Shown here piece after piece: positions 1 to 64,000 of a stretch of 64,000 nt of DNA; within the stretch, counting starts at the first letter, position 1, and each line of letters begins with the position of its first letter. The translations under genes and the position numbers were made by a program. The stretch comes from Hyphomicrobiales bacterium (lineage in GTDB: Bacteria > Pseudomonadota > Alphaproteobacteria > Rhizobiales > Rhizobiaceae), in contig UEHQ01000007.1 in assembly GCA_900489925.1 (NCBI GenBank), positions 1 through 64,000 of the forward strand, given 5' to 3'. Below the pieces are notes generated by a model. It did no database searches. It was not told where the DNA came from and saw only the letters and a list, made by a program, of their open reading frames with translations.

Positions 1-86
1 ATCATCGGCGGTGCCATCGTCAACAGCGGCGGTGGCGGATCGATATAGCGAGGACCGCCGCTGTTGACGATGGCACCGCCGATGAT
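1..86. repeat. Perfect 32-bp inverted repeat with 22-nt loop at the window edge
   Basis: Bases 1-32 are the exact reverse complement of 55-86. The 22 bases between them (33-54) form the loop. The repeat sits inside the coding frame of the small secreted protein and touches the first base of the window, so the arm could extend further left. Confidence 0.9.
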
Positions 87-266
87 GCCGCCAATCACGC
101 CTGCAGCCAGACCGCCGGCAATAGCCGAACCGTTGTCATGGTGGTGGTAGTGTCTGGGCGGTGGCGGCCGATTATCACGCCACTGCGCCATCGCGCTCCC
201 GGTCGATGCTGCAATGCTGCCAACGGCCAAGGCCACAGCGACTGCAGAATGGATTAGTCTATTCAT
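1..266 (-). CDS. Small secreted glycine-zipper-like protein, partial
   Basis: The start ATG at 264-266 follows a GGAGA ribosome binding site, and the frame runs off the window start. The product opens with a typical Sec signal peptide (MNRLIHSAVAVALAVGS, cleavage probably after the AMA at about residues 25-27). A histidine/proline-rich stretch (RHYHHHDN) follows, then a glycine-rich hydrophobic segment (AAGVIGGIIGGAIV) like a glycine zipper, then a proline-rich tail. Small exported proteins of this build are common in Rhizobiaceae and mostly uncharacterised. The last roughly 30 codons lie inside the perfect palindrome at 1-86, so the C-terminal reading (PPPPLLTMAPPM) may not be genuine. Function unknown. 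Confidence 0.6.
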   Translation of the reverse strand, partial: MNRLIHSAVAVALAVGSIAASTGSAMAQWRDNRPPPPRHYHHHDNGSAIAGGLAAGVIGGIIGGAIVNSGGPRYIDPPPPLLTMAPPM

Positions 267-367
267 TGTGTCTCCAATCGAGCTAAGCGCCGTTCAGCGC
301 CACCCAGCAGGCGGAGACAGTTGCACCGGCAAGCTTAACGCCACATTAACAAGACCCGACCACCGAC

Positions 368-643
368 CTACTGCACGATATTGCGGCAGAGCATCCGGTC
401 CTGCACCTTGCCAAGGCCGACGATCGCTTCGGCCACGCGGACCGCCTTCTCCCTGTCGCTTCGAATCGCGACGTATCCTTCGAGAACAACGACAGGGCCA
501 AGAACGCGGACTTCTATTTCCTCGCTCACAAACGAGGCATCGGCCGCGAGCGCTGCACTGACCGATGCCTTTGTGGATGACGCGCTGTGCCCCGCCGCAC
601 AGCAATCGTCGTGGGCGCCGGAACTGTCGAAACGGGTTACCAT
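368..643 (-). CDS. Small BON-domain-like protein
   Basis: This 91-residue protein begins at the ATG at 641-643, behind an AGGAGA ribosome binding site. From about residue 30 the sequence reads LAADASFVSEEIEVRVLGPVVVLEGYVAIRSDREKA in outline, and it ends with a V-x-D-R segment. That matches the alternating strand-helix pattern of BON domains (OsmY-like), in which a short sequence after 'V-L-E-G-Y-V' leads into a helix with repeated A/V/A residues. BON domains are thought to bind phospholipid or envelope surfaces. There is no clear signal peptide; the N-terminus has a CC pair (HDDCCAAG). The assignment rests on pattern only, so the family is probable and the role unknown. Confidence 0.5.
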   Translation of the reverse strand: MVTRFDSSGAHDDCCAAGHSASSTKASVSAALAADASFVSEEIEVRVLGPVVVLEGYVAIRSDREKAVRVAEAIVGLGKVQDRMLCRNIVQ

Positions 644-792
644 TCGTCTATCTCCTGTGATCTTTGATAACACCGGGACGCCGAATTTGTTTCCTCGTCG
701 CGACAGACGCCGTTCCCCACCCGGCTCTTCCCGGCTTTACTAAAACCGCCGACGCCAATAGTTTTGTGGATGCCCGCTCAAGGATGATCGTC

Positions 793-1125
793 ATGACCTT
801 TCGCCCGCCGCAATCGTTGAGACAGCCCTTCTCGGTTGAAAGTGGCTTCAACGTCCTTGAATATGAACTGATGTCTCAACGGGCGGATTCTCTGGGCCGC
901 CACGGCCGAAAGGCGGAGTCCGCGCTGGCGGATCTGAAGGCATGGGACGGCAAACAGCAAGGAGATGCAGAGCGCTCCGTCCTCGTGGACAGGGCATGCG
1001 ATGCCGTCTGGGCGCTCTTCGTTCAGCGAGAGATCTGCGGATTGCGTAACAGCCGCGACGTCATCCAGCGCTACGCGATACCGGATGAAGTGCTTGTTCG
1101 CCTTGGCTCCACGCCGCGAAAATAG
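793..1125 (+). CDS. Conserved hypothetical protein, DUF6665-like
   Basis: A 110-residue soluble protein. I chose the ATG at 793 because an AAGGA sequence at 780-784 lies 8 bases upstream; the ATG at 784 would overlap that site. Visible features are a 'NVLEYELMSQRADSLGRHG' segment near residues 20-38, a helical middle, and a C-terminal 'FVQREICGL...VIQRYAIPDEVLVRLGS' block. This resembles a short Rhizobiaceae family that I recall as DUF6665, whose function is not known. It ends 6 bases before the convergent diguanylate cyclase gene. Confidence 0.5.
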   Translation: MTFRPPQSLRQPFSVESGFNVLEYELMSQRADSLGRHGRKAESALADLKAWDGKQQGDAERSVLVDRACDAVWALFVQREICGLRNSRDVIQRYAIPDEVLVRLGSTPRK

Positions 1126-1131
1126 CGCGAC

Positions 1132-2937
1132 TCAGATGGAGCCGCGCATCTTGTCGCCTTCGTTGGGCGCGGCGCCCACCACGGTCATGTTTCGTCCGAG
1201 TGACTTGGCCTCCAGCAGAGCGGCATCGGCACGCGTCAAAAGCGACCTCATCGGCCCCTTGCCGCCAGCCGCTGCAAGACCGATCGATACCGAGACGGAG
1301 CCAAGGATCCGGCCGCGGTGCGACAGCGGAGCACTGCGAATGGTTTCCCGAACACGCTCAGCCAGCAAAAGCGCCTCCGCATCGCTTGTTCCCGGCAGCA
1401 AAATCGTGAACTCTTCGCCGCCAAATCGATAGGCGCGCCCGAGGTCGCCAACCGTATCAACAAGGATACGGGCGACATAGCGCATGACTTCGTCGCCCGC
1501 GTCGTGACCAAATTCGTCGTTGAAGCGTTTGAAGTGATCGATGTCGATCATCATGCAGGCCAACTGCTCGTTGGCCTCGGTCCGCGCATGACGGTTCATA
1601 TCCTCGTCCAGCGAGCGACGATTGAACAATCCTGTGAGCGCATCGCGGGTCGACAGGTTCATTAACCTGTCGCGCATCTGCAAGTTGGCCATGGCGAGAC
1701 CCACGTTCTCGGCAATCAGCTCGAGATAGAGACGCGAGGCCTCGGCGGCCAGCTCGGCCGGAGGCCGCTCCTCGAAGTAGAGAAGTCCGATGACGTCGCC
1801 CTGCGCCGTCAACGGCACGCAGAGCCCGGCCGTTTCGGCTTCGTCCAGATGCTGGCAGCTGATGTCGCTGTGCGCGCCCGCGCTGACATGCGGGCGACCG
1901 CGACGCAGCCCCCAGCAGGCGCTCGCCGGAAATGCGTGCTCAGAGCGCTGCGGATCCAGCCACGCGGCGACGGATGTCAGCGCCAGCCGGCTTTCGTTCA
2001 TGATGTAGAGGTGGCCCGCCAGATCGGGGAAGATCTGTGGCGCGAAGAGAGCCACGACCTCGGCAAGTTCCCCTTGTGTCTGGCAGGCCTGCAATCGGTG
2101 CAACATCTGCAGGATCAGATCCTTGGTCAGCTGATCCTGCCGGCGTTCGGCATCCAGCCGATCGCGTTCGAGGCCGTTTACGCGAAACACATGGATCGCT
2201 TCATTCATCTCGCCGATCTCATCGCGTCGGCGATCAAGGGGTACTTCGACGTCGTAGTCCTGCTTCGCCAATCGGCTGACGATGCCGGTCATGCGCATGA
2301 GCGGCATGGCGACCCGCCGCCTCAGGATGAAATAGAGCACACTGAGGAAGAGGACCGCGGTGACCGCCAGCAGCGCCTTGGCCACAAGGCCCCACCAGTC
2401 GCTCGTAGACTGAGCGTCTTTCATCGCGGCTTGCGTGCGCGCGTTGGTCAACTCGCGAAAGCGGGTCACGTTGCCGAGCAACGAGGTTTGAAGCCGATCG
2501 TGCTCCGGGCCGAATAAGCTCTGCCGCGCACCGGCCTGATCACCGCCCTGGTAAGCGGATATGGCGGCAGCCTCGATCTTGTCCAAGGCGTCTGCATCCC
2601 GTTCCACGGCGTCGAGAGCGGCATGCTCCGCCGGTGCTGCACCCCATTCGCGTATGTCCTTGATTGCCGCTTCGCGCCGCCGCTCCTCGCCCTCGCGGCC
2701 CTGGAATGCCTCGAGGTGGCGGAGGTCGCCTCGCATCACATAGAGACGGGCTTCATCCGTTCTCTCTTCGGCGCCAAGCGCCAACTCCTCGCCGAGCGAA
2801 TCAAGCGCGAGATGCCCCTCGACAGCCGTCCGTTCCCGCGTTGCGCTGTAGGCAGACAGCATGAACGCACCGCCCGACAGAACCGTCAGGACCACTGTGA
2901 CGCCATAGGCCCAGTTCGTAATCGTGCTTATTCGCAT
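1132..2937 (-). CDS. Membrane-bound diguanylate cyclase (HAMP-GAF-GGDEF)
   Basis: A 601-residue sensor enzyme predicted to make cyclic-di-GMP from two GTP. The order is: transmembrane helix about 8-30; a helical periplasmic region about 31-183; a second transmembrane helix about 184-206; HAMP about 206-258; GAF-like domain about 275-415; GGDEF domain about 430-585. The active-site motif is intact as GGEEF (506-510), with the metal-binding MIDIDHFKRFND motif at about 463-474. The RxxD inhibitory site expected six residues before the motif is absent (the region reads DTVGDLGRAYR), so product feedback is probably weak or missing. The signal is unknown. The gene stands alone on this strand. Confidence 0.9.
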   Translation of the reverse strand: MRISTITNWAYGVTVVLTVLSGGAFMLSAYSATRERTAVEGHLALDSLGEELALGAEERTDEARLYVMRGDLRHLEAFQGREGEERRREAAIKDIREWGAAPAEHAALDAVERDADALDKIEAAAISAYQGGDQAGARQSLFGPEHDRLQTSLLGNVTRFRELTNARTQAAMKDAQSTSDWWGLVAKALLAVTAVLFLSVLYFILRRRVAMPLMRMTGIVSRLAKQDYDVEVPLDRRRDEIGEMNEAIHVFRVNGLERDRLDAERRQDQLTKDLILQMLHRLQACQTQGELAEVVALFAPQIFPDLAGHLYIMNESRLALTSVAAWLDPQRSEHAFPASACWGLRRGRPHVSAGAHSDISCQHLDEAETAGLCVPLTAQGDVIGLLYFEERPPAELAAEASRLYLELIAENVGLAMANLQMRDRLMNLSTRDALTGLFNRRSLDEDMNRHARTEANEQLACMMIDIDHFKRFNDEFGHDAGDEVMRYVARILVDTVGDLGRAYRFGGEEFTILLPGTSDAEALLLAERVRETIRSAPLSHRGRILGSVSVSIGLAAAGGKGPMRSLLTRADAALLEAKSLGRNMTVVGAAPNEGDKMRGSI

Positions 2938-3091
2938 AGGTTGAGAGTAGGCTCTTCGAATTTCCAGAAAATTAACGTCCGCCAGCTGGCCGCTTCGCGG
3001 ATCGCCAACATCCGCGCGAAAAGGTGATTGGCGAGATGGGGTCGGCTGCGGTAGGACTTCCGGCGTTATTGCCTGCCGCCGGAGAGACTGT

Positions 3092-3841
3092 GTGTCGATT
3101 GCCGATATTTCCTTGTTGAGCGCTTTGATTGCCGGTGCGCTGTCATTCCTGTCACCGTGCGTCTTGCCTCTGGTGCCGCCCTACCTCTGTTACATGGCCG
3201 GTATCTCAGTTGAGCAGTTTCGCGGCGGCGGCGCAGTGGTGGTCTCACCCGATGTGCGGCGCGGCGTGCTGTTTTCGGCGCTGTTTTTCACGCTCGGCTT
3301 CGCCACGGTCTTCGTAGCGCTCGGCGCCGGGGCATCCAGCATCGGCATGGCGCTTCGCCAGCATCTCGATCTGCTGGCAAAGATCGGCGGCCTCATCATC
3401 ATCATCATGGGCCTGAACTTCCTCGGCCTGTTCCGGATCGGGCTGCTCGCCCGCGAAGCTCGCTTCCAGGGTAGCGGCAAGCCTGCGACACTGACAGGCG
3501 CCTATGTGATGGGTCTGGCGTTCGCCTTTGGCTGGACGCCCTGTATCGGACCAGTGCTCGGCGCAATCCTCGGCGTGGCGGCATCGCGCGAGACCGTGGG
3601 ATCCGGCGCGGGGCTACTGGCGGTCTATTCCCTCGGTCTCGCCATTCCGTTCTGGATCGCGGCCGGCTTTTCCGGCGCCTTCATGGGCTTTCTCGCGCGT
3701 TTTCGCCGCCATCTGGGGACAGTGGAAAAGGTCATGGGCATCTTCCTGGTCCTCACCGGGCTCGCCTTCATGTTCGGATTTGTCAGCGACGCCGCTATCT
3801 GGTTTCAACAGACTTTCCCGATCCTGATGAAAATCGGCTAG
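3092..3841 (+). CDS. ccdA: Cytochrome c biogenesis protein CcdA
   Basis: A 249-residue polytopic inner-membrane protein that passes reducing equivalents from cytoplasmic thioredoxin to periplasmic thiol proteins for cytochrome c maturation. The two redox cysteines sit in the usual symmetric motifs: LSPCVLPLVPPYL in the first helix and GWTPCIGPVLGA in the fourth. About six transmembrane helices are visible, which is normal for the short CcdA form. Translation starts at GTG 3092, seven bases after a GGAGA site; no ATG would preserve the first helix. It stands alone, with no ccm genes nearby. Confidence 0.92.
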   Translation: MSIADISLLSALIAGALSFLSPCVLPLVPPYLCYMAGISVEQFRGGGAVVVSPDVRRGVLFSALFFTLGFATVFVALGAGASSIGMALRQHLDLLAKIGGLIIIIMGLNFLGLFRIGLLAREARFQGSGKPATLTGAYVMGLAFAFGWTPCIGPVLGAILGVAASRETVGSGAGLLAVYSLGLAIPFWIAAGFSGAFMGFLARFRRHLGTVEKVMGIFLVLTGLAFMFGFVSDAAIWFQQTFPILMKIG

Positions 3842-3955
3842 CCAGCACCGTCTTCGGACGGCCATTCCCATCGGCACCGGAGCATCGTCGGGCCACCGTC
3901 ATCATCACTCCATCGATCAGTGCGACAGAACGGCGCAACAAACGGTTCAGGTTAA

Positions 3956-3978
3956 AACATATATTGTAGATGTATCTT
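3956..3978. promoter_or_regulatory. Putative NsrR operator upstream of hmp
   Basis: The bases read AACATATATTG-T-AGATGTATCTT, an 11-1-11 imperfect inverted repeat. The right half (reverse complement AAGATACATCT) is close to the NsrR half-site AAGATGYATTT described in other proteobacteria. It lies about 52 bases before the hmp start, and an NsrR-type gene is next downstream. A single similar half-site, AGATATCTT, occurs at 5292-5300 before nsrR. Confidence 0.5.
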
Positions 3979-4029
3979 TATGGGCATAGACGTTGGCCAC
4001 CGACCAATACAGCCAGAATGGAGATCATC

Positions 4030-5241
4030 ATGTCGGACACATTGAGCGAAAAGACCAAGTCGATCGTACGGGCAACCGTGGCCGCTCTCGCGGCGCACGG
4101 CACGGCCATTACCGCGGCCATGTATAAGCGGCTCTTCCAGGATCCCGCCGTGCGCGAACTGTTCAACCAGTCCAACCAGGGGGAAGACGGGCGCCAGACG
4201 AAGGCGTTGGCCCAGGCGATCCTTGCCTACGCTCAGAACATCGACAATCTGGCTGTCCTTGGGCCGGCGGTCGAACGTATCGCCCAGAAGCATGTCGGCC
4301 TGCACATCCTGCCGGAACATTACCCTCAGGTCGCAATCGCGCTGCTGGGCGCAATCAAGGATGTGCTCGGCGATGCGGCGACCGACGACATTCTCGCGGC
4401 CTGGGGCGAAGCCTATTGGTTCCTCGCCGATATCCTGATCGGCCGTGAAAAGCAGATCTACGATCACCTGGGCTCGTCGGAAGGCGGCTGGAACGGTTGG
4501 AGGAAGTTCGTGATCGCGGCCAAGCACCGGGAGAGCGACATCATCACCTCCTTCGTGCTGAAGCCTGCCGACGGCGGACCCGTCGTTAGCCATCGGCCCG
4601 GCCAGTACCTGACCTTCAAGATCGATGTGCCCGGCCGGCCCGCGCTCCGGCGCAACTACAGCATTTCGTCATCCCCCAATGGCACCGAGTATCGGATCTC
4701 GGTGAAGCGCGAGGCGAACGGCGCGGTCTCGACGCACCTTCACGACCGCGTCAATGAAGGCGACGTCATCGAAGTCTCGCCTCCGGCCGGCGACTTCCAT
4801 CTGCCGGAACGCCCGGAGCGGCCGATCGTGCTTCTGAGTGGCGGCGTCGGCCTCACGCCGATGGTCAGCATGCTCGAATCGATTGTCGATAGCGGCGTCG
4901 CGCAGCCAGTTCACTATATCCATGGAGCGCAGGACGGCCGCGTTCATGCCATGGGCGCGCATGTCCGCAGTCTGACCGACGGGCGCCCGCATATGAGGAC
5001 CACGACATTTTACGGCACGCCGCACGAACGCGACCAGCGCGGCGTCCATTTCGACCATGACGGCTTCATCACGATCGACTGGCTCGCCGAGAATACCCCC
5101 ATCCACGAGGCCGACTACTACCTCTGCGGGCCGAAGCCTTTCCTGGCGGTTCTCGTCAACGGACTGTCGAAGGCGGGGGTACCTGCCGAGCGGATCCATT
5201 TCGAATTCTTCGGGCCAGCTGACGATCTCGCAGCAGCCTGA
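4030..5241 (+). CDS. hmp: Flavohemoglobin, nitric oxide dioxygenase
   Basis: A 403-residue cytoplasmic enzyme that oxidises nitric oxide to nitrate using O2 and NAD(P)H, the usual length for the family. Residues 1-140 form the globin domain (HVGLHILPEHYP region, with the heme pocket ahead of AAWGEAYWFLADILI). Residues 150-260 form the FAD domain with RPGQYLTF and RRNYSISS. Residues 265-400 bind NAD(P)H, with GGVGLTPMVSML and the terminal FEFFGPAD. I chose ATG 4030 because GGAGA lies six bases upstream; ATG 4018 is an alternative. A putative NsrR operator precedes it, and nsrR follows on the same strand after a hairpin. Confidence 0.96.
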   Translation: MSDTLSEKTKSIVRATVAALAAHGTAITAAMYKRLFQDPAVRELFNQSNQGEDGRQTKALAQAILAYAQNIDNLAVLGPAVERIAQKHVGLHILPEHYPQVAIALLGAIKDVLGDAATDDILAAWGEAYWFLADILIGREKQIYDHLGSSEGGWNGWRKFVIAAKHRESDIITSFVLKPADGGPVVSHRPGQYLTFKIDVPGRPALRRNYSISSSPNGTEYRISVKREANGAVSTHLHDRVNEGDVIEVSPPAGDFHLPERPERPIVLLSGGVGLTPMVSMLESIVDSGVAQPVHYIHGAQDGRVHAMGAHVRSLTDGRPHMRTTTFYGTPHERDQRGVHFDHDGFITIDWLAENTPIHEADYYLCGPKPFLAVLVNGLSKAGVPAERIHFEFFGPADDLAAA

Positions 5242-5244
5242 ACG

Positions 5245-5278
5245 ATTGCCGGGCGGGAGCTGGGGCTCGCCCGGCAAT
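5245..5278 (+). terminator. Terminator-like hairpin after hmp
   Basis: ATTGCCGGGCG (5245-5255) pairs exactly with CGCCCGGCAAT (5268-5278), four bases after the hmp stop. No long T run follows, so it may slow or protect the transcript rather than fully terminate it. It separates hmp from nsrR. Confidence 0.6.
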
Positions 5279-5337
5279 TGAATCATTCACCAGATATCTT
5301 ATAAGAGGAACTAAGCCGGCCACTCGATGAGACCAAT

Positions 5338-5796
5338 ATGCGCCTGACCGTCTATTCAGACTATGCCCTGCGGCTGATGATGTACCTCGCGCTCAACGGC
5401 GAGCGCCTGTCGACGATCTCGGAGATCGCCGACGCCTACGATATTTCCAAGGCACATCTGATGAAGATCACGCATGAGCTTGGCCTCAAAGGGTTCATCG
5501 AGACGGTGCGCGGGCGACAGGGCGGCATGCGGCTCGCGCGCGACGCCAGCAAGATCGGCATTGGCGACATTGTGCGCGCCTCGGAGCCGGACTTCGCCAT
5601 CGTTCCCTGTCTGGAAGAAGGAGCAGGAAGGGTTTGCACCATCCAGCCCGCCTGCGTTCTCAAGCGGGCGCTCGCCGCCGCGGCTGCCGCTTTTCTTGAT
5701 GTGCTGGACGGATACACACTCGCAGATCTTACGCGACCATCCGTTCCCCTTCGAAACCTTCTTGCTCTTCCTGATCTACCGTCAGCGACGGCCTGA
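5338..5796 (+). CDS. nsrR: Rrf2-family nitric oxide sensing repressor NsrR
   Basis: A 152-residue Rrf2-family winged-helix regulator. The N-terminal MRLTVYSDYALRLMMYLA is the classic NsrR start, and the helix-turn-helix spans about residues 25-60 (ISEIADAYDISKAHLMK). Three cysteines, C91, C100 and C106, are placed to hold an iron-sulfur cluster that NO would destroy. The first spacing (eight residues between C91 and C100) is longer than the usual five or so. Its position behind hmp fits repression of hmp and probably of its own unit. The start at ATG 5338 matches the family's first residues. Confidence 0.9.
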   Translation: MRLTVYSDYALRLMMYLALNGERLSTISEIADAYDISKAHLMKITHELGLKGFIETVRGRQGGMRLARDASKIGIGDIVRASEPDFAIVPCLEEGAGRVCTIQPACVLKRALAAAAAAFLDVLDGYTLADLTRPSVPLRNLLALPDLPSATA

Positions 5797-5830
5797 CTCC
5801 TTTCCTCTGTCTCCATTTACGGCCTCCAGC

Positions 5831-6976
5831 ATGCACTCAATCCTCAGATCGCTTATCCCCGTCGCGTCCACTATCAGCGTCACGGAGCGTCTCCGTTCCG
5901 GGCTTGGAGCAACCCTCGGCATTCTGGCGACGGGCGCTCTGGCAGCGGCGGCCGTCGGAGTCGGTTCGCATCTGCCCGCCCTGATCGCGCCGATGGGCGC
6001 GTCCGCCGTTCTGCTTTTCGCGGTACCCTCCAGTCCCCTGGCTCAGCCGTGGTCACTGATTGGTGGGAACATCATCGCAGCTCTCACCGGCGTCACGGTC
6101 GGCCTCCTGTTTCCGAACCTGATCGTGGCTTCGGCAATCGCAGTCGGGCTCGCGATCGCACTGATGATGGCCTTCCGGTGCCTTCATCCGCCGAGTGGAG
6201 CCATCGCGTTGACAGCGATCCTTGGCGGTCCAGCAATCCGCGAACTCGGCTACGGCTACGTCATCTGGCCAGTGGCCGGAAATTCGATCTTGCTTCTGGT
6301 GCTCGCTGTCGCCTTCAACAACATGACAGGCAGGCCCTACCCGCATTCATTGAAGCGTCACCCGGCGGACCACAAGACGGCCGACCAGCCACCGATCGAG
6401 CGTATTGGCTTCAGAGCCGAAGACCTCGAGGAAGTCCTGAAGGAATATGATGAGATCATCGACATCGACCGCGAGGACTTGGCCGATATCCTGCGGCGGA
6501 CTGAGTTGAGGTCCTACGCCCGGCGTGGCGGAACGACGACATGCGGGGACGTGATGTCCCGCGACGTGATTGCCGTGTCGCCTGACGACCCGCTCAGACA
6601 CGCACTCGAGCTCCTGCAGCTCCACCATATCAAAGCGCTCCCGGTGACCGACGACACCGCGCGGGTCGTCGGCATCGTCACGCAGACCGATATCCTAGAC
6701 AAGACAAGCTGGAAGAACGGGACGCCGGCCATCGGCTTCCGGCAGAGAGTTCGCCTGTCGATGGCGAACGGCAGGGCACCATCAGGCATCGTCCGGGACA
6801 TCATGACGGCCCCCGTGCGCACCGTCTCGCCGGAGACTTCGCTATCCGATGCGGTCGTGCGGCTGGCTGGCGATGGCTTGCACTACCTGCCGGTAACCGG
6901 CGGCGACGGGAAAATTGTCGGCATCGTCTCGCAAACCGACGTGCTTGTCGCAATGCTGGCCGACAAGGCGGCTTGA
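5831..6976 (+). CDS. HPP-family membrane protein with two C-terminal CBS domains
   Basis: A 381-residue protein. Residues 20-170 form an HPP integral membrane domain, with four to five hydrophobic helices and the signature CLHPPSGAIALT at about 117-128. A linker leads to two CBS domains (about 240-292 and 322-378), each ending in the typical 'VGIV-x-Q-T-D-I/V-L' block. HPP proteins of plant chloroplasts and cyanobacteria have been linked to nitrite transport, and CBS pairs bind adenine nucleotides. The gene begins 34 bases after nsrR on the same strand, so it may belong to the nitrosative stress unit. The ATG at 5831 has only a weak ribosome binding site. Transport function here is inference. 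Confidence 0.82.
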   Translation: MHSILRSLIPVASTISVTERLRSGLGATLGILATGALAAAAVGVGSHLPALIAPMGASAVLLFAVPSSPLAQPWSLIGGNIIAALTGVTVGLLFPNLIVASAIAVGLAIALMMAFRCLHPPSGAIALTAILGGPAIRELGYGYVIWPVAGNSILLLVLAVAFNNMTGRPYPHSLKRHPADHKTADQPPIERIGFRAEDLEEVLKEYDEIIDIDREDLADILRRTELRSYARRGGTTTCGDVMSRDVIAVSPDDPLRHALELLQLHHIKALPVTDDTARVVGIVTQTDILDKTSWKNGTPAIGFRQRVRLSMANGRAPSGIVRDIMTAPVRTVSPETSLSDAVVRLAGDGLHYLPVTGGDGKIVGIVSQTDVLVAMLADKAA

Positions 6977-7085
6977 ACTGGCCGCCTGCCTGCAGGAGAG
7001 CGTACCGTTTCGGGCGATTCCGCCATTTCGGAACCGAAAAGCGCCATGTATCCTGCCACCCCGAGATAACCCTTTGATTCAACAC

Positions 7086-7113
7086 GCGCCGAATGAAACC
7101 CGACATTTGGCGC
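7086..7113 (+). other. Hairpin just upstream of the AEC transporter gene
   Basis: GCGCCGAATG (7086-7095) pairs with CATTTGGCGC (7104-7113) with one G-T wobble and an 8-base loop. It ends 19 bases before the TTG start at 7133. It may affect translation of the transporter; no known family is recognised. Confidence 0.35.
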
Positions 7114-7132
7114 GCTTGTCCCGGAATAGAAA

Positions 7133-8083
7133 TTGGCCGATATCGTCAGTCTTCTCCTGCCCTTCTTCGGCCTGATCCTTATCGGTTACGTCACGGCAAA
7201 GGTAACAAAGCAGCCGGCCGAGGCGCTTGGCTGGTTGAACACCTTCATCATCTACGCCGCCCTGCCCGCGCTCTTCTTCAAGCTGGTTTCGAGAACACCC
7301 TTCGAGGATCTCACCCGGATCGATTTCATCGCAACGGATCTGGCGGCCACGTACTCCATCTTCATCGCGCTCTTTGCGATCGGCCGATGGGTGCGCGGCA
7401 ACTCGTTCGCGGACTGCACGATCCAGTCGTTTGCCGGCGCTTATGGCAACATCGGATACATGGGGCCGGGGTTGGCGTTGCTGGCGCTGGGAGAAGGTGC
7501 GGCCGTACCGGTCGCCCTCATCGTATGCCTGGAAAACGCACTTCATTTCGTCGTGGCGCCGGCGCTGATGGCGGCGGCCGGCGATGACCAGCGCTCACGG
7601 CGACAACTGATCATCGATATCGCGCGCAAGGTCGCACTCCACCCGTTTATCCTGTCCACGGCCCTCGGGTTCGTCGCAGCGGCCTCTGGCGTCGCCCAGC
7701 CGCTCGCCTTCCAGCACTTTGTCGACTACCTCGCCCAGGCGGCCGCGCCGTGCGCGCTGTTTGCCATGGGTGTCACCCTCGCTCTGCGCCCGCTGCGGCG
7801 CATACCGGCCGAAATCGGCTATATCGTTCCCGCCAAGCTGCTCATTCATCCGCTCGTTGTTTTCCTTGCGCTGAAGGCAGTGGGCGGCTTCGATCCGGTT
7901 TGGGTCTACGCCGCGGTGCTGCTCGCGGCGTTGCCGACCGCTACGAATGTCTTCGTCATCGGCCAGCAATATGGCGTCTGGCAGGAACGCGCATCGGCAA
8001 CGATCCTGATCACCACGACGCTGTCGGTGGTGACCGTTTCCGTCTTCCTGATCGCGATAAAGTCAGGCTTTCTTCCGGCCTAG
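7133..8083 (+). CDS. AEC-family (auxin efflux carrier type) transporter
   Basis: A 316-residue membrane protein with about ten hydrophobic helices in two five-helix halves, as in the AEC/bile-acid-transporter-like fold. Recognisable pieces are LPFFGLILIGYVTAKV at the start, AYGNIGYMGPGLALLALG around residues 102-120, and ALPTATNVFVIGQQYGVW near the C-terminus. Bacterial members move malate, malonate or other small acids; the substrate cannot be told here. The start is TTG 7133 with a weak GGAA upstream, since no ATG fits the first helix. Its last 21 bases overlap the convergent UbiH-type gene. Confidence 0.85.
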   Translation: MADIVSLLLPFFGLILIGYVTAKVTKQPAEALGWLNTFIIYAALPALFFKLVSRTPFEDLTRIDFIATDLAATYSIFIALFAIGRWVRGNSFADCTIQSFAGAYGNIGYMGPGLALLALGEGAAVPVALIVCLENALHFVVAPALMAAAGDDQRSRRQLIIDIARKVALHPFILSTALGFVAAASGVAQPLAFQHFVDYLAQAAAPCALFAMGVTLALRPLRRIPAEIGYIVPAKLLIHPLVVFLALKAVGGFDPVWVYAAVLLAALPTATNVFVIGQQYGVWQERASATILITTTLSVVTVSVFLIAIKSGFLPA

Positions 8084-9274
8084 CTTTTCCTTGATCGCTG
8101 CCGGGATATCGCGAAGCCCGCGACCGGGCTCGATCCCTTCGCGCATCACGATGTTGCGCAAGGGCGGAAACGCCGAAAGGATATGAAGGCCCGCCGCGCG
8201 CAACACCTGAACCGGAAGGAAATCCGACAACAAAGAACGGTTGAGCAAGTCGACGCTGGTGGTGCGCGTCATGATATCCATGCGACGCTTGCGATCGAAC
8301 TGGTTGCCGGCATCGGCGGCAATCGGTAGTTCGGGACGCGTGCAGAGAATATCAGTCAAGACGATGACATCGCGCAGGCTGAGATTCAGCCCCTGTGCGC
8401 CGATCGGCGGGAAGACATGGGCCGCCTCCCCGATCAACGCCACGCGAGCCTTGCCCGAACGGTGCGCCATCATCCCGGAAAGCGGCCAGATCTGAACACC
8501 CTCCTCGACGGTCACCTTACCAAGCAACGACTGCATTCGCTCCTCGACGACATTGCTCAACTCCACCAGCGAGAGTTCATTGCGAGCATCCGCATCCGAG
8601 GGGTTCTGCACCCAGACAAGGCTTGAGCGATTGCCGGGCAGCGGGACCTGCGTAAACGGGCCGCTTTCTGTATGAAATTCGGTCGAGATGTTCTCGTGCG
8701 GCAGCGAATGACCGAAGTTCAGGACCATGGCCGCTTGCGGATAGGACCAGTTGCGCACATCGATGCCGACCGTTTCGCGCAGCTTCGACTTGCGACCATC
8801 AGCGCCAACGACGAAATCAGCCGTCAGCACTTCGCCATCAGCCAAGGTGATCACAACGGAATCGGCAGTCGCTTCGATCGCTTCAGCGAAGGCAGTGAAC
8901 CGCGTAATGTTACCCTCCGTGGCAACAGCGCCTTCCAGCACATCCATCAGGGCCTTGTTTGGAAAATTGTAGCCGAAAGCCTCGAGGCCGACCTCGGCCG
9001 CACGAAAAGTCGTGACCGGAGCCCGAAGGAGGCGATTCGTCCCGTCGATGATCCGCATCGTCGCAAGCGGCGCGGCGGATGGCTTCAGCTTTTCCCAGAG
9101 AGTCAGTCGGTCGAGGAAGCGGATGGATTGGTCCATCAAAGCGGTGGTGCGCCGGTCTTCTTTTGGTGCCGGCGGCGCGACGAGAGCCACGTTGCGCCCG
9201 CCCCGCGCCAGGGAGAATGCGGCGATCATGCCCGCAAGACCGCCGCCGATCACCGCTATTTCGAAAGTCTTCAT
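8063..9274 (-). CDS. UbiH/UbiF-family FAD-dependent monooxygenase
   Basis: A 403-residue flavoprotein hydroxylase. The N-terminal dinucleotide fold is clear (IAVIGGGLAGMIAAFSLARGG, residues about 6-26). The second FAD motif reads IGEAAHVFPPIGAQGLNLSLRD, with Glu in place of the common Asp of 'GDAAH'. Members hydroxylate the benzoquinone ring in ubiquinone synthesis; some rhizobial homologues act on unknown substrates. I took the ATG at 9274 because it gives the exact family N-terminus MKTFEIAVIGGG. It follows the sulfite reductase operon by 35 bases on the same strand, so it may be co-transcribed. Confidence 0.85.
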   Translation of the reverse strand: MKTFEIAVIGGGLAGMIAAFSLARGGRNVALVAPPAPKEDRRTTALMDQSIRFLDRLTLWEKLKPSAAPLATMRIIDGTNRLLRAPVTTFRAAEVGLEAFGYNFPNKALMDVLEGAVATEGNITRFTAFAEAIEATADSVVITLADGEVLTADFVVGADGRKSKLRETVGIDVRNWSYPQAAMVLNFGHSLPHENISTEFHTESGPFTQVPLPGNRSSLVWVQNPSDADARNELSLVELSNVVEERMQSLLGKVTVEEGVQIWPLSGMMAHRSGKARVALIGEAAHVFPPIGAQGLNLSLRDVIVLTDILCTRPELPIAADAGNQFDRKRRMDIMTRTTSVDLLNRSLLSDFLPVQVLRAAGLHILSAFPPLRNIVMREGIEPGRGLRDIPAAIKEKLGRKKA

Positions 9275-9309
9275 TGCACCGTCCGTCAATTCTGAACGGC
9301 GAGCCGGCT

Positions 9310-9822
9310 TTATGCCGCCGGCTTCGCCTGACGGCGCCAACTATAGCTCTTGCCCGGCGCCGCGTCACGCGCAGTCGGCTGATAATAATGCGGAATCTCC
9401 GGCAAGCGCTTTTCCGTGAGACGCTTTATCGCAGTCTCGTTGGTCACCGCGAAGCTGTCGATGCCACAGCGCAGCATGTGCGGCACCTGGTCGATCAGCA
9501 CGTCGCCGACGGCACGCAGTTCGTTGGTATAGCCGAGGCGCTCGCGCAAAAGCGAGGCATGGCTGAAGGCTCGGCCGTCGTTGAACGCCGGAAAAGCAAC
9601 CGCCACCAGTTCCAGCCGGTACAGATAGGGCTCGAGCTTGCGGACGTCGTCGGCGGGCTTGATCAGAACGCCGAAGCCGACCTCATTGCTTTCGTCCGCC
9701 TTGGCGATCAGCTCGTCCAGGCTGAGAAGAGGCTTCTGCCCCTCGCCTGCCTTGACCTCCTCGGTTTCGATTACCCACGGATCGTTTTCGACGAAGCCCG
9801 TTTCTCTCCAGATCTTGGTCAT
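9310..9822 (-). CDS. DUF934 family protein of the sulfite reductase operon
   Basis: A 170-residue soluble protein that begins MTKIWRETGFVENDPWVIE. The middle block 'VAFPAFNDGRAFSHASLLRERLGYTNELRAVGDVLIDQ' is the hallmark of DUF934, a family nearly always encoded beside CysI-type sulfite/nitrite reductases. It starts 10 bases after cysI ends. Its role is not established; it may help supply sulfite or electrons, or assemble the enzyme. The ATG at 9822 has an AAGGAG-like site upstream. Confidence 0.88.
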   Translation of the reverse strand: MTKIWRETGFVENDPWVIETEEVKAGEGQKPLLSLDELIAKADESNEVGFGVLIKPADDVRKLEPYLYRLELVAVAFPAFNDGRAFSHASLLRERLGYTNELRAVGDVLIDQVPHMLRCGIDSFAVTNETAIKRLTEKRLPEIPHYYQPTARDAAPGKSYSWRRQAKPAA

Positions 9823-9832
9823 CGTCTTCTCC

Positions 9833-11503
9833 TTATGCCGCTTCCGCCGCCGAACCGTAGAGCGCATCCTTGAACGGCTGCGGACCGACGCGGCGATAGG
9901 CATCGAGGAAGATCTCGGACGGATCCTTGCGCAGGCCGAGATAGGTGTCGACGATCTTCTCGATCGCATCCGTCACCTTCTCCGGCTCAAAGCCGCGGCC
10001 GATGATTTCGCCGATCGAGGTGTGCTCGTCACCCGAACCGCCGAGCGTGATCTGATAGAGCTCGGCGCCCTTCTTCTCCACTCCCAGAAGGCCGATATGG
10101 CCGACATGGTGATGGCCGCAGGCGTTGATGCAGCCGGAGATCTTGATCTTCAGCTCGCCGATCTCGGCCTGGCGCTCGGGATTGCCGAAACGGCGGGAGA
10201 TTTCCTGCGCGACAGGGATGGAGCGCGCATTGGCGAGCGCGCAGTAGTCCAAGCCGGGACAGGCAATGATATCGGTGATCAGGCCGGCATTGGCTTCGGC
10301 GAGACCGATGGCGACCAAGCCGCGATAAACGGCTTCGAGGTCGGCCAGCGCCACATGAGGCAGGATCAGGTTCTGCTCATGGCTGACACGGATCTCGTCG
10401 AATGCGTATTCCTCGGCGATATCAGCGACCGCGTCCATCTGGCTGTCGGAAGCGTCACCCGGAATGCCGCCGATCGGCTTCAGCGAGATGGTCACCATGC
10501 CGTAGTCGGGGTTCTTGTGCGGCTGCACGTTTTGCTGCACCCAGCGGGCGAACGCCGGGTCGGCCTTCTTCCAGCGAGCAAGGTTTTCCCAGCCTTCGGC
10601 ACGCTGAGTCAGAGCCGGCGGCGCGAAATAAGCGGTGATCGCGGCAACGTCGGCTTCCGGCAGCTTCAGTTCGGTGTCCTTGAGCGCAGCGAATTCGACC
10701 TCGACCTGGCGCGCCAGTTCCTCGGCACCGGTTTCATGCACGAGGATCTTGATGCGGGCCTTGTACTTGTTGTCGCGGCGACCGTGCAGGTTATACACGC
10801 GCATAACAGCGGTCGTGTAGGACAGCAGGTCCTCTTCCGGCAGGAAGTCCTTGATCAGCTTGGCGATCATCGGCGTACGGCCCTGGCCGCCACCGACATA
10901 GACGGCAAAACCGATTTCGCCCTTGTCGTTCTTCTTCAGGTGCAGGCCGATGTCATGGACCTGGATCGCGGCGCGGTCGCGCTCGGCGCCGGTGACGGCG
11001 ATCTTGAACTTGCGCGGCAGGAAGGAGAATTCCGGATGGACCGACGACCACTGGCGCAAGATCTCGGCGTATGGGCGAGGATCGGCGACTTCATCAGCGG
11101 CGGCACCGGCGAAGTGGTCGGCGGTGACGTTTCTGATGCAGTTGCCCGATGTCTGGATCGCATGCATCTCGACGGTGGCGAGTTCGGCCAGCACGTCGGG
11201 CATATCCGACAGTTTTGGCCAGTTGAACTGCAGGTTTTGGCGGGTGGTGAAGTGGCCGTAGCCGCGGTCATAGGTGCGCGCGACATGGGCCAGCATGCGC
11301 ATCTGCTTGGAATTCAGCGTGCCGTAGGGAATGGCGATACGCAGCATATAGGCGTGAAGCTGCAGATAGACGCCGTTCATCAGGCGCAGCGGCTTGAACG
11401 CGTCCTCGGCCAGTTCGCCGGACAGGCGGCGCTGAACCTGATCGCGGAACTGCGCGACGCGCTCGGCGACAAAGGCGTGGTCAAATTCGTCGTAACGGTA
11501 CAT
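9833..11503 (-). CDS. cysI: Siroheme nitrite/sulfite reductase hemoprotein (CysI type)
   Basis: A 556-residue hemoprotein that reduces sulfite to sulfide with six electrons in cysteine synthesis. The coupled 4Fe-4S/siroheme cysteines are all present: CPGLDYCALANARS (C-x5-C) and KISGCINACGHHHVGHIGL (C-x3-C). Two ferredoxin-like halves and siroheme-binding repeats are seen, for example RNVTADHFAGA and RVSHEQNLILPH. No CysJ flavoprotein gene is adjacent, so electrons probably come from ferredoxin or a separately encoded reductase. The gene lies between the DUF2849 and DUF934 genes with gaps of 8 and 10 bases, so one operon is likely. Confidence 0.94.
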   Translation of the reverse strand: MYRYDEFDHAFVAERVAQFRDQVQRRLSGELAEDAFKPLRLMNGVYLQLHAYMLRIAIPYGTLNSKQMRMLAHVARTYDRGYGHFTTRQNLQFNWPKLSDMPDVLAELATVEMHAIQTSGNCIRNVTADHFAGAAADEVADPRPYAEILRQWSSVHPEFSFLPRKFKIAVTGAERDRAAIQVHDIGLHLKKNDKGEIGFAVYVGGGQGRTPMIAKLIKDFLPEEDLLSYTTAVMRVYNLHGRRDNKYKARIKILVHETGAEELARQVEVEFAALKDTELKLPEADVAAITAYFAPPALTQRAEGWENLARWKKADPAFARWVQQNVQPHKNPDYGMVTISLKPIGGIPGDASDSQMDAVADIAEEYAFDEIRVSHEQNLILPHVALADLEAVYRGLVAIGLAEANAGLITDIIACPGLDYCALANARSIPVAQEISRRFGNPERQAEIGELKIKISGCINACGHHHVGHIGLLGVEKKGAELYQITLGGSGDEHTSIGEIIGRGFEPEKVTDAIEKIVDTYLGLRKDPSEIFLDAYRRVGPQPFKDALYGSAAEAA

Positions 11504-11511
11504 CGTATTCC

Positions 11512-11826
11512 TCAGACTGCGATGAATTCGGGATCGGCGGGCTTGTAGCCCGGCGCATATTCCATGGTCGGGCCCTGCGCGCGAATGCGCTCGCGAAGGC
11601 GAAGTGGCCAGAGAACGCCATTGGTTTCCTGCACTTCGACGACGGCGACGTCCACGACCTCGTTGTCGGCATAGGACTTCTTGCCAATCGCCTCCAGCGC
11701 CGCGACGGCTTCAGCATGGCGGGCAACGAGCGCATCCTGGAGCGAGGTTACCCATTTGCCGTTGGCGTTCAGCCAGACGGCGATGCCATCCGTCAACCGG
11801 TTGGCGGTCAGAACCTTGTCTACCAT
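11512..11826 (-). CDS. DUF2849 domain protein of the sulfite reductase operon
   Basis: A 104-residue protein beginning MVDKVLTANRLTDGIAVWL, with a central YADNEVVDVAVVEVQETNG stretch and an APGYKPADPEFIAV end. DUF2849 proteins are short and occur between siroheme synthase and sulfite reductase genes in alphaproteobacteria. The function is unknown. The ATG at 11826 is preceded by AAGGAG seven bases upstream and lies only two bases past the cysG stop, which indicates translational coupling. A TTG six bases further upstream is less likely. Confidence 0.85.
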   Translation of the reverse strand: MVDKVLTANRLTDGIAVWLNANGKWVTSLQDALVARHAEAVAALEAIGKKSYADNEVVDVAVVEVQETNGVLWPLRLRERIRAQGPTMEYAPGYKPADPEFIAV

Positions 11827-11828
11827 AG

Positions 11829-13268
11829 TCAACTCCTTGCAAATTCCTCGACCCGGGCACGCTCACGCACCAGCGGCTCGGACAGTTCGAAATTGGCGCC
11901 TGCGACCGCTTCGCCAATAATTACCATGACGGGACCCGTCAATTCGTCGCGATGCTGCAGATCGGGAAGATCGCGCAGGATACCATGCAGCAACCGACGA
12001 TCAGACCGGCTTGCGTTCTCGATGACGGCGACCGTGGTTTCCGCCGGAAGGCCGGCCTGCATCAGGCGCTCAGCGACGGAGGCTGCGACCGTGCGTCCCA
12101 TGTAGACAGCAATGGTCGCACCTGAGACCGCCAGGCTGGCCCAATCGGGCAGCACATCTCCGGTCAAATCATGACCTGTCGTAAAGACTAGCGACGATGC
12201 GACGCCACGCAGTGTCAGCGGCAGTTCGAAATCGGCGGCAGCCGCGAATGCCGAGGTAATGCCCGGCACGACCTCGTAGGAAATACCGGCCACGCGCAGC
12301 GCCGCCATCTCTTCTCCTGCACGGCCATAGATGAGCGGATCCCCCGACTTCAGGCGGACGACGCGCTTGCCTTCCCGTCCGAGATGGACCAGCAGATCGT
12401 TGATTTCTTCCTGGGACTTCGAGTGGCAGCCCTTGCGCTTGCCGACGGAAAGGCGCTCCGCGTCACGGCGTCCCATGTCGACGATTTCCTGCGGCACCAG
12501 CGCGTCGTAGACGATGACATCCGCTTCCATCATCACACGCTGCGCACGCAGCGTCAGCAGATCCGCGGCACCGGGGCCGGCTCCCACCAACCAGACATGC
12601 CCCTGCACCTTGTCCAGCGACTGCAGCAGACCATTGGCCACCCGTTTTGCCTGCGGCAGATTCTCGTTGGCCACCGCGTCGGCAACAGCGCCGGAAAAGA
12701 ATCGGCGCCAGAAGAGCCGGCGCGCTGCCCCCTTTGGCACCAGACGCTCGACCGTTGTTCTGTAGCCGATCGCAAGCCGCGCGAGGCGACCGAGCGACGG
12801 CGCGAGCAACTGATCGACTTGTGCACGTATCATCTGCGCCAGTACTGGACCAGCACCTTCGGTGCCAATTGCCACGGCGACCGGTGCACGATTGACCAGC
12901 GCCGGCGTGAAGAAGTCGCAATAGTCGGGTTGATCGACAGCGTTCGCCGGAATGCGCTCGGCGCGCGCCGCGTCAACGATCGCACGATCGTCTGCGCCAT
13001 CGCCAGTCGCGGCAAAGACTAGGGCAGCTCCGCGCACCTGATCGACGGCGAAACTTACACGCACTGTCTCGATGCGGTTTGCAATCAGATAGGCATGGTA
13101 GGCAGCGTCTGGTTTGTCGGCATAGGCAACGATGCGCGCCTGCGTGTTCAAGAGCAGGCGCACCTTGGCGAAGGCTTCGTCGCGATTGCCGAATACGGCC
13201 GCAACCTTGCCTTCCACGCGAAAGAAGGCAGGAAACACCGACAGTTGTTCACTCTTGGAAAGCATCAT
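11829..13268 (-). CDS. cysG: Siroheme synthase CysG (trifunctional)
   Basis: A 479-residue enzyme that turns uroporphyrinogen III into siroheme, the cofactor of CysI encoded next door. Residues 1-215 form the NAD-dependent precorrin-2 dehydrogenase/ferrochelatase part (VAAVFGNRDEAFAKVRLLL; the usual GGG of the NAD loop reads FGNRDEA here). Residues 220-465 form the SAM-dependent methyltransferase, with VWLVGAGPGAADLLTLRA, VRLKSGDPLIYGRAGEE and VVPGITSAFAAA. The start is uncertain among TTG 13271, ATG 13268 and ATG 13265, since no strong ribosome site is visible. A TTGACA sequence at about 13369-13374 on this strand could be a -35 element. Confidence 0.93.
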   Translation of the reverse strand: MMLSKSEQLSVFPAFFRVEGKVAAVFGNRDEAFAKVRLLLNTQARIVAYADKPDAAYHAYLIANRIETVRVSFAVDQVRGAALVFAATGDGADDRAIVDAARAERIPANAVDQPDYCDFFTPALVNRAPVAVAIGTEGAGPVLAQMIRAQVDQLLAPSLGRLARLAIGYRTTVERLVPKGAARRLFWRRFFSGAVADAVANENLPQAKRVANGLLQSLDKVQGHVWLVGAGPGAADLLTLRAQRVMMEADVIVYDALVPQEIVDMGRRDAERLSVGKRKGCHSKSQEEINDLLVHLGREGKRVVRLKSGDPLIYGRAGEEMAALRVAGISYEVVPGITSAFAAAADFELPLTLRGVASSLVFTTGHDLTGDVLPDWASLAVSGATIAVYMGRTVAASVAERLMQAGLPAETTVAVIENASRSDRRLLHGILRDLPDLQHRDELTGPVMVIIGEAVAGANFELSEPLVRERARVEEFARS

Positions 13269-13527
13269 CAATCCATTTCGAAGTTGCCGGAATATGCACT
13301 GTCCGACCAGCCAAATGAAGAAACAGGAATCCGAAAGCCCGCGCAGGCGCGTATTCTTTTACTCGGCTTGTCAATGATTTGAGCAAAAGTCACCGGTGAG
13401 GCGCCGCGATCACATCTGCACGTACCGCAGCGCACCAGAAAGCCTGTGACAAATCAGGTTTACCGCGCAAATCGGCATTTGCCCGCAGCGTGGCTAACGA
13501 TAGAGTACATGCATCAAGGAGAAAACC

Positions 13528-14115
13528 ATGCCTGACAATACGATAGCCGCCCGCCTTCTCGATGTCATGGAGCAGGATATCCTGCCACTGACGGAACGCG
13601 GTGTCTCGCTCGGAAACAAGGTTTTCGGTGCCGCCATCCTGCGCAAGTCGGATCTCTCGCTCGTCGTTGCCGAAACAAACAACGAGCTGGAGAACCCGCT
13701 CTGGCACGGCGAAGTTCATACATTGAAGCGGTTCTATGAACTAGGCGAGAGGCCTGCGACGAAGAATCTGATCTTCCTGTCCACGCACGAGCCCTGCACG
13801 ATGTGCATGTCGGCAATCACCTGGGCTGGCTTCGATAATTTCTACTACTTCTTCAGCCACGAAGATTCGCGCGACGCATTCGCGATTCCGCATGACCTCA
13901 AGATCCTGAAAGAGGTCTTCGGCCTTGAACCGGGCGGCTACAGACGCAGCAATGCCTTCTGGAACAGCTTTGCCATCGCCGATCTAGTGGAAACAGAGAG
14001 CGATGCGGTAAAGGCGGCGCTCAAGGCACAGACCGCCAGGATCAAGGCTCGCTACGACGGCCTCTCCACCGCTTATCAGTCGTCCAAGAGCGACAACGAC
14101 ATTCCGCTGAACTGA
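13528..14115 (+). CDS. Cytidine/deoxycytidylate deaminase-family nucleoside deaminase
   Basis: A 195-residue enzyme of the CDA fold. Zinc-site residues are visible as HGEVH (about 64-68, with catalytic Glu) and THEPCTMCMSAITWAG (PCxxC at about 91-95). The C-terminal helical tail (VKAALKAQTARIKARYDGL) is longer than in TadA. The substrate may be a free base or nucleoside such as guanine or cytosine, and cannot be settled from sequence. AAGGAG lies seven bases before the ATG. Its stop meets the mazG start region, so both are likely in one transcript. Confidence 0.82.
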   Translation: MPDNTIAARLLDVMEQDILPLTERGVSLGNKVFGAAILRKSDLSLVVAETNNELENPLWHGEVHTLKRFYELGERPATKNLIFLSTHEPCTMCMSAITWAGFDNFYYFFSHEDSRDAFAIPHDLKILKEVFGLEPGGYRRSNAFWNSFAIADLVETESDAVKAALKAQTARIKARYDGLSTAYQSSKSDNDIPLN

Positions 14116-14121
14116 GTGACC

Positions 14122-14955
14122 ATGGAAGCTTCAAAGGATATTTCACGCCTGATCGAGATCATGGCTGCCTTGCGCGATCCGGACACCGGGTGTCCCTGGG
14201 ACATCGTACAGACGTTTGAGACGATCAAGCCCTATACGATCGAGGAAGCCTACGAAGTTTCCGATGCCATCGAGCGTAATGACATGGGCGATCTGTGCGA
14301 CGAGCTCGGCGACCTGCTTCTGCAGGTGGTATTTCACGCACGCATGGCCGAGGAAGCGGGAGAGTTTTCGTTCGGAGATGTCGTGCAGGCAATCACCGCC
14401 AAGATGATCCGTCGCCATCCGCATGTCTTTGCACGCTCCGACGCCGACACGCCCGATGCTGTGAAGAAGCAATGGGACGAGATCAAGCAGGCAGAGAAAC
14501 GCGAGCGTGCCGAACGGCGTGCCAGCCGCGGCATCACCGAGGATTTCAAGGCTGGTTTTCTCGGCTCCGTTCAACGGAGCTTTCCGGCCCTCACCGAAGC
14601 GCTGAAGCTGCAGGAACGCGCAGCCAAGGTCGGCTTCGACTGGTCCGCGCCCGAGCCTATTCTCGACAAGATCGAGGAGGAGATCGGCGAGCTCCGGGTG
14701 GCCCTGAAGGAAGGCGATCAGAAAAAGGTCAGCGACGAGCTTGGCGATCTCATCTTCGCCGTTGCCAATATCGGCCGGCACGTCAATGCCGATCCGGAGC
14801 AGGCGCTGCGCGGGACCAATACGAAGTTCCGGCGTCGTTTCAGCCACATCGAAACAACTCTTCATGCAGAGGGTGAGACGCTGGAGGCGGCCACGCTTGA
14901 GCGGATGGAAGATATCTGGCAGGCGGCCAAGGCTATCGAGCGTCAGCTCGGCTAG
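14122..14955 (+). CDS. mazG: Nucleoside triphosphate pyrophosphohydrolase MazG
   Basis: A 277-residue enzyme that hydrolyses (d)NTPs to monophosphates and pyrophosphate, cleaning nucleotide pools. Two MazG domains are seen: residues about 20-130 (TGCPWDIVQTF, YTIEEAYEVSDAIE, DELGDLLLQVVFHA) and about 165-265 (VGFDWSAPEPILDKIEEEIGEL, DELGDLIFAVANIGRH). Each has the EExxE/ExxD metal cluster. I chose ATG 14122; a GTG at 14116, directly after the deaminase stop, would add two residues. It ends 3 bases before the convergent hflX gene. Confidence 0.94.
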   Translation: MEASKDISRLIEIMAALRDPDTGCPWDIVQTFETIKPYTIEEAYEVSDAIERNDMGDLCDELGDLLLQVVFHARMAEEAGEFSFGDVVQAITAKMIRRHPHVFARSDADTPDAVKKQWDEIKQAEKRERAERRASRGITEDFKAGFLGSVQRSFPALTEALKLQERAAKVGFDWSAPEPILDKIEEEIGELRVALKEGDQKKVSDELGDLIFAVANIGRHVNADPEQALRGTNTKFRRRFSHIETTLHAEGETLEAATLERMEDIWQAAKAIERQLG

Positions 14956-14958
14956 CCG

Positions 14959-16290
14959 CTATTCCCAGTCTTCGCGCCGCGCCTTGGGACCATTGCCCAG
15001 GCGACGCTCGAGTTCGGCGGCTTCCGTTTCCGACAGGCGGACGTCGAGCGTGATCGAGCCGTCTTCCATGTCCTCGCGACCGTCGATGATAGCGTGATCG
15101 TAGAGCCACGGCAGCAGGGCAAGCTTGTCGACGGGTAACGTGACCGTGGTTTCGGTCAACACACCGGAAAGCCTGCGGCTGATCTCGTTCATCAGACGAT
15201 CGATGCCCTCGCCGGTGACCGCGGAAACAGCAACGACGTTTGCTACTCCCTCCGCCTTCTGCACGATAGCTTCGTGCACTTCCGGCTCGAGACGATCGAT
15301 CTTATTCCAGACCTCGATGATGCGCTTTTCGCCCTCGGCCTCATCGATGCCGAGATCCTTGAGGATACGCAACACGTCGGCGCTCTGCGCCTGGTTGTCG
15401 ACATCGGACATGTCACGAACGTGCAGAACGAGGTCGGCCTCCAACACTTCTTCCAGCGTCGCTCGGAAGGCTGCCACGAGATGCGTCGGCAGGTCTGAAA
15501 TGAACCCGACCGTGTCGGAGAGAATCACCGTGCGGCCATGCGGCAGCTTCATCCGGCGCAGCGTCGGATCGAGCGTCGCGAACAGCATGTCCTCGGCCAG
15601 CACGCCGGCGCCGGTAATGCGATTGAACAGCGTCGACTTGCCGGCATTGGTATAACCGACCAAGGCCACGATCGGGTGCGGCACCTTCTTGCGCTTGGCG
15701 CGATGGAGCTGGCGCGTGCGCACCACCTGCTCAAGCTCGCGCTCGAGCTTGATGATGCGGTCCTGCAGCATGCGTCGGTCGGCTTCGATCTGGGTTTCAC
15801 CCGGACCACCCATGAAACCGCCACCACCGCGCTGGCGTTCCAAGTGGGTCCAGCTGCGAACCAGCCGGCCCTTCTGGTAATTGAGGTGTGCGAGGTCGAC
15901 CTGCAGCGTACCTTCCTTGGTGGAAGCGCGCCGGCCGAAAATTTCGAGAATGAGGCCGGTACGGTCGATGACCTTGGCGTTCCATTCCTTCTCGAGATTG
16001 CGCTGCTGAACCGGCGTCAGCGGATGATCGACGATGACAAGACCGGAGTCGTTCTCGTCGAGGGACGCCTTGATTTCTTCGAGCTTGCCCGTGCCCATCA
16101 ACGTCGCCGGACGCGGATCGTTGACCGGCACGATGACGCCGTTCACCACATCGAGGTCGATCGCCTGTGCGAGGCCGATTGCCTCTTCAAGGCGGCTTTC
16201 CGGCGTGCGGGTGACAGCCTGCTGGCCGTCGGAAGCACTGCGTCCACCGCGGCTCTTCTTGAGAACGGGCACGATGACAGTCGCGCGCAT
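14959..16290 (-). CDS. hflX: GTPase HflX
   Basis: A 443-residue ribosome-associated GTPase that splits stalled or idle 70S ribosomes under stress. The N-terminal HflX domain includes the glycine-rich QRGGGGFMGGPGETQIEADRR stretch in outline (about 180-200), followed by a coiled helix pair. The G domain has G1 GYTNAGKST, G3 DTVGF, and G4 NKID. The frame is open upstream to the hfq stop, but without a standard start codon, so ATG 16290 is used. It lies 77 bases after hfq, the classic hfq-hflX order. Confidence 0.95.
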   Translation of the reverse strand: MRATVIVPVLKKSRGGRSASDGQQAVTRTPESRLEEAIGLAQAIDLDVVNGVIVPVNDPRPATLMGTGKLEEIKASLDENDSGLVIVDHPLTPVQQRNLEKEWNAKVIDRTGLILEIFGRRASTKEGTLQVDLAHLNYQKGRLVRSWTHLERQRGGGGFMGGPGETQIEADRRMLQDRIIKLERELEQVVRTRQLHRAKRKKVPHPIVALVGYTNAGKSTLFNRITGAGVLAEDMLFATLDPTLRRMKLPHGRTVILSDTVGFISDLPTHLVAAFRATLEEVLEADLVLHVRDMSDVDNQAQSADVLRILKDLGIDEAEGEKRIIEVWNKIDRLEPEVHEAIVQKAEGVANVVAVSAVTGEGIDRLMNEISRRLSGVLTETTVTLPVDKLALLPWLYDHAIIDGREDMEDGSITLDVRLSETEAAELERRLGNGPKARREDWE

Positions 16291-16367
16291 ATCATCCCGG
16301 TGCTTTGCTGCTTCCGGGATGATCGAATCATTCTTGGTATCGCGTGTCGAGATAACGGCTTGTCCTG

Positions 16368-16610
16368 TTAGGATGCGGCTTCTTCGCTCTCGAACATCTG
16401 CATCGGCTGGCCGGGCATGATCGTCGAGATTGCGTGCTTATACACGAGCTGCGAGTGACCGTCACGGCGAAGCAAAACGCAGAAATTGTCGAAAGACGTA
16501 ACAACGCCCGTCAGCTTTACACCGTTGATAAGAAAAATTGTCAGTGAAATCTTTTGCTTGCGAACAGTATTGAGAAATAGGTCCTGCAAATTCTGAGAAC
16601 GTTCCGCCAT
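16368..16610 (-). CDS. hfq: RNA chaperone Hfq
   Basis: An 80-residue Sm-like protein that forms a hexameric ring and pairs small RNAs with mRNAs. The Sm1 motif ([21 protein letters not shown]) and Sm2 motif ([10 protein letters not shown], the usual 'YKHAIST') are intact, as is the N-terminal QNLQDLFLN that binds U-rich RNA. The C-terminal tail is short, as usual in alphaproteobacteria. It precedes hflX and lies downstream of the decayed aminotransferase gene and ntrX. Confidence 0.97.
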
Positions 16611-16720
16611 CGCGCCGCTTCTTTCTTTATTGCCGGCTCGGTTTCGCCGGTGAAATACTAATCAACCTCGCCAGTAGGCAGCCGACAACCCTCATCCCCT
16701 CTGCCCAGAAAGTCTTGGTA

Positions 16721-17160
16721 TCAAATCGCAATCTTTTCCGCAACGTCGAAAAAGACCTCCCGAATTTTATGGGAGACACTGCCGGGATGTCCGTTGGCGA
16801 TTGCCTACCCGTCGATGGAAACCAGTGGGAAGCAGATACTCGTCTCAGCTTTGATGAGGGCCCTCCCGCGCAGCCAACATTTCGGCGACCGAGAATTTGC
16901 GCTCTTCGATCTTCAATCCTAGCTTGGCGCCTTCGCGATGATCGAGGGGTGGTGCTTTTTGCCCTGACCACGAGCTAGGGCGGCGTGGCGTTGGCGAGAA
17001 ACACAGGGCAGCTGCACGCGATGCCGCGGGTGATCTGCGGGTAGGACAGTCCATGCGCATACGGATTGCGGTGCAACGTCTCGCGAATCACCGGGGTCAG
17101 CTCGTTGCCGCTTATGGGCTAGGCAATGCGTAGCTCGCTCAGCGAGCGCCATTATCGACG
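16721..17160 (-). pseudogene. Decayed D-amino-acid aminotransferase gene (dat)
   Basis: This roughly 580-base gap between ntrX and hfq has no intact gene, but pieces of a D-alanine aminotransferase read through it in order on the minus strand. They are LSELRIA-stop-PISGNELTPVIRE, then YPQITRGIA, then FLANATPP-stop, then GLKIEERKFSVAEMLAARE, then after a frameshift near 16860 TSICFPLVSIDG-stop-AIANGHPGS, and finally HKIREVFFDVAEKIAI before TGA at 16721. The start is missing beyond about 17160 and the middle, including the pyridoxal-lysine region, is deleted. At about 440 bases it is half the size of a whole gene. An intact homologue in this position is known in related rhizobia. Bases 16627-16720 show nothing further. 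Confidence 0.82.
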
Positions 17161-17178
17161 GCTGGAAAGGCAAATGGC

Positions 17179-17201
17179 GGACGGCGCGGATGGCGCCGTC
17201 C
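17179..17201 (-). terminator. Hairpin after ntrX
   Basis: GGACGGCGC (17179-17187) pairs exactly with GCGCCGTCC (17193-17201) around a 5-base loop, nine bases past the ntrX stop. The T tract on the minus strand is weak, so termination may be partial. Confidence 0.6.
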
Positions 17202-17209
17202 CGGGGGTA

Positions 17210-18574
17210 TCAGACGCCGAGCGATTTCAGCTTGCGATGAAGCGCCGAACGCTCCATGCCGACGAACTCGGCGGTGCGCGAGATGTTGCCGCCAAAGCGG
17301 TTGATCTGCGCGATCAGATAGTCCTTCTCGAACATTTCGCGCGCTTCGCGAAGCGGCAGCGTCATGATGTGGTAGTCGTTCTTCGCCGACACCTTCGGGA
17401 GCATGTCGCCGAGATCGGTCGGCAGCATCTCCGCCGTAATCGGCGCATCCGGACCGTCCGAACGCGCAAGGATCATCAGTCGCTCGATATTGTTGCGAAG
17501 CTGGCGAATGTTGCCCGGCCAGTCGTGCGCCTGGAGGACAGCCATGGCGTCATCACCGATCCGCCGCGGCCGGATGCCTGCCTGCTCGGAAATCTGCCGC
17601 ATGAGCTGGTCGACCAGAAACGGGATGTCCTCGCGACGCTCTGCCAGGGCCGGAACCTTGACCGGCACCACGGCAAGCCGGTGATACAGATCCTCACGGA
17701 ACCAGCCTTCGGCAATACGGCTTTCCAGATTATAGGCGGTGGACGAAACGATGCGGACATCGACCTTCACGCGCTTTGAGCCGCCAACCCGCTCGAACTG
17801 TTGGTCCACGAGGACGCGAAGGATCTTGTTCTGCGTCTCGCGCGGCATCTCGCCGACTTCATCGAGATAGAGGATGCCGCGGTGGGCTTCTTCTAGCGCG
17901 CCGATCTTGCGCGCCTGCCCCGGTCCGCCTTCCGTTCCGAAAAGCGCGACCTCCATGCGGTCGGGCGTGATGTTTGCCGCGTTGATGGCGACGAAGGGGC
18001 CGTTGGCGCGCGAAGACCGCTTGTGGATCATGCGCGCCACGAGCTCCTTGCCGGAGCCGGAGGAACCGAAGATCATGATGCGGCTATTGGTCGGCGACAC
18101 CTTCTCGATATTCTGGCGCAGCTGCGAGACCGCGACAGACGTGCCGATCAGCTCGACGGGGTCGCCGGCCTTGCGCTTGAGCTCGGACACTTCGCGCTTG
18201 AGCTTGGAGTTTTCCAGCGCCCGCTCGGCAATCAGGATGAGCCGATCGGCCTTGAATGGCTTCTCGATGAAATCGAATGCGCCGCGCTTGATCGCCGAAA
18301 CCGCCGTCTCGATGTTGCCGTGGCCGGAGATCATGACCACCGGAATATCCGGATGGCGGGTTTTGATCTCGTCCAGCAAGGAAAGGCCGTCGAGCTTGCT
18401 GCCCTGCATCCAGATATCGAGGAAGATCAGCCGCGGGGCGCGATCGGAAATTGCCGCGAGCGCACTGTCGCTATCGTGCGCCGTGCGTGTCTCGTGTCCC
18501 TCGTCGGACAGAATGCCGGAGACAATCTCGCGAATGTCGTGCTCATCGTCGACGACCAGAATATCAGAGGCCAT
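17210..18574 (-). CDS. ntrX: Nitrogen/redox response regulator NtrX
   Basis: A 454-residue regulator, the partner of NtrY. The receiver domain (1-120) has phospho-acceptor D53 in LIFLDIWMQG. The AAA+ domain (about 140-370) has Walker A GSSGSGKELVA and Walker B LYLDEVGEMP. The C-terminal helix-turn-helix is Fis-like (ISRTAEFVGMERSALHRKLKSLGV). The sigma-54 contact loop, normally GAFTGA, is replaced by sequence around FGTEGGPGQARKIG, as is usual for NtrX, so it may not act as a sigma-54 activator. The start at ATG 18574 overlaps the ntrY end by 11 bases and has AAGGAAAG upstream. Confidence 0.95.
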   Translation of the reverse strand: MASDILVVDDEHDIREIVSGILSDEGHETRTAHDSDSALAAISDRAPRLIFLDIWMQGSKLDGLSLLDEIKTRHPDIPVVMISGHGNIETAVSAIKRGAFDFIEKPFKADRLILIAERALENSKLKREVSELKRKAGDPVELIGTSVAVSQLRQNIEKVSPTNSRIMIFGSSGSGKELVARMIHKRSSRANGPFVAINAANITPDRMEVALFGTEGGPGQARKIGALEEAHRGILYLDEVGEMPRETQNKILRVLVDQQFERVGGSKRVKVDVRIVSSTAYNLESRIAEGWFREDLYHRLAVVPVKVPALAERREDIPFLVDQLMRQISEQAGIRPRRIGDDAMAVLQAHDWPGNIRQLRNNIERLMILARSDGPDAPITAEMLPTDLGDMLPKVSAKNDYHIMTLPLREAREMFEKDYLIAQINRFGGNISRTAEFVGMERSALHRKLKSLGV

Positions 18575-20834
18575 ATGCGCTTTCCTTGTCATTTGCGGCC
18601 GGAGCGGCGGGTGTTGTTTCCACGCGTGGCAGATGCACGCGGATCATCGCCCCTCGCCCTCGGTCAAAATCGGTGGGCGCATCGTGTAGCTCGAGCTGCC
18701 CGCCATGTTCCTCAATAATCTTCTTCACGATGGCGAGGCCGAGGCCCGTGCCCTTTTCTCGCATCGTCATGTAGGGCTCCAGGATGCTGTGGCGATTTTC
18801 CACCGGCAACCCTCTGCCGTTGTCGATCACATCGACGGTAAAGCGGTCGCGTGCTGCGTCGAGCGACGCTCGCACCAGCACCTTGCGCTCGTCTCGTTCT
18901 TCGAGCGGCACCGTTTCGATTGCTTCCACGGCGTTCTTGATCAGATTGCCGAACGCCTGACCAAGCATGCGGCTGTCGAATTGGCCTTCCAGCGGCGTGT
19001 CTCCCAGCTCCTGCAAGAAGGCGACGTGGCTGTTGCCCATTTCGCGGAGGAAGACCGCATCGTGGAGGATCTTGCGCAGGTCGCTCGGCTCCTTGATCGG
19101 CTTCGGCATACGCGCGAAGGACGAGAACTCGTCGACCATGCGCCCGATGTCACCGACCTGACGGATGATGGTTTCGGTGCACTGATCGAAGACGCCGCGA
19201 TCCGCCTGGTCGATCTGCTTGCCGTAGCGGCGCTGGATGCGCTCGGCGGAGAGTTGGATCGGCGTTAGCGGGTTCTTGATTTCGTGGGCGATGCGTCGCG
19301 CCACGTCGCCCCACGCGGTCGAGCGCTGCGCGATCACCAGATCGGTGATGTCGTCCAGCGTGATGACATAGGATTCGCTAGCGTCGCGGACTTCCTCACG
19401 GGTCACCTGGACGCTGAGGGTCCTGACCGTTCCGCCACGAACCAGCGCAATCTGCTTGCGGAAATCGCCGCGATAGCGGGTTGCCGCCTCCGTCAGGACC
19501 TGGTCAACCTCGGGCGCGATTTCAGAGACCAGCTTGCCGAGCATCTCGGCTGCGGGCAGCGCCATCAACGCTTCAGCGGAGCTGTTGACGATCGTTATAC
19601 GACGATCGTGTTCGACACCGATAACCGCGGCCGTGACACCCGAGAGAACGGCTTCGATGAAGCGGCGACGATCGTCTACCTCGTCCTTCGCTTCCAGAAT
19701 CTCGTCACGCTGCGTGCGAATTTCCGAGATCATCTTGTTGAAAGTGCGAGAAAGATTGGCAACGTCGCCATCCACCGCATGCACGGGAACGACGATATCC
19801 ATGTTGCCGGAGGCGACATTGTCGGCGGCGGTGATCAGCAGCCGGATCGGGCGGACGATACGGTCGGCGACCGCGATCGCGGTCCAGATGGCGGCCAGCA
19901 GCACGATCAGGGCGAAGCCGATGTAGAGAACCGCAAAGGCGATCTGCAGCGAGAACCGCCCCGACTCCATAGACTGATATTCGGTGGCGTTCTCCTCCAT
20001 CATGCGCATCGCGGTCATGACTTTCGGATCGACCGCTCGCACCGTGTAGAGGTAGGCCCCATCGATTGCTTCAAGCTTGATGATGGCGCCCACGAGATTG
20101 GTCACGCCCGGCGGTATCAGCGTGGGTTGACCGGCCGCAGCCTTGTTCAGTGCGTCCTTGGGTATGGCCGGCAGGGGCTTTTCGGTCTTGATATCGGCCT
20201 GCGCGAGAACGGAACCGTCCGCCCGCACAAGAAATGCGCCAAGAAGGCCGCGCCCACGCGCCTGACGCGTCATCAAATCGGCAAAGCCCGTGCGATCGAG
20301 GCTGTAGCGCTGCCGGTTGCGCTCGAGATCGTTTGCCATGGAAACCGTCTGCCCCTGGAGGTAGCTCGCGTTTTCCATCATGTAGGCTTGCCCGATATTC
20401 CGGGAGGAACTGACGATCGACTGGGTCCGTAAGGCAAACCAGCGGTCGAGGCCGGCATTCAAGGTGATACTGGCGAAGATGGCGACGAGAATTGCCGGCG
20501 TGATCGCGACGAGCGAAAACAGCACGACAATGCGAATGTGAAGCCGGGCGGCAGCACGACCGCGCTTACGTGCCTTGACGAGGCGCAACACCTCGCGCCC
20601 GATCAGAGCCATGAGCCCGAGAACGAAGAACGAATTCACGACCACCGAGGTGATGACGACCTGCGACGTCGGCGCGATCGGCGTCAGCCCCAGCAGCACA
20701 AACAGCGTCATCGTTGCGCAAAGCAGTGCGCCCCCGGCAAGCACCAGACCGGGCAGAGCAAACAGCGCACGGCGATCGGTAACGGTCGTGATCGACTCGT
20801 CTTCGGCCGCCGGCGGCACCGCATCCTGCTTCAT
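18564..20834 (-). CDS. ntrY: Sensor histidine kinase NtrY
   Basis: A 756-residue membrane kinase. Three N-terminal helices (about 24-50, 58-80, 101-125) precede a periplasmic domain, and a further helix at about 298-322 leads to HAMP (about 320-375). A PAS domain (about 385-500) follows, then a HisKA domain with HEIKNPLTPIQLSAERIQRRY (phospho-His), and a HATPase with NLIKNAVEAIE, DNGRGLP and GTGLGLAIVKKI. The family senses nitrogen status or redox state and phosphorylates NtrX. A hairpin and AAGGAG site lie directly upstream of ATG 20834. Confidence 0.95.
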   Translation of the reverse strand: MKQDAVPPAAEDESITTVTDRRALFALPGLVLAGGALLCATMTLFVLLGLTPIAPTSQVVITSVVVNSFFVLGLMALIGREVLRLVKARKRGRAAARLHIRIVVLFSLVAITPAILVAIFASITLNAGLDRWFALRTQSIVSSSRNIGQAYMMENASYLQGQTVSMANDLERNRQRYSLDRTGFADLMTRQARGRGLLGAFLVRADGSVLAQADIKTEKPLPAIPKDALNKAAAGQPTLIPPGVTNLVGAIIKLEAIDGAYLYTVRAVDPKVMTAMRMMEENATEYQSMESGRFSLQIAFAVLYIGFALIVLLAAIWTAIAVADRIVRPIRLLITAADNVASGNMDIVVPVHAVDGDVANLSRTFNKMISEIRTQRDEILEAKDEVDDRRRFIEAVLSGVTAAVIGVEHDRRITIVNSSAEALMALPAAEMLGKLVSEIAPEVDQVLTEAATRYRGDFRKQIALVRGGTVRTLSVQVTREEVRDASESYVITLDDITDLVIAQRSTAWGDVARRIAHEIKNPLTPIQLSAERIQRRYGKQIDQADRGVFDQCTETIIRQVGDIGRMVDEFSSFARMPKPIKEPSDLRKILHDAVFLREMGNSHVAFLQELGDTPLEGQFDSRMLGQAFGNLIKNAVEAIETVPLEERDERKVLVRASLDAARDRFTVDVIDNGRGLPVENRHSILEPYMTMREKGTGLGLAIVKKIIEEHGGQLELHDAPTDFDRGRGAMIRVHLPRVETTPAAPAANDKESAYGL

Positions 20835-20850
20835 TCGCTTATTTCTCCTT

Positions 20851-20872
20851 GCGGCAGAATTTCATCTGCCGC
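20851..20872 (-). promoter_or_regulatory. Hairpin abutting the ntrY ribosome binding site
   Basis: On the minus strand GCGGCAGA and TCTGCCGC form a perfect 8-bp stem with a 6-base loop, and AAGGAG follows at once. The stem could affect ribosome access to ntrY or mark processing between ntrC and ntrY. Confidence 0.45.
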
Positions 20873-21029
20873 ATCCCACGGACCAGGATCGAGAACTGCG
20901 TTCCCCCTCGGCTCAGCTCAACGCTGACCCAAGGTTCTCGGACGCCAGACCAACCGCGAGAACACCAACCCCTTGCGTGACTTATAAGCAACGCATTGTG
21001 GCGAAAATGCAACGCAGTCGGTCACATTG

Positions 21030-22481
21030 TCAAGCTGTGCGGGAGCTTCTGTAGACCGAAACGCCGAGCTCTCTGATCTTCTTTCGCAAGGTATTGCGGT
21101 TGAGACCGAGCAGATCGGCCGCCTTGATCTGGTTGCCGCGCGTGGCGGTCAGAGCAGCCAGAATCAGGGGGTATTCCATTTCCGTCAAAACCCGGTCGTA
21201 GAGGCCTGGCGGCGGCAGATTTTCGCCGAAAGTTGCGAAATACGTCCGCATATTCTCTTCGACCGCCTGGGCGATCGTGATGTCGCCGTTGCGGATCGGC
21301 CCCTTCTCGATCGGGCTGTCGGGAACGTCCGAACGAAGCTCAGCCTCGATGATTTCGCGGGTGATTACATCCTGTGGATAAAGCGCCATCAGGCGCCGGA
21401 TCAGGTTCTCCAGCTCGCGCACGTTCCCCGGCCAGGCGTAGGCCTTCATCAGCTCCAGCGCCTCCTGATCGAAGCGCTTGGTGCCGAGACCTTCCTTTTC
21501 CGCCTGCTGGATGAAGTGGCGAACGAGATCCGGGATGTCTTCTGCGCGGTCGCGCAGCGGCGGCAGGCGCAGCGGCACGACGTTGAGGCGGTAGTAAAGG
21601 TCTTCGCGGAAGAGGCCCTGGTTGATGGCCTGCTTCAGATCCTTGTTGGTCGCGGCAACGATGCGCACATCCGTGCGGATCGGCGTGCGGCCGCCCACGG
21701 TCGTATATTCGCCCTGCTGCAGGACACGCAGCAGGCGCGTCTGGGCGTCCATCGGCATGTCGCCGATTTCGTCCAGGAACAGCGTGCCACCTTCCGCCTG
21801 CTCGAAGCGTCCGGTTGAGCGTGTCTGCGCGCCGGTGAAAGCGCCCTTCTCGTGGCCGAAGAGTTCGGACTCGATCAGGTCGCGAGGAATGGCAGCCATG
21901 TTGATGGCGACGAACGGACCGTTGCGGCGTTTGCCGTAATCGTGGAGTGCCCGTGCAACGAGTTCCTTGCCGGTACCGGACTCGCCAGTGATCATCAGCG
22001 TAAGGTCGGTTTGCATGAGACGCGCGAGCACGCGGTAGATTTCCTGCATCGCCGCAGAGCGACCGACCAGCGGCATCCCGTCCTGCATGTCCTCGTCGAG
22101 CTTGGCAGGCTTGCGCTTCGGCTCGGCAAGGGCGCGACCGATGATACCGATCAGTTCGGTCAGATCGAAGGGCTTCGGCAGGTAGTCGTAAGCGCCCTTC
22201 TCCGACGCCTTGATCGCCGTCATGAAGGTGTTCTGCGCGCTCATCACCAAGACCGGGAGATCAGGGCGCGCCTTCTTGATGCGCGGCAGCAGATCGAAGG
22301 CATTTTCGTCAGGCATGACCACGTCGGTCACCACCAGATCGCCCTCACCCGCCGATACCCAGCGCCACAGCGTTGCGGCGTTGGAGGTGATACGCACGTC
22401 ATAGCCGGCGCGGCTCAAGGCCTGATTAAGCACGGTACGAATTGCCGCATCATCATCTGCGACGAGGATCGTTGCTGTCAT
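21030..22481 (-). CDS. ntrC: Nitrogen regulation response regulator NtrC (NRI)
   Basis: A 483-residue sigma-54-dependent activator. The receiver (1-120) carries D53 ([11 protein letters not shown]). The AAA+ domain (about 140-380) has [15 protein letters not shown], the full GAFTGA loop ([20 protein letters not shown]), [10 protein letters not shown], and the arginine finger region [22 protein letters not shown] Fis-type DNA-binding helix pair ends the protein ([25 protein letters not shown]). It is activated by NtrB to switch on glnA, amt and related genes. ATG overlaps the ntrB stop by four bases. Confidence 0.97.
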
Positions 22482-23632
22482 CGAGAAGGTCCTGTGGGGT
22501 TCATGGTCGTTGCATCTTCAAGCGACGCATCCTTGGATGCGGGCATAAGGACACGGAAGGTCGTCTTGTAGTTCTGGCTGTCGCACTCGATAATGCCGCC
22601 GTGGTCACCAATGATCTTGGCGACAAGCGCCAGGCCAAGCCCGCTTCCATTCGTCTTGGTGGTGATAAACGGATCGAAGAGGTGCGGCAGCAAATCAGCC
22701 GGCACGCCGGGCCCATTGTCCTGAACGCAGAATTCGAGCGGCAGCGAGATCTTTTCGCGCGTACCGGCGACAGACAGGCGAATACCGGGACGATAGGCCG
22801 TCGTCAGAACGATTTCGCCGTCCGGCCGATCACCGATGGCTTCGGCAGCGTTCTTGACGAGGTTGAGGAATACCTGGACCAGCTGATCGCGGTTCGCGTA
22901 AACCGACGGCAGCGAGGGATCGTAGCTTTCGGTGATCTTGAGATGACGCGCGAAGCCTGCCTTGGCCACGGCCTTCACGTGGTCAAGCACCGAATGGATA
23001 TTCACCGGGACGCGATCAACGGGACGCTCGTCGGAAAACACTTCCATGCGGTCGACCAGGGAAACGATGCGATCCGTCTCGTCGCAGATAAGACGCGTCA
23101 AGGCACGGTCGTCATCGACCGCCGACTGCTCCAAGAGCTGGGCCGCCCCGCGAATACCCGAGAGCGGATTCTTGATTTCATGCGCCAGCATCGACGCTAG
23201 GCCTGTAACCGAGCGGGCGGCTGCGCGGTGCGTCAACTGCCGATCGATCTTGTCGGCCATCGAGCGTTCCTGGAAGACGATCACGACCGATCCCGGCTCG
23301 CTGATAACAGGCGCCACGTAGATATCGACCAGCTTGTCCTGCCCAAGTCGCGGCGAACTCAGATCGACGCGATACTCGTTGATCGGAGCACGCCGTTCCC
23401 GCACCTGATCGATCAGGGCAAGGAGCGGGCTTCCGAAAGGAATAAACGTCGAGATCTTGTAGCGCGCCAGATGCGCGGCGCTGGCGCCGAAGAACGCCTC
23501 AGCCTCCCAGTTGGCAAAGGCGACGAGGCCTGCCTCATTGACCATGACGACAGGGTTCTGGATGGCATTCAGCACAGCCATGGCAACCGCGCTGCCCGCG
23601 TGGTCGGCAGCCACCGGCGTATCGTTTGTCAT
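22478..23632 (-). CDS. ntrB: Nitrogen regulation sensor kinase NtrB (NRII)
   Basis: A 384-residue cytosolic histidine kinase/phosphatase, controlled by PII protein. A PAS domain (about 15-120) precedes the HisKA domain, with H151 in [21 protein letters not shown], and the HATPase has [21 protein letters not shown] and [13 protein letters not shown]. No membrane helices are present. ATG 23632 overlaps the dusB stop by four bases, so dusB, ntrB and ntrC form one operon. Confidence 0.96.
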
Positions 23633-24621
23633 GCAGCCTCCCGATTTTCGGTTTTCGATGTTGCGGCCATCAGCGCATCGCGGAACCGTTGCGAAACGTC
23701 GCGGGGATCGCGCGCTGTCATGATCGCTGCCTTCTCGGTTGCCGTTATGGAGGGCGCGAAGCGCTCGAGGTACCAGCCGAGATGCTTGCGCGCATGGCGC
23801 ACGGCAACTGTCTCGCCGTAAAACTCCAGCATCATCCTGTAGTGCTCGACGGCGATGTCGGGAATCTCCCAGGACTGCGGCTCTTGCGCGCCGGCAAGCA
23901 CGCCTGCTTGCCACGGTCGCCCCTGGCAGCCTCGCCCGATCATCACCGCATCGGCACCCGATCGGCGAAGAATTTCCTGCGCGTCCTCGCTTGTTTCCAC
24001 GTCGCCATTGGCAACGAGCGGAATGCTGAGCACGTCACGAACCGCACGAATCGCGTCCCAGTCTGCGCGCCCTTCGTAAAACTGCATGCGCGTACGACCG
24101 TGGATCGTCACCAACTGCACGCCCGCGTCCTCGGCGCGCTTTGCTATGTCAGGCGCATTGATCGAATTTTCGTCCCAGCCGAGCCGCATCTTCAGCGTGA
24201 CGGGGACATCGACCGCCTTTACCGTTGCCTCGATGAGACCGAGCGCATGATCCGGATCGCGCATCAGCGCAGAACCGGAATAGCCGCCGATGACTTTTTT
24301 GGCCGGGCAGCCCATGTTGATGTCGATGATATCGGCGCCATGATCCGCCGCGATCTTTGCGGCCTCCGCCATCCAATGCGCTTCGCGTCCCGCGAGCTGC
24401 ACCATGTGCGGTTGAAAGCCCGCGGCCTCCAGTCGCGCCCAGGATTCCGAGGTATTGTTGACAAGTTCCCGGCTCGCCACCATTTCGGTCACCACGAGGC
24501 CGGCACCGTAGCGCCACGCGAGTTGCCGGAACGGCATGTCCGTCACACCGGACATCGGCGCCAGCACGACGCGATTGCGCACGGCAACATTTCCGATACG
24601 CAAAGGTGATGCGAGGTCCAT
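23629..24621 (-). CDS. dusB: tRNA-dihydrouridine synthase DusB (NifR3-like)
   Basis: A 330-residue FMN enzyme that reduces uridine to dihydrouridine in the D-loop of tRNAs. The TIM barrel shows [23 protein letters not shown] with the catalytic Cys, [11 protein letters not shown], and [11 protein letters not shown] followed by [11 protein letters not shown]. It was first known as nifR3 because it heads the ntrBC operon, as it does here. I used ATG 24621; a TTG at 24630 would add three residues. Nothing else in this operon lies upstream, and ispDF diverges 171 bases away. Confidence 0.94.
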
Positions 24622-24792
24622 ATCAGCCAATTGATTATCTTTCAGGCACGCCAGGTGGGTGCACTATTTTTAGACATGTTTGAAGGGCTTGCCAAGGGGG
24701 CAGTGTCCGAATTGATATTTTTCGGGCAAATGCTGGAATTCGGTGCGCCAAGCCGTTAGAGCACCAGTACAAATTCTGCTTTTTGGGGATTT

Positions 24793-26016
24793 ATGCCGCA
24801 AATGCATCAAAAGCAACCGATATCGGCTGGGGTTGTCATCGTCGCTGCCGGACGTGGTGAACGCGCCGGGGCACCCGAAGAAGGGCCGAAGCAATATCGC
24901 CCCATCGGCGGCAAGCCAGTCATCGCCCATACGCTCGATGCATTCCAGACCTGGAAGCGGGCGAAGCGCATCGTCGTGGTGATTCACCCTGACGACGAGG
25001 CGCTCGTTGCTGCTGCACTTTCGACGGTCCCCTCCGCGGCAAAGGTCACGATTGTTCACGGCGGAGCGACACGACAGCAATCGGTTCTGGCCGGTCTGCG
25101 TGAACTTCGAAATAGCGGCGACATCACGCATGTGCTGATCCACGACGCCGTACGGCCATTCTTTGATCATGCGCTGCTCGATCGGGTCGCGGACGCTTTG
25201 TCGGCTGGCGCCACCGCTGTTCTGCCAGCCACGCCGGTTGCGGACACGCTGAAACGTGCCGGCCCATCCGGCGATGTCATCGAGACGGTGCCGCGGGCTC
25301 AGCTTTACGCGGCCCAGACGCCTCAGTCCTTTGCCTTCGAGACCATTCTGTCGGCCCACGAGAAAGCAGCTGCGGAGGAACGCACCGATTTCACCGACGA
25401 TGCCTCCATTGCTGAGTGGGCCGGTATCGAGGTCAAGATCGTCGACGGATCACCGGATAATGTGAAACTGACAGTAAGGCGGGACATCGAGATGGCCGAC
25501 CAGAGACTTTCCAGGCAACAGCTTCCCGACGTGCGTACCGGCAACGGCTACGACGTCCACCAGCTGGAAGCCGGCGATGGCGTGACGCTGTGCGGCGTCT
25601 TCATCCCGCACGACCAGAGGCTGAAAGGACACTCCGACGCCGACGTTGCGCTGCATGCGCTGACCGACGCGCTGCTGGCCACCTGCGGCGCCGGCGATAT
25701 CGGCGATCATTTCCCGCCATCGGATCCCCAATGGAAGGGTGCGCCATCGCGCATCTTCATCGAACATGCGGCCAAGATCGTTCGCGAACGCGGCGGTACG
25801 ATCATGAACGCCGACGTATCACTCATCGCCGAGGCGCCGCGCGTCGGCCCGCATCGCGATGCAATGCGGGCCAATCTGTCGGAATTTCTCGGTATTTCCA
25901 TAGACCGCTGCTCGGTCAAGGCGACCACGAACGAGACCATCGGTTTCGTCGGCCGGCGCGAAGGCATTGCGGCGATTGCCACTGCCACCGTCGTCTATCA
26001 GGGCAAGGAACCATGA
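24793..26016 (+). CDS. ispDF: Bifunctional IspD-IspF isoprenoid enzyme
   Basis: A 407-residue fusion for two steps of the MEP pathway. Residues about 10-235 are 2-C-methyl-D-erythritol 4-phosphate cytidylyltransferase ([34 protein letters not shown]). Residues about 248-405 are 2-C-methyl-D-erythritol 2,4-cyclodiphosphate synthase ([46 protein letters not shown]). The fusion is typical of alphaproteobacteria. An ATG nine bases downstream is a possible alternative start. The stop overlaps the next start (ATGA). Confidence 0.96.
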
Positions 26017-26513
26017 GCCTCTTTCCCTCCGACATCATGTCGCAAGCCGAAGCGATCGTTCGCGCGTTCACCTCGGCCGGCCTGATGATCTCGACGGCAG
26101 AGTCCTGCACCGGCGGACTGATCGCCGGCGCACTGACCGAAATACCGGGTTCGTCGGCCGTGGTGGATCGCGGTTTCGTCACCTATACGAACACCGCCAA
26201 GATGGAGATGCTTGGCGTGCAGGAGACGACGCTTGCCCGCTACGGCGCGGTCTCGGAGGAAACTGCCCGGCAAATGGTGCACGGCGCCCTCTTCCGCTCC
26301 CGCGCCGATATCGCGATCGCGGTGACGGGCGTGGCCGGACCAGGTGGTGGTTCGGCTGAAAAGCCTGTCGGGCTTGTTCACCTCGCCGCCAAGTCCCGCA
26401 CATCAGGGCTTGTTCATCAAAGGATGCTCTACGGCGATATCGGACGCGATCAGGTTCGGCTCGCAACCGTCCGGACAGCGCTCGAGATGATCCGCCAGCT
26501 CGCTCAGCTGTAG
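26013..26513 (+). CDS. CinA-family protein, nicotinamide-nucleotide amidohydrolase (PncC) type
   Basis: A 166-residue protein that matches only the C-terminal domain of long Cin[22 protein letters not shown] near residues 25-45 holds the catalytic Ser/Lys-type motif, and [19 protein letters not shown] near 107-125 is the second signature. Members deamidate nicotinamide mononucleotide in NAD salvage. It is coupled to ispDF by a four-base overlap, and its last ten bases overlap the convergent RatA-like gene. Confidence 0.9.
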
Positions 26514-26947
26514 ATCTTGCCGGCCCGCGTTTCGAAGGCTTCCGAGAACATACGGAAAGCGCGGTCGAACATCGAGCCCATCAGGGCGCCGAGGATGCGG
26601 CTCTTGAATTCGTAGTCGATGAAGAAATGGACGTTCGAGCCGCTCGCGGTATCCTCGAAGCGCCAGCGGTTGTCGAGGTACTTGAACGGCCCGTCGATGT
26701 ATTTGACGTCGATGACGCGCTCCGCCTTGTTCAGCAGCACTTGCGTCGTGAAGGTCTCACGGATCGCCTTGTAGCCGACGGTCATGTCGGCAATCAGCAG
26801 GATCTTGCCGTCGCGTTCCTTGCGGCTGCGCACGACAAGCCCTTCGCAGAGCGGCAGAAATTCCGGATAGCGCTCGACGTCGGCGACGAGGTCGAACATC
26901 TGTTCAGCGGAGTGCGGGACGGGACGATGCGTTTCGAACTGAGGCAT
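26504..26947 (-). CDS. RatA/COQ10-type START-domain protein
   Basis: A 147-residue protein of the SRPBCC fold with a lipid-binding cavity. MPQFETHRPVPHSAEQMFDLVADVERYPEFLPLC in outline is the standard N-terminus, and YIDGPFKYLDNRWRFEDT and the terminal FEAFETRA helix complete the fold. Relatives include the ubiquinone chaperone COQ10 and E. coli RatA. In alphaproteobacteria a COQ10-like role in ubiquinone delivery is more likely than a toxin role. No antitoxin-like gene is adjacent. Confidence 0.87.
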   Translation of the reverse strand: MPQFETHRPVPHSAEQMFDLVADVERYPEFLPLCEGLVVRSRKERDGKILLIADMTVGYKAIRETFTTQVLLNKAERVIDVKYIDGPFKYLDNRWRFEDTASGSNVHFFIDYEFKSRILGALMGSMFDRAFRMFSEAFETRAGKIYS

Positions 26948-26956
26948 GAGCGGCAG

Positions 26957-27529
26957 TTAAGCGGGCGCGCCGAGAAGATCAAGAAGATGGTTCACGTCTC
27001 GCCGGCTTTTCAGCTGAAAAACCGGGACATCCGGGCCGTGCCTGTCGAGCCCGGCAATCACCAGCGGCGCAAACCGCTTCTCGAACGTCCAGATGTAGGT
27101 CAGGAACTCCCTGTCCGGCACGCGCTCCAGGCATCCTAGCGCCATGTCCGGCCGCGTCTTGCCGAAATGAAAGAACGCGCGCTTGCAGATCCCCCACAGG
27201 CAGAGCCAGCGCGGCATGCGCACCCAGATGACCAGTTGCGTGCGCGGGACACGGAGATCGAAAGTGGATGGGCCCGTACCGTCCATCAGCCAGCGTTCGG
27301 TGCCAACGACATCGGTGATCAGGCGGCGCTCTTCATCCTTGGAGCGCTTGATCCAACCGGGGAGCCAGAAGAACTCCTTGTCCATGGAAAAGTATGGCAG
27401 ATCGAGCCCGAGACTGAGCTTTCGCGACAAGGTGCTCTTGCCGCCGCCGGAGCAACCGATGACCATGATGCGCTCGGATTGCCGCAGCAACCCGGCGGCT
27501 TTGCCGATGTCGTTAATGTAAGCCGGCAT
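26957..27529 (-). CDS. P-loop nucleotide kinase-like ATPase
   Basis: A 190-residue protein resembling adenylate-kinase-like topology modulation proteins (FlaR/TopK type). The Walker A motif is IGCSGGGKSTLSRKL at about 25-39. A hydrophobic segment (LVIWVRMPRWLCLWGICKRAFFHF) follows, with conserved Trp and Arg residues. The substrate is unknown. ATG 27529 has an AGGAG-like site upstream. It lies downstream of lipA, but a terminator separates them. Confidence 0.75.
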   Translation of the reverse strand: MPAYINDIGKAAGLLRQSERIMVIGCSGGGKSTLSRKLSLGLDLPYFSMDKEFFWLPGWIKRSKDEERRLITDVVGTERWLMDGTGPSTFDLRVPRTQLVIWVRMPRWLCLWGICKRAFFHFGKTRPDMALGCLERVPDREFLTYIWTFEKRFAPLVIAGLDRHGPDVPVFQLKSRRDVNHLLDLLGAPA

Positions 27530-27550
27530 CCTCGTCGCTCCTGCAAACAA

Positions 27551-27578
27551 AAAGCCGCGGGAAGATCGCCGCGGCTTT
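27551..27578 (-). terminator. Rho-independent terminator after lipA
   Basis: AAAGCCGCGG (27551-27560) pairs exactly with CCGCGGCTTT (27569-27578). On the minus strand it is followed by a TTTTTG tract. It lies 24 bases after the lipA stop. Confidence 0.85.
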
Positions 27579-27601
27579 GAGAAAATGCAAGCTTTCGTTG
27601 A

Positions 27602-28576
27602 TTATTCCGCAGCCACCAGCAGCTTCTTCTCACGCGCGGCGCGCAGGCGGGCGAAGTCGTCGCCGGCGTGGTGCGAGGAGCGGGTCAGCGGGCTGGAGGC
27701 GACCATGAGGAAGCCCTTGGTGTAGGCGACCGTCTCGTAGGACTTGAATTCCTCGGGGGTCACGTAGCTCATGACCGCGTGGTGCTTGCGGGTCGGCTGC
27801 AGGTACTGGCCGATCGTCAGGAAGTCGACGTCGGCGACGCGCAGGTCGTCCATCAGCTGCAGTACTTCGTTGCGCTCCTCGCCGAGGCCAACCATGATGC
27901 CCGACTTGGTGAACATGGTCGGGTCCAGTTCCTTCACCCGCTGCAGCAGGCGAACGGAGTGGAAATAGCGGGCGCCGGGACGAACCGTCAGATAGTTCCC
28001 CGGAACTGTTTCCATGTTGTGGTTGAAGACGTCGGGCTTTGCGGCAACGACGCGCTCCAGCGCGCCTGGCTTCTTCAGGAAGTCGGGCGTGAGGATTTCG
28101 ATCGTGGTGGTCGGCGAAGCTGCGCGGATCGCCCAGATCACCTTCTCGAAGTGCTCGGCGCCGCCATCTTCCAGATCGTCACGGTCAACAGAGGTGATGA
28201 CCACGTGGCTAAGGCCCATCTCCTTGACGGCCTTCGCCACGCTCTCGGGCTCGGCCATGTCGAGGGCGTTCGGCTTGCCGGTCGCGACGTTGCAGAAGGA
28301 ACAGGCGCGCGTACAGATCTCGCCCATGATCATGAAGGTGGCGTGCTTCTTGTCCCAGCACTCGCCGATATTCGGGCAGCCGGCTTCCTCGCAGACGGTG
28401 ACGAGCTTGTGCTCCTTCACGATCGAGCGGGTTTCGGCGTAACCCTTGGATGTCGGCGCCTTGACGCGGATCCAGTCCGGCTTGCGCATGACTTCCGTGT
28501 CCGGGCGATGCGCCTTTTCCGGGTGCCGCACGCGCTTTTCAGCGCTTGGATTGATCCTGTCGAGAATAGTTACCAT
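27602..28576 (-). CDS. lipA: Lipoyl synthase LipA
   Basis: A 324-residue radical-SAM enzyme that inserts two sulfurs into octanoyl groups to form lipoyl cofactors on PDH and related proteins. The auxiliary cluster cysteines are C62, C67 and C73 ([14 protein letters not shown]), and the radical-SAM cluster uses C88, C92 and C95 (CTRACSFC). The C-terminal region holds the conserved [15 protein letters not shown] with the serine that binds the auxiliary cluster. ATG 28576 is used; the preceding TTG is less likely. Its place in the pyruvate dehydrogenase region makes sense, since it matures PdhB, PdhC and the other lipoyl domains. Confidence 0.96.
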
Positions 28577-28615
28577 CAATAACCTGCCTTCAAACCGCCG
28601 AAACGGCCTCTTTCG

Positions 28616-28864
28616 TCAGCGTCTGACGAGTTTTGCCAGAAATAGCAAGATACAAGAGCCGATGAAACCCGTGACAAGGTAACCCAGCCAACCGCTGGCG
28701 ACATAGATCCCTGCGCGGGTAAAGATCGCGCTGGCGATAACAGCACCGACGATGCCGATGACGATGTTCATCAAAACGCCGAAGCGTATGCCCATCAAAA
28801 TGCCCGCGAGCCAGCCCGCCAAGCCGCCGACGATGATCGCCGTAATCCAGCCCACACCTTCCAT
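28616..28864 (-). CDS. GlsB/YeaQ/YmgE family small membrane protein
   Basis: An 82-residue protein with three hydrophobic helices rich in glycine (AIIVGGLAGWLAGILMG, VLMNIVIGIVGAVIAS, YLVTGFIGSCILLFLAKLVRR). It belongs to the transglycosylase-associated/YeaQ family, which is often induced by acid or envelope stress. The role is not known. A second, diverged copy lies directly upstream, so the pair looks like a tandem duplication. Confidence 0.85.
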   Translation of the reverse strand: MEGVGWITAIIVGGLAGWLAGILMGIRFGVLMNIVIGIVGAVIASAIFTRAGIYVASGWLGYLVTGFIGSCILLFLAKLVRR

Positions 28865-28878
28865 CCGGTCCTATCCCC

Positions 28879-29133
28879 TCAAGCTATCGCCCTTGCGATC
28901 AACACCACGATGATGGCGCCGACGGTGGCGTGAATGATCTGCACCACGATGGCGCTGTCTATGCCCAGGTTGATCCCCAGCGCGTTGAAGAGGAAGCCTC
29001 CAACGAACGCGCCGATGATGCCGCTGAGCAGGCACCGGATCAATCCGCCTCCGCCGACGATCAGGCTGGCGAGGAAGCCCGCGACCAGACCGATCAGGAG
29101 GAAGATGAGCAGTGCCTGCGTACCCATAGACAT
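28879..29133 (-). CDS. GlsB/YeaQ/YmgE family small membrane protein, second copy
   Basis: An 84-residue protein with the same three-helix plan (LIFLLIGLVAGFLASLIVGGGG, LLSGIIGAFVGGFLFNALG, IIHATVGAIIVVLIARAIA). It begins at ATG 29133 and ends 14 bases before the next copy. Both lie between lpdA and lipA on the same strand, so they may be transcribed with the pyruvate dehydrogenase genes. Function unknown. Confidence 0.85.
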   Translation of the reverse strand: MSMGTQALLIFLLIGLVAGFLASLIVGGGGLIRCLLSGIIGAFVGGFLFNALGINLGIDSAIVVQIIHATVGAIIVVLIARAIA

Positions 29134-29209
29134 GATGATTTCCTTTCGCTTTTTCCAGTCCGTGATCGGATAGGATCCAATCCGTCATAGAGAGCGGCGA
29201 AGAAAATTA

Positions 29210-30655
29210 TCAAGCGTTCAGGACGCGACCATAAGCATCCAGAACCGCTTCCTTCATGGTTTCGGAAACCGTCGGATGTGGGAAGATGGTGTGCATCAGT
29301 TCTTCTTCGGTCGTTTCCAGGTTCATGGCGACCACGAAGCCCTGGATGAGTTCGGTGACTTCGGCGCCGACCATGTGCGCGCCGAGCAGCTCACCGGTCT
29401 TCTTGTCGAAGATCACCTTGCAGAGGCCCTGGTCTTCGCCGAGCGCGATCGCCTTGCCGTTGGCGGCAAAGGAGAAGCGACCAACGCGGATGTCGCGGCC
29501 GGCTTCCTTGGCCTTGGCTTCCGTCAGGCCGACGGAGGCGACCTGCGGGTGGCAGTAGGTGCAGCCCGGAACCTTGCCCTTGTCGGTGGCGTGAACGTTC
29601 GGCAGACCGGCGATCTTTTCGACACAGACGACGCCTTCATGCTCTGCCTTGTGGGCGAGCATCGGCGGGCCGGCAACGTCACCGATGGCGTAGATGCCTG
29701 CGATATTGGTCTTGCCGTAGCCGTCGATGACGACGCAGCCGCGGTCGGTCTTGACGCCGACGGCTTCGAGACCGAGGTTTTCGATGTTGCCCTGGACGCC
29801 GACGGCCGAGATCATGCGATCGGCGGTGATCTGCTGGACCTTGCCGTCAGCGGTCTCGACATGGGCGGTCAGGCTATCGGCAGCCTTTTCGACCTTGGTG
29901 ATCTTGGCGCTGGTCAGGATCTTCAGCCCACGCTTCTCGAGCTGCTTGCGCGCGATCGCGGTGACTTCGACGTCCTCGACCGGCATGATCGTCGGCATGA
30001 CTTCGACGACCGTGACGTCGACGCCCATCGAGCGGTAGAAGCTCGCGAACTCGATGCCGATGGCGCCCGAGCCCATGACGATCAGCGACTTCGGCAGCGC
30101 TGCCGGCTTCATCGCTTCGAAATAGGTCCAGATCAGCTTGCCATCCGGCTCGATGCCGGGCAGCGCGCGCGGGCGGGCACCGGTCGCGATGATGATGTGC
30201 TTGGCGGTGTAGGTGCCCTCGCCCTTGACGTTCTTCGGAACCGGGTTCTGCGGCTCGACGACGGGCTTGGAGGACTTGCCGACGACGATTTCGCCCGGCT
30301 TGGTGATCTTGGCTTCGCCCCAGATCACATCGACCTTGTTCTTCTTCATCAGGAAGCCGACGCCGCCGTTGAGGCGGGCGGAAACGCCGCGCGAGCGGGC
30401 GACAACAGCCGTCACGTCGGCGGTCATCTTGCCTTCGAGCACGAGGCCGTAGTCCTTGGCGTGGTTGGCGTGGTCGAGCACTTCGGCCGAGCGCAGCAGC
30501 GCCTTGGTCGGGATGCAGCCCCAGTTCAGGCAGATGCCACCCAGGTGTTCGCGCTCGACGATCGCGGTCTTGAGACCGAGCTGGCTGGCGCGCACAGCGG
30601 CCACGTAGCCGCCGGGACCGGAGCCGATGATGATGACGTCGTAATTCTCAGCCAT
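29210..30655 (-). CDS. lpdA: Dihydrolipoyl dehydrogenase (E3)
   Basis: A 481-residue flavoprotein that reoxidises dihydrolipoyl groups of pyruvate dehydrogenase with NAD. FAD binding is seen at the N-terminus (VIIIGSGPGGYVAAVRASQLG), the redox disulfide as GGICLNWGCIPTKALL, and NAD binding as VMGSGAIGIEFASFYRSMG. The second FAD contact is YAIGDVAGPPMLAHKAEHEG, and the dimer-interface active-site His-Glu is in HTIFPHPTVSETMKEA. About 50 extra residues around 110-160 (VVEPQNPVPKNVKGEG) are typical of PDH-linked alphaproteobacterial E3. Confidence 0.95.
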   Translation of the reverse strand: MAENYDVIIIGSGPGGYVAAVRASQLGLKTAIVEREHLGGICLNWGCIPTKALLRSAEVLDHANHAKDYGLVLEGKMTADVTAVVARSRGVSARLNGGVGFLMKKNKVDVIWGEAKITKPGEIVVGKSSKPVVEPQNPVPKNVKGEGTYTAKHIIIATGARPRALPGIEPDGKLIWTYFEAMKPAALPKSLIVMGSGAIGIEFASFYRSMGVDVTVVEVMPTIMPVEDVEVTAIARKQLEKRGLKILTSAKITKVEKAADSLTAHVETADGKVQQITADRMISAVGVQGNIENLGLEAVGVKTDRGCVVIDGYGKTNIAGIYAIGDVAGPPMLAHKAEHEGVVCVEKIAGLPNVHATDKGKVPGCTYCHPQVASVGLTEAKAKEAGRDIRVGRFSFAANGKAIALGEDQGLCKVIFDKKTGELLGAHMVGAEVTELIQGFVVAMNLETTEEELMHTIFPHPTVSETMKEAVLDAYGRVLNA

Positions 30656-30670
30656 GTTTTCCTGCCTTTG

Positions 30671-31258
30671 TTATCGGGCGTCGCGGGTGAGAAGCACCCA
30701 CTCGTGTTTCCTGCTGCTTTCGAAAAGAGACATCGCCTTCTGGCGCGCCGCTTCCGAAAATCCATTCTTCTTGTAAAGCGACAGAGCCGCTTCATTGTCA
30801 CTTGCGGTGATCAGACTGACCGGCAGCGACCCTGCCCTGTTGATCTGATCCATCAGTATTGCCCTGCCGATCCCGATGCCGCGCAGATGGCTATAGACGC
30901 CGAGCGTTGCAATGAACCAGCTGCCAACAACCATCTTCTGCAGATCGATCACCGGCTGCAGCGCCACGCGGTCGACCTCGATGTCCTTCACGTCCTCGCC
31001 GAGAGCGTAACCGATCGCCGCTCCCGCAACCTCGCCGTAGGCTTGCGCAAGCACCGCATGGCGCCAGCTGCCGTAGCCCTCGTCCCGTCGCATCTTCAGC
31101 CGCCCAAGCTCCATAGGCGTATCGCCGCCGGTGCCGCCGAGTTCGCCCAGCCACAGCCAGGAAGCAAAACCATGCGAGGCAATGTCCATGATAATTGCCA
31201 GTTCGGCCGCATCATCCCGCGTGGCGGGACGAAACGTCACGAAGGGCCCCACGGTCAA
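30671..31258 (-). CDS. GNAT-family N-acetyltransferase
   Basis: A 195-residue protein with a GNAT fold. TVGPFVTFRPATRDDAAELAIIMD in outline is the N-terminal strand-helix, and GVYSHLRGIGIGRAILMDQI with the R-x-x-G-x-G/A pyrophosphate loop binds acetyl-CoA. SDNEAALSLYKKNGFSEA ends the fold. The substrate is unknown. The likely start is TTG 31258, which overlaps the stop of the SGNH hydrolase gene; a GTG at 31252 is possible. It sits inside the pyruvate dehydrogenase operon between the hydrolase and lpdA. Confidence 0.8.
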   Translation of the reverse strand: MTVGPFVTFRPATRDDAAELAIIMDIASHGFASWLWLGELGGTGGDTPMELGRLKMRRDEGYGSWRHAVLAQAYGEVAGAAIGYALGEDVKDIEVDRVALQPVIDLQKMVVGSWFIATLGVYSHLRGIGIGRAILMDQINRAGSLPVSLITASDNEAALSLYKKNGFSEAARQKAMSLFESSRKHEWVLLTRDAR

Positions 31259-31896
31259 AGCCCCAACATCATCCGTACCGTCGATTCCAGTCCACGCCCG
31301 AGAGCGCGGGTATTCTCGGCGTCGAGATGGATGCCGTCGAGCGGCGTCGTCTTGGCGACCGAGTTGCCGTCGAAGAAACCGCACCCGAGCTCGTCTGCGA
31401 GATCCCGGTAGAGTGTCGCCAGCATCGCCGATTCCTCGATGCCTCCGACGAAGGATGCCGCGAAAGGCACATTGGCCGTTTCGCAAAGCTTTGGCGGCGC
31501 CACGATCAGAATATCCGGAGCATCGAACTCGAAGGGCCAGGCGTGATTGCGGATCAGCCTGACCAGCCGGGCGATGCCCTGGCAGGCGGCGAAGGCCGAA
31601 CCTGCCACGACTGGCTTCATATCGTTGGTGCCAAGCAGCAGAATGACGAGATCGAGCGGCGCATGCGTCTGCAGAATGGTCGGCAGGACGCGGGCGCCGT
31701 TGCGATCGCAATCGGCGAGATGATCGTCGAAAGCGGTCGTGCGACCGTTCAGGCCTTCCGGAATGACCCTGACCTCGTTGCCGAGCGCCGCCTGAAGCGC
31801 ACTCGGCCAACGATCCTTGTAGTCATGACGCCCGATCGACGAGGCGTCATAACCCCAGGTCAGACTATCACCATAGCAAAGAACGGTCTTCGTCAT
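31255..31896 (-). CDS. SGNH/GDSL-family hydrolase (arylesterase type)
   Basis: A 213-residue hydrolase. Block I is VLCYGDSLTWGYDA with nucleophile Ser, the block II glycine is in NGRTTAFDD, block III is LLLGTNDMK, and block V is DGIHLDAEN with the catalytic Asp and His. No signal peptide is seen, so it is probably cytoplasmic. It is similar to arylesterases whose natural substrates are not known. ATG 31896 lies 20 bases after pdhC. Confidence 0.88.
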   Translation of the reverse strand: MTKTVLCYGDSLTWGYDASSIGRHDYKDRWPSALQAALGNEVRVIPEGLNGRTTAFDDHLADCDRNGARVLPTILQTHAPLDLVILLLGTNDMKPVVAGSAFAACQGIARLVRLIRNHAWPFEFDAPDILIVAPPKLCETANVPFAASFVGGIEESAMLATLYRDLADELGCGFFDGNSVAKTTPLDGIHLDAENTRALGRGLESTVRMMLGL

Positions 31897-31915
31897 TTCC
31901 GTCTCCGCCGTTGTC

Positions 31916-33262
31916 TCAGACGAGCATGCCCATCGGATTTTCGATGTAGCCCTTGAACGCCTGCAGCAGCTCCGCTCCAAGCGCACCATCGACGCAGCGA
32001 TGGTCGGTCGACAGCGTGACGCTCATCACGGTGGCGATGACCATTTCGCCCTTGCGGACGATCACGCGCTGCTCGCCTGCGCCGACCGCCAAGATCGTCG
32101 CGTGCGGCGGGTTGATGACGGCTGCGAACTGCTTCACGCCCATCATGCCCATGTTGGAAACCGACGTCGTACCGCCCTGATATTCCTCAGGCTTCAGCTT
32201 GCGATCCTTGGCACGCTTGCCGAGGTCGCGCATCTCGTTGGAGATGACCGACAGGGTCTTTTCCTCTGCCTTGCGGATGATCGGGGTGATCAGGCCGCCC
32301 GGGATAGAGACAGCAACGCCGACATCGGCGTGCTTGTGCTTGACCATGTTGGCTTCGGTCCAGGAGACGTTGGCATCCGGAACATCGCGCAGCGCAAGCG
32401 CCATGGCCTTGATGACCATGTCGTTGACGGAGAGCTTGTAAGCAGCGCCGCCGTCCTTGCGGGGAGCGGCATCGTTGAGCTGGGCGCGCAGCGCCAGCAG
32501 CGCATCGAGCTCGCAATCTACGGTGACGTAGAAGTGCGGAACGGTCTGCTTGGATTCGACCAGGCGCTTGGCGATGACCTTGCGCATGCCGTCATGCGGC
32601 ACGAGTTCGTAGGAACCAGGCTCGAACAGCTTGAGAACGGTCTCGTCGGAAGCGCCCTTCGGTGCGGCGGCAGGAGCCGCTGCGGCAGCCTGCGGAGCAG
32701 CGGCAGGCGCAGCCTTTGCGCCGCCACCTGATACAGCAGCTTCGACGTCACTCTTGACGACGCGGCCATGTGGGCCGGAGCCTGCGACAGCCGACAGATC
32801 GATACCGGCTTCCTTCGCCAAACGACGCGCGAGCGGCGAGGAGAAGGTGCGGTTGCCCGTAGAAGCAGTGGCAGGCGCTGCTGCTGGTGCAGGAGCGGCC
32901 GCGGGGGCTGCGGCCGGAGCCGGAGCGGCTTCGGTCTTCGCCTCGGCCTTCGGCGCTTCAGCAGCCTTCGGTGCCGGAGCAGCCGAGCCAGCGCCGCTTG
33001 CGGCAGCGGCGACATCTTCGCCATCGGCGGCCAGAACGGCGATCAAGGCATTGACCTTGACGCCTTCGGTGCCGGCGGGAACGACGAGCTTGGCGACGAT
33101 ACCTTCGTCGACCGCTTCGACTTCCATCGTCGCCTTGTCGGTTTCGATCTCGGCGATGACATCGCCAGACTTAACCGTATCGCCTTCCTTGACCAGCCAC
33201 TTGGCGAGGTTGCCCTCTTCCATGGTCGGAGACAGGGCAGGCATCGTGATGTTGATAGGCAT
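31916..33262 (-). CDS. pdhC: Pyruvate dehydrogenase E2, dihydrolipoamide acetyltransferase
   Basis: A 448-residue core protein of pyruvate dehydrogenase. One lipoyl domain (1-80) has the modified lysine K43 in [12 protein letters not shown]. An Ala/Pro-rich linker follows, then the E3/E1-binding domain (about 140-175, [22 protein letters not shown]), a second linker, and the catalytic domain (about 215-448) with the active-site [11 protein letters not shown]. It transfers acetyl from lipoate to CoA. It follows pdhB by 18 bases. Confidence 0.96.
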
Positions 33263-33280
33263 CGAAATACCCTTCCCTTG

Positions 33281-34663
<1,383 letters not shown>

Positions 34664-34680
34664 GGGTCTACCCTCCCCGA

Positions 34681-35727
34681 TTACAGCAGAATGTCGGTGT
34701 AGAGCTCGGATGCATCCGGCTCCGGTGCGGCCTGGGCGAAGTCGGCGCTATCGGCAACGATGTCGCGAACGTCCTTGTCGACCGCCTTGAGATCGTCCTC
34801 TGAGGCCCAGCCCTTTTCAATGAGGCGTGCCTTGACCTGCTCGATCGGATCCTGCTCGGAGCGCATCTTCTGCACTTCTTCCTTGGAGCGATACTTGGCC
34901 GGGTCGGACATGGAGTGACCGCGATAGCGATAGGTCAGCATTTCGAGAATGATCGGACCCTTGCCGGAACGGCAATGCTCAAGCGCCTCGTCGGCCGCAG
35001 CCTTGACGGCGCGAACATCCATGCCGTCGACCTGGACGCCGGGGATGCCGAAGCCGGAACCACGCAGCGAGTAGTTCGACTGTGCCGTGGCGCGAGCCGT
35101 GGACGTGCCCATGGCGTAACGGTTGTTCTCGATGATGTAGATGATCGGGAGCTTCCAGAGAGCAGCCATGTTGAAGCTCTCGTAGACCTGGCCCTGGTTG
35201 GCAGCGCCATCGCCGAAATAAGCGATCGAGACGCTGTCATTGCCACGGTAGCGGTTGGCGAAGGCGAGACCGGTGCCGAGCGACACCTGGGCGCCGACGA
35301 TGCCGTGACCGCCGTAGAAATGCTTCTCCTTGGAGAACATGTGCATCGAGCCGCCCTTGCCACGCGAGTAGCCGTCGATGCGGCCGGTCAGCTCGGCCAT
35401 GACGCCGCGGGCGCTCATGCCGGTTGCCAGCATGTGACCGTGGTCACGATAAGCGGTGATGACCTGATCGCCTTCCTTCTGCGCCATCTGCATGCCCACG
35501 ACGACAGCTTCCTGGCCGATGTAGAGGTGACAGAAACCGCCGATGAAACCCATGCCGTAAAGCTGGCCGGCCTTCTCTTCGAAGCGGCGGATAAGCAGCA
35601 TCTCGCGATAGGCCTTCAGCTCCTCGTCGCGATCGAAATCGGCGACGGGGCCGCCATTCGATGCCTTAGCTGCTGGTTTCGCGCTGGTCTTGCGGCTGGA
35701 AACGGTCGCGTTTTTTCGCGGCGCCAT
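34681..35727 (-). CDS. pdhA: Pyruvate dehydrogenase E1 alpha subunit
   Basis: A 348-residue thiamine diphosphate enzyme subunit. The ThDP motif is [20 protein letters not shown] to NN ([12 protein letters not shown]), with the phosphorylation-loop equivalent [17 protein letters not shown]. The N-terminal 30 residues are basic and Ser/Ala-rich, as in rhizobial PdhA. It leads the operon pdhA-pdhB-pdhC-SGNH-GNAT-lpdA. The 146 bases upstream, before the FtsB-like gene, hold an AT-rich inverted repeat and probably the promoter. Confidence 0.96.
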
Positions 35728-35848
35728 TCAACCCTCCCTATGGGTTTATCGGTTCTTAGGTGGCGCGTACCATAGGGAAGAAATTTCGCCACAGCAATGC
35801 CATAAATGCATGGCTCGTATTCGGCGTTAAATAACTGATAAATATACG

Positions 35849-35887
35849 ATTATTTCGATTAACTTGTTTTCAGTTAATTCGAATAAT
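35849..35887. repeat. AT-rich inverted repeat between the FtsB-like gene and pdhA
   Basis: ATTATT-TCG-ATTAACT (35849-35864) mirrors AGTTAAT-TCG-AATAAT (35872-35887). Each outer 6-7 base arm matches exactly, with a short mismatch between and a 7-base loop. It covers the ftsB stop codon and lies upstream of pdhA. It may be a terminator, an operator, or both. Confidence 0.5.
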
Positions 35888-36194
35888 GATTGAATATGAC
35901 GATCTCGTCGGCACGAGAAAAATTGAGCTGAAGACGCGCTTTTTCGTCCAGCATATCCTTGTCCATCGAGCCATCACTCAGCAGCGCAACCTGCCTCTCG
36001 AGATGCTCGCGCTTGTCTTTCAGGGTTGCCAGCTCCCTCTCCCGGGCGATGCGCGTGCGCTCAAACACCTCCGTTGCGCGCAGGCCGTAATCGCCATGGA
36101 TGCAATGATAGCCGAAATAGGAGAGAAACGCGACAGTCATCGCCGGAATGACGAAACGGCCGATCTTTTTCTTCTTATGGTGCTTGGTCCACAT
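35874..36194 (-). CDS. FtsB/DivIC-family septum formation initiator
   Basis: A 106-residue single-pass membrane protein. A basic N-terminus (MWTKHHKKKKIGR) is followed by one helix (FVIPAMTVAFLSYFGYHCI, about 14-32) and a coiled coil (about 45-75; ARERELATLKDKREHLERQVALL). The ending region ('MDKDMLDEKARLQLNFSRADEIVIF') is typical of FtsB. The family links late cell-division proteins FtsL and FtsQ. It lies between eno and pdhA, the usual rhizobial place. Confidence 0.87.
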   Translation of the reverse strand: MWTKHHKKKKIGRFVIPAMTVAFLSYFGYHCIHGDYGLRATEVFERTRIARERELATLKDKREHLERQVALLSDGSMDKDMLDEKARLQLNFSRADEIVIFNHYSN

Positions 36195-36282
36195 ACACGC
36201 ATCTCGAAACGCATTACCCTTGCGAATGAGACTACCGGCCAGAGATTAACCGTCCGTTGACTATGAACGCGGCGCAACAAAA

Positions 36283-36308
36283 AACCCGCGCCGGCAAGGG
36301 CGCGGGTT
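36283..36308 (-). terminator. Rho-independent terminator after eno
   Basis: AACCCGCGCC (36283-36292) pairs exactly with GGCGCGGGTT (36299-36308). A TTTTTTG run follows on the minus strand. It lies 24 bases after the eno stop. Confidence 0.88.
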
Positions 36309-36331
36309 CCAAATACTTGAAATCAGACGAC

Positions 36332-37669
<1,338 letters not shown>

Positions 37670-37701
37670 TTACAATGGCGCTTTGCGCATGCTTCGCAGC
37701 G

Positions 37702-37731
37702 ATGTTCGTGCGTGGCCTATTACACGAACAT
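37702..37731. repeat. Perfect 9-bp inverted repeat between kdsA and eno
   Basis: ATGTTCGTG (37702-37710) mirrors CACGAACAT (37723-37731) around a 12-base spacer, 17 bases past the kdsA stop. Neither side is T-rich, so an operator or RNA hairpin is as likely as a terminator. Confidence 0.5.
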
Positions 37732-37747
37732 GTCAGTCTTTTGAACG

Positions 37748-38590
37748 TCAGCCTTTCGCGATCGCGTCGAAGGCCAGAAGCTTTTCGAGAAGCCTCGGCA
37801 TATCCTTGAGATAGACCATGTTCGGACCGTCAGACGGCGCGTTGTCGGGATCTTCGTGCGTCTCGACGAACACACCCGCGACGCCGACGGCAACGGCCGC
37901 GCGCGCCAGCGTCTCGACAAACTCGCGCTGGCCGCCACTCGAACCGCCCTGCCCGCCGGGCTGCTGGACCGAATGCGTGGCATCAAAAACCACAGGGGCG
38001 CCCATCGCCGCCATGATCGGCAGCGAGCGCATGTCGGAGACCAGCGTGTTGTAACCGAAAGACGCGCCACGCTCGCACAGCAGGATGTTCGGATTGCCGC
38101 TCGAATTCAACTTGTTGAGGACGTTCTTCATGTCCCAGGGTGCGAGGAACTGCCCCTTCTTCACATTGATCGTGCGACCCGTCTTGGCGGCGGCGACCAG
38201 AAGATCGGTCTGGCGGCTGAGGAAGGCAGGGATCTGCAGGATATCGACGACGGTGGCGACTTCCGCACACTGTTCTTCGGTGTGAATGTCGGTCAGGACA
38301 GGGAAGCCATATTCCTTCTTGAGATCGGCAAAGACCTCAAGCGCCGTGTCCAGGCCGATGCCGCGCTGGGCGGACAGCGACGTGCGGTTCGCCTTGTCGA
38401 AAGACGACTTGTAGACGAGACCGATGCCGAGCTTGTCGCAGAGTTCCTTCAGCACGCCGGCAATCATGAACGCATGATCACGGCTCTCCATCTGGCAGGG
38501 GCCGGCGATCAGCGAGAGCTTGCCGGCGTTCGAAAACACCACCTGGCTGGCACCCTGGCCGACGGCCACTTCGGAATTTGTCTGGCTCAT
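37748..38590 (-). CDS. kdsA: 3-deoxy-8-phosphooctulonate synthase (KDO8P synthase)
   Basis: A 280-residue enzyme that joins phosphoenolpyruvate and arabinose 5-phosphate to make KDO 8-phosphate for lipopolysaccharide. [20 protein letters not shown] opens the barrel, and [18 protein letters not shown] and [20 protein letters not shown] in outline hold the substrate sites. It appears to be the metal-independent type, given the N at SFDKANRT. Its ATG overlaps the stop of the upstream VOC gene by four bases. Confidence 0.96.
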
Positions 38591-39471
38591 CGTTTCTCCT
38601 CGAAGGCGAAGAGCGCGCCCTGCCCGGACGCAGCCTTCACCAGAATTCGATTGTTCTTACGCGTGTAGGTGATCCCGTTAGCAGCCAAATGCGCTTCTGT
38701 CACGGCGAGATCAGCAACCTTGTAGACAATGCCGACCCCACGCAGACCGCGATCCGCGCTGGGCGCGGCGAGATCGAAATAGGCATTCAACCCATCCGAC
38801 GACAAAATGCTGATGCGCACGTTCGGGGTGGCAAGGCTGATACCAAACGCCTCCTCCCGCACCGACGCCACGCCGGAGGCAAAACGCAGGAATGTGGCGA
38901 ACGCCTTCGGATCCGGTGCCGCCAGCACGATCTCGGCGATACCGGTCACGCCGTTGACATGTGTCTCAAGCGCCCTGCGGTCAGTCGGCAGAGGATTGAT
39001 CCGCTGGCAGGTGAACAGAAAGAAATCAGGAGCACGAAGATCGGCGGCGAAGGCAAGCCGAAAGGCTGCAGTCGTCTCGGAACCATCCGGCATCTTCATC
39101 GGGCGAGCAAATTGCAGCATTTCGCCGCCGCTTATCCTGTCGGCGTGGAAGCGGGCGTGATCCCGATCGGCATCGGCCGTGCCGAAGACCACTGCCGAGA
39201 GACCGTCATCGCCGCAGCGGAAGCGAAAAGCACGATCGCGCGCAGTGAAGACGTTGCCCTTTTTGACCGAGGCCTCATAGGCATCCGCGCTCGCGATGCC
39301 GAGCGGCTCGAGGTATGTTTTGTCGGCGAAGAAGATGCAGGCGTTTTCGGTTCCGAACGGATGACGCGCATCCGCCGCGACGGTGAACCCAAGCTTACCG
39401 AGACGCTCCCTGGCAAGGTCGATATTGGCGACGGGCAGCACCACGTGGTCCAGCGGATGAGCTTCACTCAT
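38587..39471 (-). CDS. VOC-family (glyoxalase-like) protein
   Basis: A 294-residue protein with two glyoxalase-type domains. The N-terminal half starts [29 protein letters not shown] in outline, with metal-type His in DHVVL. The second half contains [25 protein letters not shown]. This is a DUF-type VOC protein (glyoxalase-like domain 5 pattern). The substrate is unknown. It is translationally coupled to kdsA, so the two share a transcript. lexA diverges about 200 bases away. Confidence 0.82.
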
Positions 39472-39609
39472 GGCAGATCCTCTCCCGAAATCGCGAATGA
39501 TGTGCGCTGCTAAGCGAGACAATGCAAGAGGCTACCGCCGCATAGATCGAATGAAGTGTAAAAACCGGACAATTCAGAGCCAAGTTTTACGAAAATTTAG
39601 CTACTTGCG

Positions 39610-39624
39610 GAACACATATGGAAC
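39610..39624. promoter_or_regulatory. LexA box upstream of lexA
   Basis: GAAC-ACATATG-GAAC is the exact reverse complement of the alphaproteobacterial LexA site GTTC-N7-GTTC. It lies 50 bases before the lexA start, as expected for autorepression. Confidence 0.85.
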
Positions 39625-39635
39625 ATATAGTGTCT

Positions 39636-39650
39636 GTTCTGGCTTTGTTT
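39636..39650. promoter_or_regulatory. Second, near-consensus LexA box
   Basis: GTTC-TGGCTTT-GTTT differs from GTTC-N7-GTTC by one base, and lies 12 bases after the first box in the opposite orientation. The pair may bind two dimers. Confidence 0.6.
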
Positions 39651-39673
39651 CACAACCCTGGGGTCCGACTTCG

Positions 39674-40399
39674 ATGCTCACGCGAAAGCAACAGGAACTT
39701 CTCCTCTTCATTCACGAGCGAATGAAGGAGTCAGGCGTGCCCCCTTCTTTTGATGAAATGAAGGATGCGCTCGACCTTGCGTCCAAGTCCGGCATTCACC
39801 GGCTGATTACGGCGCTCGAGGAGCGCGGCTTCATTCGCCGGCTGCCGAACAGGGCACGCGCGCTCGAGGTGATCAAGCTTCCGGAGGCCTACAATCCGAG
39901 CCTTCAGCAACGGCGTGGCTTCTCGCCGAGCGTCATCGAAGGGAGCCTTGGCAAGCCTCAGCTCGTCACGCCTCCGGCACCGGCCAAGCCGGCACCAAGT
40001 GCCGACAACGGCAACTCCGTTTCCGTGCCTGTCATGGGCCGGATCGCGGCGGGTGTGCCGATTTCGGCAATCCAGAATAACACGCATGACATCGTCGTCC
40101 CCGCCGACATGCTCGGTTCAGGCGAACACTATGCGCTGGAGGTCAAGGGCGACTCGATGATCGAAGCCGGCATTTTTGACGGCGATACGGTCATCATCCG
40201 CAATGGCAATACGGCCAATCCGGGCGATATCGTCGTGGCACTGGTCGACGACGAAGAAGCGACGCTGAAGAGGTTCCGCCGCAAGGGCGCATCGATTGCG
40301 CTCGAAGCCGCCAATCCCGCCTACGAGACGCGCATCTTCGGACCCGATCGCGTGAAGGTCCAGGGCAAGCTCGTGGGGCTTATTCGCCGTTATCACTAA
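39674..40399 (+). CDS. lexA: SOS repressor LexA
   Basis: A 241-residue repressor-protease that controls DNA repair genes. The N-terminal winged helix (1-70) reads [21 protein letters not shown], then [24 protein letters not shown] Pro-rich linker leads to the S24 domain. The self-cleavage site A126-G127 (RIAAGVPI), the nucleophile S161 ([10 protein letters not shown]) and the general base K199 (EEATLKRF) are all in place. The last 20 bases overlap the convergent comEC gene. Confidence 0.97.
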
Positions 40400-42821
40400 C
40401 GGCGACGTCAAAGGTGCCGCTGCGCCAGTCATAGGCGCGATGTATGCGCCATGGGCGTGATAGGCCATCGTACGTCGTTGTCAGGACTGGCGCGCCCTGC
40501 TGATCGATACGGATTTCGACCGCGCCGCTTCGACGCAAAGTTTGGCCGGTAATAAGCATTGCGCCGGACCGACATTCGCGCAGACGAATGCGGGCTGGGG
40601 TGATGACAATATCGGCGGCGTCGCAAGCCGGCCCGAGATACGCCAAATCCTCGATGACGTTGACGATATAGCCGTTGTCGAGAGTGGCAATACACCAGGC
40701 GCCTTTAACGCAGACGAAACTGTTGGCCCTGCCGTTCGCCGCAGCGTTACGCATCGTGCGGAGCGCGGATCGCCGTTCGTCAAACGACAGAGCATATGAG
40801 CGATCGTTGCGCGCCTTCGTCTTCTTGGGAAGCGTGGCCTTGATGAACGCCGGAGGCTGATGCTCTTCGGCGGCCAGAGCTCGCTGCCACTGGCCGAATA
40901 TGAAGTCGGGCGGGCGCTCCCGGTTGGAGGCCATGCGGGTTCCGCGCAGAATTGCGACAAGGGACCCGTCTTCGGCAACAACGACATCAGGTGAAGGCAA
41001 TGAAGGCAGCAGCGCCACCGTGAACGTCGCGATACCAACGATGGCGGCGCCCAGATAGCGCAAACGCGTTCGCAGCAGAGTCAGGACCAGAAATCCGAGA
41101 ACCGCTACCGGGAAATACCAGGACGGCAGACGCCCGATATCGACGTTGCCACCCCAGGACGACACGAGCTTGGCGATCCCGATGACGATATCGAGCCCGA
41201 GGCCGGCGATCTTCCACGGCAGCACATCGAGACCGAAGGGCGTCAGCAACATCGCAAGCATGCCCATTGGCATGACGACGAAGGATATGACTGGCATCGC
41301 CATGAGATTTGCTGGCAAGCCGTACGAGCTCAGCCGATGGAAATGCTCGATCGAAAACAACGCCGTCGAAAAGCCGCCGATCATGGAGGTCAGCACGATG
41401 CCGCCGAAGAAGCGTGCGACGGCGACCATAGGCATGACCCATGGCAGCTTTAGAAAGGCATTGTCTGTCGGCCTTCGCCCGGTCCAGATGGAATAGCCGG
41501 CGACCAGCGCCAGCGTCGCCGCAAAGGACATCTGGAAGCTGGGACCCAGGACCTCCGACGGCGACAGCATCACGATCACCAGCGCCGACAAGGCGACGTT
41601 GCGAAGGCTTATCGACGGTCGATCGAATAGCACCGCAACCAGCATGATCATCATCATGATGTATGCCCGCTCAGCCGACACGGCAAAGCCGGAAATCATG
41701 TAGTAGGCGGTCAACGCTAGGAGGGCGCCGGCAGCGGCAATCTTCTTCGTCGGGTAGGCCTGCGCCACCGATGGCAGGAGGCTGAGAACCTTTCGAAAAC
41801 CGACAAAGAAGATGCCTGCGGAGAGGGCCATGTTGAGCCCTGAAATCGCAACGATATGAGCGAGTCCAGACTGTCTTAAGGCGGCCGTCGTCTCGCGGGA
41901 GATCGCACGTCTCTCGTCGGTGACAAGCGAGGCTGCAAAGGCACCGGTGTCACCGGGAAGAATGGATCGAATGCGGTCTCCGATCGTGCTTCTGAGGCCG
42001 TATAGATATTCGATCCCCTGCGCCAGAAGTTGGCGCTGATCGCCGGCCTCGGGTGCCGCCGTCGCTGTGGGCGTGCCATAGAAGAAACCGTTCGCGCCGA
42101 CGCCGTCGAAATAGGCTCCGAAGGAAAAGTCATCCAGGCCCGGCAGGGCCGGGCCGGACGGCGGGGTCAGGCGAGCACGTCCGGTCACCCACTGGCCGAT
42201 TTCAAATGGCGTGGAGGCGCCGCGCGCCACGAGCGAAACACGTTCCGGAGGTCGGCCGAGTGTCGGTTCGCGGGTACCAGTAACAGCAACGATATAGCGC
42301 CACCGGCCTTCTCCGTCCCCTTCCCTGCGCTCCACCCGGCCGGTCACCGTGGTCGTCACTGGCGTATCGAGCATCACTGTCCCTGCCTGCCAGGTCTCGA
42401 CCTGGCTCGACACCATGCCGCACACGACAAGCAGGACCGCAAGCGCCGCCTTGCGCGCGATCGGCCGCGCAGGCCCTAATGCCAAGGCAATCACCGCGAA
42501 GACTGCCAGCCAGGCACAAAGCCGCAAGAGCGGAGGATCGGCGTCGAACTGGAACCAGGCAATCGCGCCGCTGCCGAAAAGAACCGGCGACATCAGGAAG
42601 TACCAGCCATGCTCGGCTTCCTGCGACATCGCAACGCGAACATGCGGCCAGTATCCGGTGGCTCGACCTGAAACCCGCGACCGCCAGGGTCTCAGGGATT
42701 GGGTAAGCTGGAGCTGCGTCGATTTGGCACGAAGGTCGGCTGCCCCCTTGATCGGCAAGCGCGCAGATGTATCTGCGCTCTGAGCAGTCGGCATTGCCTC
42801 GATCGTTTTCAACTCCGACAT
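40380..42821 (-). CDS. comEC: ComEC/Rec2-family DNA uptake channel protein
   Basis: An 813-residue membrane protein. An N-terminal DUF4131-type region (about 70-260, with an OB-like '[16 protein letters not shown]') is followed by the multi-helix Competence domain (about 290-600; [20 protein letters not shown] is its signature). The C-terminal part (about 620-813) keeps only a remnant-like region and no metallo-beta-lactamase HxHxDH motif. The family carries single-stranded DNA across the inner membrane. I took ATG 42821 because GAGGCG precedes it; ATG 42848 is possible. Confidence 0.88.
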
Positions 42822-43114
42822 GCAATGCGCCTCGAAATAAGCCGCCATTGCAACCAGAATGCAAGCTCTTGAGCGCGAGCGCAACAATAATCGATTTAAA
42901 AGAAGAGGCTGATCAATGATCGGAAAAGACAAGGATTATCATTGGCTTCTGCTATGCGTGACGGGCATCGCTGTAGTGCTTAAAAGTTGATACTGCGATG
43001 CACAAAATGGCGTCAAGAGAACTTGGCATTAACCCCGCGATCATATAGCTATCGCAGACGACGCTTAACCCTATGGCGCTTTTATGGCGCCACCCGCCAG
43101 TTTGGAGGATCAGA

Positions 43115-44404
43115 ATGACGGATCAAAGCGCAACACTGAAAATCGGCGACAAGTCGGTCAACCTTGCCGTTAAAAGCGGCACGATCGGCCCAGACGTCAT
43201 CGATATCGGCGCCCTCTACAAAAACACCGCTTCCTTCACGTACGATCCTGGTTTTACCTCGACCGCATCCTGTGAATCGAAAATTACCTACATCGATGGC
43301 GACGAGGGCGTGCTGCTCCATCGCGGCTATCCGATCGAGCAATTGGCCGAGCACGGTGACTTCCTCGAAGTCTGCTACCTGCTGCTCTACGGCGAACTGC
43401 CGACCGCTGCGCAGAAGAAGGACTTCGACTATCGCGTCACGCACCACACGATGGTGCACGAGCAGATGTCGCGCTTCTTCACCGGCTTCCGCCGTGACGC
43501 GCATCCGATGGCTGTCATGTGCGGCTGTGTCGGCGCCCTGTCGGCCTTCTATCACGACTCGACCGACATCACCGATCCGCACCAGCGCATGGTTGCCTCG
43601 CTGCGCATGATCGCCAAGATGCCGACCATCGCGGCCATGGCCTACAAGTACCATATCGGCCAGCCCTTCGTTTACCCGAAGAACGACCTCGACTATGCTT
43701 CGAACTTCCTGCGCATGTGCTTCGCCGTTCCCTGCGAGGAGTATGTGGTCAATCCGGTGCTTGCCCGCGCCATGGACCGCATCTTCATCCTGCACGCCGA
43801 CCACGAGCAGAACGCTTCGACCTCGACCGTTCGTCTCGCCGGCTCCTCGGGTGCAAACCCGTTCGCCTGCATCGCGGCCGGCATTGCCTGCCTCTGGGGC
43901 CCTGCTCACGGCGGCGCCAACGAAGCGGCGCTCAACATGCTGCAGGAAATCGGCTCGGTTGACCGCATTCCCGAGTATATCGCCCGCGCCAAGGACAAGA
44001 ACGATCCGTTCCGCCTGATGGGCTTCGGCCACCGCGTCTACAAGAACTACGATCCGCGCGCCAAGATCATGCAGAAAACGACGCATGAAGTGCTCGGCGA
44101 ACTCGGCATCAAGGACGATCCGTTGCTCGACGTGGCAATGGAACTGGAGCGCATTGCACTGACCGATGAATACTTCATCGAGAAGAAGCTCTACCCCAAC
44201 ATCGACTTCTACTCGGGCATCACGCTCAAGGCGCTGGGCTTCCCCACGACCATGTTCACCGTTCTCTTCGCTCTCGCCCGCACCGTCGGCTGGATCGCGC
44301 AGTGGAACGAAATGATCGAGGATCCGCAGCAGCGCATTGGTCGTCCGCGTCAGCTCTACATCGGCGAGCCGAAGCGCGACTACCAGCCGGTTTCCAAGCG
44401 CTAA
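43115..44404 (+). CDS. gltA: Citrate synthase
   Basis: A 429-residue type II (hexameric) citrate synthase that joins oxaloacetate and acetyl-CoA. Active-site segments are [36 protein letters not shown] in outline, [13 protein letters not shown], and [17 protein letters not shown] with the catalytic His. GGAGG lies six bases before ATG 43115. It diverges from comEC. A strong shared terminator follows. Confidence 0.97.
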
Positions 44405-44428
44405 TCGGCCCACCCGGACACAAAAAAA

Positions 44429-44450
44429 GCCCGGTCAGAAATGACCGGGC
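44429..44450. terminator. Bidirectional terminator between gltA and lpxB
   Basis: GCCCGGTCA (44429-44437) pairs exactly with TGACCGGGC (44442-44450) with a GAAA loop. An A run (44422-44428) and a T run (44451-44455) flank it, so it works both ways. The lpxB stop codon (44435-44437) lies inside the stem. Confidence 0.92.
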
Positions 44451-45616
44451 TTTTTCTTTTGAATGACATTGAGGACGATTTCCGCCGCGTACTCGCCGGG
44501 GGGCTTTTGCGTCTGCATTCTTTGCCAGACGAGATCGTATCCCTCCATCATCGCGCGCCGCGGAAGGGTGTCGACCGACAGCTTCTCCATCCAGCGTGCA
44601 ATGCTTGCGCCGCGGACCACATTATTTAGGTATTCAGGTACGACGGCATAGTCAGCAATCAGGTTCGGGATGGCGCCCGTCCAAGTCTTGATACGCCCCG
44701 TCATCAGGCTGATGATCCAGTCCGTCTTGTAGACAGAAACCGTGGGGACACCGGAAAGCCCAAGCTCCAGGATCACGGTGCCTGACGCGGCCATGGCGGC
44801 GTCGGCCTCCGCGAAGGCCTTCCATTTGGCGGGCGCTCCCACCAGGATTTCCGGCTGGATCTTCCAGTCCTTGACGATCTCGCGGACCATGGCTTCACGG
44901 CGCGGCACGGTAGGCAATATGAAGCGCGTCTCGCCGTTGCGCTCGACAAATTCGGCGATTGCGTCGCCGAAGTACGGCAGGAGCTTGGTGATCTCCGATC
45001 CGCGCGAGCCGGGCAGCAGCATGATCGTCCTGACATCGGCGGGTGCCTTCACAGGCGATTGCGCGCGAAGCCGGCGTGTTTCAAGCAGATCCGCATCGAC
45101 GACCAGACGATGACCGACATAGGTGGTCGGCGGTCCGCCGAGCACGCGCATTGCCTCGGGCTCGAACGGCAGCACGGCCAGGACGTGATCGACATAGGCA
45201 AGCATGCGTTGCGCCCGGTATTCCTTCCAGGCCCAGACGCTCGGACACACGTAATTCACGATCGGCATGTCAGGACGCGCGGCGCGAACGCGCTTGGCGA
45301 CCCGGTGGGTGAAATCCGGGCTGTCGATGATCAGCAGCACATCCGGATTCGCTGCGATGATCGTGGCGGCTGTCTGGCGGATGCGCTTCACCAGTGTCGG
45401 CAGCTTCGAGAGAACCTGGGTAATGCCCATGATCGACAACTCGGAATAGTCGAAGAGCGATTTCAGCCCCTCGGCCTCCAGCGCCTCGCCGCCAACGCCG
45501 ACAAGTTCGACGGGCCCATCATGCTGCCGCTTCAAGGCTGCGATCAGATCGGCGCCAAGCAGGTCACCGGAGACCTCGCCGGCGACGACGGCAACCTTCA
45601 GCGGACGCTCGCTCAT
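44435..45616 (-). CDS. lpxB: Lipid-A-disaccharide synthase
   Basis: A 393-residue glycosyltransferase (GT19) that joins UDP-2,3-diacylglucosamine and lipid X. Motifs are VVAGEVSGDLLGADLIAALK, LIDSPDFTHRVAKRVR, NYVCPSVWAWKEYRAQRM, and ILLLPGSRGSEI-like MLLPGSRGSEITKLLP. Its last codons (KKKPGHF-stop) form part of the downstream terminator. ATG 45616 overlaps the lpxI stop by four bases. Confidence 0.96.
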   Translation of the reverse strand: MSERPLKVAVVAGEVSGDLLGADLIAALKRQHDGPVELVGVGGEALEAEGLKSLFDYSELSIMGITQVLSKLPTLVKRIRQTAATIIAANPDVLLIIDSPDFTHRVAKRVRAARPDMPIVNYVCPSVWAWKEYRAQRMLAYVDHVLAVLPFEPEAMRVLGGPPTTYVGHRLVVDADLLETRRLRAQSPVKAPADVRTIMLLPGSRGSEITKLLPYFGDAIAEFVERNGETRFILPTVPRREAMVREIVKDWKIQPEILVGAPAKWKAFAEADAAMAASGTVILELGLSGVPTVSVYKTDWIISLMTGRIKTWTGAIPNLIADYAVVPEYLNNVVRGASIARWMEKLSVDTLPRRAMMEGYDLVWQRMQTQKPPGEYAAEIVLNVIQKKKPGHF

Positions 45617-46494
45617 GACAGCCCCCAACTCGGCAATCCCCGATCCAGACCGACGACGAAGATACCGGCTTCGTCTGCCGCCTTCATGACGGCCTTGCGA
45701 TCGAGGATTAGCGAGCGTCCGGCTTCGACGGCGACTCCGGCGAGGCCGGCCTTGCGGAGATTGGAAATCGTGGAAATTCCGATCGACGGCAGATCGGCGC
45801 GGATATCCTGCTGCGGCTTGCAAAGCTTGACCAGCACACCGCGGCGGCGCGCGGAAATACGTCCGGCGGCGCGCAATTCGGCGACCCGCTCGAGCATGGC
45901 ATCCGTGCCCTCGACGCCTTCAAGCGCCACGATCCGCCCGCCGACGGCGACCGCACCCTGCCCGACATCAAGCCGCCCGAGTGCTTCGGCCGCTTCGATT
46001 GCCTTGGCGATGTCCCTGGCATCGTCGGCGCTGAAGCCAGCGGCTCCGATCGGTCCGACCGAGGCGAGGAGATCGGGCGCGATCTCATGCGCTCCGACCA
46101 CGCGCCTACCGTCCACCTCGATGAGCTTGATCACCATGCGCAGCACCGTATCGTCGCCGCCGGACAGCAGCGTGCGGATCGTCGCGGGCACCTTCATCAA
46201 TGTCTTGAAAGTCGGGCGTACCTCGCGCCATTCCGGCCGACGCTTGACACCCCCGGACATGACGACGCGATCAACGCCATTGCTCTCGAGCGCCCTTATA
46301 ACGCCGGCGAAGTCGCCAACGCCGATGACGGCATGGTCAAAGCCATCCCAGGAGCGGTCAACCTCGCCCTTAAGTGCGATGATGAAGGGGTTTTCACCCG
46401 CTTCGCGCGCGGCTTCGGCGACATGCGACGGTAGGAGGCCGCTTCCTGCAATGATTGCCAAGCGGCCTTTGGGCGTATCACCAGCGAGAGACAA
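45613..46494 (-). CDS. lpxI: UDP-2,3-diacylglucosamine pyrophosphatase LpxI
   Basis: A 293-residue enzyme that cleaves UDP-2,3-diacylglucosamine to lipid X, the LpxH substitute in alphaproteobacteria. The N-terminal LAIIAGSGLLPSHVAEAARE and the C-terminal DUF1009 signature (GRSLILDRKAVMKAADEAGIFVVGLD) are present. It lies between lpxA and lpxB, in pathway order, with short or overlapping junctions. Confidence 0.95.
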   Translation of the reverse strand: MSLAGDTPKGRLAIIAGSGLLPSHVAEAAREAGENPFIIALKGEVDRSWDGFDHAVIGVGDFAGVIRALESNGVDRVVMSGGVKRRPEWREVRPTFKTLMKVPATIRTLLSGGDDTVLRMVIKLIEVDGRRVVGAHEIAPDLLASVGPIGAAGFSADDARDIAKAIEAAEALGRLDVGQGAVAVGGRIVALEGVEGTDAMLERVAELRAAGRISARRRGVLVKLCKPQQDIRADLPSIGISTISNLRKAGLAGVAVEAGRSLILDRKAVMKAADEAGIFVVGLDRGLPSWGLS

Positions 46495-46497
46495 GGA

Positions 46498-47316
46498 TCA
46501 GCCTTTCTGTCCCCTGGTCGGAGAGGAAAGAGCACGATCGCTTTCAGCCGCGATGAAATCGAGGATCTGAATGGCCTGCTCGCAGTCGGTATACTCGTGC
46601 CGTATCGCAGCCGCATTGTCGCGGATGGAGCCGGCACCTTCAAAGATCGCCTTGTAGGCGCGGCGAACGGTGTGGATTGTCGCGCGATCGATCCCTGCAC
46701 GCGTCATGCCGACAACGTTCAAACCACCCAGGAGGCCGGGGTTACCGTTCAGCATTCCATAGGGAATGACGTCGTAGCTCACAGCCGAAAGACCGCCGAC
46801 GAACGCCTGCCGGCCAACGCGCGTGAACTGGTGAACGGCGCAACCGCCACCCAGAATGACGCGGTCCTCGATGGTCACATGGCCAGCCAGCATCACGTTG
46901 TTCGACATGATGACGTTGTCGCCGACGCGGCAATCGTGCGCCACATGCGAGTTCGCGAGGAAGAGATTGTTGTTGCCGACGATCGTCTTTCCGCCGAAAT
47001 CAGCTGTTCCGGTGTTCATGGTGACGCCTTCGCGGATGGTGCAATTATCACCAACCGTCAGCGTCGTCTCTTCACCACCATGATGGACGCTCTGCGGATC
47101 ACCGCCGATAACGGCCATCGGGAAGATACGCGTGCCCTTGCCAATGGTCGTGCGACCGGTCACGACGGCATGCGCCAGCAACTCGACATTGTCGCCCAGC
47201 ACCACGTGTGGGCCGACGTGGCAGAACGGACCAATCTTTGCGTTTTCACCAATGATGGCGCCGCTTTCGACAACGGCCATCGGATGAATGGTGGCGCTTG
47301 CTGCAATCGTGCTCAT
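46498..47316 (-). CDS. lpxA: UDP-N-acetylglucosamine O-acyltransferase LpxA
   Basis: A 272-residue left-handed beta-helix trimer that starts lipid A synthesis. Hexapeptide repeats run from [22 protein letters not shown] on, and the catalytic region includes [13 protein letters not shown] (the His of HVAHDC). The C-terminal helical domain is [14 protein letters not shown]-like ([23 protein letters not shown]). ATG overlaps the fabZ stop by four bases. Confidence 0.97.
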
Positions 47317-47780
47317 GCCTGATCCTTGCGAATGATCATGGCGCCGATATCGGCCTCCGCGACGAGCGCTCCCTCGACCTTCGCATCGCAGTGGAATTTC
47401 CAGATGTTGCCGCGCTGCTTCTGCTTTTTCACATGATACTCGAGGCGATCGCCCGGTACGACGGGCTTACGGAAACGCGCGTTATCGATCGTCATGAAAT
47501 AGACGAGATTGCCGCCTTCACCTTCCTTCTTCGCGCAAATCGCGCCTGCGGTCTGCGCCATGCCTTCTACGATCAGGACGCCAGGCATAATCGGCGAGTC
47601 AGGAAAATGACCTGTGAAGTGCGGTTCGTTCGCAGTCACGTTCTTGATACCGACAGCGGCATCATCCCCGTCGATATCAATGATACGATCGACCAGCAGG
47701 AACGGATACCGATGAGGCAACAGCTTCATGATTTCCAGTATGTCGGCTGAAGAAAGCGACTTCTTGACTTCTTCGGTCAT
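47313..47780 (-). CDS. fabZ: 3-hydroxyacyl-ACP dehydratase FabZ
   Basis: A 155-residue hot-dog-fold dehydratase of fatty acid synthesis, also supplying hydroxyacyl groups for lipid A. The catalytic His lies in [12 protein letters not shown], and the Glu in [19 protein letters not shown]. Its ATG overlaps the lpxD stop by four bases, giving the usual lpxD-fabZ-lpxA order. Confidence 0.97.
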
Positions 47781-48835
47781 TCTTTTTCTCCCGTTTTCTT
47801 GGCACCAGTCGTCCGCATCATGACCGCCGCGACTTCGCGCAGAAAATCCTGTATCGGTCGTGCAGGGATGCCCCCGTATCTTTCCCCTGCGGGGATATCC
47901 GCGACAACGCCGCTCATCGCGGCAATCTGTACGCCGTCGCCAATCGTTATATGGCCCTTGATTCCGCTATGACCACCGACCTGCACGCCGTCGCCAATAA
48001 CTGCGCTGCCGGCGATACCGACCTGCGAGACGATGGCGCAGTGGCGACCGATGCGGACATTGTGTCCGATCTGAACCAGGTTATCGATCTTGGTTCCTTC
48101 ACCGATAACCGTATCATCCATGGTGCCGCGGTCGATCGTCGTGTTGGCGCCGACCTCGACATTGTCCTGCAGGATCACGCGTCCGATCTGGACGATCTTG
48201 ATCATTCCACGCGGGCCAGGCGCATAGCCGAAGCCATCTTGTCCGATGCGGGCGCCATTGTGGATGATCACGTGGTTTCCGACCAGAGCGCAGAGAACGC
48301 TTGCGCCTGCTGCAATCGAACAGTTGCGGCCAATCTTGACACCAGGGCCGATCACGGCGCCGGCGCCAATGCGCGTGCCTTCACCGATTTCGACATGTGC
48401 GCCGATCGCGGCAAAAGGCTCAATTGCGACGTTCGCCTCCAACTTTGCCGTCGGATCTACCGCGGCTCGGTCAGAAACGCCCGCGTCGTCGGACCTCAGC
48501 GTCAGGGGCTGCAGCGCCGTCGGGTACAGAAAACCGCCCGCCATGGCGAAGGCAGCATGTGCGTTCTTCGACAGGAGGACCGGGATGTGCGACGGTATGA
48601 TCGATTGCAGCCCAGCAGAGCAGATTACTGCCGACGCCTCGCAAGTCGCGAGCTCGTCCCTGCTTCGCTTCGATATGATATAACAAATATCGCCCGCCTT
48701 CGCCCGGCTCACGGGCGCCACGGAACGGATAACGACATCTGCCTGCTTGGGGTTAGCAAGCTCTGCCCCAAGAAACTGCGCCAGCTCCGAGAGCTTCACG
48801 CCATCATGGGGCAGAAAAAATCCAGTTTGCTCCAT
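47777..48835 (-). CDS. lpxD: UDP-3-O-(3-hydroxymyristoyl)glucosamine N-acyltransferase LpxD
   Basis: A 352-residue left-handed beta-helix enzyme for the third step of lipid A synthesis. The N-terminal uridine-binding domain (1-110) precedes the hexapeptide repeats (about 115-320; [22 protein letters not shown]). The catalytic His is likely in [15 protein letters not shown] used ATG 48835 with GGAG upstream; a TTG six bases earlier is unlikely. It starts 49 bases after bamA. Confidence 0.96.
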
Positions 48836-48884
48836 CGGCAAATCTCCAGAACGGATTCGAATTTACGGTTCCGGACTGCCGATA

Positions 48885-51221
48885 TCAGAATTGGTTGTTT
48901 ATGCCAAACTTGAAGTGCTGAACCTTGTCGAAGTCTTCCTTGAGAACCGGAAGAGCGTAGTCGACGCGCAGGGCGCCGAAAGGCGAATTCCACACCAGAC
49001 CGACACCAACGGACGCGCGCAGCGACGCATCTTCGCCGTTGACGCTATCGCCGCGTGGGTCGACGTCGTTGCCGAACAACGTACCGGCGTCAGCGAATAC
49101 AGCACCACGTAGACCGAAGTCACGCGGAACAGCCGGAAGCGGGAACGTTGCTTCAGCAGAGACCGTGAAGTAGGTCGTGCCGCCGAGCGGGTCATCGTTG
49201 CTGCCAGCGATGCGCGGGCCGATACCCTTGTTCTCGAAGCCGCGAATATCACCGTTCGTCAGGGTGAACTGATCGAATACGTTCAGATTCTTGTTGAAGC
49301 CGATGACATAACCAGCGGATCCGGCAACGGAGCCGATGATATCGGCGTCGTCAGCCAGCAGATGGTAGTAACGAGCCTTGCCGTAGATCTTGTAGAACTG
49401 CGAGTCGCCACCGAGGCCGGCGATTTCATGCGTCGCGGAGGCGTAGATACCTTCGCGCGGCAGGATCATATCGTCGAGGGTGTTGTAGGTCAGCGTCTGC
49501 GAGACCGACGACTTCACCCACGGGCCATTTTCGACAAGGTTCTGATAAGGCGCCGACAGGTCGCTCAGATCATTAGAATTGTCGTACTTCATCTGCTTGT
49601 AGTTATAGCGGAACGTCGTCGCCAGATCTTCGGTGATCGGCGCCGTCGCACGCAGAACGACGTTGTTTTCTTCGTAGTCGTAGTTGTCGTTGCTCGACGT
49701 TTCGCTGTGGTTGAGATCGAAGCCGACAGCCAGACGATAGCCGAGGAAATAAGGCTCAGTGAAGTTCAGGCCGTAGGTCCGCGAACCTTCCTGACCGCCA
49801 CCTGCCGTAACCTTGATGTACTGGCCACGTCCGAGGAAGTTCTTTTCTTCGACCGAAGCTTCGAGCATCAGGCCGTCGCCGCCAGCAGCATAACCTGCAC
49901 CGATACCAAACGAACCCGTTGCCTGATCCTGCACATCAACGACAACCACGACGCGGTCCGGCGAGCTGCCAGGCTGGGTCGAAATATTGACGGACGAGAA
50001 GTAGCCGAGAGCCTCAAGACGACGCTTGGCCTTGGTGATCATCTGCTGATTGAAGGCATCGCCTTCGCTCATGTCGAATTCGCGGCGAATAACGTAGTCG
50101 CGCGTGCGGCTGTTGCCGCGGATTTCGATACGCTCGACGTAGGCCTTCTCACCCTGGTCGACCAGGTATTCGACACCAATCGTATTGTTGTTCAGGTCAC
50201 GATTGCCGCGCGGCGTAACGCGTGCAAACGGATAACCTGCAGACGCGACTTGGTCAGAAATCGCTTCCATCGACTTCTGAACTTCCTTGGCGCTGTAAAC
50301 TTCGCCTTCGCGGGTGCGGACCAGACCCTGAAGCTGCGTACCGTCCACGCCTTGGACGGTCGACTGAACGGAGACAGCACCGAAGTTATAGCGAGGACCT
50401 TCCTCGACATTGAACGTCAGCGTGTACTTGTTGGTCGCCTCATCAAAAGCTGCATCGGACGAAACGATACGGAAGTCGGCATAGCCGCGGTTGTAGTAGA
50501 ACTGACGCAGCGCTTCTTCGTCGGCGTGCAGCTTGTCTTCGCTGTAGACGTCCTTGCGGGTCAGGAAGGAAAGGAAGTTGGAACGCTTCGTGTTGATAAC
50601 CGAAGCCAGACGGCCGGAGCTGTAGGCGTTGTTGCCAACAAAGTTGATCGAGTCGATCTTGGTGCGATCGCCTTCGTTGACGACGAACGCGAGATTCACA
50701 CGACCTTCACCGAGCGGAACGACCTGCGTCGTGACTTCAACTTCGCTGCGGCCGGTCGCGGCGTAGGCGTCCTTGATGGATTGGATATCAGCCTGGATCT
50801 GCGCATCGTTGTACGGACCAGCAGCGTGCGTCTTGACGACCAAGGCGAGCTTGTCGTCCTTGATCTTGCGGTTACCGTTGAAGACGACCTGATTGACCAG
50901 CTTGGCTTCCTCAACCGTAACAACGAGAGTTCCGCCAGAAACAGAGATTTTGACGTCCGAGAAATAGCCGGTGTCATAGAGCTGCTTCACCGAGTCATCG
51001 ATATCGGTGTTCGAAAAGCTCTTGCCGGGCGCAATCGTCAGGTTGGAACGTACAGCTTCGGCGCCAACGCGGCTCGCACCACGGACATCGATACGCTGGA
51101 TTACCGCAGCCTCAGCCGTCGAAGCCGAGACGAATACCGTTGCACCTGCTCCCGAAGCAACAACACCAGCAGACAGCGCAACCGCCGATACTGCGTTCAA
51201 AAATCTTGAACCAGCCTTCAT
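48885..51221 (-). CDS. bamA: Outer membrane protein assembly factor BamA
   Basis: A 778-residue outer membrane protein that folds beta-barrels. A signal peptide (about 1-38, ending STAEA) is followed by five POTRA repeats (about 39-370; IQRIDVRGASRVGAEAVRSNL, VVFNGNRKIKDDKLA, INFVGNNAYSSGRLAS, VEEGPRYNFGAVSV, IRGNSRTRDYVIRREF). The C-terminal 16-strand barrel (about 420-778) ends in KFGINNQF with the terminal Phe. I chose ATG 51221 for the signal peptide; ATG 51230 is an alternative. No skp gene lies between bamA and lpxD. Confidence 0.96.
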   Translation of the reverse strand: MKAGSRFLNAVSAVALSAGVVASGAGATVFVSASTAEAAVIQRIDVRGASRVGAEAVRSNLTIAPGKSFSNTDIDDSVKQLYDTGYFSDVKISVSGGTLVVTVEEAKLVNQVVFNGNRKIKDDKLALVVKTHAAGPYNDAQIQADIQSIKDAYAATGRSEVEVTTQVVPLGEGRVNLAFVVNEGDRTKIDSINFVGNNAYSSGRLASVINTKRSNFLSFLTRKDVYSEDKLHADEEALRQFYYNRGYADFRIVSSDAAFDEATNKYTLTFNVEEGPRYNFGAVSVQSTVQGVDGTQLQGLVRTREGEVYSAKEVQKSMEAISDQVASAGYPFARVTPRGNRDLNNNTIGVEYLVDQGEKAYVERIEIRGNSRTRDYVIRREFDMSEGDAFNQQMITKAKRRLEALGYFSSVNISTQPGSSPDRVVVVVDVQDQATGSFGIGAGYAAGGDGLMLEASVEEKNFLGRGQYIKVTAGGGQEGSRTYGLNFTEPYFLGYRLAVGFDLNHSETSSNDNYDYEENNVVLRATAPITEDLATTFRYNYKQMKYDNSNDLSDLSAPYQNLVENGPWVKSSVSQTLTYNTLDDMILPREGIYASATHEIAGLGGDSQFYKIYGKARYYHLLADDADIIGSVAGSAGYVIGFNKNLNVFDQFTLTNGDIRGFENKGIGPRIAGSNDDPLGGTTYFTVSAEATFPLPAVPRDFGLRGAVFADAGTLFGNDVDPRGDSVNGEDASLRASVGVGLVWNSPFGALRVDYALPVLKEDFDKVQHFKFGINNQF

Positions 51222-51416
51222 TTCACCCATTACCTTTTTTCTCGTCCCCGGCTTCAGGCGTCCCCCGATTCCGGCCACGTGTGTCGTTTTACCCGCTTTT
51301 GATATACAAGCAAGGGAGCAAGTTAATTTCTGTTTACTTCATTTCAAACCGTGACGCATTCGCCACTACAGCTTTGAAACATCGTAAATAAACGGTAATT
51401 TTCCCTCGTCGTGCAA

Positions 51417-52550
51417 TCAGCCAATCAGCGCGCTAATATCGTTCCAGGTAGCAAAAACCATCAGGCCCAAGACCATGGCCAGACCAATGCGGAACGCAAT
51501 GTCCTGAGCCGCCGATCCCAACGGTTTTCCCCTCACCGCTTCAATCGCATAAAACATCAGGTGCCCGCCATCAAGTACCGGAACCGGCATTAGGTTCAGT
51601 AATCCGATGGAAACGGACAAAACGGCGGCGAGCTGAAGCACGGCTGCAACGCCCAGTGTCGCCATCTGGCCGGAAGCCTGCGCGACGCGGATCGGCCCGC
51701 CGAGCTGATCGGGCTTCATATAGCCGGAAACCAAATTGCCGATGTATTTGAAGGTCCCGGTGACGATATGCCAGGTCTGGACCGTCCCTTCCTTGAGAGC
51801 CTCCAGCGGCGAATAGGTCTGCACGCGGAAGTGACCGACCTGCTGGTTGGTCACGATACCGATCAATCCGATCTCGATCTTGTTGCCGAACTGATCCGTC
51901 ATGTCGGTACGCGTGGGCACCATCGGGACATCAAGCTTTTCGCCGTTGCGCTCGATCGTGACAGTGATCTTCTGTTGCGGACGAATACTGACATAGCGGC
52001 GCACGTCGTCGAAGGTTTCGACCTTGCTGCCATCGATGGCGATCAGGAGATCGCCGGGCACGATACCAGCCTCAGCGGCAGCGCTTCCCGCCTTGACCTC
52101 GGCAACGACGGGATCGGCGACCGAACGACCGTAGATCGAAAACAGCACGGTAAAGATGGCGATCGCGAGGATGAAGTTGGCGATCGGCCCGGCGGCAACG
52201 GTTGCGGCCCGTTTCCAGAGCTTGGCTCCGGCAAACGACCGGCTCCGCTCTTCGGCCGACATAGCGGCAAGCCTGTCCTCATCGGGTTTGCTGGAAGCGT
52301 CCTCGTCGCCAAAGAAGCGAACGTAACCTCCGAGCGGAATGAGAGAGATCTTCCAGCGCGTCCCGTGTCGGTCACTAAAGCCCAGAATTTCAGGCCCGAA
52401 GCCAACGGAAAAAGCGAGGACCCGAATACCGCTCCAGCGGCCGACGAGATAGTGGCCCATCTCGTGAACGAAGACGAGCAGCGACAACACGAGAACGAAC
52501 GGGACGATATATCCCGTCAGGAACGCAAATATTTCGGTCAAGCCTGCCAT
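51417..52550 (-). CDS. rseP: Site-2 protease RseP
   Basis: A 377-residue inner-membrane zinc metalloprotease for regulated intramembrane proteolysis. The active-site HEMGH is at residues 29-33, with the third ligand in NLMPVPVLDGGHLMFY near residue 325. A PDZ domain (about 125-215; VVAEVKAGSAAAEAGIVPGDLL) lies between. A single PDZ is common in alphaproteobacteria. Expected substrates are anti-sigma factors and signal peptide remnants. It sits between cdsA and bamA, as in most proteobacteria. Confidence 0.95.
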   Translation of the reverse strand: MAGLTEIFAFLTGYIVPFVLVLSLLVFVHEMGHYLVGRWSGIRVLAFSVGFGPEILGFSDRHGTRWKISLIPLGGYVRFFGDEDASSKPDEDRLAAMSAEERSRSFAGAKLWKRAATVAAGPIANFILAIAIFTVLFSIYGRSVADPVVAEVKAGSAAAEAGIVPGDLLIAIDGSKVETFDDVRRYVSIRPQQKITVTIERNGEKLDVPMVPTRTDMTDQFGNKIEIGLIGIVTNQQVGHFRVQTYSPLEALKEGTVQTWHIVTGTFKYIGNLVSGYMKPDQLGGPIRVAQASGQMATLGVAAVLQLAAVLSVSIGLLNLMPVPVLDGGHLMFYAIEAVRGKPLGSAAQDIAFRIGLAMVLGLMVFATWNDISALIG

Positions 52551-52578
52551 CAGTTTTTTCCGCCAGCCTTTGCAGACA

Positions 52579-53412
52579 TTATACGCCGAACAGGGCCGAG
52601 CCGAGCGACGTTACTTCTCCGCCCCTTATCAGCGAAAAAAGTCCCCCAAGCAAGAACGCGGCAAAGCAGGCGAAAATGAGCCCATCGACACGGTCCATGA
52701 CGCCGCCATGGCCAGGAATGAGACGGCTGGAATCCTTGACGCCAAACCGACGCTTGATGAAAGACTCGAACAGATCGCCTGCCTGGCTGCAGACCGACAG
52801 GATAAATGCAATCGGCGCAGCGATAAAAACACTGTCGGGGACGAAGTAGTAGGCAACCAGACTGCCTACGACGATTGCGGACACCGCCCCACCGACCGCC
52901 CCGGACCATGTTTTGCCTGGCGATATTTTCGGCGCGAGTTTTGGGCCACCAAGGGCGCGACCGACGAAATAGGCGAGAATATCGGTCGCCCAGACCACCG
53001 CAAACACGAACAGCATCGCATAGAGGCCCATGCTGTCGGCCCCGCGAATTGCTGCAAGCGAGATACCGATCAAGCCGGCATAGACCATTCCTGCCGGAAA
53101 CCAGCGCGATGCGCCTTGCATCACGACCAGGCCGATCGCAATCAGGAAGAAAAGCCCGAGAAGCACCAGCGCGTAAGCCGAGGTTCCGGCAACCACGGCA
53201 ACGGCAATCGCCGCCTGACCGATCCAGCCAACCGTGTTGGCAACTGGATGCTCAGATTGCAGCTTCGTGATGGTTGACCACTCGTAGTAGACCAGCAGAG
53301 CGATCAGAGCCGACAGGATGCTGAAGGCGAGCCCGCCATACCATGTGGCGCAGAGAACGATGATGGCGAGAATCAATCCCGAGACGATTCGAAGCTTCAA
53401 TTCCTGCTGCAT
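52579..53412 (-). CDS. cdsA: Phosphatidate cytidylyltransferase CdsA
   Basis: A 277-residue polytopic membrane enzyme that makes CDP-diacylglycerol from phosphatidate and CTP. The C-terminal signature is seen as KRRFGVKDSSRLIPGHGGVMDRVDGLIF, and about seven hydrophobic helices precede it. The start overlaps the uppS stop by one base (TGATG). Confidence 0.95.
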   Translation of the reverse strand: MQQELKLRIVSGLILAIIVLCATWYGGLAFSILSALIALLVYYEWSTITKLQSEHPVANTVGWIGQAAIAVAVVAGTSAYALVLLGLFFLIAIGLVVMQGASRWFPAGMVYAGLIGISLAAIRGADSMGLYAMLFVFAVVWATDILAYFVGRALGGPKLAPKISPGKTWSGAVGGAVSAIVVGSLVAYYFVPDSVFIAAPIAFILSVCSQAGDLFESFIKRRFGVKDSSRLIPGHGGVMDRVDGLIFACFAAFLLGGLFSLIRGGEVTSLGSALFGV

Positions 53413-54152
53413 CAGGTCCCTACTGCCGCCTGGGCGACCAGTCCGCCAAAGCGGCGATCGCGTGACGCGAAGGTCTCCAGCGCTGAATAAAATAATTCAC
53501 GACTAAAATCCGGCCAATATTCCGGAACGAAAATGAATTCTGAATAAGCGGCCTGCCACAAGAGGAAATTGGACAGGCGTTCCTCTCCGCTCGTGCGGAT
53601 GATCAAGTCGGGATCTGGGATGCCGGCCGTATCCAACCGGGCGCTGATCAACGCCGGCGTGATGTCCTGGGCGCGCAGGCGCCCCGCCTCGACATCTCTC
53701 GCAAGACCCGTAACAGCCCGCGCAATCTCGTCGCGCGAGCCGTAGTTGAACGCGATCACGAGCGTCAGCGCGGTGTTGTTGCGCGTTGTCTCTTCAGCAT
53801 CAACCAGCAGGTCAAGAATGTCGTTCTGCAGGCTGTAGCGATCACCGATCACCTTCACCCGAACGTTCTGGCGATGCAATTCCGCCAGATCGCGCCGGAT
53901 GAAAGCCTTCAGCAGACCAAGGAGATCGGAGACTTCGGTTTCCGGGCGGCGCCAGTTTTCCGAAGAGAAGGCAAACAGCGTAAGATACCGGATGCCAACG
54001 TCACCCGCCGCGCGGACGACTTCCCGCACTGCGTCAACGCCTTTGCGATGTCCCATGGTACGTGGCAATCCACGCTGTTTGGCCCATCGGCCGTTGCCAT
54101 CCATGATGATGGCAACATGTTCTGGCACAGTCAAAAACGTTCGTTCCGACAT
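53412..54152 (-). CDS. uppS: Undecaprenyl diphosphate synthase (isoprenyl transferase)
   Basis: A 246-residue cis-prenyltransferase that makes the lipid carrier for peptidoglycan and O-antigen. The first motif is [24 protein letters not shown] in outline with the catalytic Asp, and the last motifs are [24 protein letters not shown] in outline. It overlaps cdsA by one base and lies 42 bases after frr. Confidence 0.96.
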
Positions 54153-54194
54153 TTTCCGTCCGGTTCTTCTCGGCCAAGGCTAAGGCGCAAAGCC

Positions 54195-54755
54195 CTAAAC
54201 CTGCATGATTTCCTTTTCCTTCTCGCCAAGCAAGCGATCGATCTCAGAAATCGTCTCGTCCGTCATCTTCTGCACACGATCTGACTGCGCCCGGCTTTCG
54301 TCTTGGCCAATCACACCGTCTTTTTCGGCTTTCTTAAGGCCATCCATGCCGTCGCGGCGCACATGGCGAATCGCAACCTTGCTCTTTTCGGCGTAGTCGT
54401 GGGCAACCTTGACCAGCGACTTGCGGCGCTCTTCGTTGAGTTCAGGCAGCGGAATGCGAAGATTCTGGCCGTCAACGATCGGGTTCAGGCCGAGGTTGGC
54501 TTCGCGGATCGCGCGATCCACTGCGTTGACCATCGACTTGTCCCAGACGGAAATGCCGAGCATGCGAGGCTCCGGAACCGTCACGTTTGCCACCTGGTTC
54601 AGCGGCACGCGCGAACCATAGGCATCGACTGTGACTGGATCGAGAATGTTGGCCGATGCCCGGCCGGTGCGTAGCGATGCGATATCGCTCTTGAACGCAT
54701 TGATCGCGCCATCCATGCGACGCTTGATGTCGTTGATGTCTATGCCTTGGCTCAT
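54195..54755 (-). CDS. frr: Ribosome recycling factor
   Basis: A 186-residue factor that, with EF-G, splits ribosomes after termination. The three-helix bundle starts [26 protein letters not shown] in outline and the C-terminal helix has [23 protein letters not shown] in outline. Length is standard. It lies between pyrH and uppS in the conserved rpsB-tsf-pyrH-frr order. Confidence 0.97.
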
Positions 54756-54782
54756 TTCAGTGCTCCCGTCTTGGTAGAAGCC

Positions 54783-54800
54783 GCGGCAAATGAATGCCGC
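54783..54800. other. Small hairpin between pyrH and frr
   Basis: GCGGCA (54783-54788) pairs exactly with TGCCGC (54795-54800) around a 6-base loop, in the 52-base gap between pyrH and frr. It resembles the short stem before ntrY (both have the core GCGGCA/TGCCGC). Confidence 0.4.
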
Positions 54801-54807
54801 TACTCTG

Positions 54808-55530
54808 TCAGTTGTCGGTAACGACGGTCTTCAAACCACCGCCCCGGAGAATTTCAGCAAAACCACCCTTCTCGTGGATCGAGAAGACGATGATCGGAAT
54901 GGCATTTTCGCGTGCCAGGGCAACCGCTGCAACGTCCATGACGGCAAGTCCCTTGTCGAGGACTTCCTTATGGGTCAGTTGGTCGAAGCGCGTCGCGTCA
55001 GGTACCTTCTTCGGATCAGCCGAATAGATACCATCGACCTGGGTTCCCTTGAAGATGGCTTCGGCACCCATTTCGGCGGCGCGGAGTGCCGCGGCCGAGT
55101 CGGTGGTGAAGAACGGATTGCCGGTGCCGCCGGCGAAGATCACGACGCGGCCCAGCGACAGGTGATAGAGCGTCGCGCGCTGCGAGAAGCTCTCACAGAT
55201 CTCCGGCATGGCGATGGCCGACAGAACAACCGTATCAACGTTGAGCTTGCGCAGCGAGGTCGCCAGCGCCAGCGCATTGATGACGGTGGCCAGCATGCCC
55301 ATGTGGTCGCCGGTGACGCGATCGCCGCCCTTTGAGGCAACGGCCACGCCGCGGAAGATGTTGCCGCCGCCGACAACGACGCCGACTTCCACACCCATCT
55401 GCCGTGCTTCGGCGATATCAGCCGCGATGCGATCGGCAACTGCTACATCGATACCAAATCCCTGGCTGCCCATAAGGGCCTCGCCGGAAGCCTTGAGTAG
55501 AACGCGTTTGTAGACAGGCTCTAATGACAT
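54808..55530 (-). CDS. pyrH: UMP kinase
   Basis: A 240-residue hexameric kinase that makes UDP from [24 protein letters not shown] opens the fold, [11 protein letters not shown] and [20 protein letters not shown] carry the nucleotide sites, and [19 protein letters not shown]-like [17 protein letters not shown] ends it. I used ATG 55530 for the standard N-terminus [17 protein letters not shown]. Confidence 0.97.
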
Positions 55531-55569
55531 CTTGGCTCCTCGTTTATGACCGCTGAGTGCCGGATACAC

Positions 55570-55601
55570 GAAGGGCACCGCGTTGTCACGCGATGCCCTT
55601 C
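55570..55601. other. Long hairpin between tsf and pyrH
   Basis: GAAGGGCACCGCG (55570-55582) pairs with CGCGATGCCCTTC (55589-55601) over 13 positions with one G-T wobble and a 6-base loop. No T run follows on the minus strand, so it may be a partial terminator or a processing site after tsf. Confidence 0.6.
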
Positions 55602-55623
55602 TGTTTTCACATATATAGGCGGA

Positions 55624-56550
55624 TCAGCCCTTGGCGACCGCAGCAACTTCAGCAGCGAAGTCGCTCTCTTCCTTTTCGACGCCTTCGCCGAGGAGAAGAC
55701 GGGCCATGCCGACGACTTCGATCTTGGCGCCAGCTTCCTTTGCAGCGGCTTCAACAGCAGCACCGACGGTCAGGTCGGGGTTGATGACGAAAGCCTGCGA
55801 CAGCAGAGCAACTTCTTCGAAGAACTTGCGCATGCGGCCGTCGACCATCTTTTCGATGATGGCTTCCGGCTTGCCGGATTCACGAGCCTGCTCGATGAAG
55901 ACGTTGCGTTCGCGTTCTGCAACAGCAGCGTCGACTTCTTCAGCGCGGATCGCGAGCGGGTTGGTCGCAGCGATGTGCATGGCAACCTGACGACCGATCG
56001 AGGTCAGGACAGCCTTGTCGCCTTCCGACTTCAGGGCAACCAGAACGCCGAGCTTGCCGATGCCGTCGCCGGCAGCGTTGTGGATGTAGGTCGCAACAAC
56101 GCCGTGCTCGACTTCGAGCTTGGCAGCGCGACGGAGCGTCATGTTTTCGCCGATGGTGGCGATCGCGTCCTTGATGGTGTCGGCAACCGGCTTGCCGGAT
56201 GCCGGGTAGGTCGCAGCCGAGATGGCTTCAACCGAACCGTCGGTCGTCAGGGCAACGTTGGCGATGCCGCGAACCAGATCCTGGAAGGCGTCGTTACGGG
56301 CAACGAAATCGGTTTCCGAGTTGAGCTCGACGACAACAGCCTTGTGGCCGGCGCCAGCGATGGCAACCAGGCCTTCAGCAGCAGCGCGACCAGCCTTCTT
56401 GTCGGCCTTGGAGATACCCTTGGCGCGGAGCCAGTCGATCGATGCTTCGATGTCGCCGTTGTTTTCCAGCAGCGCCTTTTTGCAGTCCATCATGCCTGCG
56501 CCAGACTTTTCGCGCAGTTCCTTCACCAGTGCAGCCGTAATCTCGGTCAT
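55624..56550 (-). CDS. tsf: Elongation factor Ts
   Basis: A 308-residue nucleotide exchange factor for EF-Tu. The N-terminal UBA-like domain (1-55; [34 protein letters not shown] in outline) and the core motif [15 protein letters not shown] with TDF are intact. It lies 245 bases after rpsB, a longer gap than usual, and this gap holds two perfect inverted repeats. Confidence 0.97.
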
Positions 56551-56637
56551 AAGCTTCCTCTTGTCGGTTCAAACGGTGGGCCGCAAGGGCGGCGCGGCAC
56601 CGGATTGAGGCACGAAATGTACCTGTATGTGTGACAG

Positions 56638-56661
56638 CGTGATGAAAGACGCGTCATCACG
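56638..56661. repeat. Perfect 8-bp inverted repeat in the rpsB-tsf gap
   Basis: CGTGATGA (56638-56645) mirrors TCATCACG (56654-56661) around an 8-base loop. It lies about 90 bases upstream of the tsf start on the transcribed strand. Confidence 0.55.
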
Positions 56662-56709
56662 AAACTCATAGGGCGATGGGCAGGCAAACCGCCCTCGCCT
56701 GAAACGGTC

Positions 56710-56745
56710 AAGGCCGCCGAACTTCTGAGAGTCGCGAGCGGCCTT
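56710..56745. repeat. Second perfect 8-bp inverted repeat in the rpsB-tsf gap
   Basis: AAGGCCGC (56710-56717) mirrors GCGGCCTT (56738-56745) around a 20-base loop, 51 bases after the rpsB stop. It may act as an attenuator between rpsB and tsf. Confidence 0.5.
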
Positions 56746-56795
56746 TCCCAATCTCTGGAAAGCATGGCAGGCTTTCGGCACACCTGCTTCTTTTA

Positions 56796-57560
56796 TCAGG
56801 CGCCGGTTTCGTCGAGCGCCGGCTCAACCGGAGCTTCGATCGATGCACCGAGGTCACGGCCCGACGAGCTCTGCTGACGAGCGATACCGTCGATAGCTGC
56901 ACGAGCGATCAGGTCGCAGTACAGAGCGATGGCGCGCGAAGCGTCGTCGTTGCCCGGGATCGGATAGTCGATCAGGTCCGGGTCGCAGTTCGAGTCGATG
57001 ATTGCGACAACCGGGATGCCGAGGCGCTTGGCTTCGTCGATCGCGATCTTTTCCTTGTTGGTGTCGATGATGAACATCAGGTCCGGCGTGCCGCCCATGT
57101 CCTTGATACCACCGAGAGCCTTGTCGAGCTTTTCGCGCTCGCGCTCGAGGTTCAGGCGTTCCTTCTTGGAGTAGCCGGACTGTTCCGAAGACAGGATCTC
57201 GTCGAGCTTGCGCAGGCGCTGGATCGAGTTGGAGATCGTCTTCCAGTTGGTCATCATGCCGCCGAGCCAACGCGAGTTGACGTAGTACTGAGCGGAACGC
57301 TTGGCCGAGTCAGCGATGAGCTCGGAAGCCTGGCGCTTGGTGCCAACGAACAGAACGCGGCCGCCACGGGCTACGGTGTCGGAGACAACCTGCAGAGCGC
57401 GCGACAGAAGCGGAACCGTCTGTGCGAGGTCGATGATGTGGATGTTGTTACGATCGCCGAAAATGTACGGCTTCATCTTCGGGTTCCAGCGGTGTGTCTG
57501 GTGGCCGAAGTGGACGCCTGCTTCGAGGAGCTGGCGCATAGAGAAATCGGGCAATGCCAT
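56796..57560 (-). CDS. rpsB: 30S ribosomal protein S2
   Basis: A 254-residue ribosomal protein. [29 protein letters not shown] in outline is the standard start, with [25 protein letters not shown], and [25 protein letters not shown] in outline. It begins the rpsB-tsf-pyrH-frr-uppS-cdsA-rseP-bamA-lpx run. The 237 bases upstream have no gene and include a leader hairpin near 57603-57621. Confidence 0.97.
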
Positions 57561-57602
57561 GCCTTGTTATCCTTTTCCGGTTGAACCTCCGCAAGGCTAA
57601 CA

Positions 57603-57621
57603 GCACCCTCTTCGAGGATGC
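57603..57621 (-). promoter_or_regulatory. Possible rpsB leader hairpin
   Basis: On the minus strand GCATCCTC pairs with GAGGGTGC (one G-T wobble) with a GAA loop, about 43 bases upstream of the rpsB start. In other bacteria S2 represses its own mRNA through a leader structure; whether this stem has that role is inference. Confidence 0.4.
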
Positions 57622-57797
57622 CACCGGGCGGAACCATCCGGATTTCTCCCGGACAATCCCATGCCTTACGTGTGGAATGCGGGTGGCCTTACCCTCCCTT
57701 CGACCGAAATGCAAGACTTTGAGTCAAAAATCTGCGCCAGGTCGAGCGTCGCGGCTGCAATCTCGGGAGATCGGCTAGCCGGTGAAGCAGTTCCGTT

Positions 57798-58535
57798 TCA
57801 ATCGGACGCACAGGGCCAACTGTCGGGCGCCGTCATGCCCGCGGGCAGCTTCGTTTTCGCGTCTCCGCAGGCCAGGTCAATCTGCGCTTGTTCCAGACCG
57901 GTTGCGGCAGACAGATCCAGTCCTTCGATTCGCGTCAGGAACATGAAGGCGCGGTCGAACGAAACCGGCCCCTCGATCGTCGCTCCACCAAGGTCGGCGC
58001 GCGAGAGGTTGGCAAGCCCAAACTTCGCGCCTGTCAATGTCGCGTTCCTGAAGCTGGCACGTCCGAGCTCAGCCTTTTCGAAATTCACGTCGGTCAATTT
58101 CGCGCCATTGAAATTGGCACGCTGCAACTCAGCGCCGGCGAAGGATGCTCCCTCGGCTGCAACGTTCTCGAAGCCGGAACGATAGGCCTCGATCTTCGAG
58201 AAGTTGGCCTTGCCTGCCTGCGCATTGGTAAACCAAGCGCGGACCAGAGTCGCCTTCTCCAGATTCGCGGAAACGAGATTTGTCCTGCTGAGATTGGTCA
58301 GACTAAGATCCGCATCAGCAAGGTTGGCGCCCTGGAAATCACTGCCTTCCAGCATCAGGTTCTTCTTGTTGCAGTCACCCCAGTCGATGCCCGCCGACGG
58401 CGTGCTGCCGCAATCAGCGGCGAGGACCGGACTGGCGAAGCCAGCCGCCATCATTCCAGCTGCCAGCCGCAACAAGACACTCGTCGAAACCCTGAAACCT
58501 GCCGCCAAGATCCTCACTCCACCCGCCGTCGACAC
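57798..58535 (-). CDS. Pentapeptide-repeat exported protein
   Basis: A 245-residue protein. The N-terminus has a signal peptide (about 14-40; VLLRLAAGMMAAGFASPVLAADC). From about residue 55 to 205 it has successive A(D/N)LxX repeats, for example LEGSDFQGANLADADLSLTNL in outline, ANFNGAKLTDVNFEKAELG and ADLGGATI, forming a right-handed quadrilateral helix. Cysteines at both ends (DCGSTP..DCNKKN; DLACGD..WPCASD) suggest disulfides in the periplasm. The function is unknown. Confidence 0.85.
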   Translation of the reverse strand: MSTAGGVRILAAGFRVSTSVLLRLAAGMMAAGFASPVLAADCGSTPSAGIDWGDCNKKNLMLEGSDFQGANLADADLSLTNLSRTNLVSANLEKATLVRAWFTNAQAGKANFSKIEAYRSGFENVAAEGASFAGAELQRANFNGAKLTDVNFEKAELGRASFRNATLTGAKFGLANLSRADLGGATIEGPVSFDRAFMFLTRIEGLDLSAATGLEQAQIDLACGDAKTKLPAGMTAPDSWPCASD

Positions 58536-58626
58536 TGAATCGTAAGCTGCTTTCTAGCACACGGAGAGTCGCTTTGGATATATCGGGCGATCCTACCAAT
58601 ATCGCCCGATCAGCCAATATCCGTAA

Positions 58627-59463
58627 TTACTTACAGGCAGCTGTCTTGGCGTCGATCAGCTCAAGCTTGGATAGTTTTCCCGACAGTACGAAGTCACCGT
58701 AATCCATGGTGAGGTCGCGGGTGATGCCGTTTTCATAGAGCTTGAAGGACATGCGGTAGACGGGCAGCGCATCCGTCTTGGTGTTCTCGTTGAAATAGGA
58801 AATCGTCACCGGCCAGAAGGCCGTCTTGGAAAAGACGCCGGCGTTGCCGGAATCGGCTTCGTCGGTAGCCGGGGTCACGGGCTTTCCGACCACGGTCGTC
58901 GTGACGAGGGCCTTGTCGCCATCATCCGAACCGTCGAAGACGCGCGCCTCGAAAAGACGGTTTCCAGCCTTGGCGTTCTGGATCACATCAAGCATGTGCT
59001 CCGTCGGGAAGCGGCTTGCCGCCAGTTGGAGCTCCTTGCTCGCCGGCTGTTTGAGATCGACCTTCACGCCTTCCGCTTGGTCCTCGGCGGCACCGTTGAC
59101 TTCCTTGTCGAGCTGGTCGTCGGTGAAGGACTTCGTGTCGAAGGTGAACTTCCGATCCTTCAGGTCTTCGAACGTCTTGGTCTGCTGGTCGCTGACGCGC
59201 ACGGCATCGCCAGTGTCGATCTGCGTCACGAATCGAAAGCTGGTGGTGAAGCCCGTGCAGTAATTGCCCTTGAACTCATAGACCATTCGCCCGGACATGC
59301 CCGATATGCCGGAGCGCTCCGATGCATCCTTCAGTTCAAGATCATAAACGGCCCGATGCGCAACCAGCCCCGTGGCAATCGCCGCACTGGTTGCAGGTGC
59401 CGCTGCGAAGGCGTTCGCCGAAACGCCTGCTAGGAAGAGTGCGGCAAGACTCGCTCGGACCAT
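58627..59463 (-). CDS. eipB: Cell envelope integrity protein EipB (DUF1849)
   Basis: A 278-residue periplasmic protein. A signal peptide (1-20; MVRASLAALFLAGVSANAFA) precedes the DUF1849 domain: LVAHRAVYDLELKDASERSG, GRMVYEFKGNYCTGFT, and the end LSGKLSKLELIDAKTAACK. The two cysteines C69 and C277 sit where the Brucella EipB disulfide lies. EipB is needed for envelope integrity and binds a hydrophobic ligand. ATG 59463 gives the signal peptide. It diverges from the RidA gene. Confidence 0.9.
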   Translation of the reverse strand: MVRASLAALFLAGVSANAFAAAPATSAAIATGLVAHRAVYDLELKDASERSGISGMSGRMVYEFKGNYCTGFTTSFRFVTQIDTGDAVRVSDQQTKTFEDLKDRKFTFDTKSFTDDQLDKEVNGAAEDQAEGVKVDLKQPASKELQLAASRFPTEHMLDVIQNAKAGNRLFEARVFDGSDDGDKALVTTTVVGKPVTPATDEADSGNAGVFSKTAFWPVTISYFNENTKTDALPVYRMSFKLYENGITRDLTMDYGDFVLSGKLSKLELIDAKTAACK

Positions 59464-59599
59464 CGATAATCTCCTGTTGGACTCGCCTGCGATGTTATAA
59501 GTACGCTTTCGGCCAAATCGAGGCTCGAAGATGTCACAAAATAGATTACGGCCTTGATGCATAATTCTAGAACTATTGACAACAAAAGCGGAGAGGAAA

Positions 59600-60070
59600 A
59601 TGTCCAATCAAATCGCTGCAAGGCTCAAAGAGATGGGGATATCCCTGCCGGAAGCCGCCGCACCCGCCGCCAACTATGTTCCCTATGTCATCAGCGGTGG
59701 CCTTCTCTATATATCGGGCCAGCTGCCGCTCGAAGGCGGCAAGATCGCGGTCACTGGTCACCTCGGCAAGAATGTTGACGTGCCGACCGGCCAACGCGCA
59801 GCCGAGCTGTGCGCGATCAATATCCTGGCGCAGGCCAATGCAGCGCTCGGCGGCGATCTCGGACGCATCAAGCGCGTGATCAAGCTCAACGGCTTCGTCG
59901 CGGCCACGCCTGATTTCGTCGAGGAACATCTGGTCATCAACGGCGCATCGAACCTCATCGCTGCCGTTCTCGGTGAAGCTGGCAAGCACGCCCGCGCAGC
60001 CGTCGGCATGGCGGCGCTGCCAATGAATGCCGCCGTCGAAATCGATGCGATCATGGAAATCGGACAATGA
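59600..60070 (+). CDS. RidA/YjgF-family protein
   Basis: A 156-residue protein with the RidA trimer fold (VISGGLLYISGQLPLEGGKIAVTGHLGKNV in outline, and VIKLNGFVAATPDFVEEH). It belongs to the longer YjgF-like subgroup (about 150 residues), which may lack the imine deaminase arginine: the C-terminal strand reads ARAAVGMAALPMNAAVEIDAI, with no Arg at the usual 'PRxxVE' position. GGAGAGG lies before ATG 59600. The stop overlaps the next ATG by four bases. Confidence 0.87.
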   Translation: MSNQIAARLKEMGISLPEAAAPAANYVPYVISGGLLYISGQLPLEGGKIAVTGHLGKNVDVPTGQRAAELCAINILAQANAALGGDLGRIKRVIKLNGFVAATPDFVEEHLVINGASNLIAAVLGEAGKHARAAVGMAALPMNAAVEIDAIMEIGQ

Positions 60071-60786
60071 CTTCTGCTGCCTGGCTAAAAGAACAGCCTG
60101 TCGCCCATCGCGGCTACCACGACATGAACAAGGCCGTCTGGGAGAATACGCTCTCGGCATTCTCGCGCGCCATCGAAGCCGGTTTCGCCATCGAATGCGA
60201 TCTGCACTATGCGTCCGACGGTGTGCCGGTCGTGTTCCATGACGAAGATCTGGAGCGCCTGTGCAATCTGAAGGGCGACGTGCGCGATCGTACGTCAAAG
60301 GAACTCGGACTGCTCTCCGTCGGCGGCACGAGCGACAAGATCCCGACGCTGAAGCAGCTCCTGGACCTCGTCAAAGGCCAGGTTCCGCTGGTGATCGAGC
60401 TCAAGGGCAGAGAAGCAGACGACGAGGGCTTCGTCGAGGCGGTGCTGGAAGTGCTCGAAGGCTACGAAGGCAAGGTTGCGCTGATGAGCTTCGACCATTG
60501 GCTGCTTCGCGAACTGAAGGCGCTCAATGCTCCCTATCCGCTGGGACTTACGGCCGGCGGCAACAATCCCGAGGAGTTCGAGGTTCACGAGAAGGCCATG
60601 AGCCTCGGCCTCGATTTCATCTCCTACTTCTTCGCCGACCTCCCCAATCCCTTCATAACGAAGCAGCGGGAAAAAGGCATCGTCGTCATCACATGGACGG
60701 TCCACGACGAGAAGGCGCGCAAGCATACCTTCGAGAACGCCGACCAGATGACCTTCGAAGGTTTCGATCCGCGCGCGTCGGTTTGA
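60067..60786 (+). CDS. Glycerophosphodiester phosphodiesterase
   Basis: A 239-residue GDPD-family TIM barrel enzyme that cleaves glycerophosphodiesters to glycerol 3-phosphate and an alcohol. Catalytic residues are seen in PVAHRGYHDMN, WENTLSAFSRAIEAGFAIECDLHY (ENT and ExD) and VVFHDEDLERL in outline. No signal peptide is present, so it is a cytoplasmic UgpQ type. It is coupled to the RidA gene by a four-base overlap. Confidence 0.92.
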   Translation: MTSAAWLKEQPVAHRGYHDMNKAVWENTLSAFSRAIEAGFAIECDLHYASDGVPVVFHDEDLERLCNLKGDVRDRTSKELGLLSVGGTSDKIPTLKQLLDLVKGQVPLVIELKGREADDEGFVEAVLEVLEGYEGKVALMSFDHWLLRELKALNAPYPLGLTAGGNNPEEFEVHEKAMSLGLDFISYFFADLPNPFITKQREKGIVVITWTVHDEKARKHTFENADQMTFEGFDPRASV

Positions 60787-60864
60787 CGCTCGCTTTTTGG
60801 ACAAGATCATGCGCAGACTGTTCGGGAGCCCTATTCTCCTCCCAAACGGTCTCGCATTTGCTCC

Positions 60865-62055
60865 ATGACAGACGATCTTTCAATCCGCATCGAGCGGTCC
60901 TTTGCCGACATTTCCCCTGAGAGCTGGTCACGGCTTTCCGGGGCCTCCAAGACGGGCAAGGCGATTGCGTATAATCCATTCATCTCACACGCCTTCCTGT
61001 CCTCGCTGGAAGAATCCGGATCCGCCACCGCGCAGACCGGCTGGCTCGGGCATCATATGCTGCTGGAAACCGATAGCGGGCAGCTCGTCGGCGCCCTGCC
61101 CGGCTACCTGAAAAACCACAGCCAAGGCGAGTACGTCTTCGACCATGGGTGGGCGGATGCCTTCGAACGCGCCGGCGGCCGCTACTATCCGAAGCTCCAA
61201 TGCTCCATTCCCTTCACGCCCGCGACCGGTCCGCGCCTGCTTGTGGCGGAGGGATTGGACCGCCGGCCGATCCAGGACGCAATGGCGGAGAGCCTGAAGG
61301 AGGTTGTCCGGCGGCTTGGTGTTTCCACGGCACATGTGACCTTCCTGCCGGAAGACGAAGTCAGCATCTTCGAGGGTGATGGCTATCTCCATCGGACCGA
61401 CCAGCAATTTCACTTCATCAACGACGGCTATGCCAACCACGAGGAATTCCTCGAAACGCTCGCGTCACGCAAACGCAAGGCGTTGCGCAGGGAGCGGCGG
61501 GCGGCGTTGGAAAACGGCATCAGCATCGACTGGCTGACAGGTCAGGATCTGACGGAACGCATCTGGGATCAGTTCTTCGCCTTCTACATGGATACCGGAA
61601 GCCGCAAGTGGGGCCGTCCGTACCTGACGCGCAAGTTCTACTCGCTGATTGGCGAGCGCATGCCCGAGGACATCCTGCTCATCATGGCTAGGCACAACGG
61701 GCGCTACGTCGCCGGTGCGATCAACTTCATCGGTGGCGATACGCTCTATGGCCGACACTGGGGCTGCATCGAGGACCATCCCTTCCTGCATTTCGAGGTC
61801 TGTTACCATCAGGCGATCGACTTTGCCCTGGCGAAGGGCCTGAAGCGGGTGGAGGCCGGCGCGCAGGGCGAGCACAAGCTGGCGCGTGGTTACCTCCCGG
61901 TGACAACCCATTCCGCGCACTATGTCGCCCATGCGGGCCTGCGCCGCGCGATCGCCGACTATCTCGAGCGCGAGCGGGACGATGTCGAGCATATGAACGA
62001 CATTCTGACCGAGCATAGCCCCTTTCGAAAAGGCGAGCGGCTTCAGGAGGATTGA
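60865..62055 (+). CDS. FemAB/GNAT-like acyltransferase, DUF482 (peptidogalycan biosynthesis-like)
   Basis: A 396-residue protein of the DUF482 family. ESWSRLSGASKTGKAIAYNPFISHAFLSSLEESG in outline is the N-terminal signature. RKRKALRRERRAAL (about 205-218) and the GNAT-type core GRYVAGAINFIGGDTLYGRHWGC follow. The conserved end 'RVEAGAQGEHKLARGYLPVTTHSAHYV' in outline fixes the family. The substrate is unknown. It lies downstream of the GDPD gene on the same strand. Confidence 0.88.
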   Translation: MTDDLSIRIERSFADISPESWSRLSGASKTGKAIAYNPFISHAFLSSLEESGSATAQTGWLGHHMLLETDSGQLVGALPGYLKNHSQGEYVFDHGWADAFERAGGRYYPKLQCSIPFTPATGPRLLVAEGLDRRPIQDAMAESLKEVVRRLGVSTAHVTFLPEDEVSIFEGDGYLHRTDQQFHFINDGYANHEEFLETLASRKRKALRRERRAALENGISIDWLTGQDLTERIWDQFFAFYMDTGSRKWGRPYLTRKFYSLIGERMPEDILLIMARHNGRYVAGAINFIGGDTLYGRHWGCIEDHPFLHFEVCYHQAIDFALAKGLKRVEAGAQGEHKLARGYLPVTTHSAHYVAHAGLRRAIADYLERERDDVEHMNDILTEHSPFRKGERLQED

Positions 62056-62110
62056 CGCCCTCGCCTTCATCGCGCTACGCGAACCAGATGCTGCAACCAG
62101 GAGATATCGA

Positions 62111-62536
62111 ATGCCAAGCGCCGCCTATGACAGCACCAACATTTTCGCCAAGATCCTGCGCGGTGAAATCCCCTCTCACCGGATCTACGAAGACGAGCAC
62201 ACCGTTGCCTTCATGGACGTGATGCCACAGGCCCCGGGCCATGTCCTCGTCGTCCCAAAGGCGGCCTCGCGCAATCTGCTCGACGCCGATCCTGCGACCC
62301 TCGCCCAAACGATTCCGGTGGTCCAGAAGATTGCGAACGCGGTCAAGGAAGCCTTCGACGCCGATGGCGTCTTCGTCTGCCAGTTCAACGAACCGGCCGC
62401 CGGACAGACCGTCTTCCACCTGCATTTCCACGTTATCCCGCGCCACGAGGGCGTGGCGTTGAAGCCGCATTCAGGCAAGATGGAAGACAACGCCGTACTC
62501 GCGGCCAATGCGGAAAAGATCAAGGCTGAGCTTTGA
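62111..62536 (+). CDS. HIT-family nucleotide hydrolase/transferase
   Basis: A 141-residue histidine-triad protein. The triad is seen as VFHLHFHVIPRH near residues 100-111 with His-x-His-x-His. The N-terminal NIFAKILRGEIPSHRIYEDEHTVAFMD in outline is typical of Hint-like proteins, which hydrolyse adenosine phosphoramidates. A strong shared terminator follows, between it and clpA. Confidence 0.93.
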   Translation: MPSAAYDSTNIFAKILRGEIPSHRIYEDEHTVAFMDVMPQAPGHVLVVPKAASRNLLDADPATLAQTIPVVQKIANAVKEAFDADGVFVCQFNEPAAGQTVFHLHFHVIPRHEGVALKPHSGKMEDNAVLAANAEKIKAEL

Positions 62537-62584
62537 TCGCAGGTTTTCCGCGCCAGCTGCCGGATCACGGTTGACGGCAAAATA

Positions 62585-62608
62585 AAAGGCGGCTCAAGAG
62601 CCGCCTTT
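62585..62608. terminator. Bidirectional terminator between the HIT gene and clpA
   Basis: AAAGGCGGCT (62585-62594) pairs exactly with AGCCGCCTTT (62599-62608) around a CAAG loop. A T tract follows on the plus strand, and the clpA stop lies five bases further. Confidence 0.9.
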
Positions 62609-62612
62609 TTCC

Positions 62613-63998
<1,386 letters not shown>

Positions 63999-64000
63999 TT

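Follow-up and report, generated by a model that had tools for sequence, protein, structure and literature searches.

A decayed D-amino-acid aminotransferase gene between ntrX and hfq keeps a conserved 3' tail that may act as a promoter of hfq

What occupies the interval between ntrX and hfq in a Rhizobium-like genome, and why does one short part of it look so well kept? We addressed this question in a window of 64,000 nucleotides (positions 1 to 64,000 of contig UEHQ01000007.1, assembly GCA_900489925.1) from a 6.09 Mb draft genome in 75 contigs, whose NtrX is 93-98% identical to the proteins of named loci, mostly Rhizobium, among the best 25 matches. The minus strand of the window reads ntrX, a 599-base interval, hfq and hflX:

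17210..18592, minus strand: ntrX (460 aa), the upstream gene (open reading frame, homology, S. meliloti annotation)
16368..16610, minus strand: hfq (80 aa), the next gene downstream (open reading frame, homology; name from the annotated S. meliloti record)
14959-16290, minus strand: hflX, the gene downstream of hfq

The annotated S. meliloti record has the order ntrX, trkA, D-amino-acid transaminase, hfq and hflX. The trkA gene also lies between ntrX and the transaminase gene (dat) in the Shinella record and follows ntrX in the Agrobacterium locus L095; it is missing from window positions 17210-16610 and from the same place in L038-L062. According to an excerpt of PMC2848018, a few rhizobia lack trkA or SMc01047 homologues between ntr and hfq.

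A sequence-only reading of the interval had placed a decayed D-amino-acid aminotransferase gene there and had proposed a frameshift-aware search as the check. This search recovered the gene: alignment of the minus strand from 17209 to 16611 with three intact Rhizobium Dat proteins gave scores of 316, 318 and 337, against a mean of 33 and a maximum of 46 for 30 shuffles of the same DNA scored with the first of the three proteins. The matched span covers Dat residues 55-287 (window positions 17148-16724) and is followed by the stop codon at 16723-16721. Of the 142 residues that align, 100-104 are identical. Its parts are as follows:

16721..17148, minus strand: dat pseudogene, residues 55-287 plus stop, about residues 128-218 deleted (tblastn, frameshift-aware alignment, codon-position mismatches)
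16943..17148, minus strand: 5' block, about residues 55-127, with stop codons starting at 17121 and 16977 (frameshift-aware alignment)
16744..16942, minus strand: 3' block, from about residue 219, with a frameshift near 16861 and a stop at 16807 (frameshift-aware alignment)

The start codon and the first 54 codons are gone, in-frame stops stand at residues 64 (codon start 17121), 112 (16977) and 260 (16807), and the alignment calls for two or three frameshifts (near 16951-16931 and 16861), the number varying with the reference protein. The central deletion removed about 91 codons (about residues 128-218) and with them the lysine of DIKSVGLLPN, which we take, from fold-IV aminotransferases, to be the PLP lysine. 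The reading from the letters had named stop codons, a frameshift, the missing 5' end and the deletion with the cofactor lysine. The pieces had also been described as lying in order across two frames; the order held and the frame count was slightly off, as tblastn without frameshift handling returned three pieces, each in a frame of its own (residues 59-131, 222-241 and 243-287). The copy in the window has neither a single open frame with a start codon nor the PLP-binding lysine, and its homology is significant, in order and at the ancestral place. It is a pseudogene, not an enzyme. It shares location and residue order with the D-amino-acid transaminases of NF005209/PF01063 (SMc01047 beside hfq in S. 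meliloti) but, unlike an intact member, has no start, carries three stops and frameshifts, and has lost the catalytic lysine region.

In a draft assembly of 75 contigs, such a pattern could in principle arise when an intact gene is sequenced or assembled wrongly. We consider this extremely improbable: in this one gene the 5' end is gone, about 91 codons are deleted, three stops interrupt the reading and the frame shifts two or three times. Second-position changes are also raised, and dat is absent from five other branches of the tree described below. With the last 11 codons left out, divergence from eight intact genes is 24-27% for the remnant, compared to 18-22% among the intact genes at the same sites. 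Second-codon-position mismatches between the remnant and the intact genes amount to 11.6-15.4%, and third positions contribute 58-66% of the remnant mismatches vs 72-80% of those between intact genes. Because second-position changes are raised and the third-position share is lowered, the substitutions indicate relaxed constraint rather than one sequencing slip.

The sequence-only reading had also taken a fold-back of terminator sequence next to ntrX as the left edge of the loss:

17179..17201, minus strand: 9-bp hairpin directly after ntrX (folding; similar folds in intact relatives)

Within the first 50 nt after ntrX, 111 of 132 relatives with intact dat have a fold of -10 kcal/mol or lower. 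Because most intact relatives have such a fold, the hairpin does not mark the edge of the lesion, and this part of the reading falls. A terminator scan listed no stem with a T-run. A repeat search of 16500-17300 returned nothing of 12 bp or longer, a limit under which the 9-bp hairpin falls, and an Rfam scan of 16200-17400 gave two weak matches, both far below gathering scores.

As had been stated from the sequence, related rhizobia have an intact gene at this location. We found it in 62 of 80 named loci containing NtrX (61 full genes plus L114, a locus that ends inside the gene), and the canonical dat is present in 132 of 148 Rhizobium genomes, missing in 15 and without a match in one that is 82% complete. 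The two samples overlap (L038 is the interval of G152 and L043 that of G015). The ntrX-hfq intervals of the 15 loss genomes are short or carry remnants. A tree built from the ntrX, hflX and hfq genes of 147 Rhizobium genomes and eight outgroup loci shows six changes in the state of dat, with a direction that the method itself does not give: in G110/G111/G169, in G147/G159, in G161, in a clade of seven around G015, in G000 and in G152. We read these changes as losses because most of the genus and most outgroup loci have dat, and because dat remnants persist in G000 and G152. Thus, the sampled genus has lost this gene about six times; the loss proposed from the sequence stands, its lineage-specific character does not.

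The loss had further been expected to affect the supply of D-alanine or D-glutamate unless another copy exists, and a search for another dat gene uncovered two. The genome encodes five class IV aminotransferases by PF01063. Two of them are intact, divergent, predicted D-amino-acid transaminases (hereafter Dat2; P0002 and P0003, contigs C60 and C26) that are 43% and 41% identical to the canonical Dat. Both pass the NCBIfam NF005209 cut-off (382.6 and 395.9 vs 320 bits) and carry the catalytic motif DIK(S/T) with its lysine, as DIKT. Both miss the equivalog cut-off of TIGR01121 (231.0 and 246.6 vs 277.45 bits), as does the canonical Dat P0001 (258.6). Two alanine racemases (alr) score above the TIGR00492 cut-off and one glutamate racemase (murI) above that of TIGR00067, for which a second match lies below the cut-off. 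With two intact Dat2, two alr and one murI in the genome, a shortage of D-Ala or D-Glu is unlikely.

The second Dat is not peculiar to this genome. One is present in 15 of 15 loss genomes (37-43% identity) and in 24 of the 132 intact genomes (hand count). A Fisher test of Dat2 against dat loss, which ignores kinship, gives 2e-10. Of six pairs that are independent on the tree, 4-5 combine Dat2 with loss and none shows the opposite pattern (sign test, median p 0.0625), so that the tree-corrected support for the association is only suggestive. Both enzymes coexist in 24 genomes, so the presence of Dat2 does not suffice for the loss of dat. The Dat2 proteins of the loss genomes fall on separate branches of the Dat2 tree, and the copies of G000 and G152 are 93.9% identical over 2,363 bp vs 85.5% over 2,688 columns of ntrX, hflX and hfq, which suggests that the Dat2 shared by these two genomes was gained by lateral transfer. 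At a stricter cut-off (E<=1e-60), which may miss weak Dat2 copies, a hand count of 141 genomes of the family gave 70 with canonical dat (a total that includes a partial G247 and G226 at 54%), 52 with only the divergent kind and 19 with neither. Four of the 70 also have a second Dat, and 8 of the 19 are genomes of at most 2.0 Mb.

These patterns are probably best explained by decay of dat under relaxed selection after the gain of Dat2, with the tail of the gene kept as a start signal for hfq. A divergent Dat2 would be gained elsewhere in the genome and would cover the housekeeping role, which would relax selection on the copy between ntrX and hfq and let it decay by point mutation and deletion. 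Plain neutral loss, in which murI and alr already supply D-Glu and D-Ala and the co-occurrence of Dat2 is incidental, is the less likely account in our judgment, with perhaps a minor share of the probability. It is compatible with the presence of murI and two alr, with a phylogeny-corrected test short of significance (p 0.0625) and with the 19 of 141 family genomes that have neither enzyme at E<=1e-60, yet it leaves to chance the presence of Dat2 in 15/15 loss vs 24/132 intact genomes and the zero discordant pairs. Decay after Dat2 gain resembles gene displacement by a divergent homologue, in that genomes with a degraded or missing old copy carry a divergent member of its family. It differs in that an intermediate stage is visible here and substitution of Dat by Dat2 in the cell is putative.

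The sequence-only reading had recognized the pseudogene, the lost PLP-lysine region and the intact relatives and had overlooked that decay spares the 3' tail. This tail contains the following element:

16719..16743, minus strand: dat tail element TTGCGGA-N9-GATTTGATA, comprising last codons and stop, a putative core of the hfq promoter (conservation)

The location given is the only exact match to this pattern in the genome. Compared with four intact relatives, the remnant has an identity of 72-76% in its body (residues 1-128 and 220-262), 76-88% at residues 263-276 and 94-100% over the final 11 codons and the stop. The spacer between dat and hfq is 86-96% identical, and the brief stretches that align within residues 129-219 (6-22 bases) are likewise well conserved; hence conservation near hfq is not confined to the tail.

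Codon usage in intact genes revealed a constraint on the tail beyond the protein code. Relative codon diversity, a measure that takes in only the genomes with the commonest residue at each codon, was 0.00 in the last nine codons of the 132 intact dat genes, compared to a mean of 1.01 (sd 0.20) over all nine-codon windows and a lowest value of 0.69 away from the tail. A single codon is used at 278-280, 282-284 and 287, and the stop is TGA in 132 of 132 genes. Codon 285 shows minor variation, also among the genomes of its Thr minority, which write it ACT (39), ACC (3) or ACA (1). The tail is therefore constrained as DNA across the 132 genomes.

The element also persists where dat is lost. It is present in 132/132 intact and 15/15 loss Rhizobium genomes, its end lying 103-112 nt upstream of the hfq ATG. 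Among named loci, it is found in 16 of 18 with a loss or remnant, Agrobacterium included (the exact pattern is missing from L067 and L117), and in 55 of 61 others that include hfq (missing from the intact L093, L108, L111-L113 and L115). Although spacers of 4-14 nt were allowed, all 71 matches have 9 nt; the bases of the spacer differ in Agrobacterium and other named loci and its length is kept. As the search pattern fixes the two halves, their invariance is not itself evidence, and what the search contributes is the presence of the element at this location and its spacing. Twelve of 60 further family genomes have the exact element. In the 48 that do not, the codon diversity of the tail is 0.62, second lowest of 270 windows, and the constraint thus appears weaker there. 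By eye, most other family members (L329-L378) carry a left half similar to TTTTTTGAC(G/A)TTGCGGAAAA and a different right half (CCTGATAACC, CCTGATACC or CCTGTTAACC). Family members whose dat-hfq spacer has a canonical TTGAC promoter had been considered as a negative control. This control was dropped, because a regular expression matched 0 of the 60 genomes and their tails are partly constrained.

The simplest reading is that the tail of dat doubles as a promoter of hfq, presumably of sigma-70 type, and that decay and deletions halt at the last 10-11 codons because the same DNA would hold the hfq start signal. This signal would consist of the TTGCGGA and GATTTGATA blocks, with a constant gap of 9 nt between them and their end 103-112 nt ahead of the ATG. 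Rather than a promoter core, the tail could also contain a site that binds a regulator or an element of the hfq leader RNA, and hfq is reportedly autoregulated in S. meliloti; a 2011 study by Sobrero and Valverde is said to report this and may describe or map the promoter. The element has no clear likeness to TTGACA-TATAAT, and a simple consensus scan leaves it unlisted. We regard a regulator or RNA site as the less likely choice: two short blocks with a constant 9-nt gap and varying spacer bases suit a -35/-10 pair, as does their location 103-112 nt before the start codon. An excerpt of PMC3616915 describes the -10 region of S. meliloti sigma-70 sites as poorly conserved, and its authors speculate that one motif class represents RpoD genes with a conserved TTG and without other features. 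The excerpted main text of that paper leaves hfq unmentioned, and an excerpt of PMC4201532 contains nothing on the hfq promoter. An excerpt of PMC2848018 reports complementation of an S. meliloti hfq mutant by hfq with 571 nt of upstream DNA. The S. meliloti dat ends about 100 nt before hfq, so this fragment should span its 3' end, a result that fits a promoter in the tail and does not localize it. The same scan listed a promoter-like site just upstream in the remnant (16793-16764, minus strand, CGGACA-18-TAAAAT).

If the tail is the hfq promoter, its overlap with dat would fix where deletions can end, and each lineage that swaps enzymes would therefore keep the same short fossil. We find it somewhat more plausible than otherwise that this applies across Rhizobiaceae, with the last dat codons doubling as hfq promoter and lineages that have swapped enzymes retaining a dat fossil that drives hfq. 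Like other promoters inside the 3' end of an upstream gene, the candidate lies in a coding tail under DNA-level constraint upstream of the gene it would serve. Unlike them, it has survived several independent losses of the gene that contains it.

A literature search retrieved no paper on this pseudogene, on recurrent loss of dat with a spare enzyme or on an hfq promoter inside dat. The case is well supported but modest, and its kinds are familiar: pseudogenes, genes displaced by a homologue, and promoters that lie inside the gene before. What it adds is that a lone pseudogene becomes a repeated natural experiment, in which dat disappeared about six times among the sampled Rhizobium genomes with a spare copy present each time, and that what survives each loss points to a likely control element of hfq, a global RNA regulator of rhizobia. 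Deletions of dat in rhizobia thus call for caution, as they could damage the expression of hfq.

The Dat2 genes have neighbors of their own. In the loci that we inspected, these are transport or catabolic-looking genes. The Dat2 of contig C60 (L121) adjoins a Beta-lactamase2 family protein (Pfam) and, by eye, the end of an apparent ABC transporter ATPase, neighbors that are perhaps for peptides containing D-amino acids. In L118, L131 and L132, the Dat2 loci of G110, G147 and G161, the gene stands beside a LamB/YcsF family member (Pfam match run on L131 alone, with the same DLNCDMGESFGAYKIGD start in L118 and L132). We take this family to function in the use of 5-oxoproline, and its proximity suggests a link between Dat2 and that pathway.
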